DNA of 45,362 nt from positions 1 to 45,362 of the forward strand of contig JAFUAD010000005.1 of the NCBI GenBank assembly GCA_017460835.1, given 5' to 3'. Positions 1 to 45,362 of this stretch are shown here, piece by piece. The notes under the pieces were generated by a model. The model worked only from the letters and a program-made list of their open reading frames with translations. It searched no databases and had not been told where the DNA came from. The DNA comes from Oscillospiraceae bacterium. GTDB taxonomy: Bacteria > Bacillota > Clostridia > Oscillospirales > Ruminococcaceae. Made by a program: the position numbers and the translations under genes. Each line of letters opens with the position of its first letter. Position 1 is the first letter of the stretch.

Positions 1-14
1 CTAAAGTTTTTGGT

Positions 15-163
15 CGAGCTTTTTTCAAAAAGCTCGCGGGTCGAGGGCAGAGCCCTCGTCGCGCTCCGCAGAGCGCGAAACTCCCCTAGCGTGCAAAGAG
101 CTCGGCGGGCTTGGGGACCTGCGATAGAGGTCCCCATTCCAAAATAGCATCCGCGAAGCGGAT
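15..163. repeat. cluster of short palindromes
   Basis: Five separate perfect or near-perfect hairpins lie almost back to back in this gene-free stretch: about 15-36 (CGAGCTTTT/AAAAGCTCG), 42-58 (CGAGGGC/GCCCTCG), 61-76 (GCGCTC/GAGCGC), 113-135 (GGGGACCT/AGGTCCCC) and 149-163 (ATCCGC-gaa-GCGGAT). No reading frame is convincing here. The unit style recurs at 16966-17260. It may be a dispersed intergenic repeat family or the processed 3' region of an upstream transcript; which one cannot be told from this window. Confidence 0.6.
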
Positions 164-221
164 ACATTATTCCTGAAATATTAAAATCCCCGATTTGTCA
201 CACTTTTTTCCCTCCCGCCCA

Positions 222-250
222 TTGCGTTTTTTGTCAAAGTATGCTATAAT
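222..250 (+). promoter_or_regulatory. sigma-A-type promoter of the exporter-like gene
   Basis: TTGCGT, a 17-nt spacer and TATAAT end 35 nt before the ATG at 286. The -10 is consensus and the -35 is weak. A GGAGG ribosome binding site at 272-276 follows. Confidence 0.6.
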
Positions 251-285
251 AGACATCAGCTAACAAAAAACGGAGGCTTAACACG

Positions 286-849
286 ATGAATTTTGAAGCA
301 ATGCTGCCGGTTCTGGTCGCGGCGAGCGAGGAAAACGGCGGCGGACTGGCACAGAAGATGGTCAATCTGCTCGGCGGGCTCCCCCCGATGCTGATTATCT
401 TCATCATTTCGATGATCCCGATTCTGGAGCTGCGCGGAGGCCTTGCTGCCGCGGCGCTGCTGAAGATCCCGATGTGGAAGGCAGTCGGCGTCTGCATCCT
501 CGGCAATATCCTGCCGATTCCGTTCATTCTGCTGTTTATTGAGAAAATTCTCAACTGGATGGAGCACTGCAAAATCGGCTGGATGAATAAGCTGGCGCTC
601 TGGCTGAAGGAGCGGGCGCTGGGCGAGAAATCGCAGAAAATACGAAAATACGAGTTTATCGGCATTCTGCTCTTTGTGGGCATCCCGCTTCCGGGAACCG
701 GCGCATGGACCGGCAGCCTGATCGCATCGCTGCTGCATGTGTCCCGGAAAAAATCAGTCCCGGCGATTTTCTTGGGGCTCCTGCTCGCAACCACGATCAT
801 GTGCATCGGCGTATACGGCATTCCGGCGCTGGTGCGTGCATTCCGGTAA
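286..849 (+). CDS. small multidrug export-like membrane protein (COG2426)
   Basis: The 187-residue protein is almost entirely membrane-embedded, with hydrophobic stretches near residues 25-45, 65-90, 124-150 and 158-180. Two glycine/proline motifs, ELRGGLA (about 46-52) and GIPLPGTGAW (about 133-142), are the signature of the COG2426 family annotated as putative small multi-drug exporters. That function is weakly supported experimentally, so the substrate is unknown. The start follows GGAGG by 9 nt. The gene has its own promoter and a terminator-like hairpin just after its stop, so it appears monocistronic. Confidence 0.8.
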   Translation: MNFEAMLPVLVAASEENGGGLAQKMVNLLGGLPPMLIIFIISMIPILELRGGLAAAALLKIPMWKAVGVCILGNILPIPFILLFIEKILNWMEHCKIGWMNKLALWLKERALGEKSQKIRKYEFIGILLFVGIPLPGTGAWTGSLIASLLHVSRKKSVPAIFLGLLLATTIMCIGVYGIPALVRAFR

Positions 850-867
850 TCGGAACGGTTCCGGCTG

Positions 868-911
868 AGCCGGTACTGTCCGGGGCTGTGCTTCGGGCGG
901 TACCGGCTTTT
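868..911 (+). terminator. intrinsic terminator after the exporter-like gene
   Basis: A perfect 9-bp stem AGCCGGTAC / GTACCGGCT (868-876 and 900-908) encloses a GC-rich loop and ends in TTTTGTG. It lies 18 nt past the stop codon. The rest of the gap up to the next start at 1073 shows nothing else I can name. Confidence 0.55.
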
Positions 912-1072
912 GTGATTTGCAGACACCGCAAAATGCACAAAGAAGCGGCGCGGGAAAAAGAAAAATCTGTTTTCTCATACGAAAATCGAATCAGATTCCG
1001 GCGGAAAAAAGGTTTTTTTGCTTCCGGCGGTGTATATATGAATGGAATTTGTGATTTGGGAGGTGCTGTCGG

Positions 1073-2065
1073 ATGACGATTCGGGAGCAGACCGAGCAAT
1101 ATGAGGAGATGATCCTCTGCCCGCAGGCTTGCCGCGCACGCGACGCAAAGCGGCTGCGGCCGGAGGAGCCCTGCCCCTACCGCACGGAGTTTCAGCGCGA
1201 CCGCGACCGCATTCTCCATTCGAGCGCATTCCGACGATTAAAGCGCAAAACACAAGTCTTTCTCTCGCCCGTCGGCGACCACTACCGCACCCGCCTGACC
1301 CATACGCTGGAGGTCTCGCAGATCGCCCGGACAATGGCGCGGGCGATGCGGCTCAATGAAGACCTGACCGAAGCGATCGCGCTGGGGCATGACCTCGGCC
1401 ACTCCCCCTTCGGGCATGCGGGCGAAAAGGCACTCAATGAAATCTGCCCGCACGGCTATCAGCACTATGTCCAGAGCGTCCGCGTGGTGTATTACATTGA
1501 GAAAAACGGCAAGGGGCTGAACCTCACCCAGCAGGTGAAAAACGGCATCATCTGCCACACAAACCGCATCGCCGCAACGCTGGAGGGCAATCTGGTGCGG
1601 CTTGCCGACCGGATCGCGTACATCAACCACGATATCGACGATGCGATCCGCGGCGGGATTTTGCAGGAGAGCGATCTGCCCGCGGACTGTACCGCCGTGC
1701 TCGGGCATTCCAAATCTGCACGCATCACGACAATGATCTCCTCCGTGATCGAGCACGGCACGGGCGAGATGGACATGATGCCGGAGGTTCGGCAGGCGCA
1801 TGACGCACTGCATGCGTTTCTCTATGCGAATGTGTATTCCAATTCTGCGGCAAAGACAGAGGATAACAAGGCGATCATGCTGGTCAAGCAGCTCTATACC
1901 TATTTCCGGGAGCACCTCACGGAGATGCCGCAGGAGTATCTTGAAATCGCGCAGCGCTTTACCCCGGACAGAGCAGTCTGCGATTATATCGCGGGCATGA
2001 GCGATGATTACGCGATTCATATGTATGAAAAGCTGTTTGTGCCCCGTTCGTGGGATATCCGGTAA
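1073..2065 (+). CDS. dgt: deoxyguanosinetriphosphate triphosphohydrolase-like protein
   Basis: A 330-residue HD-superfamily phosphohydrolase of the dGTPase family, which hydrolyses dNTPs to deoxynucleosides and triphosphate and so tunes the nucleotide pool. The metal-binding set is visible: H77 in RLTHTLEV, H106-D107 in LGHDLGHSPFGH and a later Asp in LADRIAYINHDIDDA. The N-terminal HSSAFRRLKRKTQVF block is also typical. A GGGAGGTG ribosome binding site sits 7 nt before the ATG. It is followed by dnaG and rpoD, an order common in Clostridia where this gene joins the macromolecular-synthesis operon. Substrate preference within the dNTPs cannot be read from sequence. Confidence 0.9.
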   Translation: MTIREQTEQYEEMILCPQACRARDAKRLRPEEPCPYRTEFQRDRDRILHSSAFRRLKRKTQVFLSPVGDHYRTRLTHTLEVSQIARTMARAMRLNEDLTEAIALGHDLGHSPFGHAGEKALNEICPHGYQHYVQSVRVVYYIEKNGKGLNLTQQVKNGIICHTNRIAATLEGNLVRLADRIAYINHDIDDAIRGGILQESDLPADCTAVLGHSKSARITTMISSVIEHGTGEMDMMPEVRQAHDALHAFLYANVYSNSAAKTEDNKAIMLVKQLYTYFREHLTEMPQEYLEIAQRFTPDRAVCDYIAGMSDDYAIHMYEKLFVPRSWDIR

Positions 2066-2193
2066 GCCGGCAGTGCCGGCCTCCGATTTGCTTCGCACCA
2101 TATTTTGTTAAAGCCGAATATTTCGGCACGCGATCGCGTGCAGGCATTGCAGGCTTCTGTAACATACAAAAAACAATAAGGAGGTGACGCACC

Positions 2194-3969
2194 ATGCTGC
2201 CGCAGGAATTCATCCTGCAAGTGATACAGGCAAATCCGATCGAGTCGGTCGCGGGGAGCTATGTGCAGCTTTCGCGCACAGGCTCAAAGCTGAAATGCAA
2301 ATGCCCGTTTCATCCGGACAGCACGCCCTCCTGCGTGTTTTATCCGGAGAACAACAGCTTTTACTGCTTCGGCTGTCATGTCGGCGGCAGCGTCATCACC
2401 TTTGTGCAGAATATCGAATCGCTGAGCTTTATGGAGGCGGTGAAGATGCTCGCGGAGCGCGCGGGACTGACGGTTCCGGCGGATGACCGCAGCATGGAGG
2501 AGGCGCGGCGGGAGGAGAACTTCCGGCGGCGCCTGCTGGCTCTGAACCGCTCGGCGGCGCGGTTTTATTACGAGCAGCTCACCGGCGCAGACAAGCGCGG
2601 CCTGCTCTACCTCAGGGAGCGTGCCCTACAGCCGGAGATCATCCGGAAATACGGGCTCGGCTATGCCGGAGAGCAATGGGACAGTTTGCGCAGTGCGATG
2701 CTGGCGCAGGGCTATACCGACGAGGAGCTGATCGCCGCGAACCTCTGCACGCGCTCGGCAAAGAACGGCGGCGTCTATGACCGCTTCCGCAGCCGCGTGA
2801 TCTTCCCGATCTTTGACCTCAAGGGCTCGGTGATCGCATTCGGCGGCAGAACAATCGAGCCCGGCGGCGAGCCCAAATACCTCAATTCCTCGGATACACC
2901 GGTGTTCCGGAAGGGCGCCAACCTGTTTTCGATGAATCTGGCAAAGAAATCGCAGTCCAAGCGGCTGATTCTCGCAGAGGGGTACATGGATGTCATCGCG
3001 ATGTATCAGGGCGGATTTGAAAATGTCGTGGCCTCGCTCGGCACGGCGCTGACGCCCGATCAGTGCCGCCTGATCCGCAACCAGCGCTTTGAGGAGGTCA
3101 TCGTCTCCTACGACAGCGACGCTGCGGGCAGAAATGCTGCGGTCAAGGCGATCAACCTGCTGCGGGCAGAGGGCTTGCAGGTGCGGATTCTCCGCGTCGA
3201 GAATGCCAAAGACCCGGACGAATACCTCAAAAAATTCGGTCCCGCATTCTTCCGGAAGCTGATCGAAAATGCCGAGGATGCGGTATCCTTTCTGCTGGAC
3301 CGCTGCAAGGACGGCATTGATATCTCGGAGATCGGCGGGCGGAATATCGCGCTGCAAAAGGCTGTAAAGCTGCTCGCGGGCATCGAGAACCGGCTCGAAC
3401 GCAGCAGCTATATCTCCAAAATCGCAAAGGAATATGAGATCAGTCAGACGGAGCTTCAGGAGGCTGTGGATGAGGCACTCGGCAAAAACCGCAGAAAAAT
3501 CCGCAGACAGGAGCAGCAGGCGGTGATTCAGTCGCCGCTGATCCGCGATACGCTGAACCCCGACGCAAACGGCCGCCGGCGCGAATCAAAGGCCGAGAAG
3601 ATGATTCTGTGTTATCTGTTCCGGAATCCCGAGGCGCTGCCGGAGATCCGCGCATCGCTTTCGGAGGAGGATTTCGTCACCGACCTAAACCGCAGAATCT
3701 ATCAGACATTTCTGGAGAGCGCCGATCGCGGACTGCCGCCGGAGCAGGCAATTTATTCGGCAGATTTTACCGCGGCGGAATCCGGATATATCGCCGGAAT
3801 TCCCGCAGAATACGACCAGATTGATTTGAACGGACAGTCCGTTTCAGACAGCATCCGGCTGCTGAAGCAGCACCGTGACAGGGAACAGCCGGCGGAATCC
3901 CTGAGCGATGCGGAATTCTCCGCGCAGTTTTCCCGGCTGATACAGAATAAACGCAGCGGAACCGCCTGA
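2194..3969 (+). CDS. dnaG: DNA primase
   Basis: A full-length 591-residue primase that makes RNA primers for lagging-strand replication. The CHC2 zinc finger has its ligands at C37, H40, C58 and C61. The catalytic core follows, and the TOPRIM domain shows the conserved Glu in [10 protein letters not shown] (about residue 254) and the DSDAAG acidic motif in [12 protein letters not shown]. The C-terminal third is the helicase-binding region. A perfect AAGGAGGTGA ribosome binding site precedes the ATG. It sits between dgt and rpoD with a short gap, as in the classic macromolecular-synthesis operon. Confidence 0.97.
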
Positions 3970-4009
3970 GCCGGCGGCTTCCCTGAACCCGATGAGGAGG
4001 ATGAGAAAA

Positions 4010-5062
4010 ATGGCTGATGAAGAAAAGCGCCTCGACCAGCTTCTCGAAAAGGCGAAGGCAAACGGCAAGATCACAATTGCTGAGGTTCAGGAGATGTCCG
4101 AGAGCCTTGCCGTCGAGCCCGATCATATCATGGAACGCTGCTCGGCGCTGCAAATCGAGCTGGCAGATGACGAGATCGTGCTCGACGATGTGAATGACCC
4201 GGCGGCCTCCATTGCCAATGACGAGATTTCAAACGACGACTCTGTGAAGATTTACCTGAAGGAGATCGGCAGAGTGCCGCTGCTGACGGCGGAGGAGGAG
4301 ACCGAGCTTGCGCGCCGCCTTGCCGAGAATTCGCAGGACGAGCCCGCACGGCAGCGTCTCGCTGAGGCAAACCTGCGTCTGGTCGTGAGCATCGCGAAGA
4401 AGTATGTCGGGCGCGGCATGCAGTTCCTTGATCTGATTCAGGAGGGCAATATGGGGCTCCTGAAGGCGGTCGATAAATTCGACTACACCAAGGGCTTCAA
4501 ATTCTCGACCTACGCGACATGGTGGATCCGGCAGGCGATCACCAGAGCGCTCGCCGATCAGGCGCGCACCATCCGCATCCCGGTTCATATGGTCGAGAGC
4601 ATCACGAAGGTGAAGAAGGTTTCGAGCCAGATTCTCCATGAGACCGGGCAGGAGGCAAGCCCGGAGGAGATCGCCCGGAAGCTGGAGATGCCGGTCGAAA
4701 AGGTGCTGGAGATCATGCGGATCGCACAGGACCCGGTCTCGCTGGAGACGCCCGTCGGCGAGGAGGAGGATTCCCACCTCGGCGACTTTATCCCGGACGA
4801 TCAGGCGCCCTCTCCGGATGAGGCAGCCTCGAATGCCATGCTGAAGGAGCAGCTCAATGAGGTGCTCTCGACGCTGACCGAGCGCGAGGCAAAGGTCATG
4901 CGGATGCGCTACGGGCTCGAAAACGGCAGACAGCAGACCCTTGAGGATGTCGGCAAGGCGCTCGGCGTTACGCGGGAGCGCATCCGGCAGATCGAAGCAA
5001 AGGCGCTGCGCAAGCTGAAGCATTACAGCCGCAGCAAAAAGCTTCAGGGATATATAGATTGA
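4010..5062 (+). CDS. rpoD: primary-type RNA polymerase sigma factor, first copy
   Basis: A group 1/2 sigma-70 of 350 residues. Region 1.2 ([16 protein letters not shown]), region 2 with the core-binding and -10 recognition block ([17 protein letters not shown] through [14 protein letters not shown]), region 3 and region 4 with the helix-turn-helix ([18 protein letters not shown]) are all intact. I chose the ATG at 4010 because GAGGAGG lies 9 nt upstream; the in-frame ATG at 3992 is upstream of that site. It directly follows dnaG. The extreme C-terminus ([14 protein letters not shown]) departs from the usual RHPSRSKK ending, which the second copy keeps. Confidence 0.93.
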
Positions 5063-5100
5063 TTGCCGGGAATCGGTAAACAGGGAGGAATCAAAAGGTT

Positions 5101-6180
5101 ATGGCAGCAGCGGAACAGCAAAAGGTTGAGCAGCTTCTTGAGCGCGTGAAAGCGGCGGGCAAGCTGCCGCAGAATGAGCTGGATGCCGCATTTGCGGAGC
5201 AGGAGTTCACGGACGAGGAGATCAGCCTGTTTTATGAGCAGTGCAATCTGCTGAACCTGGAGCTTGCAGAGGAAGAAATACTGGACGATGACATCGAGAC
5301 AAGGCTCGCGGAGGAGGATGCGCTGGCGCTGGACAGCAATCTTTCGGCGGATGACCCGGTGAAGATTTACCTCAAGGATATCGGCAGAGTGCCGCTCCTG
5401 ACGCCGGAGGAGGAGACGGAGCTCGCAAAGCGCCTCGCCGAAAATCCGAACGATGCGGCGGCAAAGCACCGCCTCTCGGAGGCAAACCTCCGCCTTGTCG
5501 TGAGCATCGCAAAGAAATATGTCGGGCGCGGGATGCAGTTTCTCGACCTGATTCAGGAGGGCAATATGGGGCTCCTGAAGGCGGTCGATAAATTCGACTA
5601 TACCAAGGGCTTCAAGTTCTCGACCTATGCGACATGGTGGATTCGCCAGTCGATCACGCGCGCGATCGCCGATCAGGCGCGCACCATCCGCATCCCGGTA
5701 CATATGGTGGAGACCATCTCCCGCGTGAAAAAGGCATCGAGCCAGCTCCTGCACCTCAACGGCAAGGACCCGACCGAGGACGAGATCGCCGATTACCTCG
5801 GCATGCCGCTCGAAAAGGTGCGCGAGGTCATGCGGATCGCACAGGAGCCGGTCTCGCTGGAGACGCCGATCGGCGAGGAGGAGGATTCCCACCTCGGCGA
5901 TTTCATCCCGGACGACCATGCACAGTCCCCGAATGATGCGGCAAACAATACCATGCTGAAGGAGCAGCTCAATGAGGTGCTCTCGACCCTGACCCCGCGG
6001 GAGGCGGATGTACTGCGGATGCGCTACGGGCTCGACAATGAGCCGCCGAAAACACTGGAGGACGTCGGCAAGGCGTTCAATGTCACCAGAGAGCGGATCC
6101 GGCAGATCGAAGCAAAGGCCCTTCGCAAGCTGCGTCACCCCAGCCGCAGCAAGAAGGTTCGCGATTATCTTGAAAAATAA
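5101..6180 (+). CDS. rpoD: primary-type RNA polymerase sigma factor, second copy
   Basis: A 359-residue sigma-70 beginning 38 nt after the first copy. Regions 1.2, 2, 3 and 4 are intact and nearly the same as its neighbour through region 2. Region 3 and the first 95 residues differ more. The C-terminus [16 protein letters not shown] is the canonical sigma-A ending, so this copy may be the housekeeping factor and the other a divergent group 2 paralogue; that is inference. The GGGAGG ribosome binding site is somewhat distant (12 nt). Both genes look cotranscribed. Confidence 0.93.
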
Positions 6181-6203
6181 TAAAGGAAATGAGGAAAATC
6201 GGT

Positions 6204-6857
6204 ATGAAAATCAAAAGAATTCTTTGTGCACTGGCAGCACTGAGCATGCTCACCGCCCTGACAGCCTGCGGCGAGAGCAGCAGTGCAGCACCCGCATCTG
6301 CTCCGGCATCGCAGGCAGAGAGCAGCGCCGCCCCGGCTGCACCGGAGGAATCCTCTGAAACGGAGGGGAATACTGCGTCAGACGGCAGCGATTTTACAGT
6401 CACCTTCTCGCCGCTGACCGAAAATGTCTATGATGTGGCAGCATGTACGCCCTCTGCATTCAAGGCGGGCGATACCGTAATCGGCGAGATCACATGGTGC
6501 TACGGGCCGGTCGCGACCTTCAGCGAGGGCTCCTATGTGATGTATAACAAAATGCAGTTTTATGCAGTCGATATCAATGATACTTATGTGCTGATCGGTA
6601 CGCCGAATCAGGCGGGCTCAAGCGGCTCCCTGAACCTGCTCTCGACGCAGGTTGACAGCTTCATTAATTCGTACAGAGAGGATATGACCGAGGAAGAGCT
6701 CGAGGCAATCCGCCCCTGGACGACCGCACAGATTGACGGCCGCGTGGAGCCGCTGCCGGAGGCGCTGAAAACGATCTTTGCAGACTGGTACGGCGAGGGC
6801 TTCGAGCAGGATTGCATCAGCACCGTGTATCTGGTCGATAACGCATACAAGGAGTGA
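6204..6857 (+). CDS. lipoprotein of unknown function
   Basis: The 217-residue product starts with a lipoprotein signal peptide whose lipobox is LTAC, with Cys about residue 22 from the chosen start. A Ser/Ala/Glu-rich spacer follows (about residues 23-60), then a compact domain of about 155 residues that I do not recognise. I prefer the ATG at 6204, since GAGGAAAA lies in front of it; the ATG at 6189 would place extra charged residues first. It trails the second sigma gene by 23 nt and may be the operon's last gene. Surface anchoring is the only supported statement. Confidence 0.8.
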   Translation: MKIKRILCALAALSMLTALTACGESSSAAPASAPASQAESSAAPAAPEESSETEGNTASDGSDFTVTFSPLTENVYDVAACTPSAFKAGDTVIGEITWCYGPVATFSEGSYVMYNKMQFYAVDINDTYVLIGTPNQAGSSGSLNLLSTQVDSFINSYREDMTEEELEAIRPWTTAQIDGRVEPLPEALKTIFADWYGEGFEQDCISTVYLVDNAYKE

Positions 6858-6899
6858 GCCTGTCACCGCAGTGAAACCGGACTGTCACAATAATTTCAC

Positions 6900-6928
6900 T
6901 TGACTTTTCCTGCATGAGCGTGTATAAT
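6900..6928 (+). promoter_or_regulatory. sigma-A-type promoter before the cohesin-like lipoprotein
   Basis: TTGACT, a 17-nt spacer and TATAAT. About 95 nt of leader separate it from the next start; the leader holds GTCCG(GG)CGCGGAC and repeated CATTTTTTACG segments, of unknown significance. Confidence 0.75.
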
Positions 6929-7023
6929 AAATGCAGACGTCCGGGCGCGGACGTGCAGTCCGGTTTCGGAACGGACATTTTTTACGAGGACATTTTTTAC
7001 GGGTTTAAGGAGAAAGGAGTCGA

Positions 7024-7986
7024 ATGATAATGAATTCAGCAAAACGCTATCTGGCAGTCATGCTTGCCGGCATGATGCTGCTGCCGGCGTTCGCTTGCTC
7101 CAAGAATGAGGATGATGAAAGCAGCGGAAGCAATACATCCGAGAGCGGCGAAGCAGCGGACAGCAGCGGCAATTCCGGCGAGTCCGGCGAGTCCGGCAGC
7201 GGCAATGACCAGAACAGCTCTGCGGAATCACAGGATTCCGCCGAGATGATGTCTGAGATTATGGGCGGTGACAATGCCATCGTGACAGCAACGGACGAGG
7301 ACGGCAAAATCTCGATCAATTATGTCGTGAACTTCAACGATAATATTCCGGATTCGGAGGAGGACGCCGCAAATGCAATCGTGACGACCATCCGCGGCGA
7401 CGACGGAAAAATCTATGTCCCGCGCACGGATATCAACGGCACGACCATCACACAGGCGGACGGCAGCCCCCAGACCGACGTCTATACCGGCACAACGCTC
7501 CCGACGACCTACGAGTCGCCGACCTATGTTCCGGCATTCCGCAATTATATGGCAATGTGGCTGGATATCTCGAACAAGGAGGATTTCGTGTTCGACGGCG
7601 ACCTGCTCGAATATGAGCTGGAGATCGCACAGGATGCGCCGAGCGGCGTGTATCCGATCGAGTTCACGCTGCTGGAGCTCGGAGACTATGACGGCAAGGG
7701 CTTCGCACAGATTGATCAGAACCCGGGCTATGTCTGCATCAACCATGATGCACCGGCACAGACGCTCGTGGACAACGGCAACCCGACCCTGACGATTGAT
7801 ACCGTTTCGGTGAATCCGGGCGATACGACAAGACTGAAGATGAAGATTACCAATAATACCGGTATTGTCGCATTCCGTATCATGATCCGCTACGACAGCA
7901 ACGTCATCAAGATCAAGGATGCCGGCAGCGGCAGAGACCTTGCGTCGTATGCAACGCTCACAGCCCGCCAGATCGGCGAAAACTAA
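7024..7986 (+). CDS. lipoprotein with cohesin-like segments
   Basis: A 320-residue lipoprotein: signal peptide with lipobox PAFAC (Cys about 25), then an acidic Ser/Gly/Glu linker (about 27-78), then a beta-rich region. Residues about 180-225 (DLLEYELEIAQDAPSGVYPI) resemble the closing half of a cohesin or related dockerin-binding fold. The last 65 residues (TLTIDTVSVNPGDTTRLKM, then NTGIVAFRIMIRYDS) resemble the opening half of a cohesin and stop there. The gene ends properly at a terminator, so the C-terminus is not a sequencing break. A role in anchoring dockerin proteins is inference. The start could also be the ATG at 7030, six nucleotides on. Confidence 0.7.
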   Translation: MIMNSAKRYLAVMLAGMMLLPAFACSKNEDDESSGSNTSESGEAADSSGNSGESGESGSGNDQNSSAESQDSAEMMSEIMGGDNAIVTATDEDGKISINYVVNFNDNIPDSEEDAANAIVTTIRGDDGKIYVPRTDINGTTITQADGSPQTDVYTGTTLPTTYESPTYVPAFRNYMAMWLDISNKEDFVFDGDLLEYELEIAQDAPSGVYPIEFTLLELGDYDGKGFAQIDQNPGYVCINHDAPAQTLVDNGNPTLTIDTVSVNPGDTTRLKMKITNNTGIVAFRIMIRYDSNVIKIKDAGSGRDLASYATLTARQIGEN

Positions 7987-8000
7987 ATCAGTACAAGGCG

Positions 8001-8036
8001 AACCGCCGGTCAGATGATGACCGGCGGTTTGTTTAT
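8001..8036 (+). terminator. intrinsic terminator after the cohesin-like lipoprotein
   Basis: An AACCGCCGGTCA / TGACCGGCGGTT stem with a 5-nt loop, followed by TGTTTATT. It also separates the convergent pseudouridine synthase gene. Confidence 0.75.
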
Positions 8037-8053
8037 TACAATAAGCTGTCACT

Positions 8054-8998
8054 TCACAGGAAAAAGCCGTATGCAGCGCAGAAATCCGGCTGATAGGAAA
8101 ACTGCCGCCCCCGCAGCGCATCCAGCACACAGGGCTCCGGGCTGAAATCAAACCGAAGCCTGCACGCCGCGAGAAGCTGATGCTGCGCACGAAATTTCCG
8201 GTTTTGTTCGATATTGCCGTACTTTGCATCGCCCAGAACCGGACAGCCCAGCGCTGCCGTCTGCGCACGAATCTGATGCGTTTTACCGGTATAGAGCGTC
8301 ACCAGCAGCAGCGCCGTGCCGTCGTGCCGCGCAAGCACCTCATAGCCGGTGCGAATCTCAGAAAAGCCCGCTGCGGGCGTCCGGCGGATCTCCGCCTTCT
8401 GCCCCGGAAGCCGCCGGTGATAGGCCGTCACGGTATCGGCGTCCCGCGGCGGAAGCCCCGCCGTGATGCAGAGATATTGCTTTGTGATCTCGCCGAGCCG
8501 AATCTTCTCGTTCATGCAGCGCAGCGCGGCCGCGTTCTTTGCGCCGATGACAAAGCCCTCGGTGTTGCGGTCGAGCCGGTTGCACAGCGCCGGCACGAAG
8601 CTCTGCTCGGCCTCGGGATGATACGCGCCGGTCTGCGTCAGATAATACAGAAACCGGCTTTGCAGAGTGTCGGTGCTGCCGCGGTCATCCGCATGAACCG
8701 GCAGATTCACCGGCTTTTTCAGCAGCACGATATTGCGGTCCTCAAAGGCGATCTCCGGCATTTCCGCCGCCGCGACCGCCCGCGGCCGTTCCCCGAAGCA
8801 GTCATCCGGCAGATAGACGGTCAGCGCATCGCCGGCAGAGAGAACGGTCTCTGCGGAGATGCGCGTTCCGTTGCATTTGATATCGCGCTTCCGGAATGCC
8901 TTGTAGAGCAGCGATTTCGGCAGCGCGGGACACGCCTTCAGCAGAAATTTATCTGCGCGCTGTCCCGCGTCGTTTTCGTGTATTTCAAATGTGCGCAT
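8054..8998 (-). CDS. RluA-family pseudouridine synthase
   Basis: A 314-residue enzyme that isomerises uridine to pseudouridine in rRNA or tRNA. An N-terminal S4-like RNA-binding domain (about residues 1-65) precedes the RluA catalytic domain. The catalytic Asp is D143 in the signature NRLDRNTEG, and the later GKTHQIR and GDAKYG blocks are typical. AGGAG lies upstream of the ATG. It is the last gene of the minus-strand run from the PBP; a GC-rich hairpin separates it from lysA. Domain order fits the RluC/RluD branch, but the target site cannot be assigned from sequence. Confidence 0.92.
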   Translation of the reverse strand: MRTFEIHENDAGQRADKFLLKACPALPKSLLYKAFRKRDIKCNGTRISAETVLSAGDALTVYLPDDCFGERPRAVAAAEMPEIAFEDRNIVLLKKPVNLPVHADDRGSTDTLQSRFLYYLTQTGAYHPEAEQSFVPALCNRLDRNTEGFVIGAKNAAALRCMNEKIRLGEITKQYLCITAGLPPRDADTVTAYHRRLPGQKAEIRRTPAAGFSEIRTGYEVLARHDGTALLLVTLYTGKTHQIRAQTAALGCPVLGDAKYGNIEQNRKFRAQHQLLAACRLRFDFSPEPCVLDALRGRQFSYQPDFCAAYGFFL

Positions 8999-9026
8999 AG
9001 TGTTCTCCTGAACCGTGATACAGCAA

Positions 9027-9050
9027 ACCGCCGGACGGGAATCCGGCGGT
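9027..9050 (-). terminator. hairpin between lysA and the pseudouridine synthase
   Basis: A perfect 9-bp stem ACCGCCGGA / TCCGGCGGT with a 6-nt loop; on the minus strand it is followed by only a short TT. It may be a weak terminator that lowers expression of the downstream gene. Confidence 0.45.
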
Positions 9051-9082
9051 CAGCATACACAAAGAATTCTGCGGATACCGGG

Positions 9083-10378
9083 TCACACGTCGTTCCGGAC
9101 GATATCCTCATAGCTTTCGCGGCGCACAACCGTCCGGGCGGCGCCGTCCTTCACCATGACGATCTCGGCGCGCGGATTGCGGTTGTAGTTCGAGGCCATC
9201 GAGTAATTGTATGCGCCGGTCGCGAGCACCGCGAGGGTATCGCCGGGCTCTGCGGGCTGAAGCGGCATATTCTCGCCGATCAGGTCGCCGCTCTCGCAGC
9301 ACTTTCCGCCGATCGTGACCTGCTCGCTTCTGGGCTGTGCCGCCCTGTCCGCGATCAGCACCTCATAGCGCGAGCCGTAGAGCGCATAGCGCGGATTGTC
9401 GCACATGCCGCCGTCAACAAGGACATAGGTGCGGATGCCGGGGATGACCTTCTTTGCCATGACCGTATAGAGCGTGATGCCGGCGGCGCCGACGATCGAG
9501 CGGCCGGGCTCAAAGAGCACGAACGGCTCCGGGAAGCTGAGCGCCGTGCAGCAGCCCTTCAGTGCGGAAAGAATAGCACGGACGATGCTGCCGAATGCCG
9601 GCGGGTCGTCGTCCTCGGTGTACTTGATGCCGGGGCCGCCGCCGAGGTTGAGCTCCGGCAGCGTGACGCCGCATTCCGTGCGGATCGTATCCATCAGGCG
9701 CACCATGACCCGCGCCGCCTCCGCAAAGGGCTCGGTATCGAAGATCTGCGAGCCGATGTGGCAGTGCAGACCGATCAGTTCGAGATTCGGATATTGCAGT
9801 GCCGCCCTGACTGCCTCGAGCGCCTCGCCGGTTTCGAGCGCAAAGCCGAACTTGCTGTCGATACAGCCGGTCTTGACGAAATCATGCGTATGTGCGTCGA
9901 TTCCGGGCTTGATGCGCAGCAGGATGCGCGCCTTCTTCCCCGCCTCGCCCGCAATGCGGTTCAGGCGCTCAAGCTCCGGCAGATTGTCCGCGACAATCCG
10001 CCCCACGCCGCAGTCGAGTGCCATTTTCAGCTCGGCATCGGACTTGCTGTTGCCGTGCATGACGATCTTTTCTGCGGGCATGCCGGCCTGTACGGCGGTA
10101 TACAGCTCGCCGCCGGAGATCACATCCGCGCCGAGCCCCTCGGAATCGACGATCCGGTACAGCTCCTTGCAGGAAAGCGCCTTGCTCGCATAGCAGATCA
10201 GCCCTCTGCCGCCGTATTCTTCCGCGATCACGCGCTGGAATCCGCGGCAGTTTTCGCGGATCGTATTCTCATCCATGACATAGAGCGGCGTGCCGTGCTC
10301 CCTTGCGAGCTGCACGGTATCCGCGCCGCCGAAGCAAAGCCGGCCGGCCTCCGAAACGGTCAGGTTCGGGGTAAGCAT
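9083..10378 (-). CDS. lysA: diaminopimelate decarboxylase
   Basis: A 431-residue PLP enzyme of the fold III (alanine racemase-type) decarboxylases that makes L-lysine from meso-diaminopimelate. The PLP lysine is K66 in YASKALSC. The HCHIGSQI, GGGPGIKY and CESGD motifs, the last giving the active-site Cys, are present. It is full length. An AAAGGA site sits upstream of the ATG. Its position downstream of a cell-wall PBP in the same run is plausible since diaminopimelate serves both wall and lysine, but that link is inference. Confidence 0.95.
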   Translation of the reverse strand: MLTPNLTVSEAGRLCFGGADTVQLAREHGTPLYVMDENTIRENCRGFQRVIAEEYGGRGLICYASKALSCKELYRIVDSEGLGADVISGGELYTAVQAGMPAEKIVMHGNSKSDAELKMALDCGVGRIVADNLPELERLNRIAGEAGKKARILLRIKPGIDAHTHDFVKTGCIDSKFGFALETGEALEAVRAALQYPNLELIGLHCHIGSQIFDTEPFAEAARVMVRLMDTIRTECGVTLPELNLGGGPGIKYTEDDDPPAFGSIVRAILSALKGCCTALSFPEPFVLFEPGRSIVGAAGITLYTVMAKKVIPGIRTYVLVDGGMCDNPRYALYGSRYEVLIADRAAQPRSEQVTIGGKCCESGDLIGENMPLQPAEPGDTLAVLATGAYNYSMASNYNRNPRAEIVMVKDGAARTVVRRESYEDIVRNDV

Positions 10379-10413
10379 ACTGTATCATCCTTTCGTATTT
10401 CCGTTGTTTTTCG

Positions 10414-11535
10414 TTATTTCCAGTATTGGTAGAGCTGACATTGTATCATGCCGTTGTAGAGCTTCCGGCGCTTGCGCGCCTTTCGTCCGAATCTTGCCTC
10501 AAATTCCGCGTCAGGCGAGATCACGGTGCATGTGCTGTCCGCCGGGAACACCCGCCCCATAATCCGGTAGAGCGCCCTTGCCTGTTCCACATCCAGCATC
10601 CGCTCGCCGTAGGGCGGATTGCAGACGATATTTTGTCCTTCAATATAGCGAAAATCGCGTATCTCCTGCTGTTTTACGGTGAATCTGTCCGCGACGCCGG
10701 CTCGCCTTGCATTTTCCAGCGTCAGCGCGACCGCTTCCGGGTCACTGTCAAAGCCGTATGCGTGAAATTCCGCGCTCCGGTTGATTTTTTCGGTTGCTGC
10801 GGCGCGAGCATCGCGAAACACCTGCGCGCTGACCTGCTCCCATTTCTCGCAGGCAAAGCCGCGGTGCAGCCCCGGTGCAATCCGCATGGCACGCCGCGCC
10901 CCCTCGATCAGGAAGGTGCCGCTGCCGCAGAACGGGTCACAGAGCTGTGTATCCGCGCGGACATGGGACAGATCGAGGATTCCGGCGGCGAGCGTCTCGC
11001 GGATCGGTGCCGCGTTGGCGTGCTGCCGCCAGCCGCGCTTATAGAGCGGGATGCCGGTCGTGTCGAGATAGACCGTGCAGATATCATTGCGAATCTGGAA
11101 CTGAATCACATGCGGCGCGGCGGTTTCCGGCAGCTCCGTCGTGTGATAGGCCCGCATCAGCCGCCTGACCGCCGCCTTTTTGATGATGGACTGGCACGCA
11201 GGGACGCTGTGCAGCGCGGAATTCAGTGAGCTGCCCTTGACGATGACCGCATCGTCTTTGCCGATCAGCTCCTCCAGCGGAAGCTGCATCACGCCCTCAA
11301 AGAGCGGATCAAACGCGGTTTTGCCGCGCTGTGCCGCAACGGAAAACTGTCCGAGCTCGATCAGCACGCGCTCTGCCGCCGTCAGCTCGATATTGGCCGC
11401 TGCGACCGTCTCCCAGCCGCCGGAGCAGGAGACCCTGCCGTCCGCTGCGGAGATATCCGCGGCACTGAGCCGGACCAGCTCAAATTTCAACACACTTTCA
11501 AGCCCGAAATGACACGGGCAAACAATCCGAAACAT
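10414..11535 (-). CDS. THUMP-domain class I RNA methyltransferase (RlmL/YpsC type)
   Basis: The 373-residue protein has an N-terminal THUMP-type RNA-binding region (about residues 50-155) and a C-terminal Rossmann methyltransferase. The SAM site reads DPFCGSGTFLIEGA (about 200-213), and the catalytic motif is NPPYGERM, as in N2-methylguanine RNA methyltransferases of the RlmL group. The likely substrate is a guanosine of 23S rRNA. TGAGG lies 6 nt before the ATG, and 25 nt separate it from the upstream gene, which fits cotranscription. Confidence 0.88.
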   Translation of the reverse strand: MFRIVCPCHFGLESVLKFELVRLSAADISAADGRVSCSGGWETVAAANIELTAAERVLIELGQFSVAAQRGKTAFDPLFEGVMQLPLEELIGKDDAVIVKGSSLNSALHSVPACQSIIKKAAVRRLMRAYHTTELPETAAPHVIQFQIRNDICTVYLDTTGIPLYKRGWRQHANAAPIRETLAAGILDLSHVRADTQLCDPFCGSGTFLIEGARRAMRIAPGLHRGFACEKWEQVSAQVFRDARAAATEKINRSAEFHAYGFDSDPEAVALTLENARRAGVADRFTVKQQEIRDFRYIEGQNIVCNPPYGERMLDVEQARALYRIMGRVFPADSTCTVISPDAEFEARFGRKARKRRKLYNGMIQCQLYQYWK

Positions 11536-11560
11536 GATACCTCACAAAGCGGGCGCGGGC

Positions 11561-13165
11561 TTAGCCGATCAGCCCCTTGATGCCCTCTTTTTCAAATTTT
11601 TCACGGTAATACTTGAGCTCGCGGGAGATCATCGCGTCGATGGTCTGCATGCCGAGCAGCTCGACGGGCGCCTTGTCATCGGTCAGAATCCGATTCCCGG
11701 CGGTATAGGGTGTCAGGCCGGCACGCACGCGCTGCATCATCTCCGTCAGCTCCGGATTTTGCAGAATCTCCGTGTTTTTCATGAGATTTGCGAGCATCTC
11801 CGGATTATCGGATGCAAACAGCTCGCGGTTTGTTGCGCGATCGACATTGACGGTGTAGACATTGCCGAACACCGAAGCGATGGTATCCTGCAAATAGGCA
11901 TTGATGCCGTCCTCTGCATCGGAGATCATGTTCATATTGACGATCATGACGCCGTTTTCCTTCAGATGCGACCGCACAAGCCGGAAAAATTCGGCGGAGG
12001 ACATCTGAAACGGGATTGTGATATCCTGATAGGCGTCCACCATAATGACGTCATATTGCTTATCCGTGCAATTGAGGAAGGCTCTGCCGTCATAGGTGGT
12101 GACGGGGATATCCGCCGGCAGGGCAAAATATTCATGCGCAAGCCCCGTGATTTTTTCGTCGATCTCGACGCCCTCGATGCGCATATCGCCGAAATACCGG
12201 CGGCACTGCGCCGCGTAGGTACCGGTTCCCATGCCGAGCACGAGCAGCTCGGTGTCGTCGGTCTGCTCCAGCATCAGCGGCGCCGCGAGCGCGTAGTCAT
12301 AGTACATGCCGGTCAGGGCGTCGTCCTTGATGTAGACCGACTGCACGCCGAACAGCACATTTGTCGAGAGGATGACGCGATCGTCATCCTCCTGAACCTG
12401 CAAATAATTGTAAACGGATTCGTCCTCAAGCGTCAGGTTCTTCTCCCAGAAGGCAAACCCGAGGCTGAGTGCGCAGACCGAGCAAACCGCGAACAGCACG
12501 GCCGCAATGACGGTCTTCACGGCACCGCGCCGCACGGAGATGAAATACACGGCGCCGAGCAGCAGCAGAATGCCGGAGAAAATGACGAAGGTCGCCGCCG
12601 TGCCGACGGCGGGAATGGAGACAAAGGTCGGCAGAAAGGTGCCGAGAATGCTGCCGATCGTATTTGCGGCGCCGAGCGTTCCGACGGTTCTGCCGCTGTC
12701 ATCGAGGCTGCTGACGGTGTATTTCACCAGCGAGGGCGTCACCGTGCCGAGCAGGAACAGCGGGTATACAAACACGATCATGCAGGAGAGAAATGCCGCC
12801 CAGATCAGGAAATTCGTGTTGACGGTCATGACCAGCAGCGCGGAAATGCCGATGATGACAAATTTGCCGATGAACGGAATCGCGGCGATCCAGACCGCTG
12901 CAACGAGCATTCTGCCGTAGAGCTTATCGGGGTTCGGGTTCTTGTCAGCAGAGCGTCCGCCGTAGACATTTCCGAGCGCCATCGCGATCATGATGGTGCC
13001 GATGATGATGGTCCAGACGATCTGGGAGGAGCTGAAATACGGGGCCAGCAGTCTGCTCGCACCGAGCTCCACCGCCATGACGGACATGCCGGAGAAGAAC
13101 TCGGTGAGATACAGATACCATTTTTTCGTGAGAATGCGCTGCTGCGCGTCCGGGCGATCACTCAT
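11561..13165 (-). CDS. membrane-fused spermidine-synthase-like protein
   Basis: A 534-residue protein with an N-terminal half of many hydrophobic segments (about residues 15-265, starting WYLYLTEFFSGMSVMAVELG) and a C-terminal aminopropyltransferase-like Rossmann domain. The SAM-type loop is LVLGMGTGTYAAQC, with VEIDEKI after it and MVDAYQD as the acidic strand. This matches the fused MFS/spermidine synthase family, whose reaction is mostly undefined. I chose the ATG at 13165, whose ATGA-like overlap (8 nt) with the PBP stop suggests translational coupling; the longer open frame would lie inside the PBP gene. Confidence 0.82.
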   Translation of the reverse strand: MSDRPDAQQRILTKKWYLYLTEFFSGMSVMAVELGASRLLAPYFSSSQIVWTIIIGTIMIAMALGNVYGGRSADKNPNPDKLYGRMLVAAVWIAAIPFIGKFVIIGISALLVMTVNTNFLIWAAFLSCMIVFVYPLFLLGTVTPSLVKYTVSSLDDSGRTVGTLGAANTIGSILGTFLPTFVSIPAVGTAATFVIFSGILLLLGAVYFISVRRGAVKTVIAAVLFAVCSVCALSLGFAFWEKNLTLEDESVYNYLQVQEDDDRVILSTNVLFGVQSVYIKDDALTGMYYDYALAAPLMLEQTDDTELLVLGMGTGTYAAQCRRYFGDMRIEGVEIDEKITGLAHEYFALPADIPVTTYDGRAFLNCTDKQYDVIMVDAYQDITIPFQMSSAEFFRLVRSHLKENGVMIVNMNMISDAEDGINAYLQDTIASVFGNVYTVNVDRATNRELFASDNPEMLANLMKNTEILQNPELTEMMQRVRAGLTPYTAGNRILTDDKAPVELLGMQTIDAMISRELKYYREKFEKEGIKGLIG

Positions 13166-15551
13166 CGTCATCGAGGAGGAAGCCGAGCGACAGCTCGCGG
13201 TTATCGCATTTTGGCTGATAGGAGCTCTTCCAGTAGCCGTGCTCGCCCTTTCCGCAGGAGGCATTCGCGATCTTGCCGGTCGCCGGGCAGATAAAGCCCT
13301 CGACGACGGATTCGCATTCCGGATACTGGCTGCCGTCGTAATGATTCATAATCCACTCGCCGATGATATTCTTCCAGACATAAGCGGATTTGATATACCG
13401 GTGGTTCTTGATTTCCTTCTGCTCCTTGTAGCCGACCCAGACGCCGCTCACGAAGTCCGGGGTCAGGCCGACAAACATCAGGTCGCACCAGTCGGTGGTC
13501 GTACCGGTCTTGCCGGCAATCGGAATCTGCTTGCCGTTCTTGGTCATCTTCGCAGCGGTACCGGTACCGTTCTCGACGACATTCTGAAGCAGCTTGTTCA
13601 TGACATATGCAGTTTCCTCGTCGATGATCTGTCTGTAATTGTCATCGCCGTTGTAAGCGAGCTTACCGTCAGAGGTCTCGACGCGGCTGATGATATGCGC
13701 CTCGTCATAGTAGCCGCCGCTGCCGTAGGGCATGTAGGCATTGACCAGATTCTTGACGGTCACGCCGTATCCGAGCGCGCCGACGGCGAGCGGTGCATAG
13801 TCGATATCTGTACCCTCGTAGAGATCGAGGCCGAGTGTTTCGGTCGCAAAGTCATAGATTTTCTGCGGAGTATAAGTCTTGACGAGCAGCGCCGGAATCG
13901 TGTTGAAGGATTTTTCGAGCGCATAGAAAATGCAGATCTTCTTATTGGAATACTTGGTAACATCGTTGGAATCCGCATAGTTGGTCGGCCAGAGCTTTTC
14001 CTTCTTGGTCTCCTTATCGACAACGGTCAGCGGCGGATAGTCGAGCACATGCGTGCCCCACGAAATCAGGTTGTTTTCGAGCGCGTAGCCGTAGCTTGTG
14101 ACCGGCTTGATCGCGGAACCGGGCTGCTGCTTTTCGGTCGAGGCATAGCTGATGCCCAGAGAGCCCTGCTTCTCGCCGATATCGCCGACGGTGCAAAGGA
14201 TTCTGCCGCGGTAATCGACCGCAGTAAAGCCGGATTTCAGCGTCAGGTTTTCTTCATCGGTATACACGCCGTCGCCGTCGAGGTCGCGGAACATTGTGGT
14301 GGATTTGTTGTTGGTCATGCCTGAGAGCAGGTTGTCAATGGATGCATACTTCTGCTCAATGTAATCCTGCATTTCCATATCGACGGTGGTGTAGATCTGG
14401 TAGCCGCTGGTATTGATAAGCGTCAGGGCGCGGTCAAAGGAGATGCCGCGCTCTTCCATCAGGACATTGGCGAATTCGCGGAGCGCCTCGTCGATGACCC
14501 ATGTGGTGGATTCCTTCTCCGTGTTATCGGCGAGCTTGACGGTACCGTCCTCCTGCACCTCCTGAAGCTCCGGGTGCAGCAGGATATATTCCTCGGAATC
14601 GGTAAAGACCAGATGCTCATTCAGCGCAGCCTGATACTCGTCAAAGGTGATCGCGCCGTTGGAATACATCTGTCCGAGGATATATTCCATACGCTTCCGG
14701 TTGTCCTCGCGGCCGGTATTAATGACCTTGTCCGTGACATACCATGTTTCGGTGACCTCATTATAGGCTCTCTCGTTGTAGCCGGCGAAAGGATTGTTGA
14801 CCTCCGGGTTCTGCGGGATCGCGGCGAGGCAGGCGGATTCGGCGATGGTGAGCTCCTCGACATGCTTGCCGAAATACTTTCTCGCCGCCATTTCGATGCC
14901 GTTTGCGGCGCCGCCGAAGCCGATATAATTGAGGTAGGTTTCGAGGATTTCGTCCTTTGAATAGTTCTTTTCGAGCTGGGTCGCGCGGTGAATCTCGCGG
15001 AGCTTACGCTGCGGGCTCTTGTCATTGTCGCCCGTCAGGTTCTTGACAAGCTGCTGCGTGATGGTCGAACCGCCCTGATCGGAGTTCCAGAACTTCAGGA
15101 TCATGTTTGCGAAGGAGGCAACGGTACGCTTGTAGTCTACGCCCTCGTGGGAATAGAAGCGCTCGTCCTCACCGTAAACAAACGCATCGCGGGTATGCTG
15201 CGGAATCTGCTCCAGTGTGACCGGAATCCGCTGCACATCGTTCTGCACGCGGTAGATGACGGTGTCGTTTCCGTCGGCATCCTTTGCATAGATATGCGTC
15301 TCATAGCTCAGGGTCAGCTCCTTGATGCTGACCGCAGGGGTGTTGTCCATGTAGTTGATCATGTAATTGCTCGCGACGACGGCACAGATCGCGCCGGTGA
15401 CGCAGAACAGCAGGAAGAACGAGAGGAACGACACCAGAATCACGGAGCCGATCGTTCCGAGAATCCGGAGAATCAGCGGTCTGCGGCGCTTTTTCTTCGA
15501 GTTCTTCTTGGATGAGGATTTTGCTTTGCCCGACGGCTTTGCAGTTTTCAT
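13158..15551 (-). CDS. class A penicillin-binding protein (PBP1A type)
   Basis: A 797-residue bifunctional peptidoglycan synthase. Order: Lys-rich cytoplasmic tail (1-25), membrane anchor (about 27-60), GT51 transglycosylase (about 95-270; catalytic Glu in YGEDERFYSHEG, E128, and GGSTITQQL), then the transpeptidase with SAIK (S479, K482), SFN (S548) and KTGT (K681). Between the domains, residues 423-434 read DLDGDGVYTDEE, an exact EF-hand-like calcium loop not usual for this family. AAGGAG precedes the ATG. It heads a minus-strand run with the methyltransferase-like membrane protein, and its promoter is at 15640-15668. Confidence 0.95.
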   Translation of the reverse strand: MKTAKPSGKAKSSSKKNSKKKRRRPLILRILGTIGSVILVSFLSFFLLFCVTGAICAVVASNYMINYMDNTPAVSIKELTLSYETHIYAKDADGNDTVIYRVQNDVQRIPVTLEQIPQHTRDAFVYGEDERFYSHEGVDYKRTVASFANMILKFWNSDQGGSTITQQLVKNLTGDNDKSPQRKLREIHRATQLEKNYSKDEILETYLNYIGFGGAANGIEMAARKYFGKHVEELTIAESACLAAIPQNPEVNNPFAGYNERAYNEVTETWYVTDKVINTGREDNRKRMEYILGQMYSNGAITFDEYQAALNEHLVFTDSEEYILLHPELQEVQEDGTVKLADNTEKESTTWVIDEALREFANVLMEERGISFDRALTLINTSGYQIYTTVDMEMQDYIEQKYASIDNLLSGMTNNKSTTMFRDLDGDGVYTDEENLTLKSGFTAVDYRGRILCTVGDIGEKQGSLGISYASTEKQQPGSAIKPVTSYGYALENNLISWGTHVLDYPPLTVVDKETKKEKLWPTNYADSNDVTKYSNKKICIFYALEKSFNTIPALLVKTYTPQKIYDFATETLGLDLYEGTDIDYAPLAVGALGYGVTVKNLVNAYMPYGSGGYYDEAHIISRVETSDGKLAYNGDDNYRQIIDEETAYVMNKLLQNVVENGTGTAAKMTKNGKQIPIAGKTGTTTDWCDLMFVGLTPDFVSGVWVGYKEQKEIKNHRYIKSAYVWKNIIGEWIMNHYDGSQYPECESVVEGFICPATGKIANASCGKGEHGYWKSSYQPKCDNRELSLGFLLDDDE

Positions 15552-15639
15552 GAAAAAATACTCCTTTCTGATTTTCGTCAGAGGATGGAAATACGTCAGT
15601 CGCCTGAAAGATGCTCGACCGTATAGTCATACACGATAC

Positions 15640-15668
15640 ATTATAACACAAAAATCGGAACTTGTTAA
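15640..15668 (-). promoter_or_regulatory. sigma-A-type promoter of the PBP gene
   Basis: On the minus strand TTAACA, a 17-nt spacer and TATAAT, about 90 nt ahead of the PBP start. Confidence 0.65.
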
Positions 15669-15770
15669 GCCCTTTTCAAAAAAATTCATGTTTTCTTCAA
15701 TGTTGCTGCATATTTTCCGCGATTTTGCAGCATACTGACAACGAAAAAGCGGAAAGGAAGGTGCGGGGAA

Positions 15771-16166
15771 ATGACCGTATCGAAGTGGATTTTTCCGATT
15801 GTCGGCGGAGGGCTGGCGCTGCTGACGGCGGGGACCTCGGCGCTCGCAAGGCGTGCATCGGGGCGGTATGAGCTGCCGGAGGTCTCGTTCAGTGCAGAGG
15901 AGGCGGGGCTGCCCGTTCAGCTCCGCAGCGGAGAGAGCGCCCCGGATGCCGAGCCCGGCACGGTGCCGGAGCCCGAGCGCGACTATATCGTAAAGCTGAA
16001 GGACGGCAGCCTGTTTGTCTATGAGGTGGGGAAACGCGAGCCGCTGGCGCGCTATGCCTTCGAGGACGCCGGCCTGCCGGATTATGACCGGACGCTGCTG
16101 GAATACGGCATCCGCATCACCGGGCAGGAGGCGCTGCGCGAGGTGCTGGAGGACTATGCCTCGTGA
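15771..16166 (+). CDS. BofC C-terminal-like single-pass protein
   Basis: A 131-residue protein with one N-terminal hydrophobic segment (about residues 5-25), an acidic/proline spacer and a C-terminal domain of about 60 residues. That domain (YIVKLKDGSLFVYE, then LLEYGIRI and EVLEDYAS) has the shape of the BofC C-terminal domain, known from Bacillus as part of an intercompartmental sporulation signal. In non-sporulating relatives the role is unknown. GGAAGGTG precedes the start. Its stop overlaps the next gene's GTG by 4 nt, so the two products are probably made together. Confidence 0.7.
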   Translation: MTVSKWIFPIVGGGLALLTAGTSALARRASGRYELPEVSFSAEEAGLPVQLRSGESAPDAEPGTVPEPERDYIVKLKDGSLFVYEVGKREPLARYAFEDAGLPDYDRTLLEYGIRITGQEALREVLEDYAS

Positions 16167-16957
16167 CAGGGCTCTGGCATGAGGCAGCGCGGCGGCTGCG
16201 GGGTCATAGGCGCGATGCCTCCCTGATCGCGGCGGTGCGGCTGAGCGTGCTGCTGCTCCTCCTGCTCTGCGGCAGAACGGCGCAGGTGCGGCTTCTGCCG
16301 GATGCGGATTTTACCGGAGCGGTGAATCTTTGGGATCTGTTTCTGCCCTGCTGTCTGCTGTTTTCGCTGCTTGCGGCGACGCCGCTGCGTGCGCAGACGA
16401 TCATGCAGCTCGGGGCGATTACAGGGCTGCTCGACGAAAACGACATCGGCTTTCTGGAGAGCAGCAGCCGGATGTGGCTCTGGCTGCGCGCCCTGCATGC
16501 CCGGCTGCTCGGCGGGTTTATGCTGCTGCTCTCCGCGATACCCGCGCTCGCTGCGCTGGTCGCCGCAAAGAGCGTCTGGCTGCTGATTCCGCCGGAGCAG
16601 GAGGGGCTGCTCCCGCTGCTGACGGTTCTGCATCTGCTGATGCTGGCGGCGGCAGCTTTCCTTCTGCCGCTGCGGGTGTTTGCGGCATGTACGGCGCTCC
16701 CCTACTGCTTTCTGAAGATGCCGCATGCCTCGGCACTGCGCGTGCTGCTGCTGAGCTTCCGCGTGACGCGCCGGCAGACCGCCGGGATCGTGATGATGCG
16801 GCTGCTGGCGGCGCCGTGGCTGCTGCTGCCGGTCACGGCGATCTATGTGCTCCCGACGCTGCTGACCGCGGAATTCATCCGCGGGAGCCGGGGCTGGCGG
16901 CATATGCAGCCGCGCCGCTCCGGCAGATTCGCCGGTCTGGAGCTGCACTCCGCTTAA
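16163..16957 (+). CDS. multi-pass membrane protein of unknown function
   Basis: A 264-residue, very Leu/Ala/Arg-rich protein with about five membrane segments (near residues 25-36, 50-65, 112-135, 150-175, 210-232). It starts at GTG in a GTGA overlap with the upstream BofC-like gene. I do not recognise a family. Arg clusters near both termini suggest a cytoplasmic N- and C-terminus. Because of the tight overlap I infer that it works with, or is regulated with, the BofC-like protein. Confidence 0.7.
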   Translation: MTGLWHEAARRLRGHRRDASLIAAVRLSVLLLLLLCGRTAQVRLLPDADFTGAVNLWDLFLPCCLLFSLLAATPLRAQTIMQLGAITGLLDENDIGFLESSSRMWLWLRALHARLLGGFMLLLSAIPALAALVAAKSVWLLIPPEQEGLLPLLTVLHLLMLAAAAFLLPLRVFAACTALPYCFLKMPHASALRVLLLSFRVTRRQTAGIVMMRLLAAPWLLLPVTAIYVLPTLLTAEFIRGSRGWRHMQPRRSGRFAGLELHSA

Positions 16958-16965
16958 GAGGTATC

Positions 16966-17260
16966 GCTGCGCGATGATCTATAATGGGGCGCTGCCCCAA
17001 ACCCCGCTTAAGGGACACTGTCCCTTAAGAATCCCATTATAAGAAATAATATAAAATGTGCGCACTATCTAACATTACAATTATAGCGGGATTCCAAAGG
17101 GATTGTATCCCTTTGACAGGTTTGGACTCGATGTTTGCGCAGCACACTCGACCGCTTTAGCGTGAGAGCCACATTCAAAATCATCGCGAAGCGCATGTTT
17201 GCAAAGCAAACTGCGCAGTTTCACGAAGTGAAACATGCGATACCTTTTTCACCACACTGC
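16966..17260. repeat. second cluster of short palindromes
   Basis: This gap carries many small stems: GGGGCGCTGCCCC (about 16986), AAGGGACA-ctg-TCCCTT (about 17010-17026), AAAGGGAT-tg-ATCCCTTT (about 17097-17115), CATCGCGAAGCGCATG (about 17182), TTTGCAAAGCAAA (about 17199) and TTTCACGAAGTGAAA (about 17219). There is no credible ORF. Several share the loop CGAAG with the unit at 149-163. It looks like a mosaic of a dispersed repeat family. Confidence 0.6.
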
Positions 17261-17284
17261 CCCGGCATTCCCGCCGGGGGGTTC

Positions 17285-17313
17285 TTGCTTTCTGTACTGA
17301 TCTGTGCTATACT
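17285..17313 (+). promoter_or_regulatory. promoter of the ECF sigma gene
   Basis: TTGCTT, a 17-nt spacer and TATACT lie about 78 nt before the sigma gene. This is a sigma-A-like site; I see no second, ECF-like autoregulatory promoter that I can support. Confidence 0.5.
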
Positions 17314-17390
17314 GGAGCAAAAAAAAATAATGCAAAGCATGTAACCTTTTCCGAAAAACGGGTACTGTAAGAATGAAAGGCGGTGAGAGC

Positions 17391-17948
17391 ATGGAGGACA
17401 GCGAGCTGATCGCACTGTTTGAGCAGCGGGATGAATCGGCGGTTTCGGAGACGACCCGGCAGTACGGCGCGCTATGCCGGTCGATGGCGGCAGAGCTGAC
17501 AGGCAGCCCGCAGGATGCGGAGGAGATCTGCAACGATGTGATGCTTGCGGTCTGGAATGCGATCCCGCCGGAAAAGCCTGCGAATTTCCTTGCGTATCTT
17601 GCAGGGATCACAAGGAATCTCGCCATGAAGCGGCTCCGGACGCGGTATGCAAAGCATCGCGGCAGCGGCGATCGCCCTGCTGTGCTCGATGAGCTTGCGG
17701 CGTGCATCCCCTCCGGGGACGATGTGGAGCACGAGCTGAACCGCAGGCTGCTGACCGCCGCCGTTGACCGCTTTCTTTCGGCACTGCCCGCGCAGACACG
17801 CGCAGTCTTTGTCCTGCGGTATACATACGGTATGCCGGTCGAGGAGATCGCGCGGCGCAGGTCACTCGGTGTCAGTGCCGTCAAGGTCTCACTGCACCGC
17901 ACACGAAAAAAACTGCAAACATTTCTGAAAGAGGAGGGATTCCTGTGA
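17391..17948 (+). CDS. ECF-type RNA polymerase sigma factor
   Basis: A 185-residue extracytoplasmic-function sigma factor. Region 2 spans about residues 5-85 (TGSPQDAEEICNDVMLAVW and LAGITRNLAMKRLR) and region 4 about 120-180 (LPAQTRAVFVLRYTYGM, then a helix-turn-helix VSAVKVSLHRTRKKL). I use the ATG at 17391, preceded by AAGGCGGTGA; the ATG at 17373 overlaps that site. Its stop overlaps the GTG start of the next gene in a GTGA, the usual arrangement of a sigma factor and its membrane anti-sigma partner. Confidence 0.93.
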   Translation: MEDSELIALFEQRDESAVSETTRQYGALCRSMAAELTGSPQDAEEICNDVMLAVWNAIPPEKPANFLAYLAGITRNLAMKRLRTRYAKHRGSGDRPAVLDELAACIPSGDDVEHELNRRLLTAAVDRFLSALPAQTRAVFVLRYTYGMPVEEIARRRSLGVSAVKVSLHRTRKKLQTFLKEEGFL

Positions 17949-19411
17949 ATGAACTGGATCTGCTGGAAGCAATGGGCGGAATCAGCGCGGAATACCGGCG
18001 CGGCGCCTTTGAAAAGCCTGCCCCGGCGCACCGCAGACTGCCCGTTTTGCTCGGTGCTGCGTGCCTTCTGGCGGCCGTCTGTACCTCTGCCTTTCTGCTG
18101 AGAGGGCAGCAGACCGTACAGCCGATGACCGAGCAGTCCCGCGAAGCCGAAATTACAGAAATCACAAGACCCGGTGAACAGACAACGGAATTTGCCGTAT
18201 TGCAGACGGAAACCACCGCATCATCCGCAACCCTTTCCGATACCGCGGAAACAAGCACCGCTGCGTCTTCGCAGATAACCGGCTCTGCCGGCACGCAGGC
18301 AGCGGCACAGGAGCCCGCCGCCACTGCGAATCCTGCCGCGGTACACACTGCGGCTGCCGTACCGGGCACGACCCCGCCCGCACAGACGACCGCTGCCGTC
18401 CCCGCAGAAACGGCCCCTGCTGAGCCGGCACAGCGCCCGCAATATCCGGAGGCGCTCGGAACCTATACGCTGCCGGAGGCGCTCGAAAGGGCGATTGCAG
18501 AGGCGATCGGCACAGATGAATACTGCTATTATTTGTATCAGGAGCTTCCGGTCAGTATTCCGTGGAAATTCGACAAATGCGCGATTATCACAAAAGATCG
18601 TTTTTACTGCATTCTATGCCGCCCGACGGAGACTTCCTATGAAGTCGATCTGGTCACATCCGGCGTGATTCCGGAAACAACTGTGTATGTCAGCGGGCCG
18701 AAAACGCTGGAGGTAACAGACAGCGCCGGAGAAGCCGTCCAAATCTCCCTTCCGGAAGCCGGACACTGGAGCGGATGGCCGTTAAGCGGATGCAAAAAAA
18801 CAGACGGAGTTACAGAATGCGACTGCCGGATTGTATGGGAGCTCATTCATATGCAGGAAAGGCCGGATGCATTCGTCTCTTCGGTACGGACTTCTTACTC
18901 AGAATCCCCATTCTCACGGTATACATGCGAACACATTACACTGAACTATACACCGGAGGACTTTACAATGTCCCGGCTGAACGATCCCATAGATGTCCGG
19001 AAGGTCAGTTCCGTCAGCTGCACGGAGGGCAATGTGACACGGGAGCTCAGTGACGAGGAAATAACGGACGCAGTCGAATGGCTGAATCAGCTTGAAATAC
19101 TGGATGCCGAATACCGCGAAAGTTACAATATTATCTACGATATCATTGACGGAACCGGAAAATATGTCGGGATCCAGAACTCAGTTAAATTTTACTTTAA
19201 TGAACCGATTTCATTCGGTATATTCTTAGGATCATGGGGCGGGCATGTGCAGGAGCGGTATATTAAGGAGCTTTGTATTTCAAAGAGAAACGACGGCAGC
19301 TTCTTCCTCCAGCTTCATATCGACGCACCGAATCGGAGTGATTCAAATTTACGGTGGATGTGTTATTTACTGCACAACGAGGATTTGCATATCTATCAAC
19401 AGGATACATAA
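17945..19411 (+). CDS. probable membrane anti-sigma partner
   Basis: A 488-residue protein starting at GTG, 7 nt after GGAGG and overlapping the sigma gene by 4 nt. It has a short cytoplasmic N-terminus (MNELDLLEAMGGISAEYRRG), one membrane segment at about residues 33-52, a long Thr/Ala/Glu/Pro-rich extracellular stalk (about 55-160) and an ectodomain of about 320 residues that I do not recognise. The N-terminus resembles the short segments that precede the membrane anchor in Firmicute ECF partners. Sensing outside the cell and holding the sigma factor is inference from architecture and overlap. Confidence 0.7.
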   Translation: MNELDLLEAMGGISAEYRRGAFEKPAPAHRRLPVLLGAACLLAAVCTSAFLLRGQQTVQPMTEQSREAEITEITRPGEQTTEFAVLQTETTASSATLSDTAETSTAASSQITGSAGTQAAAQEPAATANPAAVHTAAAVPGTTPPAQTTAAVPAETAPAEPAQRPQYPEALGTYTLPEALERAIAEAIGTDEYCYYLYQELPVSIPWKFDKCAIITKDRFYCILCRPTETSYEVDLVTSGVIPETTVYVSGPKTLEVTDSAGEAVQISLPEAGHWSGWPLSGCKKTDGVTECDCRIVWELIHMQERPDAFVSSVRTSYSESPFSRYTCEHITLNYTPEDFTMSRLNDPIDVRKVSSVSCTEGNVTRELSDEEITDAVEWLNQLEILDAEYRESYNIIYDIIDGTGKYVGIQNSVKFYFNEPISFGIFLGSWGGHVQERYIKELCISKRNDGSFFLQLHIDAPNRSDSNLRWMCYLLHNEDLHIYQQDT

Positions 19412-19421
19412 TATAATATAT

Positions 19422-19462
19422 GCGCTGACGGTGAACAGTCCTTTCTGTTTCACCGTCAGCGC
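19422..19462 (+). terminator. long hairpin after the sigma/anti-sigma pair
   Basis: GCGCTGACGGTGAA pairs with TTTCACCGTCAGCGC around a short inner loop, beginning 10 nt after the stop. There is no T-tract, so it may be a processing or stabilising structure or a weak terminator. Confidence 0.45.
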
Positions 19463-19525
19463 TCTGTGCATGCTCTGCTGCCTGCGAAATGTGACAATCC
19501 GTTACAGAACGTGCCGGATAATGCA

Positions 19526-19554
19526 TTGACACCATTGACAAAATAGAATATACT
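19526..19554 (+). promoter_or_regulatory. promoter of the DUF6055-like dockerin gene
   Basis: Consensus TTGACA, a 17-nt spacer and TATACT. A second TTGACA lies inside the spacer at about 19535. Confidence 0.7.
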
Positions 19555-19635
19555 GAAACTGCGGTTTTATTGACAGTGCGCAAAAAAACAGAAAACGCGC
19601 ACATACCAGTGTACCAATTCAGGGGAGGAATCATA

Positions 19636-22374
19636 ATGAAAAACAGAAAAAGAAGACTGTCAGCGGCAATCTGTACGCTGACAATGCTCGGCACCTGCCT
19701 GCCGCTGACCGCAGCGCCGCAGACGGTGACCGCAGCAGACACCTACCAGACCCGTGACCCGTTCTTCAATTTCAACAGCGGGTACAACTACTACACCTCA
19801 GAGCATTTTCAGTTCATCTGGGGCAACAGCGGCGATGCAAGTCAGGTCACGCAGGATTTCCTGAAGAAAAACGCCGACAGCCTCGAACGCTGCTGGGATG
19901 TTTACGTCAACAAGCTCGGCATGACCGAATGCGCCGAGTCCGTTGAAACCTACATGCGCGACGGCAACAAGTATAAGCTCAATATCTATATCTCCGGCAC
20001 CGGGCTCTCCGGCATGGAGGATGACTGGGCATACATGTCATGGGACAGCAAGGGCTATCCGTATCTGTTCACCTGCGTCGGCGCGATGCGCGCAGACCCG
20101 CCCTCCTGGGTCATGCCGCATGAATTCGGACACGCGATCACCGCACACCAGCTCGGCTGGAACCGCAACAAATACTCGAATACATGGTGGGAGGCGCTCG
20201 GAAACTGGTTCCGTGAGCAGTGGATCTATGAGGTCAGCTCGGAATACGGCTGGTCAAACAGCTATGAATACGGCTACGGCACCGACTTCTTCGAGACCTA
20301 CCTCAAGAATCTGTGCTTTACCTCGCCCTTCGGCAGAGACTATTATTCGGCATGGGTGCTGCTTCAGTATCTGACCGAAAACCCCGACAATATGGAGGGC
20401 TACGGCGCGGAATTCGTCAAGACCATGCTCCAGAACGGCAAGGACGACGAATATCCGCTGACGATGATCAACCGCCTCGCGCCCGCCGATATGAAGGAGA
20501 CCCTCGGCAATTTCGCGAAGCGCATGGCGACGCTCGACCTCGCAAACCAGACCGCTTACAGAAAGCGTCTGGATGCGCTGTTCTCGCAGGGCGCATGGAA
20601 CTGGCAGCAGATCTATACCATGCTCGACCCGGTTGACGGCGAGGCGAATGTCTATGCTGTCCCGACCGAGCGCGCACCGCAGGCATCCGGGCTCAATATC
20701 GTGCCGCTGGATGTTCAGGGCGGCACCGTGACCGTCACGCTGGACGGCAGATCGCCGCTCTCCGGCGCAGACTGGCGCGGCTGCATCGTCTTTGAGGACA
20801 GCGCCGGCAAATCGCATTACTCCGAGCTGATCGCAGACGGACAGACCGTCAGCATGGCGGTTCCGCAGAATACAACCGCTGCCTACCTGACCGTCATCGC
20901 GACGCCGGACGAATCGCTCTACTGCCCCTCCGGGCTGCATTGGCACAATGACAGCGACGAATTCGGCGAGACCAAGCAGCCGTTTTCCTCGAAATACCGC
21001 TATCCGTATCAGGTCACGATCGAGGGCGCGGGCATCAAGACCAGACCGCTGAACATGAACGGACGCCGGCACGCAAACGGCGGCGGCTTTGTCGCCAATT
21101 CCGCGCACGTCGATGATTCTGTCTATGTCGGCCCGAATGCAGCCGTCATCGGCAATGCAACGGTCACGGGCAATGCCATCATCGACGACTATGCGATGAT
21201 CGCAGAAAGCGCGACGATCTCCGGCAATGCCTATATCGGCGATTCCGCAATGGTCATGGGCAATGCAAAGGTCTCCGGCAACGCAAAGGTGCTCGAAAGC
21301 GCCTGCATCTGGGGCAATTACACGGTCAGCGACAACGCCGTGGTCAAGGGCGTCGCCTTCTGCATGGCATCGGGCAGCGCGTCCGGTCAGGCGATCATCG
21401 ACGGCGACTACTACGATGACGGCGGCAACAAGGCAACGAAGGGCGCCTGCTTCGGCTGGTACGGCACACAGACCTACCTCGACGCAAGACCCTATACCGA
21501 CGGGCAGTATCTGAATTACACCTTTGACACCGACAGCAGTCAGGTGATCGCCGATCAGTACACCAGCACCTATGCGCTTCCGCAGGGGGCAGCATGGGAG
21601 GCGAACCGCACCGGCGCAAACGGCGTCATGACCCTCGACGGCAAGGATGACTTCATTGACATCGACGATTCCTTCGGCTATTTCGGGGCGTCTGCTGAGT
21701 ATCAGTTCGGCGTGCTCTGGCGCGGCGGCGCGGTAAACCAGAAGCTCCTCTACCTCGGCGATGCCGAGCACTATCTCAGCTTCACCCCGAAAAACGATCA
21801 GGGCTATCCGGAGCTCGTGCTCAAGGGCGAGAGCAGCAGCGGCAGCACCGAAACCCGCGTGCTGAGCGAAAAGCAGATGGAGCCCGGCACATGGTATACT
21901 GTCCGCATCCAGATCGAGAATAACAAGCTCACGCTTCATATTGCCGACAGCAGCGGCGACTCCGTCAGCAGCATGGAGTCCCCTGTCAGCGTCACATTGC
22001 AGGATATCATGTCCCGCAGCAGCAACCCGATCAGCACAGTCGGCAAGGGCTGGGACGGCGATTACTTCAACGGCTCGATCGACTTCATGAACGCGAATTT
22101 CAAGACGGTCTCCGCACCGGCAGTGACCTATACCGAGAAGGAGGAGATCACGGAGCACGACCCGCAGACCGGCGAGTATGTCCGCGGCGACGTCGATGTC
22201 AACGGTGTGGTCGATGTACTGGATGCCGTGCTGCTGGCGCGTGTCGTCGCAGAGGATACCGACTGCGGCGTGACCGATCAGGGCAAGATCAACGGCGATA
22301 TGAACAGAGACGGGCGGACGGTCGCGGCCGACCTCACCGCACTGATCCGTGTACTCGCAGGGCTCGATGCATAA
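19636..22374 (+). CDS. secreted DUF6055-like protein with HExxH, beta-helix and dockerin
   Basis: A 912-residue secreted protein: signal peptide (about 1-35); a DUF6055-type domain (about 38-330) with the zinc-peptidase motif HEFGH at H162-H166 and a possible third ligand in NTWWEALGNW; a beta-sandwich segment; a left-handed beta-helix of hexapeptide-like repeats (about 493-590, e.g. NATVTGNAIIDD, ISGNAYIGDSAMV); a LamG/concanavalin-like domain (about 660-825); and a C-terminal type I dockerin (about 848-912, GDVDVNGVVDVLDAVLLAR and GDMNRDGRTVAADL). GGGGAGG precedes the ATG. Cellulosome docking is well supported; peptidase activity is inferred from HExxH only. Confidence 0.85.
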   Translation: MKNRKRRLSAAICTLTMLGTCLPLTAAPQTVTAADTYQTRDPFFNFNSGYNYYTSEHFQFIWGNSGDASQVTQDFLKKNADSLERCWDVYVNKLGMTECAESVETYMRDGNKYKLNIYISGTGLSGMEDDWAYMSWDSKGYPYLFTCVGAMRADPPSWVMPHEFGHAITAHQLGWNRNKYSNTWWEALGNWFREQWIYEVSSEYGWSNSYEYGYGTDFFETYLKNLCFTSPFGRDYYSAWVLLQYLTENPDNMEGYGAEFVKTMLQNGKDDEYPLTMINRLAPADMKETLGNFAKRMATLDLANQTAYRKRLDALFSQGAWNWQQIYTMLDPVDGEANVYAVPTERAPQASGLNIVPLDVQGGTVTVTLDGRSPLSGADWRGCIVFEDSAGKSHYSELIADGQTVSMAVPQNTTAAYLTVIATPDESLYCPSGLHWHNDSDEFGETKQPFSSKYRYPYQVTIEGAGIKTRPLNMNGRRHANGGGFVANSAHVDDSVYVGPNAAVIGNATVTGNAIIDDYAMIAESATISGNAYIGDSAMVMGNAKVSGNAKVLESACIWGNYTVSDNAVVKGVAFCMASGSASGQAIIDGDYYDDGGNKATKGACFGWYGTQTYLDARPYTDGQYLNYTFDTDSSQVIADQYTSTYALPQGAAWEANRTGANGVMTLDGKDDFIDIDDSFGYFGASAEYQFGVLWRGGAVNQKLLYLGDAEHYLSFTPKNDQGYPELVLKGESSSGSTETRVLSEKQMEPGTWYTVRIQIENNKLTLHIADSSGDSVSSMESPVSVTLQDIMSRSSNPISTVGKGWDGDYFNGSIDFMNANFKTVSAPAVTYTEKEEITEHDPQTGEYVRGDVDVNGVVDVLDAVLLARVVAEDTDCGVTDQGKINGDMNRDGRTVAADLTALIRVLAGLDA

Positions 22375-22401
22375 GCCCCGCAGCAAAAACCATAGCATAA
22401 T

Positions 22402-22434
22402 GCAGGCTGACCTGAACCGTCAGCCTGCTTTTTT
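22402..22434 (+). terminator. intrinsic terminator after the dockerin gene
   Basis: A perfect 10-bp stem GCAGGCTGAC / GTCAGCCTGC, 7-nt loop, then TTTTTT. Confidence 0.92.
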
Positions 22435-22478
22435 CGTGTAAGAAATGCAAAAAGACATGCAGATATGCTTTTCTGATA

Positions 22479-22508
22479 TTGACAGGCGCACAGAAAGCAG
22501 TGTATAAT
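22479..22508 (+). promoter_or_regulatory. promoter of the GH3 gene
   Basis: TTGACA, an 18-nt spacer and TATAAT, about 32 nt before the start. Confidence 0.85.
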
Positions 22509-22540
22509 ATGGGAAACACAAAAAAGGGAGGACTTTGACA

Positions 22541-25309
22541 TTGAAACAGGAAGCAGAATTCAGGGCGCGCGCAAAAGCGATCGTGCAGCAGATGACGGCT
22601 GAGGAGAAGCTCGGGCTGCTGACCACGCACCAGAAGCCCTCGGAGCGGCTCGGCCTGCCGGAGTTTTATATCGGAACCGAGGTCGCAAGAGGATTTGTCG
22701 GGCGGGAGCCGGAGCGGTTCTCGACCGTTCTGCCGCAGCCGATCGGCATTGCCGCAACCTTTGATGCGCCGCTCGCACAGAAGCTCGGGGAGATCGCCGG
22801 GGACGAGTGCCGCGCCTATTTCAATGAATCGCACAGAGGCGGGCTCTGCGTCTGGGGCCCGACTGTCGATATGGAGCGCGACCCGCGCTGGGGGCGCACC
22901 GAGGAGGCATACGGCGAGGACGTCTGCCTTGCCGGAACGCTCAGCGCCGCACTGACCCGCGGCATGGCGGGATACGATGAAACCTACATGAAGACCGTCC
23001 CGACGCTCAAGCACTTCTGCGCAAATAACACCGAAAACACCCGCGCACACGGCGATTCCTTCCTGCCGCCGCGCCTGAAATATGAGTATTACTATGCCGC
23101 ATTTATGCCCGCGGTCTGCGAGGGCGGTGCGCGGAGCGTCATGGCGGCATACAACGCGGTCAACGGCGTCCCGGCCATGTGCAATCCCGATCTGCGGGAT
23201 ATCCTGCATGCAAAATGGGGGCTGTGGTTTGCCGTCACGGACGGCGGCGCATATACGCAGCTACTTTCGGCGCACCGCTACTGCGAAAGCTATGCAGAGG
23301 CGCTTGCGGAGGCGATCAGAGCGGGCTGCGAGGTCATGACGGACAATGACGAGGTGACCGCAGAGGCGGGGCGAAAGGCGCTCAGAGAGGGACTGCTGAA
23401 GGAGGAGGAGCTCGACGACGCACTTGAGCACGTCATCTACACGCGGCTGCGGCTCGGCATGCTCGCGCAGGACTGCCCCTATGACAGCATCACGAAGGAG
23501 ATCGTGGACAGTGAGGCGGCGAGAGCGGTCAACCGGCGCGCCGCCGAGGAGCAGATCGTTCTGCTGAAAAATGACGGGCTGCTGCCGATCGGCATAGAAG
23601 CGGCGCCGCAGAAGATCGCGGTCGTCGGCGCCCTCGCGGACGAGAACCTCATGGACTGGTATACCGGCCATTTCCGCGGCGCTATTTCGGTGCTGGAGGG
23701 CATCCGGAGGGAGTTCCCGGAAGCGCAGGTCAGCACGGATTCTCTCTGGGATCTGGTCGCGGTTCGGGCGGCAAACGGGAAATATCTCTCGGCGCATGAG
23801 GACGGCAGCGTCACCGCCGATGCAGAGCAGATCGGCGAAAATGAGCTCTTTGAGCTGCAAAGCTGGGGCGAAAACTGGAACAATTTTTATTCGAGGAAAT
23901 ATGCGCGGTATATCCGCCTGAACGACGACTGCTCGCTCCGGCTGCATAACCGCAGAATCTATGACTGGTTCACAAAGGAGACCTTCCGGCTGATTCCCGC
24001 AACGGAAGGCACCGTGCTGGAGGAGCCGCTGTTCGGCAGGCGGCTGCGGGCTTCGGATGACGGGCGCATCACCGCCGCAGAGCAGCACACCGTTCTGCCC
24101 GAAGCCTGCTTCCGGATCGAGGTGCAGAGCAGCGGCGCAGAGCGTGCAAGGGCGATCGCAGCGTCGCATGACCTTGTGCTGTACTGCGTCGGCAACCACC
24201 CGGTTCAGGTCGCGAAGGAGTGCTATGACCGAAAGACGCTGCGGCTCAATGTTCAGGAGGGCATGGCGGCGGTTCTGCATGCGGAAAATCCCGATACTGC
24301 GATGATTCTGATATCCAGCTACCCTTATGCGGTCTGTGAGGAGCAGGCTATGCTCCCGGCGATTCTTTACTCGACACATGCCGGCGCGCATCTCGGCGAG
24401 GCGGTCGCGGGCGCGGTCTCAGGAAGGGTCAACCCCGCGGGCAGGCTCCCGATGACATGGTACCGCTCCGAAGCCGATCTGCCCGATCTCGAAAACTACG
24501 ACATCGAATCGGCCGGCACGACCTATCTCTATTTCCGCGGAAAGGCGCTGTATCCCTTCGGCTACGGGCTCTCCTATTCCGCATTCCGGTATCTTGATCT
24601 GAAGGTTCGGGCGAATGCAGAGGGCGGCGCCGATGCGGAGATCACGCTGCAAAATACCTCAGAGCGCAGCGGCGAGGAGGTTGTGCAGGTTTATTATCAT
24701 ATGCCGCATTCTGCGGTTTCCCGCCCGATCAGAAAGCTCTGCGGCTTTGCCCGCGTGCAGCTCGGCGCCGGCGAGACCAAAACGGTCTCTATCCGGATTC
24801 CCGCCTATCTCCTGCAATATTTCGATGTCCGCGCAGAGGCGTTTCGCACCGAGCCGGGCGAATACTGCTTCCTTGCGGGCGGCTCCTCCGATGCGCTGCC
24901 GCTCTGCTGCACGCTCACCCTTGCAGGGCAGCCGGAGACAGTCCGCAGGGAGCGCTTCGAGGCGCAGTATTATGACCGCGCGGCCGGCGTGAGAATCGGG
25001 TATGCCCGCGCGCTGCATCAGCATTATGTGAAAACGGCAGGCTGGAGCGCGACGCTGATCTATGAGCAGGTGCCGCTGAAGGGTAAAAGGCTGCTGACAA
25101 TCCGTGCGGCGGCGATGACCCAGCCCGGAACGGTCACGGCGGAGCTCTGCGGGGAGACATACAGCATTTCCGTTTTGCCGGGCGACGGCGCCTCGGACTT
25201 CCGCACATATCGGGTTCCCCTGCCCGAGGGGCTCCCGGAGACCGGTACCCTGCGCCTGACCATGCCCGGCGGCATGCAGCTCCTCGATCTCTGCGTTTCG
25301 GCAGAGTGA
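22541..25309 (+). CDS. GH3 beta-glycosidase with a trefoil-like insertion
   Basis: A 922-residue cytoplasmic-looking family 3 glycoside hydrolase (no signal peptide, no dockerin), likely acting on imported oligosaccharides as a beta-glucosidase or beta-xylosidase. The nucleophile is the Asp in FAVTDGGAY (about residue 234); KHFCANNTE is also conserved. A segment at about residues 400-525 (VRAANGKYLSAHEDGSV, then a second copy-like RRLRASDDGRITA) resembles fascin/trefoil-type beta repeats placed inside the second domain. A fibronectin III-like part and a C-terminal beta domain follow. I prefer the TTG at 22541, 9 nt after GGGAGG, over the TTG at 22535, which is only 3 nt away. Confidence 0.9.
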   Translation: MKQEAEFRARAKAIVQQMTAEEKLGLLTTHQKPSERLGLPEFYIGTEVARGFVGREPERFSTVLPQPIGIAATFDAPLAQKLGEIAGDECRAYFNESHRGGLCVWGPTVDMERDPRWGRTEEAYGEDVCLAGTLSAALTRGMAGYDETYMKTVPTLKHFCANNTENTRAHGDSFLPPRLKYEYYYAAFMPAVCEGGARSVMAAYNAVNGVPAMCNPDLRDILHAKWGLWFAVTDGGAYTQLLSAHRYCESYAEALAEAIRAGCEVMTDNDEVTAEAGRKALREGLLKEEELDDALEHVIYTRLRLGMLAQDCPYDSITKEIVDSEAARAVNRRAAEEQIVLLKNDGLLPIGIEAAPQKIAVVGALADENLMDWYTGHFRGAISVLEGIRREFPEAQVSTDSLWDLVAVRAANGKYLSAHEDGSVTADAEQIGENELFELQSWGENWNNFYSRKYARYIRLNDDCSLRLHNRRIYDWFTKETFRLIPATEGTVLEEPLFGRRLRASDDGRITAAEQHTVLPEACFRIEVQSSGAERARAIAASHDLVLYCVGNHPVQVAKECYDRKTLRLNVQEGMAAVLHAENPDTAMILISSYPYAVCEEQAMLPAILYSTHAGAHLGEAVAGAVSGRVNPAGRLPMTWYRSEADLPDLENYDIESAGTTYLYFRGKALYPFGYGLSYSAFRYLDLKVRANAEGGADAEITLQNTSERSGEEVVQVYYHMPHSAVSRPIRKLCGFARVQLGAGETKTVSIRIPAYLLQYFDVRAEAFRTEPGEYCFLAGGSSDALPLCCTLTLAGQPETVRRERFEAQYYDRAAGVRIGYARALHQHYVKTAGWSATLIYEQVPLKGKRLLTIRAAAMTQPGTVTAELCGETYSISVLPGDGASDFRTYRVPLPEGLPETGTLRLTMPGGMQLLDLCVSAE

Positions 25310-25323
25310 CCCCACACTAACCG

Positions 25324-25358
25324 AACAGCCCCCGGTAACTCATGCCGGGGGCTGTTTT
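25324..25358. terminator. bidirectional terminator between GH3 and the kinase
   Basis: AACAGCCCCCGG / CCGGGGGCTGTT with T-runs on either strand, placed between two convergent stops. Confidence 0.85.
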
Positions 25359-25365
25359 GGGTTGT

Positions 25366-28300
25366 TTATGCGGCATCGGCTGAAATGTCCCCGTCGGTGC
25401 AATGGACGGTGGAGGTGGAGGTGGAGGCATATTTAAGCCAGTTACTACCCTTCTTGACTGCTATCCATTGCGCAATGGTGCCATTATATTGAATGTCATT
25501 CAAGTTGGAACAGTCGTAAAATGCATAATCTCCGATAGAAGTCACGCTGTTCGGAATTATGATGGATTTTAAGCTGGTACAATATTCAAATGCTCCATCC
25601 CCGATAGAAGTCACACTGTTCGGAATTGTGACGAAGGTTAGGTTTTCGCAACCTTCAAATACACCATTGCCGATAGATGCCACGCTATTCGGAATTTCGA
25701 TGGAGGTTAAGCCGGTGCAGTAATAAAATGCATCCCACCCTATTGAAGTCACACTGTCCGGAATTGTGATAGAGGTTAAGCTATTGCAATATTTAAATGC
25801 ATACCACCCGATATCAGTCACGCTTTCCGGAATTGTGACGGAGGTTAAGCTTTCGCAAGACTCAAATACAGCATACTCGATAGAAGTGACGCCGTTCGGA
25901 ATTGTAATGGAGGTTAAGCTTTGGCAATATCTAAATGCACAACTGCCGATAGATGTCACACTGTCTGGAATTGTGATGGAGGTTAGGTTTTCGCAACCTT
26001 CAAATACACATTTGCCGATAGATGTCACGCTGTTCGGAATTGTGACGGAGGTTAAGCTATTGCAATCAATAAATGCACAATATCCGATAGAAGTCGGTTT
26101 ACCGGAAAAAACCACTTTTTTGATATTATTTCTTGAATTATACCACGGATAACTATCAGGATTATATTCCGGCATCTCCCCATCCCCGTAAATAGTCAGT
26201 GTTCCATTGCTCAGCGTCCAAGAAAAGCCGCTACCCATATCGCCGTGCACAATATCATCAACCACCGGCGCTGTCGGGGTAGTGGCGTGCATTGTTGTAC
26301 GATCGGTTGATATGGTTGAAGACGAGGAAGCCGCCGACTGCGTTGAACCGGTTGTTGATGTGGTCGTTTTCGTCGTAGAAGCTGTTGTTTTAGTGGTTGT
26401 CGTTGTCGGCGCAGTCGATTGCTTTGAAACGACCTTGTTTATCGCAACATAAATCGTCACCGCGCTGCCCTCATCGGCATAATACGCCGTATTTGCCTCC
26501 GGGCTCTGCCGGAAAACCGTACCGTCCGCGTAGAGATCATTCTCCGCATACGCAATGTTGTACCGGATGCCGGCGTTGTTCAGGCTCTGCGCCGCTGCCG
26601 CCTCGGTCATGCCGGTGCAGTTCGGCACATAGCGCACCTCGCGCCCCGCACTCACCGTTAGCGTCAGCGTCGCGCCCTGCTTCACCGTCGTGCCCGGCTC
26701 AATATCCTGCGAAAGAACCGTGCCTTCCGGCTCCGCGCTGTATCGGTACTCGGTCTGCACATAAATCCCCGCGCTGCTCAGCTCCGCCTGCGCCTGATCG
26801 AGCATTTTTGAAACAAAATTGCCCACTTCTACATCAACCGTCTCGTCAATGTTTTCGAGACCCAGCGACACCGTCAGAACGATCACCGTGCCCTTGTCAT
26901 AGATGCCCGGCTCAACACTCTGGCTGATGATGCAGCCCTTCGGCGTATTGGAATATTCCTCTTTTGTCTCGACTTCAAAGCCCTGCTCCGTCAGCTCCGC
27001 GATAACAGTCTGCGCATCCCGGCCTTGCAGATTTTTCAGCTCCAGCTGCATTTTTCCGCGGCTCATCACCATCTCGACCGTCGTGTCAATATGGACTTTC
27101 CTGCCTGCTCGCTGGTACTGATTGACGATCATCCCCGCCGGAATTGTGTCCGAATAGTCTCCGTCCACGATCAGCGGGATCAGCTTCGCGGCCTCGACCT
27201 TTTCCTTTGCCTCTGTATCGGTCAATCCGATGACATTCGGGATTTTCGTCTCGTCGCTGCCGAGCACTTGTTTGAACACTGCGACCGGGTTCCCGGCGGT
27301 GAGATACCCATACAGCGACACGCCGATCACCAGCACAAGCAGCCCCAGCACGCTTGCGAGCAGTGCCTTGTGCCATGTCTTCCAGCTCCCGTTATCAACG
27401 TGTTTATGTGTATTTCGCATACGGCTCGTTTTCGCGCCCGCGAGCTGTTCCCGGAATTCCTTTGCACTCTGCGTGCGGTTGTCCTTATAGATATTGAGCG
27501 CATTCATGATCGCGGTTTCCGTGTTTTTGTCGATTTTCGCGCCCTTTTTCGAGGGCGGCTGCACATCGTCCTTCACGATCCGCTCCATCGCGTCGGTCGG
27601 AGTGACCGATGTGATCATTTTGTATAATGTTGCGGCGCAGGCGTACACATCCGACCACGGCCCTTGTTCGCCGTGCGTCCGGTACTGCTCCTCCGGGGCA
27701 TAGCCCGGCTTCAGGATGACCGAGAGGCTCTTGCTTTTCCCCGTTCCCGCATAGCGTGCCGCACCGAAATCCAGCAGCTTGATTCGGCCGTCCTTAGTCA
27801 GGAAAATGTTGTCCGGAGATATATCCCGATGCACGATGCCTTTCTCATGAACCGCCGCCAACGCATCCAGCACCGGCAGCATGATGCCCACAGCTTCATC
27901 TGCCGGAATCTTTTTCTCTCTTTCGAGACGCTGCTTCAGCGTTTCGCCCTCGAGATACTCCATGACGATATAGCTCGTGCCGTTTTCGTCGAATTCGTCG
28001 CGGATTGTAACAATTCCCGGCTCGGATGCAAATTTGGCAAGGCGGCGCGCTTCATCCAGAAACTTGTCGCGTCCCTGCGCGAACATCTCGGTTTTCTCGC
28101 CGGAGTAGACGGTCACGCTGAGGTCGCCGGGCATGCGCGTGGCGAGCTCGCCGGGAAGATACTCCTTGATCGCGACCTTGATTCCGAACTGCGTGTCGAA
28201 GCCTAAATAGGTCACGCCGAAGCCGCCGTACCCGAGCACGCGCCCGATCAGATAATGCCGCAGCATCGTGCCCGGCGCGATATGATACGGCTCCTTCGCC

Positions 28301-28383
28301 GGCGTCCCAGCCGCGTACCCGCAGTACGGGCAATATTGCGTTCCGGCTGCGGGATTCATGCAGCCCAGGCAGAGGTTTCTCAT
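25366..28383 (-). CDS. PASTA Ser/Thr kinase with a leucine-rich-repeat tail
   Basis: A 1005-residue transmembrane kinase. Order: zinc-ribbon-like start (CLGC...CPYC, residues 5-21); kinase domain (about 40-315) with GYGGFGVTYLG, K73, HRDISPDN (D187) and DFG (D205); membrane segment (about 339-361); four PASTA repeats (about 370-650); a Thr-rich linker; and an ectodomain of eight full plus one partial 23-residue BspA-type leucine-rich repeats (about 740-970). PASTA kinases bind wall fragments and control growth; adding an LRR module is unusual. GGAGTTGACATC before the ATG supports 28383; a longer frame starts at 28410. The LRR part is visibly AT-richer than the kinase. Confidence 0.9.
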   Translation of the reverse strand: MRNLCLGCMNPAAGTQYCPYCGYAAGTPAKEPYHIAPGTMLRHYLIGRVLGYGGFGVTYLGFDTQFGIKVAIKEYLPGELATRMPGDLSVTVYSGEKTEMFAQGRDKFLDEARRLAKFASEPGIVTIRDEFDENGTSYIVMEYLEGETLKQRLEREKKIPADEAVGIMLPVLDALAAVHEKGIVHRDISPDNIFLTKDGRIKLLDFGAARYAGTGKSKSLSVILKPGYAPEEQYRTHGEQGPWSDVYACAATLYKMITSVTPTDAMERIVKDDVQPPSKKGAKIDKNTETAIMNALNIYKDNRTQSAKEFREQLAGAKTSRMRNTHKHVDNGSWKTWHKALLASVLGLLVLVIGVSLYGYLTAGNPVAVFKQVLGSDETKIPNVIGLTDTEAKEKVEAAKLIPLIVDGDYSDTIPAGMIVNQYQRAGRKVHIDTTVEMVMSRGKMQLELKNLQGRDAQTVIAELTEQGFEVETKEEYSNTPKGCIISQSVEPGIYDKGTVIVLTVSLGLENIDETVDVEVGNFVSKMLDQAQAELSSAGIYVQTEYRYSAEPEGTVLSQDIEPGTTVKQGATLTLTVSAGREVRYVPNCTGMTEAAAAQSLNNAGIRYNIAYAENDLYADGTVFRQSPEANTAYYADEGSAVTIYVAINKVVSKQSTAPTTTTTKTTASTTKTTTSTTGSTQSAASSSSTISTDRTTMHATTPTAPVVDDIVHGDMGSGFSWTLSNGTLTIYGDGEMPEYNPDSYPWYNSRNNIKKVVFSGKPTSIGYCAFIDCNSLTSVTIPNSVTSIGKCVFEGCENLTSITIPDSVTSIGSCAFRYCQSLTSITIPNGVTSIEYAVFESCESLTSVTIPESVTDIGWYAFKYCNSLTSITIPDSVTSIGWDAFYYCTGLTSIEIPNSVASIGNGVFEGCENLTFVTIPNSVTSIGDGAFEYCTSLKSIIIPNSVTSIGDYAFYDCSNLNDIQYNGTIAQWIAVKKGSNWLKYASTSTSTVHCTDGDISADAA
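25500..26100 (-). repeat. 69-nt tandem repeats coding the LRR array
   Basis: About nine units of 69 nt, each coding for a 23-residue repeat of the form SIGxxAFxxCxSLTSITIPxSV with a Cys at a fixed position. The units are alike in DNA as well as protein, which suggests growth by unequal recombination. Confidence 0.85.
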
Positions 28384-28432
28384 GATGTCAACTCCATTCC
28401 GGTTTCCCATTTTTTATCTGATGAAAAAGGTG

Positions 28433-28972
28433 CTAATCCGGTTCACCGTTTGTACTTGATATCTCCGGGGCATTTTCTTGCTGTTTTCTTCTCCTGCTTT
28501 GTTTTGTTTCATTTTCATCCGATTGATTCATTTCGGTTGAGTCTATCGTTATTTCGCTTGTAATACTTTCACCTTCGTGCGAATCTGTTTCCCCTTCGTT
28601 GCCGCCGCCGCTTGGATTCTCATTTCCGCTTGGATTCTCATTTCCGCTTGAATTATCATCTGTATTCGGCTCTTGCGTTGTGGTCGTTCTAGTTGTAGAA
28701 AATGTTGTGGCCGTTGTGGAGGTGGACGAAGTAGAGCTGGTTGAAGCAGTCAACTGCGTTGTAACGGTTGTCAATGTTGTCGTTTTCGTCGTAGATGCTG
28801 TTGTTTTGGCGGCTGTTGTTGTCGGCACAGTGGATTGTGTTGATACTGTCTTGTTTACTGCAATATAAATCGTCACCGTGCGGTTCTCATCAGCATAAAA
28901 CGCCGTATTCGCCTCCGGGGTCTGCCGGAAAACCGTGCCGTCCGCGTAGAGATTATTCGTCGTATACTCTGA
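28433..28972 (-). pseudogene. truncated tail of a second PASTA kinase
   Basis: The reading frame (…YADGTVFRQTPEANTAFYAD…VTIYIAVNKTV) matches the end of the fourth PASTA repeat and the Thr-rich linker of the intact kinase just downstream, with close DNA similarity between 28866-28966 and 26451-26550. It then ends in a Ser/Thr/Glu-rich tail (QEPNTDDNSSGNENPSGG) with no LRR and stops at 28433. The kinase domain, membrane segment and three PASTA repeats are missing: the frame breaks at about 28972, where recombinase sequence begins. It lies directly upstream of the intact gene, so it is the remains of a tandem duplicate whose 5' part was lost. Confidence 0.8.
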
Positions 28973-29104
28973 TTTAAAAAGGGTAACGAGCCTGTCATAC
29001 AGTATTTATCCTGTGCTCAATTGGAAAGACTTTTAAACAAGCCCGATAGTAACAATTACTACGGCTTTAAGGATTTGCTTTTGTTGACAGTTACCGCCGT
29101 GTGA
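28973..29104 (+). pseudogene. tyrosine recombinase fragment
   Basis: The frame reads KKGNEPVIQYLSCAQLERLL, then NKPDSNNYYGFKDLLLLTVTA, then a stop. This is the opening of the catalytic domain of a Tn-type tyrosine integrase (pattern YLs.eql..Ll..pd....g.rD..lL.l...tG.R). It breaks off exactly where the first catalytic Arg motif (TGLR) should come, and serine recombinase sequence follows in another frame. It cannot be active. No start codon or upstream half is present. Confidence 0.65.
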
Positions 29105-29640
29105 TCTGGCAGTGTAATCATAAGTTCAAGAACGGAGAGAAGTGTAAAACGCCGCATCTGTATGAGGACGATATAAAAAAGCGGTTCATCGAGGTGTGCA
29201 ACAGGATAGTAAGCGACAAGGAGGATTTTCTGCTCTCCTGTCAGCAGATCGTGGAAATGCTCTCCAACACCACAGCACTGGACAGAAAAATCGAAGCACA
29301 GTATATCTACCTGAACGGGCTGACAGTTTCGATGCAGGAGTTTATCAAGGAAAACGCAATGAAACCGCAGGACGAGGACTTCTACAAAAAGAAAATGGCA
29401 GAGTACAATGCTCAGAAGGCTGAAGCTGAAAGGGTTCTGCACGACCTTCAGGGCAAGAGGGCGGCTCGACTCTCACGCAAGGAACTGCTCGAAGGACTGA
29501 TTCGGACGATGAGTCGAGAGGGTATTGTGACCGACACCTTTGACGGAAAGCTCTGGCTTCTGCTTGTGGAAAAAGCAACTGTGGGAACTGACGGTAAGCT
29601 GACCTTCACGCTACGGAACGGCATGGAGATTGAAGTGTAA
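29089..29640 (+). pseudogene. large serine recombinase, C-terminal remnant
   Basis: About 180 residues survive: YRRVIWQCNHKFKNGEKC (the recombinase zinc-ribbon with its Cys residues), TPHLYEDDIKKRFIEV, a coiled-coil stretch with Gln/Lys/Glu-rich heptads (about 29250-29470) and a C-terminal beta end. This is the typical tail of the large serine recombinases of Clostridial conjugative transposons. The catalytic resolvase domain with its nucleophile Ser and most of the recombinase domain are absent, so it is not functional. It is AT-richer than its surroundings. Confidence 0.8.
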
Positions 29641-29650
29641 TTACTATTTC

Positions 29651-29716
29651 AAAGGGGCTGTGGATACCAATGTGATACCTCTCACACTGGCTCATCCACA
29701 GCCCCTATTTTTTTAT
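29651..29716 (+). repeat. 66-nt hairpin repeat, left copy
   Basis: A long imperfect hairpin: AGGGGCTGTGGAT pairs with ATCCACAGCCCCT, with an inner CCAxTGTGA / TCACAxTGG stem, ended by ATTTTTTTA. It follows the recombinase stop by 10 nt and reads as an intrinsic terminator. The right copy at 32435-32500 differs at two positions only. Confidence 0.9.
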
Positions 29717-29722
29717 TAGGCG

Positions 29723-29751
29723 TTGACTTTTGTCCTGATATATGATAGAAT
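29723..29751 (+). promoter_or_regulatory. promoter of the imported dockerin gene
   Basis: TTGACT, a 17-nt spacer and TAGAAT, starting 7 nt after the left hairpin repeat. Confidence 0.65.
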
Positions 29752-29828
29752 GTAGTAAAATAGGATTGTTGTATCCTGTTGTAGCACGTAAATATTTTAC
29801 GCTCATTTTTTACGAAGGAGGTATGGTT

Positions 29829-32417
29829 ATGAAACTATTTACATCTAAGCTAAGTGCTGTGCTTTTGAGTGCGTGCATGGTTTTGCCTGTACTTTCAAAC
29901 GGCGCAACTGTCAGCTGCAACAACACTGCTATTGCTGCTGAAACAGCAGATGCCGCTATCAAGTTCAATAATGAAGATCAGTTCTTCGTCTATGTCGGCA
30001 CTTATGGAGGGAGCATTCCACAGTTCCGTTATCTGTATCCAACATCAGACGGAAGCTATAATGCGGACAAGGTTATATGGGAAGAGGCACCGACAGGCCT
30101 TGCCTATGGAGACATTTTCGTTGCTGATGGCGATGTTCCTATGACACAAGTGTATCCTGCTGCCGATGATCCGGCTAATGCTCATGTTTACTATTATACG
30201 CTCGATGAAGGCACAGAACTGAGTAAGGCTGGTAACTGTACTGACATCATGGAAAAGAAAGACCTGAGTGTCACGAGCAAGACCTATGACGGCTCATCGC
30301 ATTGGAGCGTTCGCTATATGGATGCTGCCGGCGAAAAGTATTATTATGGCGTGAGCAGATATGCTTCTGATCTAATCGTTGATCCTCTTGACTGCGAGGT
30401 CGGTGATATTTACACCTATGCGCTTTATAATGATTATATGGTAGTGCCGCTTGAGAAGAAAGAAAACGCCACAGCTAACGAACTGTATTTCAATACTCAG
30501 TACGGCTATGTACCTGTTGAAATTGGACTTTATACTGGTGCTGAGCTTGTAGGATATGATGATGGCAAATTCTACGAAGTTGGTGATTCTCCTATCGAAT
30601 TTACCATCGACGATGAAAAGATTGCAAAGCTTGGTCCTGCACAGGGAATAGGTGTAAATGTTTTGGGAGTATCCGTAGGGGAAACCATGCTCAACGCAAA
30701 GACTCCAGACGGAAGAACAGCGTCTATCAGGGTTGTTGTAAAAGAAGCTCCTTCCACTTCCACAACAGCAGTGTGGAATCATGAAACCACAACAACTACC
30801 ACAACCGCATCCATCAGCTATGGAATCGGTGTGAGCCAGTTACCGGATAAGACTGTCTATCAAATCGGAGAAGAACTCGATCTGACAGGTTTACGGCTGA
30901 ACGGCAGTTATACCGAAGGTGATCTTGTTGCCTGCATCATGGACGAAGACTATCGAAACGTACCGATCACAGTCGATGCCTCTGAGTTTGACAATACGAA
31001 AGCTGGAACATATACTATTTATATATTGTACGGTAATGCGAAGGATTCGTTCACGGTGGATGTTGTTGATGATCTCCCTGCAGGTGCAACAAGAATAACG
31101 CTGTACGACAAGGATACAGGCGAGCTGATTCCGAATGAGGTGCTGGAAGCTAATCCCTTCAAGTTCCATGCAGATATTGTTTATACGCCTAATCTGTTTT
31201 CCACTGTCGGAGCAACAACTGGTATAGCAGACTATACCGTTACCACGAATGAAGCCATTCTGGATGAATGCTATCTCTGTCCTGAATTATCCTCGCTTGC
31301 TATGGCATACAAGAAAGCTGATACATTTAATATCACTACAGAAGAGCAGCCTGAAATCACATATTATGATAACGGCTCGATGGATATTGTATTCAAGCTG
31401 AAATTTACGCCCACAGGAGATGTCAACGATGACGGCGAATTCAATGTTGCCGATGTCGTACTGCTTCAGAAATGGTTGCTTGCCGTACCGGATACTCATC
31501 TCGCAAACTGGAAAGCTGTTGACTTTTGCAATGACAATAGGCTGAATGTATTTGATCTGTGTCTGATGAAGCGAGAGCTTATCCGCACTACTGTTACAAC
31601 CTATGTTGAGCCAGATCATCGTAGTACCTATGGTGCCCCTCTATATGTAGTGAAAGACGGTCTGAACCTGTATCTCGGTCCTGACGGAAGCTATGCGTCC
31701 ATAGCCACACTACCCGAAGGAACACAGCTCCATGAGTTGGGATACAATGATAATAATTATAACTGGTTGTTTACAGAGTACAATGGACAGTATGGCTGGA
31801 TCAGAACATATGAAGATGATAATAAAACACGTACTGTTGAGTATCTTGCTCAGCCCGATAAACCTGTTATCTACCTCTATCCCGAAGAAGAGACCGATGT
31901 CCATGTGGAACTGGAACTGACAGAAGCCGACCTCTCCACAACCTACCCGAAATATAATAACGGCTGGGATGTGGTTGCATATCCGGACGGCACGCTCTTG
32001 AACAAGGCAGACGGCACGCATCATAAATACCTTTTCTGGGATGCTGTGAACTGCCGCACACGCTTTGATTTCTCCAAAGGCTTCTGTGTGGCAGGCAGCG
32101 ATACAGAGAGTTTCCTCAAAGAGAAACTCACATACATGGGCTTGACCGAGCAGGAGATGAATGAGTTTATCGTATACTGGCTGCCGAGAATGGAGCATAA
32201 TGCGTATAACCTTATTTCCTTCCAAGGCGATGCCTATACGAACTCTGCGAAGCTGACAATCACACCGACACCTGATAGCGAGTGCCGCATCTTCATGGCG
32301 TATGTTCCGCTTGATGCCGTTGTGGACATCGAGCCACAAGTGCTTTCAACATTTGAAAGAAAGGGCTTCACAGTCGTTGAATGGGGCGGAGCTGAAATCA
32401 AGACAGGAAATAACTGA
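29829..32417 (+). CDS. secreted dockerin protein with Ig-like and SH3-like domains
   Basis: An 862-residue secreted protein: signal peptide (about 1-30); a novel N-terminal domain (about 35-250); a Big2-like domain (about 250-305); a Ser/Thr linker; an Ig-like domain (about 331-415, QLPDKTVYQIGEELDLTG); a dockerin in the middle (about 529-590, GDVNDDGEFNVADVVLLQKW); an SH3-like domain (about 604-665); and a C-terminal domain opening KPVIYLYPEEETDV that occurs widely in Firmicute surface proteins without known function. GAAGGAGG supports the ATG at 29829. Base composition is clearly AT-richer than the surrounding genes, and identical hairpins bracket it. Likely horizontally acquired; enzymatic activity is not apparent. 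Confidence 0.85.
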   Translation: MKLFTSKLSAVLLSACMVLPVLSNGATVSCNNTAIAAETADAAIKFNNEDQFFVYVGTYGGSIPQFRYLYPTSDGSYNADKVIWEEAPTGLAYGDIFVADGDVPMTQVYPAADDPANAHVYYYTLDEGTELSKAGNCTDIMEKKDLSVTSKTYDGSSHWSVRYMDAAGEKYYYGVSRYASDLIVDPLDCEVGDIYTYALYNDYMVVPLEKKENATANELYFNTQYGYVPVEIGLYTGAELVGYDDGKFYEVGDSPIEFTIDDEKIAKLGPAQGIGVNVLGVSVGETMLNAKTPDGRTASIRVVVKEAPSTSTTAVWNHETTTTTTTASISYGIGVSQLPDKTVYQIGEELDLTGLRLNGSYTEGDLVACIMDEDYRNVPITVDASEFDNTKAGTYTIYILYGNAKDSFTVDVVDDLPAGATRITLYDKDTGELIPNEVLEANPFKFHADIVYTPNLFSTVGATTGIADYTVTTNEAILDECYLCPELSSLAMAYKKADTFNITTEEQPEITYYDNGSMDIVFKLKFTPTGDVNDDGEFNVADVVLLQKWLLAVPDTHLANWKAVDFCNDNRLNVFDLCLMKRELIRTTVTTYVEPDHRSTYGAPLYVVKDGLNLYLGPDGSYASIATLPEGTQLHELGYNDNNYNWLFTEYNGQYGWIRTYEDDNKTRTVEYLAQPDKPVIYLYPEEETDVHVELELTEADLSTTYPKYNNGWDVVAYPDGTLLNKADGTHHKYLFWDAVNCRTRFDFSKGFCVAGSDTESFLKEKLTYMGLTEQEMNEFIVYWLPRMEHNAYNLISFQGDAYTNSAKLTITPTPDSECRIFMAYVPLDAVVDIEPQVLSTFERKGFTVVEWGGAEIKTGNN

Positions 32418-32434
32418 ATATCTATAGCATAACA

Positions 32435-32500
32435 AAGGGGCTGTGGATACCAATGTGAAATCTCTCACACTGGCTCATCCACAGCCCCTATTTTTTTATG
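32435..32500 (+). repeat. 66-nt hairpin repeat, right copy
   Basis: The same 66-nt hairpin as at 29651-29716, 64 of 66 positions identical and in the same orientation, 17 nt after the dockerin gene's stop. It works as an intrinsic terminator by shape. Confidence 0.9.
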
Positions 32501-32519
32501 CCTATTTACAGCCTTTTCC

Positions 32520-32601
32520 GAGTTTCGTTACAAAAATCAACGATAACTCCGAGTAAAATGCACCCTTTTTCGAGTTTCGTTACAAAAATCAACGGTAACT
32601 T
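32520..32601 (+). repeat. pair of 30-nt direct repeats
   Basis: Two copies (32520-32549 and 32572-32601) that begin CGAGTTTCGTTACAAAAATC and differ at one base, 22 nt apart. A TTGACTTTTG segment at about 32613 matches the start of the promoter at 29723. No gene lies here. The repeats may be remnants of a lost cassette or an attachment region. Confidence 0.75.
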
Positions 32602-32784
32602 GGGCAATCGTTGACTTTTGAGGTTAATCTACTCATTTTTCCCCATTTTGACTACTTTTAGGAGCGTATAGCCATCACCCTCAGAAGCAATCGTTTCCGA
32701 TTGCCTTAAAAATCAGCGTATTATCTGCATTTAGGCAGAATAATGCACCCCTACTTCAATTGTATCAAAATAGGGGTGCTAATA

Positions 32785-32860
<76 letters not shown>

Positions 32861-32875
32861 GATTGATACCATACT

Positions 32876-32904
32876 ATTTTAGCACAATCGAAAAAAAAAG
32901 TCAA
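32876..32904 (-). promoter_or_regulatory. promoter of tRNA-Ala
   Basis: On the minus strand TTGACT, a 17-nt spacer rich in T and TAAAAT, ending about 16 nt before the mature tRNA. Confidence 0.7.
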
Positions 32905-33046
32905 GCGGGAAGCGCAGGTTTTGCAGGAAAAGCGAGTAAAAACGTCGTTGCAGACTAATTCAGAATCGCAAGACCGCGTAAATTTATCGGAAATGCCCAA
33001 ATTTAGCTGAACAGAACAACATAATCGGAAATCGCAAGATTAACGC

Positions 33047-33075
33047 TTGACATCCGGTACAGATTATGTTAAACT
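33047..33075 (+). promoter_or_regulatory. promoter of the xylanase gene
   Basis: TTGACA, a 17-nt spacer and TAAACT; a TATAAT overlaps just downstream. The leader holds a small GTATAG/CTATAC stem (about 33091-33111). Confidence 0.65.
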
Positions 33076-33155
33076 ATAATTGCCTTATTTGTATAGAGGG
33101 GGAAACTATACAATTATAAACAGAGAAACAGGTCTTAAACATGGAGGGGTATCTT

Positions 33156-34754
33156 ATGAAAAGAAAATTTATGGGAATTGTGTGTGCCTCCGTTCTGGCA
33201 TTCGCATCTGTTCCCGCAGCACCGGCTTCCGCTGCTTCAGTCGGTGAGAAGCTCAGTGTCAGCAGCAACGGTCAGCAGCAGCAAAAGGGCAACTGTGACG
33301 GCTACAGCTATGAGGTCTGGATCGACAACACCGGCGGCAGCGGCTCGATGACGCTCGGCAGCGGCGCAACTTTCAAGACCGAATGGAGCGCATCGGGCTC
33401 CAGAGGAAACTTCCTTGCTCGCCGCGGCAAAATGTATGACACCGGCCAGAAGGCTACCAGCTACGACCCGATCGTCATGAACTACGCAGCCGATTATTCC
33501 GCGAGCGGAGGAAACTCCAGACTTTGCGTTTACGGCTGGTTCAGAAACCCTCTGGTTGAATACTATATCATTGAGGACTGGATGAACTGGAACCCGTCAA
33601 AGGACGGAAGCAAGCAGGACAGCCAGATGGTCACGATCGACGGTGCACAGTATGAGATCTTCTGGCTGTGGCACGAGGGCCCGACCATTGAAAGCAGCTC
33701 CGGCAGATTCAAGCAGTACTTCAGTGTCCGTCAGAATACGCGCAAATCCGGTTCGATTACCGTTACCGATCACTTCAAGGCATGGGCAAATGCCGGCTGG
33801 GATATCGGCAGCCTTTATGAGGTCGCACTGAACGTGGAAGGCTGGGAAAGCAGCGGCTCCGCGAATGTCACGATGCTCACGATGGGCAGCGACCCGATCC
33901 CGGATCCCGATCCGGATCCGGATCCCGATCCTGAAGTCGAGTTCACTGCCCCGACCGGCAGCGGTACCGGCGTGACCGACAACTTCGAGGGCACCGGCAC
34001 CGACTGGACGACCAGAGGCGAAAACCTGAAATACGGCTTTGCAAAGGATTTCGTCCACGGCGGCAAGCAGTCTCTGTATGTGACAAACCGCTCGCAGTCC
34101 TGGAACGGCTTTACAGTCGCAAGCGATGAGCTGAAGGCAGGCTCGGAATACTCCATCTCCGCGTTTGCGGGCTACAACAGCAGCACCTATTCGACCAGCA
34201 GCTTCACGCTCGGTTTGCAGTATGATCTGGACGGCTCGCCCAACTACGACAATCTGGTGGATGCGGATGCAACGTCCGGCAAGTGGACAGAGCTCGCGAC
34301 CGATTTCACGATCCCGTCCGGCGCAACGAATATTTCGCTGTATGTGCAGACCGCTTACAGTGAGACCGCAACCGCGAAGGATAAGATCAGCTTCTATCTG
34401 GATGATGTTGTGCTGACGAACAAGAGCGCTGCCAGCTCCACCACCACAACCTCCACAACTACAACCACAACCACAACTACGACTACAACCTCGACCTCAT
34501 CCTCCACAACGACCACCACGACCTCCACATCCTCTGAGCCGATCATCACCGTGACGCTGAAGGGCGACGTAGATGACAACGGTGTTGTCAATGTTCTGGA
34601 TGCTGTGATGCTCGCAAGAGTTGCAGTTGAGGACACCTCGACCGGTATCACCGCGCAGGGCAAGGCAAACGGCGAGCTGGACGGCAAGGCCGGCCTCTCG
34701 AACGCCGATCTGAGCATCCTGCTGAAGGCACTGGCAAGCAACGCTCCGCTTTAA
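33156..34754 (+). CDS. cellulosomal GH11 endo-1,4-beta-xylanase (GH11-CBM22-dockerin)
   Basis: A 532-residue secreted xylanase. Order: signal peptide (about 1-26); GH11 jelly-roll (about 30-240) with nucleophile E135 in NPLVEYYI and acid/base E228 in VEGWESSGSANV; an Asp-Pro linker (about 246-262); a CBM22 (about 268-424, NRSQSWNG); a Thr/Ser linker of nearly 40 residues; and a type I dockerin (about 468-532, GDVDDNGVVNVLDAVMLAR). The dockerin's second calcium loop (GELDGKAGLSNADL) is degenerate. The product cuts internal beta-1,4 bonds of xylan and docks to a scaffoldin cohesin. GGAGGGG precedes the ATG at 33156; an in-frame ATG at 33141 is less likely. Confidence 0.96.
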   Translation: MKRKFMGIVCASVLAFASVPAAPASAASVGEKLSVSSNGQQQQKGNCDGYSYEVWIDNTGGSGSMTLGSGATFKTEWSASGSRGNFLARRGKMYDTGQKATSYDPIVMNYAADYSASGGNSRLCVYGWFRNPLVEYYIIEDWMNWNPSKDGSKQDSQMVTIDGAQYEIFWLWHEGPTIESSSGRFKQYFSVRQNTRKSGSITVTDHFKAWANAGWDIGSLYEVALNVEGWESSGSANVTMLTMGSDPIPDPDPDPDPDPEVEFTAPTGSGTGVTDNFEGTGTDWTTRGENLKYGFAKDFVHGGKQSLYVTNRSQSWNGFTVASDELKAGSEYSISAFAGYNSSTYSTSSFTLGLQYDLDGSPNYDNLVDADATSGKWTELATDFTIPSGATNISLYVQTAYSETATAKDKISFYLDDVVLTNKSAASSTTTTSTTTTTTTTTTTTSTSSSTTTTTTSTSSEPIITVTLKGDVDDNGVVNVLDAVMLARVAVEDTSTGITAQGKANGELDGKAGLSNADLSILLKALASNAPL

Positions 34755-34768
34755 TTAACCGGCACAAA

Positions 34769-34799
34769 CAGCGTGCGGCTCCGGCTGCACGCTGTTTTT
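34769..34799 (+). terminator. intrinsic terminator after the xylanase
   Basis: AAACAGCGTGC / GCACGCTGTTT stem followed by TTTTT. Confidence 0.9.
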
Positions 34800-34830
34800 C
34801 GTGTTCATGTTTATATCACGGCAAGCAAAT

Positions 34831-34868
34831 AACCCGCGCCCCGGAAGGCTGATCCGGAGCGCGGGTTT
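34831..34868 (+). terminator. second hairpin downstream of the xylanase
   Basis: ACCCGCGC-cccgga / tccgg-AGCGCGGGT around a 7-nt loop, followed by only TTT. It is a weak terminator or leader structure ahead of the small membrane gene; no promoter for that gene is obvious. Confidence 0.45.
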
Positions 34869-34921
34869 CCTGTCACAAACTCCCCTGCCCCGGCATAAAA
34901 TAGGGAAAAGGAGGTGCGAAA

Positions 34922-35170
34922 ATGCGAAGACTGCTCAGCAAGGAATGCCGCAGAAGGGTGCAGCGAACCTTTTTGCAGACGGCATGCGGCGTACTCGGCG
35001 CGGGGCTGGTCGCCGCCGTAACGGATTTCGTGCAGCAGGTTCCGGGCTGGAAAACCGGCCTGCTGACGCTGCTCGCTTCATCCATCGCCGCAGGAATCGC
35101 AGCGGTTATGAATCCGGATGCAATGTGTCCGGAGCAGGATTCTCCGGAGCAGAAGCCGAAGGAGCAGTAG
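34922..35170 (+). CDS. small holin-like membrane protein
   Basis: An 82-residue protein with a basic N-terminus ([15 protein letters not shown]), two hydrophobic stretches (about residues 17-34 and 45-62) and a charged, Glu/Pro/Lys-rich tail. Shape and the [11 protein letters not shown] and AGIAAVMNP segments recall phage holin-like small proteins, but the similarity is weak and lysis activity is inference. A strong AAAGGAGGTG precedes the ATG. Its last 65 nt overlap the end of the convergent PrsW gene, so both proteins use the same DNA in opposite directions. Confidence 0.65.
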
Positions 35171-36428
35171 GTGCGGCGGGCGCCTGCGGCTTTGGGTTCA
35201 GCTCCGGCATGGAAGCGTTCTGCGTGACGCCGGGGCGCGCATAGCCGTTCGGGTAATGTGTCTGATAGGCATTCGGCGCGGTTCCGGCCGGATTGACCGG
35301 CGGACGGTAGGGCTGCGGGTAACCGGTCTGCGCCGGATAGCCCGGATTCACCGGCGGACGGTAGGGCTGCGGATAACCGGTCTGCGCCGGATAGCCCGGA
35401 TTGACCGGCGGGCGATAGGGCTGCGGGTAGCCGGTCTGCATCGGATAGCCCGGATTCACCGGCTGGCGATAGGGCTGCGGATAGCCGGTCTGCATCGGAT
35501 AGCCCGGATACACCGGCGGGCGATAGGGCTGCGGATAGCCGCCCTGCATCGGATAACCCGGATACACCGGCGGACGGTATGGCTGCGGGTAACCGCCCTG
35601 CATCGGATAGCCGGACATCCGGTAAGCCGGCGCAAACGGATTCCAGACCGGCCGCGGATCGGACACCGGCTTGTCGTTGTGAGACAGGCGGATGATCATA
35701 TAAATCGCGAGAATCGTAATCAGAATCTCAAAGCCGAAGAAGGCGATCAGGTAATCATCATCCTCCATAAAGAGGCAGAAATCGTAGAAGCCGTGCAGGA
35801 GCGTCGGGACAGTCAGCGAAAGCAGCATGTTCCGGCGGGTCGCCTTTCTATCCTGAATATAGTGCGAATATTTGGCTTTTCCGAAGAAGCATCCCATAAA
35901 GACCGCGAAGATCGCGTGGCCGGGAACCGATGTAATCGCGCGCATGACCGCGGTGGACAGGCCGTTCTCCGAACGGAATACATAGAGGATATTCTCGACG
36001 GTCGCAAAGCCCAGCGAGCTTGCGACGGCATAGACGACCGCATCATAGCTGAAATCGAACTCCGGGCATTTCCATGTGCGGAGATAGAGCACCAGGAATT
36101 TTCCGGATTCCTCAACCATCGCAACGCAGAAAAATGCGTTGAGGAACTGATACCAGAACCGCTTGCTCTCAGAAACAAACTCCAGCTTACCGGTCAGTAT
36201 GGATTCGGCGCGCCAGTCGGAGGTAAGGCCGTTCAGAATTGCATTGAAAACGGTTTCGAGGATAATGGCGCTGATGGTCGTCAGGGCGCCGAGCCCCAGG
36301 AGCTGAAGCAGCAGCTTGACCGGCTCCTTTTCTCTTTTGTCCATTTTCCAGACAAAAAACATGACGGCGAGTGCCGGCAGAACGGCAAGCATCAGCAGGA
36401 ACCACGAATCTGTTCCGCTCCCGCCCAT
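35106..36428 (-). CDS. prsW: PrsW-family intramembrane protease with proline-rich tail
   Basis: A 440-residue membrane protein of the PrsW glutamic protease family (CPBP-related), which in Bacillus cleaves an anti-sigma factor. The paired Glu motif [11 protein letters not shown] (about residues 104-114), [22 protein letters not shown] and LLHGFYDF are present among about seven membrane segments (residues 9-240). The C-terminal 190 residues are cytoplasmic-looking: six repeats of an 18-residue [18 protein letters not shown] unit, then a Pro/Ala-rich end. The tail is extra to the family core. AAGGAGATGATAG precedes the ATG. Confidence 0.88.
35301..35624 (-). repeat. six 54-nt tandem repeats in the PrsW tail
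   Basis: Period 54 nt, starting at 35301, 35355, 35409, 35463, 35517 and 35571. Each unit codes for an 18-residue Tyr/Pro/Gly-rich segment. Small variants (MQG, MQT, AQT) show serial duplication. Confidence 0.9.
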
Positions 36429-36462
36429 TCTATCATCTCCTTTTTTGAGGATTGTTGCTTTT

Positions 36463-36491
36463 ATTATATCATATTATGTCGGAAAACGCAA
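36463..36491 (-). promoter_or_regulatory. promoter of the PrsW gene
   Basis: On the minus strand TTGCGT, a 17-nt spacer and TATAAT, about 34 nt before the ATG. Confidence 0.65.
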
Positions 36492-36527
36492 TGGGAGCAG
36501 AAGAAAAAGTCCGCAGGAGAAAAACTA

Positions 36528-36560
36528 CAAAACAAGCCGCAGACTCCCCATCTGCGGCTT
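36528..36560 (-). terminator. terminator of the queuosine operon
   Basis: On the minus strand AAGCCGCAGA / TCTGCGGCTT with a 7-nt loop, then TGTTTTG, starting 6 nt after the queF stop. Confidence 0.8.
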
Positions 36561-36565
36561 CTGTG

Positions 36566-37060
36566 TTACCGGTTATCGACTGCCTCCGGGTAGAGATCGT
36601 GGTGCGTGAGGCGCTCCCACGCAACCTGCTCCCATTTGGTACCGGGCATCCCGTAATTGCAGTACGGGTCGATGGAAATTCCGCCGCGCGGGAGAAATTT
36701 TCCCCAGACCTCGATATACGCCGGCTCCATCAGCCGAATCAGATCGTTCATGATGATATTCACGCAATCCTCGTGAAAATCGCCGTGATTGCGGAAGCTG
36801 AACAGATACAGCTTCAGCGACTTGCTCTCGACCATCCGCACGCGCGGGACATACGAAATATAGATCGTTGCGAAGTCCGGCTGACCGGTGATCGGGCAGA
36901 GGCTCGTGAACTCCGGGCAGTTGAACTTGACGAAATAATCGCGCCCCGGATGCTTGTTCTCAAAGGTTTCCAGCACGGAGGGGTCGTAGTCCGCCGGATA
37001 TTTCACATGCTGATTGCCGAGAAGGGTCATGCCCTCCTGCTCTTTATTCCGTTCGCTCAT
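36566..37060 (-). CDS. queF: NADPH-dependent preQ0 reductase
   Basis: A 164-residue QueF of the short, YkvM type. It reduces the nitrile of preQ0 (7-cyano-7-deazaguanine) to the amine of preQ1 with two NADPH. The thioimide-forming Cys lies in [13 protein letters not shown], and the QueF signature [12 protein letters not shown] with downstream FHED is present. I chose the ATG at 37060, 8 nt after AAGGA. It follows queC by 16 nt and closes the operon. Confidence 0.96.
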
Positions 37061-37076
37061 GTTCTTCATCCTTTCT

Positions 37077-37757
37077 TTAGGCAAGCGCCGGGTCTGCAAT
37101 GCCGTTTGCGGCAAATGCTGCGGCGCGGTCACGGCAGGTTCCGCAGAGCCCGCAGGGGCGCTCTCCGCCCTCATAGCAGCTCCATGTCAGATGATACGGC
37201 GCATGCAGCCGCAGCCCCTCCGCGACGACATCGGCCTTTGTCCTGCCGACAAACGGCGCCTCGACCGTGAGCTGCTTTCCGCTCCCGAGCCAGATCGCGC
37301 GGTTGATCGCATCGTTGAAATCCTGACTGCAATCGGGGTAGGCATTGCCCGCTGCATCGTCGGCATGTGCGCCGTAATAGATGACCCCGCAGCCGTTCGA
37401 GAGCGCAAAGCTCGCAGCGGACGACAGAAACAGACCGTTCCGGAAGGGGACATAGGTCGAGACCGGCCTGCCGTCGGTTTCCTGAAGCTGCTCGGCATAG
37501 GATTCCTTCGGAATCTCCGCCGTGCTGCCCTTGAGCAGGGAGCAGTCGGAATCCGCAAAAATCTCAGCAAGATCGAGCATTTGCAGCTTCACGCCGTAAT
37601 GCGCGGCGACCGCCCTTGCTGCCTCGATCTCCTTCGTATGCTTCTGCCCGTAGGACACCGAAAGCGCGAGCACCTCATCTGCGCCGAAGCGCTCAACCGC
37701 GAGCGCCAGACAGGTCGTGCTGTCCAGTCCGCCGCTGAATAATACCAGAGCCTTCAT
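37077..37757 (-). CDS. queC: 7-cyano-7-deazaguanine synthase
   Basis: A 226-residue ATP-dependent enzyme that converts 7-carboxy-7-deazaguanine to preQ0. The PP-loop is FSGGLDSTT at residues 7-15. The zinc site is built from Cys in [15 protein letters not shown] near the C-terminus. Its ATG overlaps the folE stop by 4 nt (ATGA), and queF follows. All steps of preQ1 synthesis are therefore in one operon. Confidence 0.97.
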
Positions 37758-38323
37758 TTCACACCCTCCGTAATCAGCCTTTGCAGATTTGCGTCATCCA
37801 GAAAGCGGCCGCAGAAGGTCTGTGTGACGGTTCTCGCGGATGCATTGCGGATGCCGCGCGCGGTCATGCAGCTATGCGTTCCGGCGATCACGACGCCGAC
37901 ATCTGGCGTGCCCGCCGCCTCTGAGAGGATCTCGGCGATATCCGACCCGAGCCGCTCCTGAAGCTGGAGCCGCTTTGCCGCCATGTCGCAGATCCGCGCA
38001 ATTTTCGAGAGGCCGATGACCTTGCCGTGCGGCACATATGCCACATGCACGGACATATCGTACATCAGCGCCATGTGGTGCTCGCAGAACGAGAACACCT
38101 CGATATCGCGGACGACCACAGGCCCCGCATTTTGCGGTGCAGAGAATGTCTTGCCGAACATCTCCGCGATCTCATGATTTGTATAATTGATGCCGTCGAA
38201 CACCTCTGCGTACATTCTCGCGACGCGCGCGGGCGTTTCGGCAAGGCCCTCCCGGTCGGGGTTCTCGCCGAGCGCCAGCAGAATCCCGCGAATGTGTTCT
38301 TCGATTGCGTGCTGATCTATCAT
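37754..38323 (-). CDS. folE: GTP cyclohydrolase I
   Basis: A 189-residue GTP cyclohydrolase I giving 7,8-dihydroneopterin triphosphate, the shared precursor of folate and queuosine. Zinc ligands lie in [11 protein letters not shown] and in THSCMTARG. The position inside the que operon, with 4-nt overlaps to its neighbours on both sides, says its main task here is to feed QueD. A folate role as well cannot be excluded. Confidence 0.96.
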
Positions 38324-38835
38324 TTTATCTCTCCGTTCTTCTGATACAACTCCATGTCAATGCATTCCCATTCCCCGACCGGCATTGCGCAGATTCGGCG
38401 CTGATATTCCCGGAATCCGAGTGCCTCATAGCAGCGCTGCGCAGCCGGATTGTTCGCAAATACGCCGAGATCCATCCGCTGTGCATACAGGTTTTCCGCC
38501 GCATAGCGGATGCCGAGCCGGAGCATCTCCCTGCCGGAGCCCTTGCCCCGCTGCGCAGGATCGACGATCACGAACCCGAACCGCACGGTTGTGTCATCAT
38601 CCTCCCGCGGATACCGGATAATGAAATGCCCGAGCACATTGCCCATTTCATCGGCAGCGGTAAACGGGAAGAATCTTCCTGATGCGATCTGCGGTGTGTA
38701 GTTTTCCATGATATCCTCAGCCGTCAGCGGAAATTTGTTGAAGCGATCCGCAGACCACTGATACAGCTCCGTTTCTGTCCGGAGCCAAGTGCAGACGGCC
38801 GCTGCATCCGATGCCTGAAATGCACGTAACTGCAT
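38320..38835 (-). CDS. GNAT-family N-acetyltransferase
   Basis: A 171-residue acetyltransferase-like protein. The acetyl-CoA loop is [13 protein letters not shown] (about residues 102-114), followed by the conserved [14 protein letters not shown]. The substrate is unknown. I use the ATG at 38835, preceded by AGGAG; the ATG at 38856 overlaps the queE stop and lacks a ribosome binding site. It is inserted between queE and folE and overlaps folE by 4 nt, so it is expressed with preQ1 synthesis. Whether it acts in that pathway is not shown. Confidence 0.85.
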
Positions 38836-38852
38836 GTCAAATCTCCTCTCTG

Positions 38853-39512
38853 TCATACGCCCCGCGCCTGCGGTTCCCAGATGAATTTGTGAAGCTGCAA
38901 TTGCAGTCTCACGCCGTTTAACCGGCGCTCCTTCATGAATTCCACGATCTCCGCGGGGTCGATCTGCCCGAACACCGGGCTGAAATAGATTTTGCATTTC
39001 CCGATGAGCCGGTATTCCGCGATGATCTCCGCCGCGCGTTCGAGATCGCCCCTGCCCGCGCAGACAAATTTCAGCGTGTCCTGCTCAGTCAGCAGCGGCA
39101 GATTGTCAAGGCACATTTTCTGTTCCATGCCGCTTGCGGGCAGCTTGTAATCCATCGTGAAGGACGGGCGCGGCTGCATCTCCGCGGGCAGCGGCACACT
39201 GCCGTTCGTCTCGATCTCCACGGCAAAGCCCCTCTGCATCAGCGCGGCAATCAGCGCCCGGATGCCGCTTTGCAGCAGCGGTTCCCCGCCGGTCAGCGTG
39301 ATATTGTGAACGCCGGCCTCCTCCGCAAGCTGCACCAGCTCCTCCGCGGTTTTTGCTTCATAGGACGCATCCGGAGCATTTGCCCACTGCGTATCGCACC
39401 ACGAGCAGCGCAGATTGCATCCGGTAAACCGCAGAAAAAGCGCGAGCTCTCCCGCCCGCTGCCCCTCGCCGTTGATGCTGACAAAGGCCTCGGCCAGTCT
39501 GAACCGCTCCAT
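38853..39512 (-). CDS. queE: 7-carboxy-7-deazaguanine synthase (radical SAM)
   Basis: A 219-residue radical SAM enzyme that rearranges 6-carboxytetrahydropterin to 7-carboxy-7-deazaguanine. The cluster-binding motif CNLRCSWC (CX3CX2C) sits at about residue 31, and TLTGGEPLLQ follows. The N-terminus AEAFVSINGEGQRAG is typical. GAGGTG upstream supports the ATG at 39512, one nucleotide after the queD stop; a longer frame would overlap queD. Confidence 0.96.
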   Translation of the reverse strand: MERFRLAEAFVSINGEGQRAGELALFLRFTGCNLRCSWCDTQWANAPDASYEAKTAEELVQLAEEAGVHNITLTGGEPLLQSGIRALIAALMQRGFAVEIETNGSVPLPAEMQPRPSFTMDYKLPASGMEQKMCLDNLPLLTEQDTLKFVCAGRGDLERAAEIIAEYRLIGKCKIYFSPVFGQIDPAEIVEFMKERRLNGVRLQLQLHKFIWEPQARGV

Positions 39513-39513
39513 G

Positions 39514-39933
39514 CTACACCTCATAGGCGGCGCAGTTGTCGGGGGTCTCATAGACCGTCACCCGCTGCACCGGAATCTGCTGCGCGGCAAGGATATCATA
39601 GAATGCCCTTGCGAAATTCTCAGCAGTCGGGCGATAGGACACCGCGATCAGATGAAACTGCTCGGCACGGAGCGCGGCGAGCGTTTCGGGGCGCAGCGAG
39701 CCCTCCTCATAGATCAGCGCATGGTCATATGCATCCGCGAGCGATCGCACCGCAGCCTTGAGGTCGCCGAAATCCATGACCATGCCGCGCTTTTCGCCGT
39801 CCGCTTGCAGGCAGCCGGCCTTCGCCGTGACCTCGATCACCCAGCGGTGGCCGTGCAGATTGGCGCATTTGCCCTTGTAGCCCGCGAGAAAATGTGCGCT
39901 GTCAAAGGCAGCAGAGGTTTTCAGTAGATACAT
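39514..39933 (-). CDS. queD: 6-carboxytetrahydropterin synthase
   Basis: A 139-residue QueD that turns dihydroneopterin triphosphate into 6-carboxytetrahydropterin. The zinc His set is visible in FDSAHFLAG and NLHGHRW, and the catalytic Cys is in GKCANLHGH. It is the first gene of the que operon, behind a leader with a terminator hairpin. A near-SD ACGGAG precedes the ATG. Confidence 0.95.
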   Translation of the reverse strand: MYLLKTSAAFDSAHFLAGYKGKCANLHGHRWVIEVTAKAGCLQADGEKRGMVMDFGDLKAAVRSLADAYDHALIYEEGSLRPETLAALRAEQFHLIAVSYRPTAENFARAFYDILAAQQIPVQRVTVYETPDNCAAYEV

Positions 39934-39977
39934 TGTGTTTCTCCGTTTTCAGTCAGTTTCCGGATTCCGGATCAGAC

Positions 39978-40019
39978 AGAAAAAAAGCCGCTCCCGTCCG
40001 GCAGGGCGAACAGGAGCGG
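39978..40019 (-). terminator. leader terminator ahead of queD
   Basis: On the minus strand CCGCTCCT(GTTCGCC...)GGGAGCGG, a hairpin of 7-8 bp, ends in a T-run of about nine (with one C/T interruption). It lies between the promoter at 40117-40145 and queD, so it must be read through or controlled for the operon to be made. Confidence 0.8.
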
Positions 40020-40044
40020 TCATTTTGCATGCTTCTGATATCAG

Positions 40045-40087
40045 CCCTGGTTTTGTTTTACGACAGGATGGTGCAATCGAACTGTCG
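40045..40087 (-). promoter_or_regulatory. candidate preQ1 riboswitch aptamer
   Basis: Reading on the minus strand, CGACAG pairs with CTGTCG around a 15-nt loop (UUCGAUUGCACCAUC), and an A-rich tail AAAACAAAACCAGGG follows. Stem, loop start UUC...CACC and A-rich tail are the layout of preQ1-I aptamers, and the site sits upstream of a terminator in front of a preQ1 operon. The loop is longer than usual and I could not pair the pseudoknot convincingly, so the class is uncertain. Confidence 0.45.
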
Positions 40088-40116
40088 GCGGAATCCGCAA
40101 TCATATTCTATCTGGC

Positions 40117-40145
40117 AGTATACCATATTCCGCAGGAAAAGTCAA
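40117..40145 (-). promoter_or_regulatory. promoter of the que operon
   Basis: On the minus strand TTGACT, a 17-nt spacer and TATACT, 184 nt before queD. Confidence 0.85.
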
Positions 40146-40157
40146 GCACAATCGCGC

Positions 40158-40203
40158 AAAAAATCCCCGGACAGCAGCCTGCCCGGGGATTTCGTATGCT
40201 GTG
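40158..40203 (-). terminator. terminator of gdhA
   Basis: AAATCCCCGG / CCGGGGATTTTTT on the minus strand, 18 nt after the gdhA stop; it isolates gdhA from the que operon. Confidence 0.9.
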
Positions 40204-40221
40204 AAGCTGTGATGAACCGAA

Positions 40222-41577
40222 TCAGACGCAGCCCTGTGCCTTCATCGCCTCAGCAACCTTCAGGAAGCCTGCGATGTTCGCGCCTGCGACGAGGTCATCG
40301 CCGAGACCGTACTCGTTTGCAGCCTCGATCGAAGCCTTGAAGATATTTGCCATGATGCCCTTCAGCTTTGCATCGACCTCCTCAGCGGTCCAGCTCAGAC
40401 GCTCGCTGTTCTGGGACATTTCCAGACCGGAAACCGCGACGCCGCCTGCATTGACAGCCTTCGACGGAGCAACGATGACGCCTGCTTCCTTCAGCAGTGC
40501 GATCGCCTCGTTGGTGGTCGGCATGTTCGCGACCTCAACATAGTACTTGACGCCGTTTGCGATGATCTTCTTTGCTTCCTCAACGCCGACCTCATTCTGG
40601 GTTGCGCACGGCATCAGAATGTCAGCCTTGACACCCCACGGCTTCTCGCCTGCGAAGAACTTTGCAGACGGGAACTTGTCCGCGTAATCCTGAGCGCGGT
40701 TGCGGCAGGATGCTCTCATTTCGAGCAGGTAATCGACCTTCTCGTCGGTGGAGATGCCCTCCTCGTCGTAGATGTAGCCGTCCGGACCGGAAATGGTGAC
40801 GACCTTGCCGCCGAGCTCGTTGACCTTCTTGATGGTGCCCCATGCAACATTGCCGAAGCCGGAAACTGCAAAGGTCTTGCCCTTGATCTCATCCTTGAAG
40901 TAGTCGAGCATGTTCTGGACATAGTAGACAGCGCCGTAGCCGGTTGCCTCCGGGCGGATCAGGGAGCCGCCGTACGGAATGCCCTTGCCGGTCAGAACGC
41001 CGGTAAACTCGTTCTGGATTCTCTTATACTGGCCGAACAGATAGCCGATCTCTCTGCCGCCGACGCCGATATCGCCTGCCGGAACGTCGAGGTTCGGGCC
41101 GATGTGGCGGTAGAGCTCGGTCATAAAGCTCTGGCAGAAGCGCATAACCTCAGCGTCAGACTTGCCCTGCGGGTCAAAGTCGGAGCCGCCCTTGCCGCCG
41201 CCCATCGGGAGGGAGGTCAGGGAGTTCTTGAAGGTCTGCTCGAAGCCGAGGAACTTGATGATGCCGATGTAAACATTCTTTGCAAAGCGGAGGCCGCCCT
41301 TGTACGGTCCGATCGCGGAGTTGAACTGTACGCGGAAGCCGCGGTTGACCTGCTGCTTGCCGTTGTCATCAATCCACGGAACGCGGAAGATGATCTGGCG
41401 CTCCGGCTCGACCATGCGCTCAATGACGCCTGCTTCGACGAGGTCGGGTCTCTTCTCGACGACCGGCTCCAGGGTGCTCAGAACCTCGGCAACGGTCTGA
41501 AGGAACTCAGGCTCGTTCGGGTTGCGCTTTTCGACCTGCTCATAGACAGACTTCAGGTATGCGTTTTTCAGTTCCAT
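40222..41577 (-). CDS. gdhA: NADP-type glutamate dehydrogenase
   Basis: A 451-residue hexameric-type glutamate dehydrogenase that aminates 2-oxoglutarate with ammonia. The catalytic Lys block is LPMGGGKGGSDFDP, and the nucleotide-binding fold follows with VSGFGNVAWG. Length and the WIDDNGK and NRGFRVQF segments fit the NADP-specific type used for assimilation. AAGGAG supports the ATG at 41577. It has its own promoter and terminator. Confidence 0.96.
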   Translation of the reverse strand: MELKNAYLKSVYEQVEKRNPNEPEFLQTVAEVLSTLEPVVEKRPDLVEAGVIERMVEPERQIIFRVPWIDDNGKQQVNRGFRVQFNSAIGPYKGGLRFAKNVYIGIIKFLGFEQTFKNSLTSLPMGGGKGGSDFDPQGKSDAEVMRFCQSFMTELYRHIGPNLDVPAGDIGVGGREIGYLFGQYKRIQNEFTGVLTGKGIPYGGSLIRPEATGYGAVYYVQNMLDYFKDEIKGKTFAVSGFGNVAWGTIKKVNELGGKVVTISGPDGYIYDEEGISTDEKVDYLLEMRASCRNRAQDYADKFPSAKFFAGEKPWGVKADILMPCATQNEVGVEEAKKIIANGVKYYVEVANMPTTNEAIALLKEAGVIVAPSKAVNAGGVAVSGLEMSQNSERLSWTAEEVDAKLKGIMANIFKASIEAANEYGLGDDLVAGANIAGFLKVAEAMKAQGCV

Positions 41578-41639
41578 AATACAAATCTCCTTACAAAAAT
41601 CTGAGGACTTCCAAAAAAAGGAATCTCGTCCCAAGCTCT

Positions 41640-41668
41640 ATTATACCGCATTTCCCATATAATTGCAA
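41640..41668 (-). promoter_or_regulatory. promoter of gdhA
   Basis: TTGCAA, a 17-nt spacer and TATAAT on the minus strand, about 63 nt before the ATG. Confidence 0.75.
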
Positions 41669-42026
41669 TTGTTTTTTTGTATCCTGTGTATTTTTATGAA
41701 AACTTCGTTTTTTCTGATTTTTAAGTCGGATTATAAAAAATAACTGTCCGATTATATCTAAAAAATAATGAATATTATATGAACACTGACAAAGAAATAA
41801 CGAACAAAACATACGTTTCTGCGTATTTTTGCCGCCCGTTTACTTTTTTCGCCCTGCAAATGTCCGATTATCCGGTGCATATCGCAGCTATGCGGTTTTT
41901 GCGGTGCGGGATTCGGACAGAATTGCTGAATTTGCAAGATAATCACAAAAGAAACGTGAATATTGCTGTTGTTCTCGGCAAAAGCCGTGCTTCGTTATGG
42001 ATACTGCCGAATTTGCCCTGATTGGA
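41669..42026. other. AT-rich gap between divergent gdhA and the phosphofructokinase
   Basis: About 360 nt without a credible gene. It contains two runs of GTCCGATTAT (about 41748 and 41860) plus a reverse-like GTCGGATTAT (about 41724), and a GCATA/TATGC stem near 41876-41892 followed by GGTTTTT. The repeats could be binding sites for a regulator of either gene; nothing more can be supported. Confidence 0.4.
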
Positions 42027-42055
42027 TTGACAAAAGCTGCCGGAATCGGTATACT
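42027..42055 (+). promoter_or_regulatory. promoter of the phosphofructokinase
   Basis: TTGACA, a 17-nt spacer and TATACT, partly overlapping a TATAAT. Confidence 0.85.
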
Positions 42056-42101
42056 ATAATAGAGATGTTACGGAATTGTAATATTTGAAGGGAGAGGCTC
42101 T

Positions 42102-43337
42102 ATGCGATTTGCTGTTGCGCAGTCCGGCGGTCCGACCGCCGCGATCAATGCATCGCTTGCAGGCGTCTATGAAGCGGCAATGGATATCCGGCGAAAGCTG
42201 GCTTCGGAGGGCTCATCGGAGCAGATCGAAATTTTCGGCGTGCTGCACGGTGTGCAGGGGCTCCTGGACGGCAGGCTGATCGACCTGAGCGCGTATCTCT
42301 CTGACCCGATGAAGCTCGCGCTGCTCAAGAAAACCCCCGCAAGTGCGCTCGGCTCCTGCCGGTTCCGGCTCCCCGATCCTGAAAAGGACGATGCCAAGTA
42401 CCGGAAGCTGCTGGAGGTTCTGACCGAGCACCGCATCGACGCGCTGCTCTATATCGGCGGCAACGATTCGATGGATACCGTCGCAAAGCTCAGTGCATGG
42501 CTCACAAAGCAGGGCAGCAGCATCCGCGTCATCGGCGTGCCCAAGACCATCGACAATGACCTCGTCGGAACCGATCATACGCCGGGCTTTGGGTCTGCGG
42601 TCAAATATCTGATGACGACCGTGCAGGAGATCCTGCGGGACTGCTCTGTGTATCAGGCGCAGTCCGTGACGATCGTGGAGATCATGGGGCGCGATGCCGG
42701 CTGGCTGACCGCTTCGACCTGTCTGCTGCGCCGCAACGGCGAGCACTCACCGCATTATATCTATCTGCCGGAGGCAAATTTCACGGTAAAGCAGTTCCTT
42801 TCGGATGTCCGCGAGGCGCTGAAAACGAACCGTTCCGTGGTCTGCGCGGTCTCGGAGGGCGTTTCGCCGCCCGATGCCGACCTGTTCCGCTCCGGTGTCA
42901 ATGACGAATTCGGCCATGCCTATCTTTCCGGCATCGGCAAATATCTCGAAAAGCAGGTCGCGAAGGAGATCGGCTGCAAGGTTCGCTCGATCGAGCTGAA
43001 TATCATGCAGCGCTGCTCGGCACATATCGCATCGTATACCGATCTGCTCGAAGCGGAGCGCTGCGGCATTCATGCCGGCTGGCTGGCGTATTCCGGCATG
43101 ACCGGCGTCATGGTCAGCATGCAGCGCAATGAAAATGCTTATAACTATGAAATCACATACGGGGAATTCCCCGCCGCCGAAACCGCCAATCAGATCCGGA
43201 AATTCCCGGCTGAATGGATCACGCCGGAGGGCAATCAGGTTTCGGACGCTGCCATTCGTTATTATCTGCCGCTGATTCAGGGTGAAGTGTATCCGGATAT
43301 GCACAACGGCATGCCGGTGCATTTTCTCTTTGAATAA
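42102..43337 (+). CDS. pfp: pyrophosphate-type 6-phosphofructokinase
   Basis: A 411-residue phosphofructokinase that phosphorylates fructose 6-phosphate. Two positions decide the phosphate donor: D122 in GGNDS (ATP enzymes have Gly here) and K148 in PKTIDNDL (ATP enzymes have Gly). Both are of the PPi type, so the enzyme is most likely reversible and PPi-dependent, saving ATP during growth on sugars. The QSGGPTAAIN start and MGRDAGWL are typical. The first residue of the motif is N, not the more common D (GGDDS). GGGAGAGG precedes the ATG. Confidence 0.92.
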   Translation: MRFAVAQSGGPTAAINASLAGVYEAAMDIRRKLASEGSSEQIEIFGVLHGVQGLLDGRLIDLSAYLSDPMKLALLKKTPASALGSCRFRLPDPEKDDAKYRKLLEVLTEHRIDALLYIGGNDSMDTVAKLSAWLTKQGSSIRVIGVPKTIDNDLVGTDHTPGFGSAVKYLMTTVQEILRDCSVYQAQSVTIVEIMGRDAGWLTASTCLLRRNGEHSPHYIYLPEANFTVKQFLSDVREALKTNRSVVCAVSEGVSPPDADLFRSGVNDEFGHAYLSGIGKYLEKQVAKEIGCKVRSIELNIMQRCSAHIASYTDLLEAERCGIHAGWLAYSGMTGVMVSMQRNENAYNYEITYGEFPAAETANQIRKFPAEWITPEGNQVSDAAIRYYLPLIQGEVYPDMHNGMPVHFLFE

Positions 43338-43362
43338 TCAACGGTAACCTCTTTCTTCACTG

Positions 43363-43392
43363 CGGACAGTCTTCTGACTGTCCGGTTTTTTT
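43363..43392 (+). terminator. terminator of the phosphofructokinase
   Basis: CGGACAGTC / GACTGTCCG with a 4-nt loop, then GTTTTTTT. Confidence 0.92.
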
Positions 43393-43396
43393 GCAG

Positions 43397-43430
43397 AAAA
43401 ATCCCGCACTCTGATGATACAGCGTGCGGG
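43397..43430 (-). terminator. terminator of the amino-acid ABC operon
   Basis: CCCGCAC / GTGCGGG stem followed on the minus strand by ATTTTT, just past the ATPase stop. Confidence 0.8.
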
Positions 43431-43438
43431 AATTGTGT

Positions 43439-44197
43439 TTACTGTTCGAGCTTTTTGAGGAAGGCTTTGGTGCGCTCGTTGCTCGGGTTGTCGATGACAT
43501 CCTGCGGCTTGCCCTGCTCGACGATCACGCCGCCGTCCATGAACACCACATGCTTTGAGACGCTGCGCGCAAAGTCGATCTCATGCGTGACGATCAGCAT
43601 GGTCATTTTCTCCTGCGCAAGCCCCTTCAGAACCTTCAGAATCTCCGCGGTCAGCTCCGGGTCGAGCGCGGAGGTCGGCTCGTCAAAGAACAGCATCCGC
43701 GGCTTCATCGCCAGCGCGCGGGCAATCGCGACACGCTGCTGCTGCCCGCCGGAGAGCTGATACGGATAGCTGTCCCCCTTGTCAGAGAGTCCCATTTTTT
43801 TCAGCAGAACCTTCGCTTCCGCAAAGACCTCCTCCTTGTCCCGCTTCAGAACATGAATCGGTGCATCCGTAATATTTTTCATCACGGAATAATGCGGAAA
43901 GAGATTGAAATTCTGGAACACCAGCCCGTAGGTGTGCTTGATCTCCTGCAATTCCTTTTTCGGGACGTAAACCGGCTTCCCGTCTATTTCCCTGACCGCC
44001 TCCTTGCCGCAGTAGGTCATGCTGCCGCCGTCGATGGTTTCGAGCATGGACACACAGCGCAGGAAGGTCGATTTGCCGGAGCCGGAGGGTCCCAGGATCG
44101 AAACGACCTCGCCCTCATCCACCGACATACTGATATTTTTGAGCACCTGAAGCTCGCCGAAGCTCTTTTTCAGGTTTTTGACTTCCAGCAGATTCAT
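43439..44197 (-). CDS. polar amino-acid ABC transporter ATPase
   Basis: A 252-residue ATPase of the GlnQ/ArtP group. Walker A is GPSGSGKST (about residues 35-43), the signature is LSGGQQQRVAIARAL, Walker B MLFFDEPTSALDPE, and the H-loop THEIDFA. It powers the permease encoded 15 nt upstream. GGAGGGG lies ahead of the ATG. Substrate is a polar amino acid such as glutamine, arginine or cystine; sequence does not decide. Confidence 0.95.
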   Translation of the reverse strand: MNLLEVKNLKKSFGELQVLKNISMSVDEGEVVSILGPSGSGKSTFLRCVSMLETIDGGSMTYCGKEAVREIDGKPVYVPKKELQEIKHTYGLVFQNFNLFPHYSVMKNITDAPIHVLKRDKEEVFAEAKVLLKKMGLSDKGDSYPYQLSGGQQQRVAIARALAMKPRMLFFDEPTSALDPELTAEILKVLKGLAQEKMTMLIVTHEIDFARSVSKHVVFMDGGVIVEQGKPQDVIDNPSNERTKAFLKKLEQ

Positions 44198-44212
44198 GAT
44201 CCTGTCCCCTCC

Positions 44213-45362
44213 TTATCTGAAATAGTTGAGCTTTTTCTCGATGCGCTCCATCACAAACGCAACGATGAAATTGAACACATAATAGAACACGCCGGCGACA
44301 AACAGCGGCAGAACATCCGCCTGCGATGCCGCGACCTGCTTTGCGACGGTGAACATCTCGGTATAGGCGATCGCGAAGGCAAGGGAGGTGTCCTTGACCA
44401 GCGTGATGACCTCGTTGGTGATCGACGGGATGATGTTCTTGACCATCTGCGGGAACACGATCTTAAAGAATTTCTGCGCTTTGGAGTAGCCGAGGATCTC
44501 GCAGGCCTCGTGCTGCCCGACCGGAACCGCCTGAATGCCGGAGCGGTAAATCTCCGCAAAATACGCCGCATAATTGAGCGAGAAGCCGATGATGACGGCG
44601 TAGAAGCGGTAATCGGAGGATGTCCGGACGCCGAAAAGATAGTACGGGCCGAAGAACACAACCAGCAGTTGCAGCATCAGCGGCGTACCGCGGACGATCG
44701 AAATATAGAGCTTCACCAGCAGGCTCAGCGGCTTGAACTTCGACATTCTGCCGAAAGCGATCAGCAGGCCGAGCGGCAGCGCAAACAGCAGCGTCAGGAA
44801 GAAGATCGCCATAGACGAGCCGACGCCCTTCAGCAGCTTTTTGCTGATGTCCTTGAGGCGCGCGCCGAGCGGCTTCTTCGTCTTTGCGGCATAGACCGGC
44901 GCCGTGCTCTGCTTGCCGGCATTGTCCCGGCTCAGGCACACGCTGTCGGTCAGCCCCCAGTCCGCGGCGATCTTTGCAAAGGTGCCGTCATCGAGCATCT
45001 CCAGCAGCGTCTCCTGCACCGCATCGCGCAGCGCGGTATTGCCGAGCAGGAAGCCGATGCCGTATTCCTCCGAGGAAACATGCTCGTCGAGCATCCGGAA
45101 TTCGCTTCCCCGCGCCGCGATTTCGTAATTCGCCACGCCGATATCCATGCAGATCGCATCGACCGCGCCGCTTTCGAGATTCATAAAGGCGCTGTTGTAG
45201 TCGCCGACCTGCTGCAAATCCGCAAAGCTCGCCGCAAGGTCGAGATTCGACTGCTCTGCATCCTCACCGGTAAACGCCGCGAGCGCGGAGCTGTCCGCCT
45301 GCACCGCAACGACCTTTCCGGAGAGATCGGCAAGCACCTTGATATCTGAATCGCTGCGGACA
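44213..45362 (-). CDS. amino-acid ABC binding protein fused to permease (partial)
   Basis: The gene runs off the right edge, so its N-terminus is missing. What remains (at least 382 residues) begins inside a solute-binding domain of SBP family 3 (VLADLSGKVVAVQAD, VGDYNSAFMNLESGAVDAI) that ends near residue 160. A permease of the HisM type follows, with about five membrane segments and the ABC-docking EAA-like loop (VPVGQHEACEILGYSKAQ). Binding protein and permease in one chain is known from Gram-positive GlnP. The GTG at 45337 is internal, not a start. Confidence 0.93.
   Translation of the reverse strand, partial: VRSDSDIKVLADLSGKVVAVQADSSALAAFTGEDAEQSNLDLAASFADLQQVGDYNSAFMNLESGAVDAICMDIGVANYEIAARGSEFRMLDEHVSSEEYGIGFLLGNTALRDAVQETLLEMLDDGTFAKIAADWGLTDSVCLSRDNAGKQSTAPVYAAKTKKPLGARLKDISKKLLKGVGSSMAIFFLTLLFALPLGLLIAFGRMSKFKPLSLLVKLYISIVRGTPLMLQLLVVFFGPYYLFGVRTSSDYRFYAVIIGFSLNYAAYFAEIYRSGIQAVPVGQHEACEILGYSKAQKFFKIVFPQMVKNIIPSITNEVITLVKDTSLAFAIAYTEMFTVAKQVAASQADVLPLFVAGVFYYVFNFIVAFVMERIEKKLNYFR

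Follow-up and report, generated by a model that had tools for sequence, protein, structure and literature searches.

A dockerin gene between two copies of an integrase terminator: a probable moron in a decayed prophage of a Ruminococcaceae bacterium

The draft genome of Oscillospiraceae bacterium GCA_017460835.1 (Ruminococcaceae; 103 contigs) carries a dockerin gene placed between two almost identical hairpins, directly behind the remnant of a serine recombinase, and the question raised by this locus is what kind of element brings together such a gene and such surroundings. The window, i.e. the whole stretch of DNA analysed, comprises positions 1-45,362 of contig JAFUAD010000005.1 (forward strand, 45,362 nt). 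An initial annotation had interpreted the arrangement as a mobile promoter-gene-terminator unit. A promoter-like site and a terminator within mobile DNA are indeed found, but the carrier is a prophage and not an autonomous hairpin cassette: the dockerin gene is probably a moron (lysogenic-conversion gene) in a decayed temperate prophage with two tandem large serine recombinases, here called rec1 and rec2. The features of the locus are the following:

29086-29640, + strand: C-terminal remnant of rec2, a large serine recombinase (L037 rec2, phrog_95)
29650-29716, + strand: terminator T1, left hairpin repeat (repeat and folding; place and left flank as those of the L037 rec2 terminator)
29721-29732, - strand: right-end motif CAAAAGTCAACG directly after T1, a possible right-end remnant
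29723-29751, + strand: sigma-70-like promoter TTGACT-17-TAGAAT (10/12, TG before the second hexamer)
29829-32417, + strand: dockerin gene, 862 aa (Big_3, Dockerin_1, weak SH3_3)
32433-32499, + strand: terminator T2, right hairpin repeat (repeat and folding; right flank as in L037)
32500-32787, + strand: phage right end, 288 nt, ending in TGTATCAAAATAGGGGTGCTAATATGG at the tRNA 3' end
32785-32860, - strand: tRNA-Ala(CGC), the integration site (Rfam tRNA; empty counterpart in another genome of the genus, G028)

The terminator pair and the integrase remnant

The two direct repeats are 67 nt long, identical at 65 of 67 positions (97%) and separated by 2783 nt from start to start; the pair and its two differing positions had been recognised before, with sizes of 66 and 2784 nt that are corrected here. 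Folding of the + strand yields -35.4 kcal/mol for T1 and -35.6 kcal/mol for T2, as compared with shuffle means of -14.4 and -13.9 (z of -7.5 and -8.2), and each hairpin has a T-run on its 3' side. Neither is listed by a simple terminator scan limited to loops of 3-8 and disallowing bulges. Beyond T1 and T2, no copy of the hairpin was found in the own draft genome, where the remaining hits were those of the two palindromes to their own reverse strands and two short ones (14-17 nt, E > 1). The other 29 genomes of the genus gave no match to the hairpin at E <= 1e-3, and no hairpin with exact arms occurs in the viral contigs. A 77% related hairpin comes after rec2 in one of those 29 genomes (G019, locus L096), and the relatives of this hairpin type vary in stem and loop yet stay hairpins.

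When genome contigs were scanned with the hairpin arms, a single relevant locus emerged, L037, in a Ruminococcus metagenome-assembled genome, which is the closest hairpin relative; three further stretches, from Thiobacillus, were set aside by organism name only. With two copies in the own genome and one relevant locus among the genome contigs, a dispersed mobile repeat was ruled out. The order in L037 is that of two intact tandem serine recombinases (rec1-rec2), the same hairpin directly after them, a right end of ~290 nt and a different tRNA-Ala, those ~290 nt matching the part of the window that extends from T2 to the tRNA. There is one hairpin, and no gene lies between rec2 and the right end, so that the single copy without a gene proposed earlier as a check on the cassette does exist in a relative.

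The recombinase remnant of the window has a serine recombinase family match restricted to the C-terminal part, the catalytic domain being missing. It is 88% identical to L037 rec2 over residues 339-522 (89% over 341-522), matches the phrog_95 integrase (E 1.2e-13) and shows a weak zinc-ribbon match under the Pfam cut-off. Its stop codon ends at 29640, 9 nt ahead of T1, and the adjacency noted previously is thus right, apart from the distance given as 10 nt. Since L037 has the same hairpin directly after rec2, and the window remnant is a rec2 C-terminus, the left hairpin is the rec2 terminator; likewise, because L037 shows the same order, the right hairpin and its flank represent the native terminator-to-right-end arrangement. 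The repeated hairpin is therefore the terminator of the integrase gene rec2, duplicated around the dockerin gene, and identity at 65 of 67 positions is not a matter of chance. A tyrosine-recombinase reading of ~43 codons left of the rec2 remnant was dropped, as these have neither a Pfam nor a PHROG match.

GC content is 0.43-0.50 across ~28.25-33.25 kb, mostly 0.54-0.66 in the neighbouring intervals, and again low (0.42-0.49) at 25.25-26.5 kb. The dockerin gene had been singled out as AT-richer, which it is, but the low-GC stretch covers the phage remnant too. On the left, the locus is preceded by a protein kinase gene with PASTA and BspA-type LRR domains (25366-28410, - strand) and by a truncated fragment (28433-28990, - strand) that matches PASTA weakly, has a tail rich in Thr and is open up to a junction near 28990.

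Phage relatives and the tRNA-Ala site

T2 and the right end are together ~80% identical to their L037 counterpart, and the motif that closes the right end is present in 9 of 396 genomes of the family. The motif CAAAARTCAACG has four matches in the window, against 0.02 expected, three of them in the right end and one directly after T1. A promoter-like segment after the right hairpin had been taken as a sign that further cassettes once followed: the segment TTGACTTTTG exists, but it belongs to the motif CAAAARTCAACG, and the supposed site of lost cassettes is the phage right end at tRNA-Ala. The only known structured RNA recognised is this tRNA, two other matches being far under their gathering scores. 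In G028, the only one of the 29 other genomes of the genus with a listed match joining the tRNA and the GH11 region, the site is empty: a region ~66% identical to the GH11 locus of the window carries tRNA-Ala(CGC) with other sequence directly after its CCA end, whereas in the window the phage right end begins there. The GH11 xylanase gene itself (33141-34754) also encodes a CBM_4_9 domain, and its dockerin match is below the curated cut-off (17.7 vs 22.9 bits).

No structural phage genes are left in the window, and L037 begins at its contig start; the phage identity of both consequently derives from L119, L094 and a locus in another genus of the family (G034, described below). L119 and L120, two IMG/VR viral contigs, have rec2 and the right end in common with the window element. 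Upstream of orfA-rec1-rec2, L119 encodes family matches to a distal tail protein, a minor tail protein, a holin and an endolysin, and both of its recombinases match the phage integrase family phrog_95; the upstream genes of L094 resemble those of L119, as judged by the protein starts. The search with rec2 gave confirmed relatives in 314 viral stretches, 80 of them retained, as well as in 153 phage records, which include that of Ruminococcus phage NatCom_23091. In this phage, which belongs to the tandem-serine-recombinase phages of Clostridia, rec2 is 61.7% identical over 99% and an endolysin lies upstream, as in the relatives described here, but the stretch examined has no annotated dockerin gene; its record is labelled Ca. 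Heliusvirales, an order-level label.

The right ends of L101, L104, L119 and L126 continue, as seen by eye, into tRNA-Met-like sequence, stopping after the same anticodon-region bases (TTATGA), and the flanks beyond differ, as if the crossover took place in the anticodon loop. In another species (G024:C12, L099, 5932-9647), a right end and a degenerate hairpin lie at tRNA-Ala(CGC), ahead of a different dockerin gene that encodes a transglutaminase-like domain and reads away from the tRNA.

The slot between integrase and right end and its genes

The place occupied by the dockerin gene, inside the prophage between the rec2 remnant and the right end, is the one defined by rec2 and the right end in L037 and L119. 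This slot is without a gene-like ORF in L037, L119, L120, L121, L122 and L133 (longest mechanical ORFs of 76-123 aa) and is filled by different genes in other relatives: a 311-aa protein with no Pfam match in L094, also seen in viral contig L131, a BspA-type LRR protein in L095 and L104, and, in L137, an ATPase_2/DUF234 protein with a further match to a PADLOC candidate defence family. The slots of L094, L095 and L104 are closed by the same type of right end as that of the window; no right end was recognised within the 2.1 kb of L137. In each of these four loci the slot gene is followed by a terminator, promoter-like sequences upstream were read by eye, and the equivalents of T1 and T2 are unlike each other. 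In L126, in whose 17 kb no rec2 was found, the L094-type terminator and right end stand behind an alpha/beta hydrolase gene. Defence-like matches near the slot or the right end were seen in L187 (9090-10559, Cas13-ApeA/PDC-S58), L137 (5787-7253, PDC-S27) and L101 (2924-4174, McrBC by Pfam).

As regards the dockerin protein of the window, its N-terminus resembles a signal peptide by eye and its Dockerin_1 match is above the curated Pfam cut-off (31.0 vs 22.9 bits). T2 is a strong hairpin, and the promoter-like site (29723-29751) is within the shuffled expectation, shuffles of the stretch giving 0.8 such sites on average, so that it is not significant alone. The search of the genus places its nearest relative within the same genome, a paralogue on contig C45 (L041), with amino acid identities of 92% over residues 529-860, 83% over 1-214 and 89% over 328-416, and DNA identity of 85-90% in three blocks; for this reason, an origin of the gene from a host dockerin family is likely on sequence grounds. 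The viral contigs yielded no confirmed relative of the dockerin protein, and the phage records gave only two partial matches. The paralogue lies behind a second dockerin-type gene and an ORF resembling, by eye, a radical SAM protein. A serine-recombinase fragment beside it, a by-eye impression, did not hold up in tblastn searches with the rec1 and rec2 proteins; of the 12 loci searched, L045 and L046 have distant recombinases (24-28%), and L041 has none.

A genome of another genus of the family (G034, locus L239) has the same layout, made up of a different hairpin and a different dockerin gene, and to this extent the expectation that hairpins would bracket other genes is borne out, though not by a dispersed repeat. 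The order there is rec2, hairpin, a promoter-like site (11/12; 9 such sites in the stretch vs 6.9 expected), an 878-aa protein with a C-terminal dockerin, a second hairpin copy and the right end. The second hairpin is preceded by the last codons of rec2, its stem differs from that of the first by paired changes, and tail, holin and endolysin-like genes, identified by resemblance, lie ahead of rec1 on the contig. Viral contig L255 (2.2 kb), with a rec2 93% identical to that of G034, is the comparable form, having a single hairpin without a dockerin gene; it includes an interruption resembling an IS by eye. Near full-length homologues of the G034 protein (59-68%) were found in 5 of the 6 genomes of the window's genus that were searched, no further near full-length match occurs within G034, and of 11 genomes of its own genus, two gave the protein, G034 itself and G422 (65%). 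Such a distribution fits a transfer between genera, without proving it. Further along the same contig (G034:C32), a third rec2 tail with its terminator comes after ~6.5 kb of other genes, and then a second right end together with a fragment of tRNA-Met. The two terminator and right-end modules 6.5 kb apart (L302/L303, 20873-28102) form an array of elements, with a serine-recombinase-like ORF, by resemblance, between them (24946-25971).

The frequency of such pairs was estimated from same-strand repeats of the first 170 nt after rec2 within 6 kb. Of the 67 distinct rec2 loci that have 1500 nt or more of downstream sequence, 4 show a terminator pair (window, L239, L187 and L253); with the limit lowered to 500 nt, the count is 4 of 89. 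Seven more loci, six with at least 1500 nt, added L109 and L107, giving 6 of 73, these two being biased cases because they were examined after being seen as control matches. Every copy folds into a hairpin, a weak one in the case of L107. Other genes, as a control, gave 6 of 380 at E <= 1e-7 and 11 of 380 at E <= 1e-3; the L107 and L109 terminators themselves account for two of the six at the stricter limit. Fisher's test gives p = 0.006 for 6/73 vs 6/380, p = 0.007 without the window (5/72 vs 4/378) and p = 0.07 without the window, L107 and L109 (3/66 vs 4/378); a p of 9e-5, for which control matches had been counted post hoc only if a hairpin by eye, was discarded. The enrichment of terminator pairs at rec2 loci is thus suggestive only.

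Origin of the arrangement and its meaning

Morons are described in PMC6469090 as horizontally acquired and independently transcribed genes. The dockerin gene resembles those of phages in being an extra gene with its own promoter-like site and terminator, by an attachment end, present or absent among relatives; it departs from them in that it encodes a dockerin protein, is closed by a copy of the integrase terminator and lies in a decayed carrier. No dockerin moron was reported in the literature searched, covered mostly by the beginnings of abstracts, and the terms recombinase, integrase and dockerin are absent from the main text of PMC9226167.

According to the moron reading, the phage would have integrated at tRNA-Ala and later decayed until the rec2 end, the cargo and the right end remained, the dockerin gene occupying the slot that separates the integrase operon from the attachment-site end. 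T1 would end integrase transcription, the cargo would be transcribed from its own promoter, and T2, the second copy of the integrase terminator, would stop this transcription before the phage end. The gene, probably from a host dockerin family, may have entered by recombination between related phages or tandem prophages, the recombining parts being the recurring module of rec2 tail, terminator and right end. Exchange between related elements is favoured because T2 of L109 is closer to the rec2 terminator of L108, another element of its own genome, than to its own T1; tandem prophages as intermediates are favoured because of the right-end motif directly after T1, as well as the G034 array.

The same evidence bears on other explanations. 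A terminator-bracketed cassette, gained or lost as a promoter-gene-terminator unit by crossover between like terminators, perhaps as a circle, could explain the pairs around cargo at six rec2 loci, with varied hairpins and cargo, the single-hairpin forms L037 and L255, and the better fit of L109 T2 to the L108 terminator. A simple excisable cassette is conceivable, as a near-identical stretch of 67 bp may be long enough for deletion by homologous recombination. However, the pairs concern just 6 of 73 loci (p = 0.07 in the unbiased comparison), T1 and T2 are unlike in L094, L095, L104 and L137, which also limits the earlier proposal of movement at the hairpins, otherwise in keeping with the single-hairpin forms, and neither an excised circle nor gain or loss within a strain was seen, the empty forms being other species or phages that perhaps never bore the gene; this explanation is considered improbable. 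The integron reading, with which the locus shares a gene followed by a folding repeat and, in G034, serial units, is unsupported: the genes here carry their own promoter-like sites, and no attC core (GTTRRRY) was matched in the left hairpin in a search covering 28141-31226.

Tandem prophages at the tRNA followed by deletions, T1 coming from one element, T2 and the right end from a second and the gene being left between, would account for the right-end motif after T1, for the last rec2 codons before T2 in L239 and for the additional rec2 tail, terminator and right end 6.5 kb on in G034:C32. Prophage accretion at tRNA sites shares these repeated terminator and right-end modules, but the window holds just one complete right end, with nothing of another between T1 and the gene save a 12-nt motif, and two deletions would be needed, each time leaving one gene with a promoter-like site and terminator; such an origin is improbable as well. 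An ordinary chromosomal dockerin gene lying by chance between two terminators would agree with the dockerin-protein matches in all 30 genomes of the genus, many by the dockerin module alone, but T1 follows rec2 and T2 is joined to the right end, hence the gene is inside the phage module, and 65 of 67 identical positions are beyond chance, so that this is very improbable indeed.

On a wider scale, the integrase terminator and right end might constitute a general docking module for serine-integrase phages of fibre-degrading clostridia, which would collect and exchange promoter-gene-terminator units, dockerin genes included, by recombination at repeated integrase terminators, build cassette-like arrays by the attachment site and move cellulosome parts between genera, a generalisation that we regard as unlikely. 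As to the moron reading, the recurrence of the layout with a different dockerin gene in another genus suggests that such phages can carry fibre-degradation genes and, judging from its domains, a secreted dockerin protein encoded by a prophage would provide the lysogen with an additional component of its surface or cellulosome. The repeated integrase terminator is a signature by which these slots can be searched for, and it suggests a testable route of moron acquisition. If phages do carry dockerin morons, some of the cellulosome components that vary among rumen and gut relatives of Ruminococcus may reside on phages and be able to pass from one genus to another.
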